From an uncultured Solobacterium sp. (GTDB lineage: Bacteria; Bacillota_I; Bacilli_A; Erysipelotrichales; Erysipelotrichaceae): 13,839 nucleotides of DNA. The translations under genes were made by a program, and so were the position numbers. A model generated the notes under the pieces. It did no database searches and was not told the DNA's origin. It worked only from the letters and a program-made list of their open reading frames with translations. The stretch's first letter is position 1. Each line of letters starts with the position of its first letter. This document shows positions 1 to 13,839 of the stretch, in pieces. The stretch is taken from the NCBI GenBank assembly GCA_937895985.1, contig CALBKL010000292.1, positions 1 to 13,839 on the forward strand, in the 5' to 3' direction.

Positions 1-42
1 CTATCCTCTTCGTCGGCAGCGTCAGATGTGTATAAGAGACAG
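1..42 (+). other. Nextera sequencing adapter remnant (P5 side with i5 index), not genomic
   Basis: Bases 24-42 are exactly the 19-bp Tn5 mosaic end AGATGTGTATAAGAGACAG. Bases 10-23 are the Nextera read-1 overhang TCGTCGGCAGCGTC. Bases 2-9 (TATCCTCT) match the i5 index known as S503/N503, and base 1 is the last C of the P5 oligo. An open reading frame starting at the ATG at 26 reads Met-Cys-Ile-Arg-Asp-Arg, a peptide that arises from translating this adapter. Genomic sequence therefore starts at base 43. Confidence 0.98.
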
Positions 43-43
43 G

Positions 44-250
44 TATATTTCAAACAGTTTCCTAGAAGATGACAATGGTAAAAAAGGCATGTTTGTTCCT
101 GATGTAATTGCCGTAAAGAATGGAAAAATGCTAGCCTATCACGTATCTTTAGTGGATGATTATGATATTCATAAAGATGACCAACTATCCGAAAGTCAAA
201 AACAGGAATTATATAATATCTATCAACAAATGGTAAATCAGATAAAATAG
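44..250 (+). CDS. C-terminal fragment of a probable thioredoxin-fold protein (5' end lost)
   Basis: Only about 68 C-terminal residues are present; the 5' end is cut off by the adapter, so any start codon upstream of base 43 is artefactual. The fragment contains Val-Pro-Asp-Val followed by an Ala-Val-Lys-Asn-Gly-Lys turn. This resembles the cis-proline strand and following beta-hairpin of thioredoxin-fold proteins. A polar C-terminal helix follows (SESQKQELYNIYQQMVNQI), similar to small Firmicutes thioredoxin-like or 'bacteriocin transport accessory' proteins. The CXXC active site would lie in the missing part, so redox activity cannot be judged. The gene converges on the zinc operon and ends just before a shared hairpin at 263-285. 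The family call is inference from a short piece. Confidence 0.5.
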   Translation, partial: YISNSFLEDDNGKKGMFVPDVIAVKNGKMLAYHVSLVDDYDIHKDDQLSESQKQELYNIYQQMVNQIK

Positions 251-257
251 ACTTCAT

Positions 258-285
258 ACAAAAAGGTGGGCTATTAACCCACCTT
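258..285 (-). terminator. Rho-independent terminator of the zinc operon
   Basis: An 8-bp perfect stem, AAGGTGGG (263-270) and CCCACCTT (278-285), encloses a 7-nt loop. Read on the - strand, the stem is followed by TTTTTG, a fair U tract, and it includes the last codons and stop of the gene ending at 274. On the + strand the tail is CATTTC, so termination of the convergent fragment gene here would be weaker. Confidence 0.8.
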
Positions 286-732
286 CATTTCTGCATTCTT
301 TAATAATAAGGAAACGATGTTTCCATCCTTTTGATAACTGAAAGTTCCTACAACTGTAATTTCTGTTCCAAGATCTGGATAATCATCTGGATATTTATGA
401 TTTCCTTCCCATTGGAATTGAATACCCTGTTGGCAACAACCCAATGCATCTTTGATAATACAACCATACATCGTATTACCATCTTTATCTTTTCCTAACG
501 CAAAGACGCCAGAGATTTTAAATGTTTTATCCACATACTCTTCTGGGTTTGTCATCATCGCATATACTTGCGAATACACAACATTTCCACTGAGCTTAGA
601 TAAGTCATAATCCACTTCGGTCTCTTTACTCTGCTCTGGTTTTACCGCGTTTGGTTGGTGTGTATATAGAAAAGCTAATGTAATAATTCCTACACTAAGA
701 AAGATTAGGATAAATTTCTTGATATATTTCAT
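274..732 (-). CDS. Membrane-anchored protein with Cys-Cys motif, last gene of the zinc operon
   Basis: A 152-aa protein with a basic N-terminus and one hydrophobic segment at about residues 6-23, so it is probably tethered to the membrane with the rest outside. The outer part looks beta-rich and OB-fold-like, with a 'VDKTFKISGVF' strand, Cys91, and a Cys99-Cys100 pair in ALGCCQQGIQF. The Cys-Cys pair after a strand recalls the C-terminal half of the TIGR03943/DUF1980 proteins, but I cannot establish homology. It starts 6 nt after the znuB stop with only a weak ribosome binding site, suggesting translational coupling. A role in metal handling or delivery is inferred from operon position and cysteines; no function is known to me. 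Confidence 0.8.
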   Translation of the reverse strand: MKYIKKFILIFLSVGIITLAFLYTHQPNAVKPEQSKETEVDYDLSKLSGNVVYSQVYAMMTNPEEYVDKTFKISGVFALGKDKDGNTMYGCIIKDALGCCQQGIQFQWEGNHKYPDDYPDLGTEITVVGTFSYQKDGNIVSLLLKNAEMKVG

Positions 733-738
733 TACTAC

Positions 739-1575
739 TTACGCTTTCATCGCACGAATCAACCAACAGATAATAAACGCAATAATATCAACCGTTACAA
801 TTGTAGCACCTACAGGTGTACTGCAAAGTATCGCTACAAGCATACCAGTAACCGTACAAATTTCTGATAGAACTGCTGCACCGATCAATACAGCTTTAAA
901 ACTCTTAAATAACTGCATTACCGATAATGCAGGGAAGATTACGAGTGCAGAAATCAATAAGGAACCTACAAGATTCATTGCTAGTACGACGATAACTGCA
1001 ATGATAACTGCCAAGATTAAATTAATCTGATCTGCTTTTAGACCAGTTGCCTTGGAGAAGTTTTCATCAAATGTTACCGCAAAAATCTTTGGATATAACA
1101 TCACAAATATAATTAGAACGATAATTGATGCGATGACACATAACCAAACCTCTGCTTTGGAGAGTGTAAGGATTGATGTAGATCCAAAGAGTGTACTACA
1201 TACATCTCCACTGATATTGGCAGTCGGCGGAAATAGATTCATCAAGAGATAGCCAAGTGCGAGTGCACCGGTAGAAACCATTCCGACTATCGCATCACCT
1301 TGGACTCTTTTATTTTGTCCTGATTTGAGAATTAAGATAGCTGCTACGGTTGTAATCGGAAAGACGAGATACATCTTCTGTTGAATCATCCCAAGTACAA
1401 GTGCGATTGACATTGCGCCAAAGGCAACATGTGATAATCCATCCCCAATATAAGAATATCTCTTTAATACAAGGATAACTCCCACAAGGGCAGAGCACAG
1501 GGATATTAACATCGCCGCAACGATGGCATATCGTACAAAGGGATATTCAAGATAGCGTAATAATTCAGCTAGCAT
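739..1575 (-). CDS. znuB: Zinc (metal) ABC transporter permease, ABC-3 family
   Basis: A 278-aa polytopic membrane protein with about eight hydrophobic segments. It forms the channel of a metal importer with the ATPase encoded upstream. The family signature SYIGDGLSHVAFG is present near residues 41-53, where ABC-3 permeases carry a conserved Gly-Asp-x-Leu-Ser-His. A second conserved stretch, AMNLVGSLLISALVIFPAL, is near the C-terminal third. The start ATG overlaps the end of znuC by 7 bp (ATGCTAG), so the two are translationally coupled. The ABC-3 family also includes manganese permeases; zinc is preferred because of the His-rich solute-binding partner. Length is normal for the family. Confidence 0.93.
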   Translation of the reverse strand: MLAELLRYLEYPFVRYAIVAAMLISLCSALVGVILVLKRYSYIGDGLSHVAFGAMSIALVLGMIQQKMYLVFPITTVAAILILKSGQNKRVQGDAIVGMVSTGALALGYLLMNLFPPTANISGDVCSTLFGSTSILTLSKAEVWLCVIASIIVLIIFVMLYPKIFAVTFDENFSKATGLKADQINLILAVIIAVIVVLAMNLVGSLLISALVIFPALSVMQLFKSFKAVLIGAAVLSEICTVTGMLVAILCSTPVGATIVTVDIIAFIICWLIRAMKA

Positions 1576-2252
1576 TTTTCCACCACCTTTCGATATTCAT
1601 CTGTGGATACTTCTTTCACTGTTCCATCCACAAAGCGAACGATGCGGTTTGCATACTGCACCACTGCAGGCACATCATGTGTAATCATCACAATTGTCAT
1701 GCCTTCTTTGTTTAGTTTAGCAATCAAATCATACATATACTGCATTGCTTCTGGATCAAGTCCTGCTGCAGGCTCATCTAATAGAATCATCTTATCTGCA
1801 GCACAGAGTGCTCTTGCGAGTAATGTTCGCTGTTGTTGGCCACCAGATAAATCTCGATAACACTGTTTCGCAAGTTTATCGACACCCGTCTTTGCCATGT
1901 ACTCCTTCGCGAGTTCTTTTTCTTTCTTGTTATAGAACCAGCGATGGCCAAGATGACCTACAAAGCCAGATAAAACAACTTCTTCAACTGAAGATGGGAA
2001 ATCTTTTTGAACTTGTGTCTGTTGTGCAAGGTAACCAATTTCTTTTGCGTTGAAGGAATCATCATGTTCAATACTTCCTTCAATAGGAGTAATTAAACCT
2101 AAGATGGTTTTCATGAATGTGGATTTACCAGATCCATTCTCTCCGATTACACATAAATAATCCCCATTGTTGATTTCCAAGCTAAAAGGTCCCGCAACTT
2201 TATTGCGTTCATGTCCAACGGATAGATTTTTACATGTAATCAAATGTGTCAT
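1569..2252 (-). CDS. znuC: Zinc (metal) ABC transporter ATP-binding protein
   Basis: A 227-aa ABC ATPase that powers metal import from the cytoplasmic face. All motifs are intact: Walker A GENGSGKST (37-45), Q-loop glutamines at about 77-78, signature LSGGQ (135-139), Walker B MILLDE (155-160) and switch histidine His192 in ITHD. It has the size and core layout of ZnuC/MntB-type ATPases. The start is supported by GGAGG about 9 nt upstream, located inside the end of znuA. It lies 1 nt after the znuA stop and overlaps znuB by 7 bp, which marks a single operon. Confidence 0.95.
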   Translation of the reverse strand: MTHLITCKNLSVGHERNKVAGPFSLEINNGDYLCVIGENGSGKSTFMKTILGLITPIEGSIEHDDSFNAKEIGYLAQQTQVQKDFPSSVEEVVLSGFVGHLGHRWFYNKKEKELAKEYMAKTGVDKLAKQCYRDLSGGQQQRTLLARALCAADKMILLDEPAAGLDPEAMQYMYDLIAKLNKEGMTIVMITHDVPAVVQYANRIVRFVDGTVKEVSTDEYRKVVEKC

Positions 2253-2253
2253 C

Positions 2254-3255
2254 TTATTTAACCTCCGTGTTAAAGCTTTGTGCTAGTACCTTTAGATTCT
2301 CTTCCATTGCGCCATAGTATGTTAAGCCCTTATCGATATCTGATTGGCTAACGGACTGTAGGGAATTCAATGTTAGTATATCTTGATTCTTATCTGTTGT
2401 GTTTTCAATGACTGCTTTTGCGAGTTTCTTATCAGAGCCTTCAATTGTCATAATATGTTTGATACCCAACTCATCTGCGTATTTTGCTAGACTAACGATA
2501 GTTTCAAAACTAGCATTTGTTTCTGTTGAACAACCATTGAATGCGGCGTATGTAGTAATGCCATAATCTTTTGCTAAATAGTGGAAAGGCATACGGTCTG
2601 CGAAGATCCACGTCTTATTTTCAACTGTATCAACTGTAGCTTGATAAGACTTATCTAATGTCGAAAGTTTTGTGATGTACGCTTCCGCATTTGCCTGATA
2701 CTCTTTGGCATTTGTTGGATCTAGTTCTACCAATTCATCTGTAATTGCTTTTACGATTTTCTGTGCACGTTTGAGTGATAACCAAACATGTTCATCATAT
2801 TCGATTTCTTCATGGTCATGGTCGTGATCTTTATCATCATGATCGTGGTCGTGGTCTTCGCTTTCTTTTTCTAATCCTTCCTCTTCTTCGTCGATGTCAT
2901 CTCCAAGCGTCTGCATCATATTTACAACCTTCATATCCTTGTTGGTCTTTTCTTCTAATGCATCATCTACCCATTCATCAGACTCACCACCAACGTATAC
3001 AAATAGATTAGCATCAGAGATGTTTGCGATATCACCTGCTGTTGGTTGATAACTGTGCAAGTCCCCACCATTCTTCATCAATAATTGTAGGTCTACATTT
3101 GGATTGTCTTTTCCAACAATCTCACGAATCCAATCATACTGTGGGAATGTTGTAGCTACGATCTTTAATTTTGTCTGATTCTTTTGTTGTTTTGGAGCGC
3201 AACCTGCAAGCATGAATGCCGCAAGTACTCCTGTCATTAGTTTTTTGAGTTTCAT
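2254..3255 (-). CDS. znuA: Zinc-binding lipoprotein, ABC transporter substrate-binding protein
   Basis: A 333-aa cluster A-I (TroA/ZnuA-type) binding protein. The N-terminus is a lipoprotein signal with lipobox LAGC (16-19), so Cys19 would be lipidated and the protein anchored outside the membrane. Expected metal ligands are visible as His67 in DLHSY, His156 in DEHVWLS and His225 in MPFHY. Between the first two lies a charged loop with six histidines (135, 137, 139, 144, 146, 148) alternating with Asp. Such loops are typical of zinc-specific members and are absent from most manganese ones. The start is preceded by AAGGAG with suitable spacing. It is the first gene of the four-gene operon. Confidence 0.95.
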   Translation of the reverse strand: MKLKKLMTGVLAAFMLAGCAPKQQKNQTKLKIVATTFPQYDWIREIVGKDNPNVDLQLLMKNGGDLHSYQPTAGDIANISDANLFVYVGGESDEWVDDALEEKTNKDMKVVNMMQTLGDDIDEEEEGLEKESEDHDHDHDDKDHDHDHEEIEYDEHVWLSLKRAQKIVKAITDELVELDPTNAKEYQANAEAYITKLSTLDKSYQATVDTVENKTWIFADRMPFHYLAKDYGITTYAAFNGCSTETNASFETIVSLAKYADELGIKHIMTIEGSDKKLAKAVIENTTDKNQDILTLNSLQSVSQSDIDKGLTYYGAMEENLKVLAQSFNTEVK

Positions 3256-3293
3256 ACTATTCTCCTTTTCAAACTCTACTGAAGCAGTTTATT

Positions 3294-3324
3294 TTTATAA
3301 GCGCACACTTGAGCGAATATTCAA
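3294..3324 (-). promoter_or_regulatory. Candidate promoter and operator of the zinc operon
   Basis: Upstream of znuA on the - strand, TTGAAT (3324-3319) and TATAAA (3299-3294) could be -35 and -10 elements, but the 19-nt spacer is long. The perfect 8-bp palindrome GAATATTC (3315-3322) and a TTGA-N8-TCAA arrangement (3309-3324) overlap the -35. They could be a repressor site. They do not match the Bacillus Zur box or the AdcR TTAAC-type box as I know them, so operator status is speculative. Confidence 0.3.
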
Positions 3325-3330
3325 ATCTTC

Positions 3331-3381
3331 TATAAAACAACAAAATGCATGCCATCGACAAATCATCGCTGACATGCATTT
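3331..3381 (-). terminator. Rho-independent terminator of the cysS–mrnC–rlmB–sigma operon
   Basis: A 9-bp perfect inverted repeat, AAATGCATG (3343-3351) and CATGCATTT (3373-3381), continues inward with a G·U pair, CA/TG, one mismatch and CGA/TCG, leaving a 7-nt loop. Read on the - strand the stem is followed by TTTTGTTGTTTT. It lies about 50 bases after the sigma-factor stop and before the zinc operon promoter, so it separates the two - strand operons. Confidence 0.85.
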
Positions 3382-3433
3382 ACTATTTCTGTTTCAGTTT
3401 ACTTTATTATCATACACTATCTGTCAAGTTTTA

Positions 3434-4042
3434 TCATTGATTATGATATATGTAATCTTTAATTTTGGCTCGTACTCTCTGCAAACGACCATCATATGCC
3501 TTTACAGTACAGTTCTGATTCCGGGCTGCTTCTTCATAACAATCCCCATCATACCAAGAACGCATAACATCTACCTCCCGATGAGATAGCGACATGATAC
3601 CTTGTGTCATTTGTTTAAATGCATCGACATACTGGTAATAATACTCTGGATTAAACATCTTATTTTGTTGTTCCACAACATCATAGAATGTTTCATCTTC
3701 ATTCATCATCGCATCTAACGCCATTACATCTGCACCTTCATTTCTTCCGATTGTTGAAAGCTGTCGTAGGACATTCCAAACTCTTCTCTTTGCGATGATG
3801 CACAAGAAGGTCTTAAAACTAGCTTGATTATCTTCCCGATAACAATGTATCGCTACAAGTAAACCAAGACGTGCTTCTTGCAATAAATCATCTTTATAGT
3901 TCTTCACTGGCGGATACACCTGTATCGTTTGATTCACCAGCGATGTAAGTAAACCTTCATACTGTGCAAATAAGCGATATTGCGCATGCGCATCACCCAT
4001 TCTACACATATATAATAGTTCACTCGGATTGTCCTTCTCCAT
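3434..4042 (-). CDS. RNA polymerase sigma-70 family factor in the sigH position
   Basis: A 202-aa sigma factor with only regions 2 and 4. Region 2 spans about residues 8-95, with core-binding DDLLQEARLGLLVAI (46-60 in part) and the -10-recognition segment ASFKTFLCIIAKRRVWNVL. Region 4 spans about 148-199, SLSHREVDVM followed by a helix-turn-helix. The linker (about 96-145) is acidic and long for an ECF factor, so the layout suits the SigH/ComX-like group. In Bacillus, sigH follows cysS–mrnC–rlmB–yacP; here the factor follows rlmB directly and yacP is missing. The start has GGGGAG at a good distance and lies 12 nt after the rlmB stop. Whether it controls competence, stress or sporulation cannot be read from the sequence. 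Confidence 0.85.
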   Translation of the reverse strand: MEKDNPSELLYMCRMGDAHAQYRLFAQYEGLLTSLVNQTIQVYPPVKNYKDDLLQEARLGLLVAIHCYREDNQASFKTFLCIIAKRRVWNVLRQLSTIGRNEGADVMALDAMMNEDETFYDVVEQQNKMFNPEYYYQYVDAFKQMTQGIMSLSHREVDVMRSWYDGDCYEEAARNQNCTVKAYDGRLQRVRAKIKDYIYHNQ

Positions 4043-4054
4043 ACAACACTCCCC

Positions 4055-4771
4055 CTATAGTGGGAAACGCATGTTGTAAATCGAATACATTAGAATACCA
4101 GCAGATACCGCCGCATTCAACGATTCAATCTTTCCTCTCATTGGTAGTGATACCACAAAGTCACACTTCTCACGCAGGAGTCTTGAGATACCCTTACCTT
4201 CATTTCCAATAATCAATACAGTATTGAAATCATACTTTACAGAACGATAGTCCTGTCCATCCATATCCGTTCCAACAGCCCACCAACCTTTTTTCTGTAG
4301 GTCTTCTAGCGTTCTGGAAAGATTGGTTACAGAAGCACATTTCACTGTATCAATTGCGCCAGCACTAACCTTCGCAACGGTAGGCGTTAAGCCTACTGCA
4401 TTGGTCTTCTTAAAGATGACACCAGTAGCACCGATCGCATCGGCTGTACGTAATATCGCTCCCAAGTTATGTGGATCTTCTAATTCATCTAACATGATGA
4501 TAAGACCCTTACCATCCTCGGAAACACTCTGCACGATTTCATCTACACTATATAGACGATATGGATCAACTTCAGCCACAACACCTTGATGACGGTCTGT
4601 CTTTGTCATCTGGGTTAATGTCTTCTTATCCACTCTTTTGAGTTGTACTCGTTGTTTTCTAGCCAACTGTTCTACATCTCTATCGTCTACTGACATGTAA
4701 ATTTGTTTGATCTTGGAGTTATCCATCAACATCTGTTTTACAACATTTTTCCCGTACACAAATTGTGCCAT
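4055..4771 (-). CDS. rlmB: 23S rRNA 2'-O-ribose methyltransferase, TrmH/SPOUT family (RlmB-like)
   Basis: A 238-aa SPOUT methyltransferase with the three family motifs. Motif 1 is DPHNLGAILRTADAIGA, motif 2 is LIIGNEGKGISRL (SAM-binding trefoil knot) and motif 3 is LPMRGKIESLNAAVSAGILMY. An N-terminal L30e-like substrate-binding domain covers about residues 1-75. RlmB methylates a guanosine in the 23S rRNA peptidyl-transferase loop; this is family knowledge. I chose the ATG at 4771 because GGGAGGA sits 5 nt before it and the protein then begins AQFVYGKNVV, as family members do. An in-frame ATG 36 nt upstream lies inside mrnC and has no such support. The ribosome binding site overlaps the mrnC stop. 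Confidence 0.93.
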   Translation of the reverse strand: MAQFVYGKNVVKQMLMDNSKIKQIYMSVDDRDVEQLARKQRVQLKRVDKKTLTQMTKTDRHQGVVAEVDPYRLYSVDEIVQSVSEDGKGLIIMLDELEDPHNLGAILRTADAIGATGVIFKKTNAVGLTPTVAKVSAGAIDTVKCASVTNLSRTLEDLQKKGWWAVGTDMDGQDYRSVKYDFNTVLIIGNEGKGISRLLREKCDFVVSLPMRGKIESLNAAVSAGILMYSIYNMRFPL

Positions 4772-4782
4772 AGAAGTCCTCC

Positions 4783-5157
4783 CTAAAGTGTCCGTACTTT
4801 GTCCCAAATCTGTCTTATTCTTTCTTGATTATTCTCAAGATATAAAGCACCTAAGATTGCCTCAAATCCTGTCGACATACGATATGTCACAACATCTGTA
4901 TTGTTTGGAACACTACCTGTATTACCATTGCGTCCACGGTGATACGTCGCTTCTTCCTCTTCGGTAAAGAAGTTTTCTTCGTGAAGAAGCGAATAGAATC
5001 TTGCTTGTGATTTTGCGGAAACATAAGAAATACTTAACTTTTGTAGCATCTTTCCTTTGCCTTGTCCTTCTTGAACCAAGAAGTCACGTACCGCAAGAGA
5101 CCAAACCGCATCACCAAGAAAGGCTAGTGTTCTACCATTACATTCTAATGGGTTCAT
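4783..5157 (-). CDS. mrnC: Mini-ribonuclease III (23S rRNA maturation)
   Basis: A 124-aa RNase III catalytic domain without any dsRNA-binding domain, the hallmark of Mini-III, which trims 23S rRNA precursor ends in Firmicutes. It has the first catalytic motif LAFLGDAVW (11-19, Asp16) and the second motif STGFEAILGALYL (95-107, Glu99), plus the family's HRGRN segment. The start overlaps the cysS stop by 1 bp (TAATG), so translation is coupled. The order cysS–mrnC–rlmB is conserved in Firmicutes and strengthens the call. Confidence 0.94.
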   Translation of the reverse strand: MNPLECNGRTLAFLGDAVWSLAVRDFLVQEGQGKGKMLQKLSISYVSAKSQARFYSLLHEENFFTEEEEATYHRGRNGNTGSVPNNTDVVTYRMSTGFEAILGALYLENNQERIRQIWDKVRTL

Positions 5158-6491
5158 TACAATAAGCCCTTTTCCACTAATTCATTACGGTATTTATCCG
5201 CACTATCGAAGTCTTTATCTGCCTTAGCTTGATTCCACTTCGCAAATAATTCTTTCTCAGTTTCACCTATCACCGGTTTATCCACAACAATACCCAATAC
5301 ATTCAACATCTTTTCCACAGCGTTGCTGTAGAGAGCTAACTGTGTAAAGTTAATTTCTCTTTGACGTAAAATTTGATTTAACTTCTTCACAGTTTCAAAG
5401 ATAACTGCATACGCATTTGGTGTATTCATATCATCATCCAGACAATCCAAGAATGCACGATAAGATTCCTTGTCATAATCATCACCCATGACATAATCCG
5501 CAAGTGCAGCTTTGATATATGCCTGCTTGAGTGGTGTTAACACCTTATCTAATTCCTTGCGAGCAGTTTCGATTGTCTCATCAGAGAAGTTTAATTCCTT
5601 ACGATAATGTACTGAAGATACTAACCATCTTGTTAGATTTGTACCTAAAGATAACACAACATCCTTTGCCCACATTGTATTACCTAATGACTTAGACATC
5701 TTCTGTCCATCGATATTTACCATGGCATTATGCACCCAATAGTTAGCGAGTGTATTGCCATGCATAGCTTCTTGTTGAGCTGCTTCATTTTCGTGGTGAG
5801 GAAACTTCAAGTCCATACCACCACCATGAATATCAATGCAATCACCGATATTGTCATTGATCATGACAACACATTCCGTATGCCAACCTGGACGACCTTC
5901 TCCCCATGGAGAATTCCACTTGATACCCATATCTGTCTTCTTCCATAGCGCAAAATCATATGGATTTTTCTTTTGGTCATTTGTTTCAATACGTGCACCA
6001 GCCTCTAGTTGGTCCAAGTGCTGATGAGAAATCTCACCATACGTTGGTACAGATTCAACAGAGAAATATACATCCCCATTTGCTTCATAGGCATGACCTG
6101 TCTTTACAAGTTTGTCAATGAATTCAATAATCTTATCCATTGTTTCTGTAACACGTGGTGTAATATCAGGAAGTTCTGTATTCAGTAAAGTACGTACTTC
6201 CTGATACGCATCAATGTAACGCTGTGCAATCACTGCTTCTGTTGTATTTTCTTCAGCAGCTTTCTTAATGATCTTGTCATCAACATCTGTAAAGTTAGAT
6301 ACATACGTAACGCTATATCCTTCTGCTTCAAATAAACGCTTCAACACATCAAACACAATCATTGGTCGTGCATTACCGATATGTGCATAGTTATACACAG
6401 TTGGTCCACACACATACATGTCCACATGTCCCTCGTGAATTGGTTTGAACTCTTCGATTTGTAAAGTCTTTGTATTATACAGTCTGATCAT
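5157..6491 (-). CDS. cysS: Cysteinyl-tRNA synthetase
   Basis: A 444-aa class I synthetase charging tRNA-Cys in the cytoplasm. The HIGH-type motif is HIGN (37-40) and the KMSKS motif is at 264-268. The zinc ligands used for cysteine selection are recognisable as Cys28, Cys207, His232 and Glu236, at the spacing seen in E. coli CysRS. The start MIRLYNTKTL is typical and is preceded by AGGAGG about 6 nt upstream. The length is slightly below the usual 460 or so, mainly at the C-terminal anticodon-binding end. It heads an operon with mrnC, rlmB and a sigma factor, and is controlled by the T-box leader directly upstream. Confidence 0.97.
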   Translation of the reverse strand: MIRLYNTKTLQIEEFKPIHEGHVDMYVCGPTVYNYAHIGNARPMIVFDVLKRLFEAEGYSVTYVSNFTDVDDKIIKKAAEENTTEAVIAQRYIDAYQEVRTLLNTELPDITPRVTETMDKIIEFIDKLVKTGHAYEANGDVYFSVESVPTYGEISHQHLDQLEAGARIETNDQKKNPYDFALWKKTDMGIKWNSPWGEGRPGWHTECVVMINDNIGDCIDIHGGGMDLKFPHHENEAAQQEAMHGNTLANYWVHNAMVNIDGQKMSKSLGNTMWAKDVVLSLGTNLTRWLVSSVHYRKELNFSDETIETARKELDKVLTPLKQAYIKAALADYVMGDDYDKESYRAFLDCLDDDMNTPNAYAVIFETVKKLNQILRQREINFTQLALYSNAVEKMLNVLGIVVDKPVIGETEKELFAKWNQAKADKDFDSADKYRNELVEKGLL

Positions 6492-6506
6492 ATTCTTCCT
6501 CCTGTT

Positions 6507-6534
6507 AAAAAAGCGTCTTTCTTAAAAAGACGCT
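6507..6534 (-). terminator. Conditional terminator of the cysS T-box
   Basis: A perfect 9-bp stem with a 5-nt loop (6521-6525) and a run of six T on the - strand at 6512-6507. It shares bases 6526-6534 with the 3' half of the antiterminator, so the two structures exclude each other. It ends about 15 nt before the cysS start. Confidence 0.9.
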
Positions 6535-6680
6535 ATGCGTATCCACTCTTTAGAATTTCACTGATAACATTAGTGCAACGTTCTTCTCTACATATCAAGA
6601 AGACCCTCTCGGAGGCATTCCCATCAACACCATCTGCCAAAGCACTCTCACCAAATGTACTTCTCTCTTTATGCCGGTAT
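6507..6680 (-). ncRNA. T-box leader, cysteine-type, controlling the cysS operon
   Basis: Read on the - strand. The terminator is AGCGTCTTT/AAAGACGCT (9 bp, 6534-6526 with 6520-6512) followed by six T. The competing antiterminator pairs AAAGA (6551-6547) with TCTTT (6530-6526), and CGC (6539-6537) with GCG (6533-6531), leaving a 7-nt bulge GTGGATA. The bulge holds TGGA, a divergent form of the T-box GGGTGGNACCGCG. TGGA can pair with a UCCA acceptor end, which fits tRNA-Cys (discriminator U73). Upstream, AGTA (about 6658), the distal GATGG...GATGG loop closed by GGCA/TGCC, and helix TACAT/ATGTA look like Stem I. I cannot fix the specifier codon: TGC (6577-6575) or TGT in ATATGTAG are candidates. 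High charged tRNA-Cys should terminate transcription. Confidence 0.88.
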
Positions 6681-6762
6681 ATTGTAGTACTATTTCCGAT
6701 CAACAGTTTATTTGATTATAGCGTAATTCTAGGAAGCTTAAAAGGCATTGTATCTTGAAAAT

Positions 6763-6785
6763 GGTGATTAATCGTCTTCATCACC
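6763..6785 (-). terminator. Weak hairpin at the end of the RNase III-like operon
   Basis: GGTGAT (6763-6768) and ATCACC (6780-6785) form a 6-bp stem with an 11-nt loop that covers the stop codon of the small acidic gene. On the - strand it is followed by ATTTTC. The stem is short and the T tract poor, so termination may be leaky into the T-box region. Confidence 0.35.
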
Positions 6786-6947
6786 CCAAATGGAGTGATA
6801 AAATCCCCAACGATTGAATTCTTCTTCCTCACGTCTAAACTCTGAGTCATCCCAATTAAACACGTATCCTCCTTGCGAAATACTAAATCCATCTCTATCA
6901 ATTTCTTCATACTCACCAGATTCATAATTGAAGCACCACTTACTCAT
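6768..6947 (-). CDS. Small very acidic protein of unknown function, coupled to the RNase III-like gene
   Basis: A 59-aa open frame starting at the ATG at 6947, only 3 nt after the stop of the RNase III-like gene. Its start has a strong ribosome binding site (GGAGGAGAAC about 8 nt upstream) lying in the end of that gene, so coding and coupling are well supported. I do not recognise the family. It has 17 Asp/Glu against 5 Lys/Arg, an EEEE run (40-43), a D/E tail, and four tryptophans (4, 32, 47, 54) with many Tyr/Phe. That makes it aromatic and strongly negative, with no signal or membrane segment. A partner, inhibitor or nucleic-acid mimic for the neighbouring nuclease is possible but is inference only. 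Confidence 0.75.
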   Translation of the reverse strand: MSKWCFNYESGEYEEIDRDGFSISQGGYVFNWDDSEFRREEEEFNRWGFYHSIWGDEDD

Positions 6948-6950
6948 AAC

Positions 6951-8072
6951 TTAGTTCTCCTCCATGTCCAATACATGTTTTAGCATTCCCCATGCGGCAT
7001 CCTTTTTCGCATCCTTTTTAGAGGATGCAGTTGACCAATAATAAATATCCTCTTCGCTTATATGACATTCGCATCTCCAAATGGGGTTCCCATCCTCATC
7101 ATATTCTTCATAAAAATCATATGTCGGAAGAGAAAAATAACCTCTTCTAGCAAGTATCTCAAGTTGATTGACAGCCATTTTCTTACATGGATTCTCAATC
7201 TCATCTTGAATAGTCCACAATAAACCATGTTCATCTAAATACTCATAGGCAAGTCTAGAAGCTTCTTCTCTTGCCATATTTTTGGAATGCCCATAACCAA
7301 TAAACCAACACGGAATATCCTCTAATGCAAGTAAACTTGCATATTTTGTATTTGAATCAAATTCTCCTCTTTTCGAAGAATGCATAAGAGTCCACATTGA
7401 ATTGGGGCTAGCCCAATCCGGAGCCCCTCTGTTTATTTCGTTGGATAAATATTTGCAAACTGAATAATCAGGTAATACATCATATTGTTTTAAAGACCAT
7501 TTTTGAATCATGTCAATATAACTATCTTCATCAGAACCGATTATATCATCGATATCAATGATGTTCTCCACAACTTCCTGAATTGTCTTGATATCCCAGC
7601 TTGTATCAAGTGCTATTGCACCAATGATTGCTTCAAACAAATCTTCTTTTGTTGAATTAGATTGTTCGACATGCTTCTTTCTGTCACCTCTACCCATAAT
7701 TAAGTAGGTCTGTAATTCAAGATCATCGATTGCATCCGCAAGAGTTGATTTCCTCACTATCCTTTTCTTAATCTCTGTTAATTGACCTTCATCCTTATCG
7801 GAGGAGAAAGTACTCTCATAAGTCTCCCATAGATAATAATAGTTAGGATTTTGTTGTTTCTTCTTGTTAAAATAACCAAACTCTTCTCTAAGAATTTTTA
7901 CCGCCACCAAATTTAGTGCCGCATCCCCAATAAACTCTAAGATTTCGTTGTTTTCACCACCGTTTTCCATACTGTAAGAACGACGAGTAAAAGCCTGCTT
8001 TAGTAATTCTTGATTCTTGAATGTATATCCAATTATATTTTGGATAATGTTGATTGTCTCTTGACCAAACAC
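6951..8072 (-). CDS. Atypical RNase III with two predicted C-terminal dsRNA-binding domains
   Basis: 373 aa from a GTG start. The N-terminal RNase III domain (about 1-180) has signature NEILEFIGDAAL with Glu46 and Asp50, and the second motif EDLFEAIIGAIALD with Asp144 and Glu147; all four metal-binding acids are kept. About 17 extra residues (NPNYYYLWETYE region) sit between the motifs. Two dsRBD-like regions follow. The first, about 183-282, is degenerate but ends in GYGHSKNMAREEASRLAYEYL. The second, about 294-368, ends in STASSKKDAKKDAAWGML. Ordinary bacterial RNase III has about 230 aa and one dsRBD. The frame extends to a TTG at 8138, but AGGAGG (8085-8080) with a 7-nt spacer points to GTG 8072, after which the domain begins as in the family. 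Not in the usual rnc–smc–ftsY context, so probably an extra paralogue. Confidence 0.88.
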   Translation of the reverse strand: MFGQETINIIQNIIGYTFKNQELLKQAFTRRSYSMENGGENNEILEFIGDAALNLVAVKILREEFGYFNKKKQQNPNYYYLWETYESTFSSDKDEGQLTEIKKRIVRKSTLADAIDDLELQTYLIMGRGDRKKHVEQSNSTKEDLFEAIIGAIALDTSWDIKTIQEVVENIIDIDDIIGSDEDSYIDMIQKWSLKQYDVLPDYSVCKYLSNEINRGAPDWASPNSMWTLMHSSKRGEFDSNTKYASLLALEDIPCWFIGYGHSKNMAREEASRLAYEYLDEHGLLWTIQDEIENPCKKMAVNQLEILARRGYFSLPTYDFYEEYDEDGNPIWRCECHISEEDIYYWSTASSKKDAKKDAAWGMLKHVLDMEEN

Positions 8073-8110
8073 AAAAAAACCTCCTATCTCTTCCTTTCCA
8101 AAATGATATG

Positions 8111-8261
8111 AAGGTGTAATCATCAATATCTTATACAAAAACTGTAGACCTAATTAGATTAAATTAAACTCATTGTTTTAACGTATTTATATGTATTCAC
8201 TTTCATAAATACAAATAAATGAAATAGAAACAATGTACTCAATTTAAAATCATTACACCTT
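8111..8261 (-). promoter_or_regulatory. Long nested inverted repeat in the 5' leader of the RNase III-like gene
   Basis: Five complementary pairs nest in order: 8111-8120 with 8252-8261 (10 bp, AAGGTGTAAT/ATTACACCTT), 8157-8160 with 8248-8251, 8161-8165 with 8241-8245, 8171-8178 with 8228-8235 (CATTGTTT/AAACAATG), and 8183-8190 with 8205-8212 (GTATTTAT/ATAAATAC). A bulge of about 36 nt remains on the 8121-8156 side. The promoter at 8270-8298 would start the transcript at about 8261-8263, so the mRNA's 5' end itself forms the closing stem. The stem's other arm lies about 25 nt before the ribosome binding site. E. coli RNase III is known to cut a hairpin in its own leader; the same logic here is inference. 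Confidence 0.6.
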
Positions 8262-8269
8262 ACAAACAT

Positions 8270-8298
8270 ATTATATTCCAATCCAAACAAACTATCAA
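8270..8298 (-). promoter_or_regulatory. Sigma-A-type promoter of the RNase III-like operon
   Basis: On the - strand TTGATA (8298-8293), a 17-nt spacer and TATAAT (8275-8270) form a near-consensus promoter with one mismatch. The expected transcription start is at about 8261-8263, giving a leader of about 190 nt before the GTG start. The rest of the gap, up to the gene starting at 8365, is AT-rich, and I see no clear + strand promoter in it. Confidence 0.75.
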
Positions 8299-8364
8299 CA
8301 TGGTCTTCAAAAGCAACTTATTCGCATATGACTATGATATCTTTCATATTATTTCCTACTATAT

Positions 8365-9468
8365 ATGTTGATAATTCATATTCTCACATCCACTTATTCG
8401 TGTTACTATTTTCCCATGTTTACATTCATGAATTACATTCTTACACCAGAATTCCTAGTGATTGTATCACTTGTGATATTCTTATACTCCTTTTTCAAGG
8501 ATTCTAGACGTTTTCGGAATGCAGTATTTTTATTAATTCTACTATTTGCACTCTTTGTTTTCTCTGTGCAGTATTCTGGTATATCCAGGATTGCGACTAT
8601 ATATTCAAGTATATTTGTCACCACCTTTATGTTCTTGATATTTATCATTCCATTCTTATTGATGGTAAATAGTGTACAGATGCTTCTTAAGGAAGGGTTT
8701 CATATTACAAGTTTCCTATCCATAGCGTTTGGAATCTTTATCTTAGTTGGCGAATTTTATTTCATAACTTCAATGATAGTGGCTGTTAACAACTATATAG
8801 ATCATTCGATTCATCTAATACAAGATTTTCCAACTCTGCTTAAAATGGGATTTGGATTTAGCGTCTTATATATCTCACTTGTATTCGTCGCATTTATGTT
8901 TTATTCCGTATTTATTCAAGTGCTTCCAAGACATGTTGATTTTGACTATATCGTTGTTCTAGGTGCTGGATTAATCGATGGATTAAGACCAACGAAGATT
9001 CTTGCAAATCGTCTTGATAAAGCAATTCGTGTGTTTAACAAATCAGTATCATCTTGTTATATTGTTGTCTCTGGTGGTCAAGGTGCTGATGAAAAGGTAT
9101 CTGAAGCGGAAGCCATGCGTACATACCTAATTGATAAAGGGATTAAGAATCATCAAATTATCATGGAAGATAAGAGTGTTAATACATTTGAAAACATGCG
9201 TAATTCCTATGAAATTATCAAGCGTAGAGGTGGTCGAATGCGTATTGCGGTAGTCACTTCCAACTTTCACGTCTATCGTGCATTACTCCTTTGTCGATCA
9301 TTAGATATTCCAGCAATTGGTATCGGCGCTCCTATTGCACTCTACTTCTGGCCTAGCGCAATGATTCGTGAATATGTTGCATTATGCAAGCATTATCTTA
9401 AGGGTTATCTATTAGGTTGGTTTATATTTGTAGGTTTCTTCCTCACTGTACTTTCTGTATTTCTATAA
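8365..9468 (+). CDS. Multi-pass membrane protein with C-terminal DUF218 (YdcF/ElyC-like) domain
   Basis: 367 aa at most. Residues up to about 190 hold some five hydrophobic segments. A DUF218 domain follows at about 194-340, with DYIVVLGAGL, the SGGQG turn (236-240), EAEAM, EDKSVNTFEN (268-277) and TSNFHVYRA (298-306). A last membrane segment (351-367) ends the protein. DUF218 proteins are linked to envelope and vancomycin-tolerance phenotypes in Gram-negatives (SanA, ElyC); the biochemical role in Firmicutes is not settled. The start is uncertain: the ATG at 8365 has no visible ribosome binding site, and ATGs at 8416 and 8428 are equally unsupported but would place the first membrane segment closer to the N-terminus. 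It is a single-gene unit with its own terminator. Confidence 0.88.
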   Translation: MLIIHILTSTYSCYYFPMFTFMNYILTPEFLVIVSLVIFLYSFFKDSRRFRNAVFLLILLFALFVFSVQYSGISRIATIYSSIFVTTFMFLIFIIPFLLMVNSVQMLLKEGFHITSFLSIAFGIFILVGEFYFITSMIVAVNNYIDHSIHLIQDFPTLLKMGFGFSVLYISLVFVAFMFYSVFIQVLPRHVDFDYIVVLGAGLIDGLRPTKILANRLDKAIRVFNKSVSSCYIVVSGGQGADEKVSEAEAMRTYLIDKGIKNHQIIMEDKSVNTFENMRNSYEIIKRRGGRMRIAVVTSNFHVYRALLLCRSLDIPAIGIGAPIALYFWPSAMIREYVALCKHYLKGYLLGWFIFVGFFLTVLSVFL

Positions 9469-9493
9469 TAGAAAGTACAGTTTTCTTTTTTTC
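9445..9493 (+). terminator. Rho-independent terminator of the DUF218 gene, with its stem inside the coding end
   Basis: An 11-bp stem, ACTGTACTTTC (9445-9455) and GAAAGTACAGT (9471-9481), can extend inward by three further pairs including one G·U. A T tract TTTTCTTTTTTT follows. The left arm encodes the last residues and the stop lies in the loop, so coding and termination overlap. Confidence 0.92.
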
Positions 9494-9527
9494 AAAAATA
9501 AAAATGCCTCTATCACAGAGACATTTT
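9491..9527 (-). terminator. Rho-independent terminator of the cupin gene
   Basis: An 11-bp stem, 9501-9511 (AAAATGCCTCT) with 9517-9527 (AGAGACATTTT), with one wobble pair on the - strand RNA and a 5-nt loop. On the - strand the stem is followed by a T-rich tail (TATTTTTG). It lies 7 nt after the cupin stop and back to back with the + strand terminator. Confidence 0.88.
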
Positions 9528-9534
9528 ACTATTC

Positions 9535-10173
9535 TTATAAAGTTAATAATAAAGCCATCTTGAACTTTTCGTTTGCTTTTACTGCGTGTAAGCCACCCTT
9601 TGCAAAGCAGAATTGTTCGCCAGCATGAATTTCATGTGCTACACCTTCATAGATAATTGTTGCACTACCATCTAACGCAAATACTAGTGCTTCGCCTGGT
9701 GCTGCGTGTTCAGATAAGCCTGTTCCTGCATCGAATGCCATCACAACAAACTTCATCTTTTCGTTGTGTGCAACATCCATGTTTACAATCTTACCGTCTT
9801 GATATGGTACTAAATCCTTTAAGCCAAATACTTCACCTGGTTTTACTGCGCTGTTCATCATACTATTTTCTCCTATCATGATTTCAGTATAAATGGTTCC
9901 TTGATCTGTTTTGATTCCTACAGGGATATTAATATGTGCGATAATTGCTTCACCGACATTAACAGCTTTCTCATCGTCGTTTGTATAGACGATTGCTCTT
10001 CCTGTATGAACATAGATCAATTTGTAATATGGGTAGATTTCTGCACTGATATCTGTATTCTCCGCAAGTGAGTAATAACTGACCTGACTCATTACTTCTT
10101 TTGAGACAGTACAGCTTGTCACCCATGGATTATCCTGTGCAATTGAATAAACTGAACCAACCTTTTCTTTCAT
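9535..10173 (-). CDS. Cupin-domain protein (two cupin folds)
   Basis: 212 aa with a probable N-terminal cupin (about 30-105) and a clearer C-terminal cupin (about 138-210). The second has GLSEHAAPGEALVFALDG, with His156 and Glu161, and the downstream motif histidine His196 in KGGLHAV. This fits the cupin metal-site pattern but lacks one histidine of the usual His-x-His pair, so metal binding may be altered. The layout resembles AraC-type sensor cupins or sugar-binding cupins without an attached DNA-binding domain. Substrate and role are unknown. I chose the ATG at 10173 with GGGGTG at 6-7 nt; the frame extends three codons to a GTG that is itself part of that site. Monocistronic, divergent from the exporter genes. 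Confidence 0.82.
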   Translation of the reverse strand: MKEKVGSVYSIAQDNPWVTSCTVSKEVMSQVSYYSLAENTDISAEIYPYYKLIYVHTGRAIVYTNDDEKAVNVGEAIIAHINIPVGIKTDQGTIYTEIMIGENSMMNSAVKPGEVFGLKDLVPYQDGKIVNMDVAHNEKMKFVVMAFDAGTGLSEHAAPGEALVFALDGSATIIYEGVAHEIHAGEQFCFAKGGLHAVKANEKFKMALLLTL

Positions 10174-10243
10174 ATTTATCACCCCATTTTACTATAACAT
10201 CGTTTCATCTCAACCCTTGAAATTACTATCTCTAAACTTCTTA

Positions 10244-10273
10244 TTGCTAATGGGTGATTGTTGAATATATACT
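10244..10273 (+). promoter_or_regulatory. Candidate promoter of the threonine/serine exporter genes
   Basis: TTGCTA (10244-10249), an 18-nt spacer and TATACT (10268-10273) lie about 24 nt before the exporter start. Both hexamers match the sigma-A consensus at four or five positions. A second -10-like TATAAG follows at once (10273-10278). The call is moderate. Confidence 0.45.
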
Positions 10274-10296
10274 ATAAGCCAAATAAGGAGAACATG

Positions 10297-11073
10297 ATGA
10301 ATACTCGTTTAGAAATGGAACAGATATTAAATTATCTGACAAAACTAGCACATGCACTACTATCGAACGGTTCAACCCTTGAACATGTAGAGTATGCCAT
10401 CGAAAAGAATGCAGATGCGTATCAGTTAACTGAACTTAGCACTGTTATGACACATCAGTATGTAAGTATTTGTTTCCGTGGTACTGATGGAAATACATAT
10501 ATGAAGCAGTTAGATATTTCTACAATATCTATCAACTTGGAAAAGTTACGTATTTTAAACAATATTATGCACCAAGTTAGTAATCACCCTATCCCTGCTG
10601 AACAACTGCAGAATATACTAGATCAAGCTCAAAACGTAAAGAAGTATAGTGTTGTAACAACTCTATTATGCCAAGTACTTGCCATCACTTGTGTTTGTTT
10701 TATTCTAGGTGGTAAACCAACTGATATGATAGCGACTGCACTTGTTTCATTTTGTCTATACTGGATAAACCTTGGACTTTCTAAACTACGTACTGAAAAA
10801 ATTATTAACAATATTATTAGTATGTTCTTAGGCACAATTCTATCCTTTCTATTAGTTAGAGTAGGATTGATTGCAGATACACAGTGGACTTTGATTTCTA
10901 TCAGCTTACTCATGATTCCAGGTATCCCTTTAGTCAATGCATTTCGTAATTTAATCTGTGGCCATGAGTTCAATGGTATCCTACAATTACTAAATGTTTT
11001 CTTAGAAAGTGCCTCTTTAGCAGCTGGCATGTACTTTGCTGTAATTCTAATGGGAGGTACAGGCGCATGGTAA
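10297..11073 (+). CDS. Threonine/serine exporter family protein, large subunit (ThrE N-terminal type)
   Basis: A 258-aa protein of the PF06738 type. A soluble N-terminal part (about 1-115) contains NGSTLEHVEYAIEKNADAY and the STVMTHQYVSI strand. About five membrane segments follow, with the family stretch MIPGIPLVNAFRNLICG (206-222). Such proteins pair with a small membrane partner to export threonine and serine; Corynebacterium ThrE carries both parts fused. The frame could start at a TTG at 10258, but AAGGAG (10285-10290) points to the tandem ATGs at 10294/10297, and the second has the better spacing of 6 nt. Its stop overlaps the next gene by 7 bp (ATGGTAA). Actual substrate is family inference. 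Confidence 0.9.
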   Translation: MNTRLEMEQILNYLTKLAHALLSNGSTLEHVEYAIEKNADAYQLTELSTVMTHQYVSICFRGTDGNTYMKQLDISTISINLEKLRILNNIMHQVSNHPIPAEQLQNILDQAQNVKKYSVVTTLLCQVLAITCVCFILGGKPTDMIATALVSFCLYWINLGLSKLRTEKIINNIISMFLGTILSFLLVRVGLIADTQWTLISISLLMIPGIPLVNAFRNLICGHEFNGILQLLNVFLESASLAAGMYFAVILMGGTGAW

Positions 11074-11498
11074 ACAACATATTGATTCTACTATTTTCCT
11101 TTATTGCTTCACTAGCTTTTAGTGTTACCTTTGGGATTCATGGCAAAGATAAATTACTATATGCAGGTCTTGGTGGATTCTTAGTGCGCTTAGTAAATAT
11201 CTCACTTTCTAGTTTTCTAGATAATCGTTTTGTCATCATTTTAATTTCTGCACTTGCTGCTTCGCTTTACGGTGAATTTATGTCTCGTAAGCTTCAGGTT
11301 CCTACTGCTTACTTTATCTACCCATCCATTATTCCATTGATTCCCGGAGACATGTTCCACTATATGATCGCATCACTAGTAACTGGCAATATCCGACTAG
11401 CAGAAGTACAAGCATTTGATTGTATTCTATCTCTTGTCGCACTTAGTCTTGGTACAATCATTGGTACAACAACACTTCAAAGCATTCGTAGAAAATAA
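11067..11498 (+). CDS. Threonine/serine exporter family protein, small subunit (ThrE_2/DUF3815 type)
   Basis: A 143-aa membrane protein with about four or five hydrophobic segments and the conserved PSIIPLIPG stretch (86-94), which mirrors a PGIPL motif in its larger partner. It corresponds to the C-terminal half of fused ThrE proteins. It overlaps the upstream gene by 7 bp, so the subunits are probably made in equal amounts and form one transporter. A very strong terminator follows 11 nt after the stop. Confidence 0.9.
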   Translation: MVNNILILLFSFIASLAFSVTFGIHGKDKLLYAGLGGFLVRLVNISLSSFLDNRFVIILISALAASLYGEFMSRKLQVPTAYFIYPSIIPLIPGDMFHYMIASLVTGNIRLAEVQAFDCILSLVALSLGTIIGTTTLQSIRRK

Positions 11499-11509
11499 TG
11501 CATGTATAC

Positions 11510-11556
11510 AAAAAGAATGTATTTATAGGACTTTCCTACAAATACATTCTTTTTTT
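11510..11556 (+). terminator. Strong bidirectional terminator
   Basis: A 15-bp perfect stem, AAAAAGAATGTATTT (11510-11524) with AAATACATTCTTTTT (11540-11554), one mismatch, then TAGG/CCTA and a 5-nt loop. The + strand tail has seven T in a row. On the - strand the tail is TTTTTG, so it also serves the convergent gene whose stop is at 11555-11557. Confidence 0.95.
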
Positions 11557-11761
11557 ATATTTCTACTGTTGTATCTGAAGCTGGTAAATAGATTGCATAG
11601 ATTGAATTTGATATTTCCAACCAATTCTTCAAATCTGGCATCCAGATATAATCATCCTTGCAAAGAATTTCTTGTTTGATGAACTGCACTAATTCCGCAT
11701 CTGTAAATGGGCCAAATTTTTCTGTGCTACCTCGTTTTGTATAATACCAAAGTCTGTCCAT
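11555..11761 (-). CDS. Small GYF_2-domain (DUF4339) protein
   Basis: A 68-aa protein made almost wholly of one GYF_2 domain. It has WYY at 5-7, GPF at 17-19, the helix DAELVQFI, and the two tryptophans Trp40 and Trp47 in the IWMPDLKNW segment. GYF-type domains usually bind proline-rich peptides. In bacteria the domain is often fused to membrane proteins; here it stands alone, with no membrane segment. The start has AAGGAG about 7 nt upstream, 15 nt after the stop of the larger HTH-RCC1 gene, so they form an operon. That upstream protein has a Pro/Glu-rich cytoplasmic linker that could be a ligand; this is inference. Confidence 0.82.
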   Translation of the reverse strand: MDRLWYYTKRGSTEKFGPFTDAELVQFIKQEILCKDDYIWMPDLKNWLEISNSIYAIYLPASDTTVEI

Positions 11762-11776
11762 GTGTTTCTCCTTGCC

Positions 11777-13839
11777 TTAGTTTGCTTCTAATTTAATCGT
11801 TACTTCTGTCGTCTGACCATTCATAACTTCCGCAGAAACTGGTTCTTGCGGTAGTTTATATCCATTTGGAATATCACTAGGTTTGATAATATTTTGAACA
11901 TAGTATGAACCTACATTGAGTTCATATGTCTTAGAACCAGCGCCACTACCATCTGGCTTTTCAAGATTAACCTTAATCTTACCTTTGCTGATAGTATACT
12001 TCATCTTTGCCTTCGTTGGCACACTTTCAGTGTATGCAGGGTTAGATGAGAGTGCTGTAATACTAATCTCATGCTCGGAACCTTCCGCAAATGAGATACC
12101 ATCAATTGTAACGGATGTTCCATCAACATTTGATGCCGCTACTGTTCCATCGATTGAGATATTATACTTATCCGCATTCTCTACTGGTGACCACGCAAAG
12201 TGCCATGCATTCTGCAATCCTGTCGCAGTAATATCTGTTGGTGAGTTGAGCTGTACTGTCTTTGCATTATAGGCAAAGTTGATAGATGTCTTCTCACTTG
12301 TCTTATACTTATCTTCCTTCTTGGAATGTGCCGTGATTGTTACAACGTATGTCTCTCCATCCTTTAAAGATGAGGATGCGATACTATCACTATTCGAAAT
12401 AATATTCTTATGTTCTGTAATTGGATTTGTATTAATTGTTAATTCATAGTAATCCGCATTTTCTACTGGATCCCAAGCGATATTTACATTCGCTGTTGTA
12501 ACTGTGAATGTAATGTTCTTTACTTGTGATAGTTTCTTAGCATCTGTCTTGAACGAATTATCATACTGGTTACTAGAGTTATCACCATAACCATACATCT
12601 TACCAGAACGATTGAACGCAACGAGTGTATCATCGTAGGCTGCGATATACTTCACATCTGTCCAAGTTTCAACAGCTTCCTTTAAATCTTTATCATCTGA
12701 AGCAACACTCACCGTACCATCTTCATGTACACCAACTACATAGTTTTTACCAACTGCAATGGATGAAATCTTTGTCCAACTAGACACATCACTTGTACTG
12801 TTTCCCTTTAGGGATACAGCAGAAACACTGCCATCTTTCTTTAAAACAAGTACTTGTGATTCTCCAACAGCTAACTTCTTTGCATCACTAATAGAACTAA
12901 AGTTTGCAGAGTTACCTGACACCTTCACCTGTCCATTTACAATCGCAAATGTGACATCATCACCAGCGTAGATACTCTCTACATCTGTCCAATCACTAAC
13001 CTGACATGCAAGTTCACTACCTGCACAAAGAACTTTACCATCACTAGTTAGACCAACCGTATGGTCTTTACCCGCCGCGATTGCTTGAATATTTTTCCAC
13101 TTCGCAACTTCCTCATTCTTATCAGTTGTTACGACTGTACCATCTTTCTTAAGACCAACCGCATGACTTCCGTACGCACTAACCTGTACAACATCTTGGA
13201 ATTCATTCTTATACTGGAAATCACCATACACTTCTAAAGCATTATTCTTATTGATAAATAATGTATAGGTATCGCCTTCTGCGATACGGTTTAGTTCAGA
13301 AACTTCTACAGTGAAATTTGACTTTCCACCACCAGTTGTAAAACGTAGGATAATTGCAATAACTGCGATAACCGCAACCAAGCATCCAGCGATAATCGCA
13401 TAAGAGATCTTTTTACGATTCTTTTGATTATCTTGTTTTTTAGGCTGGTTTGTGTCCATAGCCTTTGCGGCCGTCTTAATCTTGCCTGCATCCATTACAC
13501 GTGTACTACCTAAGTCATTCTTAACAGAATTAACTCGTTGTGTATGAATTGTTCCCGTCTGTAATGTTTCATCTAGTTTTTGTTCTGGTTCTGGTTTTGA
13601 CTCTGGTTGTACCGGTGGTACTACCTTTACCTCAGGTAATTCAATTACCTTGCGATTATCAATAAAAGATTCAACCGGAATACCAAACAACATAGATAAC
13701 TTACGAATATTTGATATTGATGGGATACTGTTACCATTTTCCCAATTCATATAATCGGTAAACTTCACATTGATTTTTGTTGCTACATCACCCTGTGAAA
13801 GACCGTAATGCTTTCGAAGAAGTGTTAATTTTTCTGGAA
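11777..13839 (-). CDS. Membrane-tethered XRE-type HTH protein with RCC1-like and FN3-like outer regions (5' end beyond window)
   Basis: The frame stays open to the window edge, so the 5' end is missing; a GTG at 13768 falls inside the HTH and is not the start. Of 686 visible residues, 1-57 are a Cro/C1-type helix-turn-helix (LRKHYGLSQGDVA, then WENGNSIPS). A Pro/Glu-rich and charged linker follows, then one membrane segment at about 144-165. The outer part carries RCC1-like repeats (about 195-415, e.g. HTVGLTSDGKVLCAG and VVGVHEDGTVSV). Two FN3-like units come next (about 440-525 and 535-625), sharing the pattern W-x-PVENAD-x-Y, and then a short beta-rich end. The HTH–TM–outer layout recalls RodZ, but the outer part is different. 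It could be a cell-surface scaffold or a sensor. It is coupled to a GYF_2 gene downstream. Confidence 0.85.
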   Translation of the reverse strand, partial: PEKLTLLRKHYGLSQGDVATKINVKFTDYMNWENGNSIPSISNIRKLSMLFGIPVESFIDNRKVIELPEVKVVPPVQPESKPEPEQKLDETLQTGTIHTQRVNSVKNDLGSTRVMDAGKIKTAAKAMDTNQPKKQDNQKNRKKISYAIIAGCLVAVIAVIAIILRFTTGGGKSNFTVEVSELNRIAEGDTYTLFINKNNALEVYGDFQYKNEFQDVVQVSAYGSHAVGLKKDGTVVTTDKNEEVAKWKNIQAIAAGKDHTVGLTSDGKVLCAGSELACQVSDWTDVESIYAGDDVTFAIVNGQVKVSGNSANFSSISDAKKLAVGESQVLVLKKDGSVSAVSLKGNSTSDVSSWTKISSIAVGKNYVVGVHEDGTVSVASDDKDLKEAVETWTDVKYIAAYDDTLVAFNRSGKMYGYGDNSSNQYDNSFKTDAKKLSQVKNITFTVTTANVNIAWDPVENADYYELTINTNPITEHKNIISNSDSIASSSLKDGETYVVTITAHSKKEDKYKTSEKTSINFAYNAKTVQLNSPTDITATGLQNAWHFAWSPVENADKYNISIDGTVAASNVDGTSVTIDGISFAEGSEHEISITALSSNPAYTESVPTKAKMKYTISKGKIKVNLEKPDGSGAGSKTYELNVGSYYVQNIIKPSDIPNGYKLPQEPVSAEVMNGQTTEVTIKLEAN

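Follow-up and report, generated by a model that had tools for sequence, protein, structure and literature searches.

A probable accessory RNase III with two predicted dsRNA-binding domains, its structured leader RNA and a small acidic open reading frame in gut bacteria

The window, meaning the whole stretch of 13,839 nucleotides of contig CALBKL010000292.1 from an uncultured Solobacterium sp. that was analysed here, carries on its minus strand a gene for an RNase III with two double-stranded RNA-binding domains (dsRBDs), which is preceded by a promoter-like site and a structured leader RNA and followed by a small acidic open reading frame (ORF). A first-pass annotation had drawn attention to the nuclease; the leader RNA and the small ORF go beyond that observation and are the most informative parts of the locus. 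The features are as follows.

8270-8298, minus strand: promoter-like site (TTGATA, 17 nt, TATAAT), found by sequence inspection and conserved in relatives
8107-8264, minus strand: structured leader RNA, matched by the R1 covariance model (73.4 bits, E=1.5e-11)
8252-8261, minus strand: 5' strand of the closing helix P1, AAGGTGTAAT, pairing over 10 bp with 8111-8120
8194-8211, minus strand: apical hairpin P4a with a GNRA loop, GAAA in the window and GCAA in many relatives
8111-8120, minus strand: 3' strand of P1, ATTACACCTT, whose ACCTT doubles as the 5' arm of the terminator-like hairpin
8079-8115, minus strand: terminator-like hairpin, including the Shine-Dalgarno sequence AGGAGG at 8080-8085 (-11.0 kcal/mol folded alone with its tail)
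6951-8072, minus strand: RNase III with two dsRBDs, 373 aa, GTG start
7530-8072, minus strand: RNase III catalytic domain, residues 1-181, from Pfam, AlphaFold2 and structural comparison
7227-7523, minus strand: first dsRBD, residues 184-282 with an insertion at about 208-243, from TIGR02191 coverage, AlphaFold2 topology and relatives
6969-7184, minus strand: second dsRBD, residues 297-368, from PF00035, the alignment of relatives and AlphaFold2
6768-6947, minus strand: small acidic ORF, 59 aa, its ATG three bases after the RNase III stop codon

The start codon of the nuclease gene is the GTG at 8072, with AGGAGG 7 nt upstream. The product is a member of the RNase III superfamily, as both PF14622 (E=2.2e-20, 73.5 bits against a cut-off of 35) and PF00636 (E=4.8e-16, 59.8 bits against a cut-off of 27) exceed their Pfam cut-offs. 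It had been noted at first pass that the catalytic acids of RNase III are all present, and this is borne out by six acidic residues (E43, E46, D50, E95, D144 and E147) that are invariant across 52 aligned relatives and that align, in a pairing read from the alignment by eye, with E38, E41, D45, E65, D114 and E117 of the E. coli enzyme, as numbered in the accessible text of PMC8708148. The top Foldseek match of the predicted model is E. coli RNase III, and the catalytic domain of the model has an extra beta hairpin at residues 66-91, of which 72-82 are predicted at low confidence. TIGR02191, the equivalog model for canonical RNase III, gave 134.8 bits, below the NCBIfam cut-off of 166.25, and aligned residues 91-277 to model positions 58-217 of 219, i.e. 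to the model end. A search of 5.77 billion proteins returned 1914 at E <= 0.001, and the best 120 of these 1914 relatives are mostly 350-400 aa long with the same domains as the window enzyme.

The two C-terminal dsRBDs that had been proposed from the letters alone are upheld, each on its own grounds. The second is matched by PF00035 at residues 307-364 (E=2.8e-7, 31.5 bits against a cut-off of 23), and K352, K356 and K357, which begin its last helix, are invariant in 52 relatives; since the structural comparison hardly covers residues beyond 283, this domain rests on Pfam and the predicted topology. The first has no Pfam match in the window protein, in which PF00035 gives one stretch only, and therefore rests on the TIGR02191 coverage, the predicted topology and the relatives, two dsrm stretches having been found in 5 of the 9 scanned with Pfam. 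Thus a profile search that was to yield the catalytic families and two PF00035 matches gave PF14622, PF00636 and one PF00035, the second PF00035 match being missing, and the structure prediction suggested alongside it gave dsRBD topology in both segments, with helix-strand-strand-strand-helix at 185-281 and again at 297-367. The packing of the domains in this AlphaFold2 model (mean pLDDT 84.5, 52-row alignment) is not fixed, given a pTM of 0.58.

The enzyme shares with bacterial RNase III (rnc, TIGR02191; E. coli 7r97, T. maritima 1o0w) the catalytic domain, its acids and a dsRBD in the usual place. Canonical RNase III has one C-terminal dsRBD, whereas the window enzyme has two, judging by the AlphaFold2 topology and the 5 of 9 relatives, and it adds to this second dsRBD the insertion in the first and the beta hairpin at 66-91. 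It also differs from canonical rnc in its length of about 370 aa, its sparse occurrence, its dedicated leader RNA and its failure to reach the TIGR02191 cut-off. The plant Dicer-like protein DCL3 (7vg2) likewise has an RNase III domain followed by a dsRBD and aligns over model residues 1-373, but the rmsd of 21.6 A over 287 residues means that at most the domain order is alike, and the window enzyme has a single RNase III domain.

It had further been proposed that the enzyme is an additional, specialised dsRNA nuclease with two dsRBDs and not the housekeeping one. Both parts of this proposal gain from the finding of canonical rnc above the NCBIfam cut-off, in frames of 231-250 aa, in 13 of 14 genomes that carry a relative, the fourteenth giving only a partial match in a 149-aa frame; these 14 are carriers of relatives and do not include the window's own genome. 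On the same co-occurrence a diverged housekeeping rnc was rejected, in favour of the view that the window gene probably encodes an extra, accessory RNase III.

Occurrence of the two-dsRBD RNase III in gut bacteria is sporadic, Pseudobutyrivibrio being among the carriers. A sample of 391 genomes, drawn from the class of one carrier, yielded 6 copies at E <= 1e-50 in 5 genomes, at least 3 of which (G008, G011 and G013) had been known as carriers beforehand. A scan of genome contigs with a single protein gave no relative and a scan with an alignment gave 344, of which the best 80 of 344 were kept; the set of 88 copies referred to below consists of 87 loci plus the window and includes near-copies, e.g. 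L081, L084 and L086. Seven loci sit on contigs called viral by IMG/VR. With the relative P0067 as query, none of the 50,697 phage records gave a match at 1e-10 and the 72,556 plasmid records yielded a single distant relative; on this query, named phages and plasmids were rejected as the main carriers. The plasmid relative (Ruminococcus albus mobilizable plasmid pRUMAL01) is annotated as 506 aa, shows 25.7 percent identity and has no match to R1. Another protein, P0052, combines an Era-type-GTPase-like start with the later part of the two-dsRBD enzyme and may be an assembly chimera.

The leader RNA sits between the promoter-like site and the start codon of the nuclease gene. In an alignment of the 300 bases before 73 copies, from which near-duplicates had been removed, the consensus TTGaca / TG.TAtaaT appears at the matching place, with little conservation 5' of it, and conservation continues, with variable stretches, to the start codon. 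The leader consists of the closing helix P1, whose strands in many relatives read AAGGCATAAT and ATTATGCCTT, a long arm P2-P3-P4-P4a with the GNRA loop, and a side hairpin P5 that is poorly kept in the window. The arm is rich in duplex, e.g. 17 continuous pairs in L062. RNAalifold predicted 41 pairs in six helices from 55 leaders, with double-sided changes at 32 of the 41, and P4a cells were 97.2 percent paired over the 55 sequences. Over the whole fold 94.1 percent of 2251 cells were paired, compared with 39.0-48.2 percent when partners were slid by 1-3 columns; the covariation score was 0.416, against at most 0.127 for slid versions, double-sided changes were seen in 217 cells, against 46-64, and 0 of 500 shuffles scored as high on any of five measures, all these figures being tilted in favour of structure because alignment and folding used one set of rows. 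Despite this derivation from the same rows, the double-sided changes go far beyond those of the slid versions. A covarying fold in a 5' leader, a feature of riboswitch and attenuator leaders, is thus present.

The linkage of this RNA to the gene was followed with the R1 covariance model, which was built from 41 rows without the window; 47 of the 88 copies, the window included, lie outside the build, and many of them are near relatives of R1 rows. Sense matches were found upstream of 87 of the 88 copies, including the window, and the remaining copy (L055) gave a partial match only (E=0.0011). Eight of the 87 matches are weak (30-47 bits), though at the expected place, and overlap the score range of antisense echoes of the same places (31-55.5 bits). 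In the 391-genome sample, which was scanned with stricter filters, R1 gave 6 sense matches, one beside each of the 6 enzyme genes in the same 5 genomes, together with 3 weaker antisense echoes at the same places. Of the 18 genomes or records from which loci were taken, 17 also had R1 matches, always next to the enzyme gene, and there was no R1 match at canonical rnc in the 14 carrier genomes. Comparative sequence analysis thus establishes both the leader fold and its linkage to the gene. Rfam 15 at the gathering score, applied to the window and six loci, gave nothing at a leader and one tRNA in L078, and a permissive Rfam search of the L056 leader gave three matches, all on the opposite strand and no better than chance (best E=1.3), so that a known RNA family is rejected for the leaders tested. 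The leader is accordingly a structured RNA with no Rfam match, tied one-to-one to the two-dsRBD subfamily of RNase III. One clade (L038, L055, L057 and L060) has a poorly matching leader (E between 3.3e-6 and 0.0017 for three, and the partial match of L055) and no terminator-like hairpin of score 14; its leader may be decaying or differently built.

The 3' end of the leader runs into a terminator-like hairpin, the 3' arm of which contains the Shine-Dalgarno sequence, with U residues next. In the window a run of seven T at 8073-8079 follows the hairpin, its first T pairing, and the hairpin needs one bulge. A simple scan found hairpins of score >= 14, a threshold of our own choice, in 76 of 88 copies as against 99 of 440 dinucleotide shuffles, with none of that score in 12 of the 88. 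Over 51 distinct cases 91 percent of the pairs were standard in register, compared with 50-71 percent when shifted, and double-sided changes at pairs 5-9 occurred in 14, 8, 22, 8 and 5 of them, in a test where the search itself fixed pairs 1-3, the register was the one that paired best, and 13 of the 88 copies, including the window, were passed over.

The hairpin and P1 draw on the same strand, the P1 3' strand reading AUGCCUU in many relatives and ACACCUU in the window. The bases shared in the window number 3 without the bulge and 5 in the bulged hairpin. Of the 74 copies scored, 53 share >= 4 bases, 14 share 1-3 and 7 share none, a count that leaves out the 12 copies with no hairpin and 2 with too short an upstream stretch, and in which the script picked the wrong P1 stem in some low-overlap copies. 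The single-sequence fold of L046 keeps P1 and the hairpin together, which means that mutual exclusion is not general, and together with the overlap counts this indicates that competition is common rather than general. In L044 and L047 the hairpin and U-run precede a separate Shine-Dalgarno site, an arrangement that points to termination. The window leader folds at -37.0 kcal/mol and the hairpin alone at the value listed above, which is not a like-for-like comparison; since the P1 state prevails in the computation, an off state would need some factor that opens P1. Two competing folds are therefore present in the leader as sequence, and their complementarity suggests that they may act as a switch.

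A homologue of the small ORF lies at the same place in 29 of the 88 copies, the window included, and is missing in the other 59. Differences per site at codon positions 1, 2 and 3 were 0.155, 0.141 and 0.558 (n=27), as in a coding gene under constraint, and on this comparison its coding nature is established. The predicted products are acidic (pI 4.05-4.70, n=27), and AlphaFold2 gave two strands and a long helix with a mean pLDDT of 77.9. No convincing Pfam family was found in 24 members, three of which had single weak matches (best E=0.12), and at least 1362 relatives were found in the protein collection among the 7992 candidates scored; the ORF therefore represents a small-protein family with no Pfam model. 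It was found in 8 of the 14 carrier genomes, each time at the two-dsRBD RNase III gene. The 391 genomes gave 6 matches, 4 of them beside an intact enzyme gene; the fifth lies beside L097, an enzyme copy with residues of about 171-286 unmatched, and the sixth is weak (E=3.1e-4) with no enzyme within the surrounding 3.2 kb. On the enzyme tree (85 rows) presence of the partner required 16 changes, as against 24.4 for shuffled labels, and thus the ORF is clustered, yet has been gained or lost many times. On contig C20 of G008 two copies of the module (L031 and L033) are separated by about 14 kb, and only one of them has the small ORF. The L097 locus (G098) has a shortened RNase III in which the first dsRBD is unmatched, the adjoining small-ORF match has an internal stop, no R1 match was found there, and the enzyme falls below the 1e-50 limit of the 391-genome count; we read it as a degraded or variant module.

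The gene neighbourhood offers a different kind of evidence. As the first-pass annotation had stated, a second gene of the RNase III fold, mrnC, is close by: an mrnC-like gene (PF00636, E=6.6e-24) lies at 4783-5157, 1.8 kb from the two-dsRBD gene, and is flanked in our reading of the ORF list by cysS- and rlmB-like ORFs. The significance attached to it does not hold, for no mrnC-like cluster is among the recurrent neighbours of the 88 copies, the proximity therefore looks incidental and a functional link is rejected. Mini-III, the mrnC product, has the RNase III fold in common with the window enzyme but, unlike it, no dsRBD according to the accessible text of PMC8708148, and shows no sign of belonging to the module. 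The survey of neighbours in other genomes that had been suggested revealed no constant larger partner gene, the widest cluster, of recombinase-like ORFs (Pfam Resolvase/Recombinase for three scanned members), being present at 10 of the 88 copies.

Up to two larger neighbours per side of 64 loci gave 226 proteins. A random draw within size limits took 148 of them, and 145 were scanned after the removal of three that contig ends had truncated. These 145 matched 153 PADLOC families at 1e-10, compared with 11 for 137 control proteins from 18 hand-picked regions on long contigs of 12 carrier genomes, a comparison that counts families and not proteins, so that one protein may match many models, and in which the control is richer in core genes because it was picked from long contigs. 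The neighbours carry Pfam names such as resolvase, AbiEii-type AAA, Fic, HipA, DpnII and Eco47II, and the control families listed are mainly of metabolism and housekeeping. With family counting and a core-rich control, these figures indicate residence in accessory, defence-rich regions and are not proof of defence. The enzyme itself matched 0 families of PADLOC-DB 2.0 up to E=1. Cas3- and Cas5-like genes stand beside L031 in our reading, and Cas3 models match one scanned, unnamed neighbour. Macrodomain-like ORFs were likewise read near the module in L014, L015 and L036; the accessible part of PMC4222554 describes regulation of RNase III by the E. coli macrodomain protein YmdB.

The explanation that is preferred, with a confidence that falls a little short of even, is that of an accessory dsRNA nuclease under the control of the leader that precedes its gene, probably with autoregulation and a role in defence. 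The module would comprise the promoter, the folded leader RNA, the two-dsRBD RNase III and, in about one third of copies, the small acidic protein. In the on state P1 would be closed and its CCUU strand held by the 5' end of the RNA, leaving the Shine-Dalgarno sequence largely open in most copies; in the off state P1 would be open and the CCUU strand would pair with the Shine-Dalgarno sequence in the hairpin, followed by the U residues, acting by termination or by blocked translation. The trigger would most likely be the enzyme itself, which by binding or cutting the P2-P4a arm would break P1 and lower its own expression. This autoregulatory step is a guess, made because a duplex-rich arm could be bound or cut by RNase III. 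Foreign dsRNA that occupied the enzyme would then spare the leader and allow more enzyme to be made, so that the module would meter dsRNA. Its task would be to degrade dsRNA that comes from phages or other mobile elements, while the acidic protein might temper or deliver the enzyme. A defensive role would fit the sparse occurrence (5 of 391 genomes) and the PADLOC-rich neighbourhood. Against this explanation, the leader is more conserved in sequence than a simple RNase III site needs. The copies in which the hairpin shares few or no bases with P1, the 12 copies that have no hairpin of score 14, the dependence of the off state on a factor that opens P1, the failure of the enzyme to match PADLOC and of P0067 to match phage records, the want of a constant neighbour and the 59 copies that lack the small ORF also count against it. 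A gene for RNase III with a leader of its own is also found in E. coli, where the rnc leader is cut by the enzyme that it precedes. RNase III autoregulation is mentioned in the accessible text of the review PMC8708148. Unlike the E. coli rnc leader, the present one has several covarying helices and a hairpin in which the Shine-Dalgarno sequence is included; the comparison with rnc leaders was made on canonical rnc of the 14 carrier genomes and not on E. coli rnc itself.

Related but unlikely is a more specific proposal of RNA-gated immunity, in which the leader would be a sensor and a Dicer-like enzyme would be kept low until dsRNA from phages, plasmids or bacterial dsRNA viruses, e.g. the proposed prokaryotic picobirnaviruses, titrates it off the leader, with the acidic protein as a nucleic-acid-mimicking brake. 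Picobirnaviruses are dsRNA viruses common in gut contents and are argued, in the accessible part of PMC7855169, to infect prokaryotes; that they or other dsRNA viruses are the target of the module is speculation. A multi-helix fold with a platform overlapping P1 is the usual anatomy of a riboswitch, and this fold, the conserved GNRA loop and joining segments, and the platform that overlaps P1 in many copies would all suit a classical one, in which P1-P5 would bind a small molecule, nucleotide or ion reporting infection or stress and the enzyme would not act on the leader. Riboswitch classes often precede several genes of one pathway, yet this leader was found at only one gene in 391 genomes, and the gene suggests no ligand; such ligand binding seems improbable, as does the corresponding role of the competing hairpin as an expression platform.

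The leader might instead act in trans, either inhibiting the enzyme or serving as its RNA cofactor, in the manner of ToxI for ToxN. The order of promoter, RNA, short terminator hairpin and endoribonuclease is that of ToxIN as described in the accessible text of PMC8860590, the 5' and 3' ends of the leader pair as in a free-standing RNA, and the setting is sparse and defence-like. However, the nuclease is of the RNase III type, tandem repeats are absent from the leaders of the window and of L004 while that of L062 has only a 10-nt repeat in 2.6 copies, on which a repeat-type antitoxin is rejected for these three leaders, and the overlap of the hairpin with P1 and the Shine-Dalgarno sequence in many copies favours control in cis; action in trans is accordingly given a small likelihood. 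Finally, the enzyme could have nothing to do with defence and be an ordinary second RNase III that works in the processing of rRNA, plasmids or mRNA and whose leader is autoregulated. Its catalytic residues are intact, its fold is near that of the housekeeping RNase III, and the accessible text of PMC8708148 describes a cyanobacterium in which one of the three RNase III enzymes takes part in the control of plasmid copy number; such a role is made quite unlikely by the restriction to 5 of the 391 genomes sampled from one class, by the many PADLOC-type genes nearby and by the canonical rnc already present in 13 of 14 genomes.

No report of the module was found in the open literature at the level of titles and the starts of abstracts, and RNase III is not mentioned in the main text of the motif papers PMC11109978, PMC8632094 and PMC2864571. 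Should the leader respond to the enzyme or to dsRNA, as the preferred reading of a self-controlled dsRNA nuclease would have it, the module would provide a simple test for dsRNA-triggered defence in bacteria, with a logic comparable to that of Dicer. The window itself seems to begin with an artefact, its first 42 bases (1-42) being what we take to be a transposase sequencing adapter. Towards its other end, the protein encoded at 11777-13768 has RCC1 repeats and an fn3 domain, as well as a weak helix-turn-helix match close to its N-terminus.
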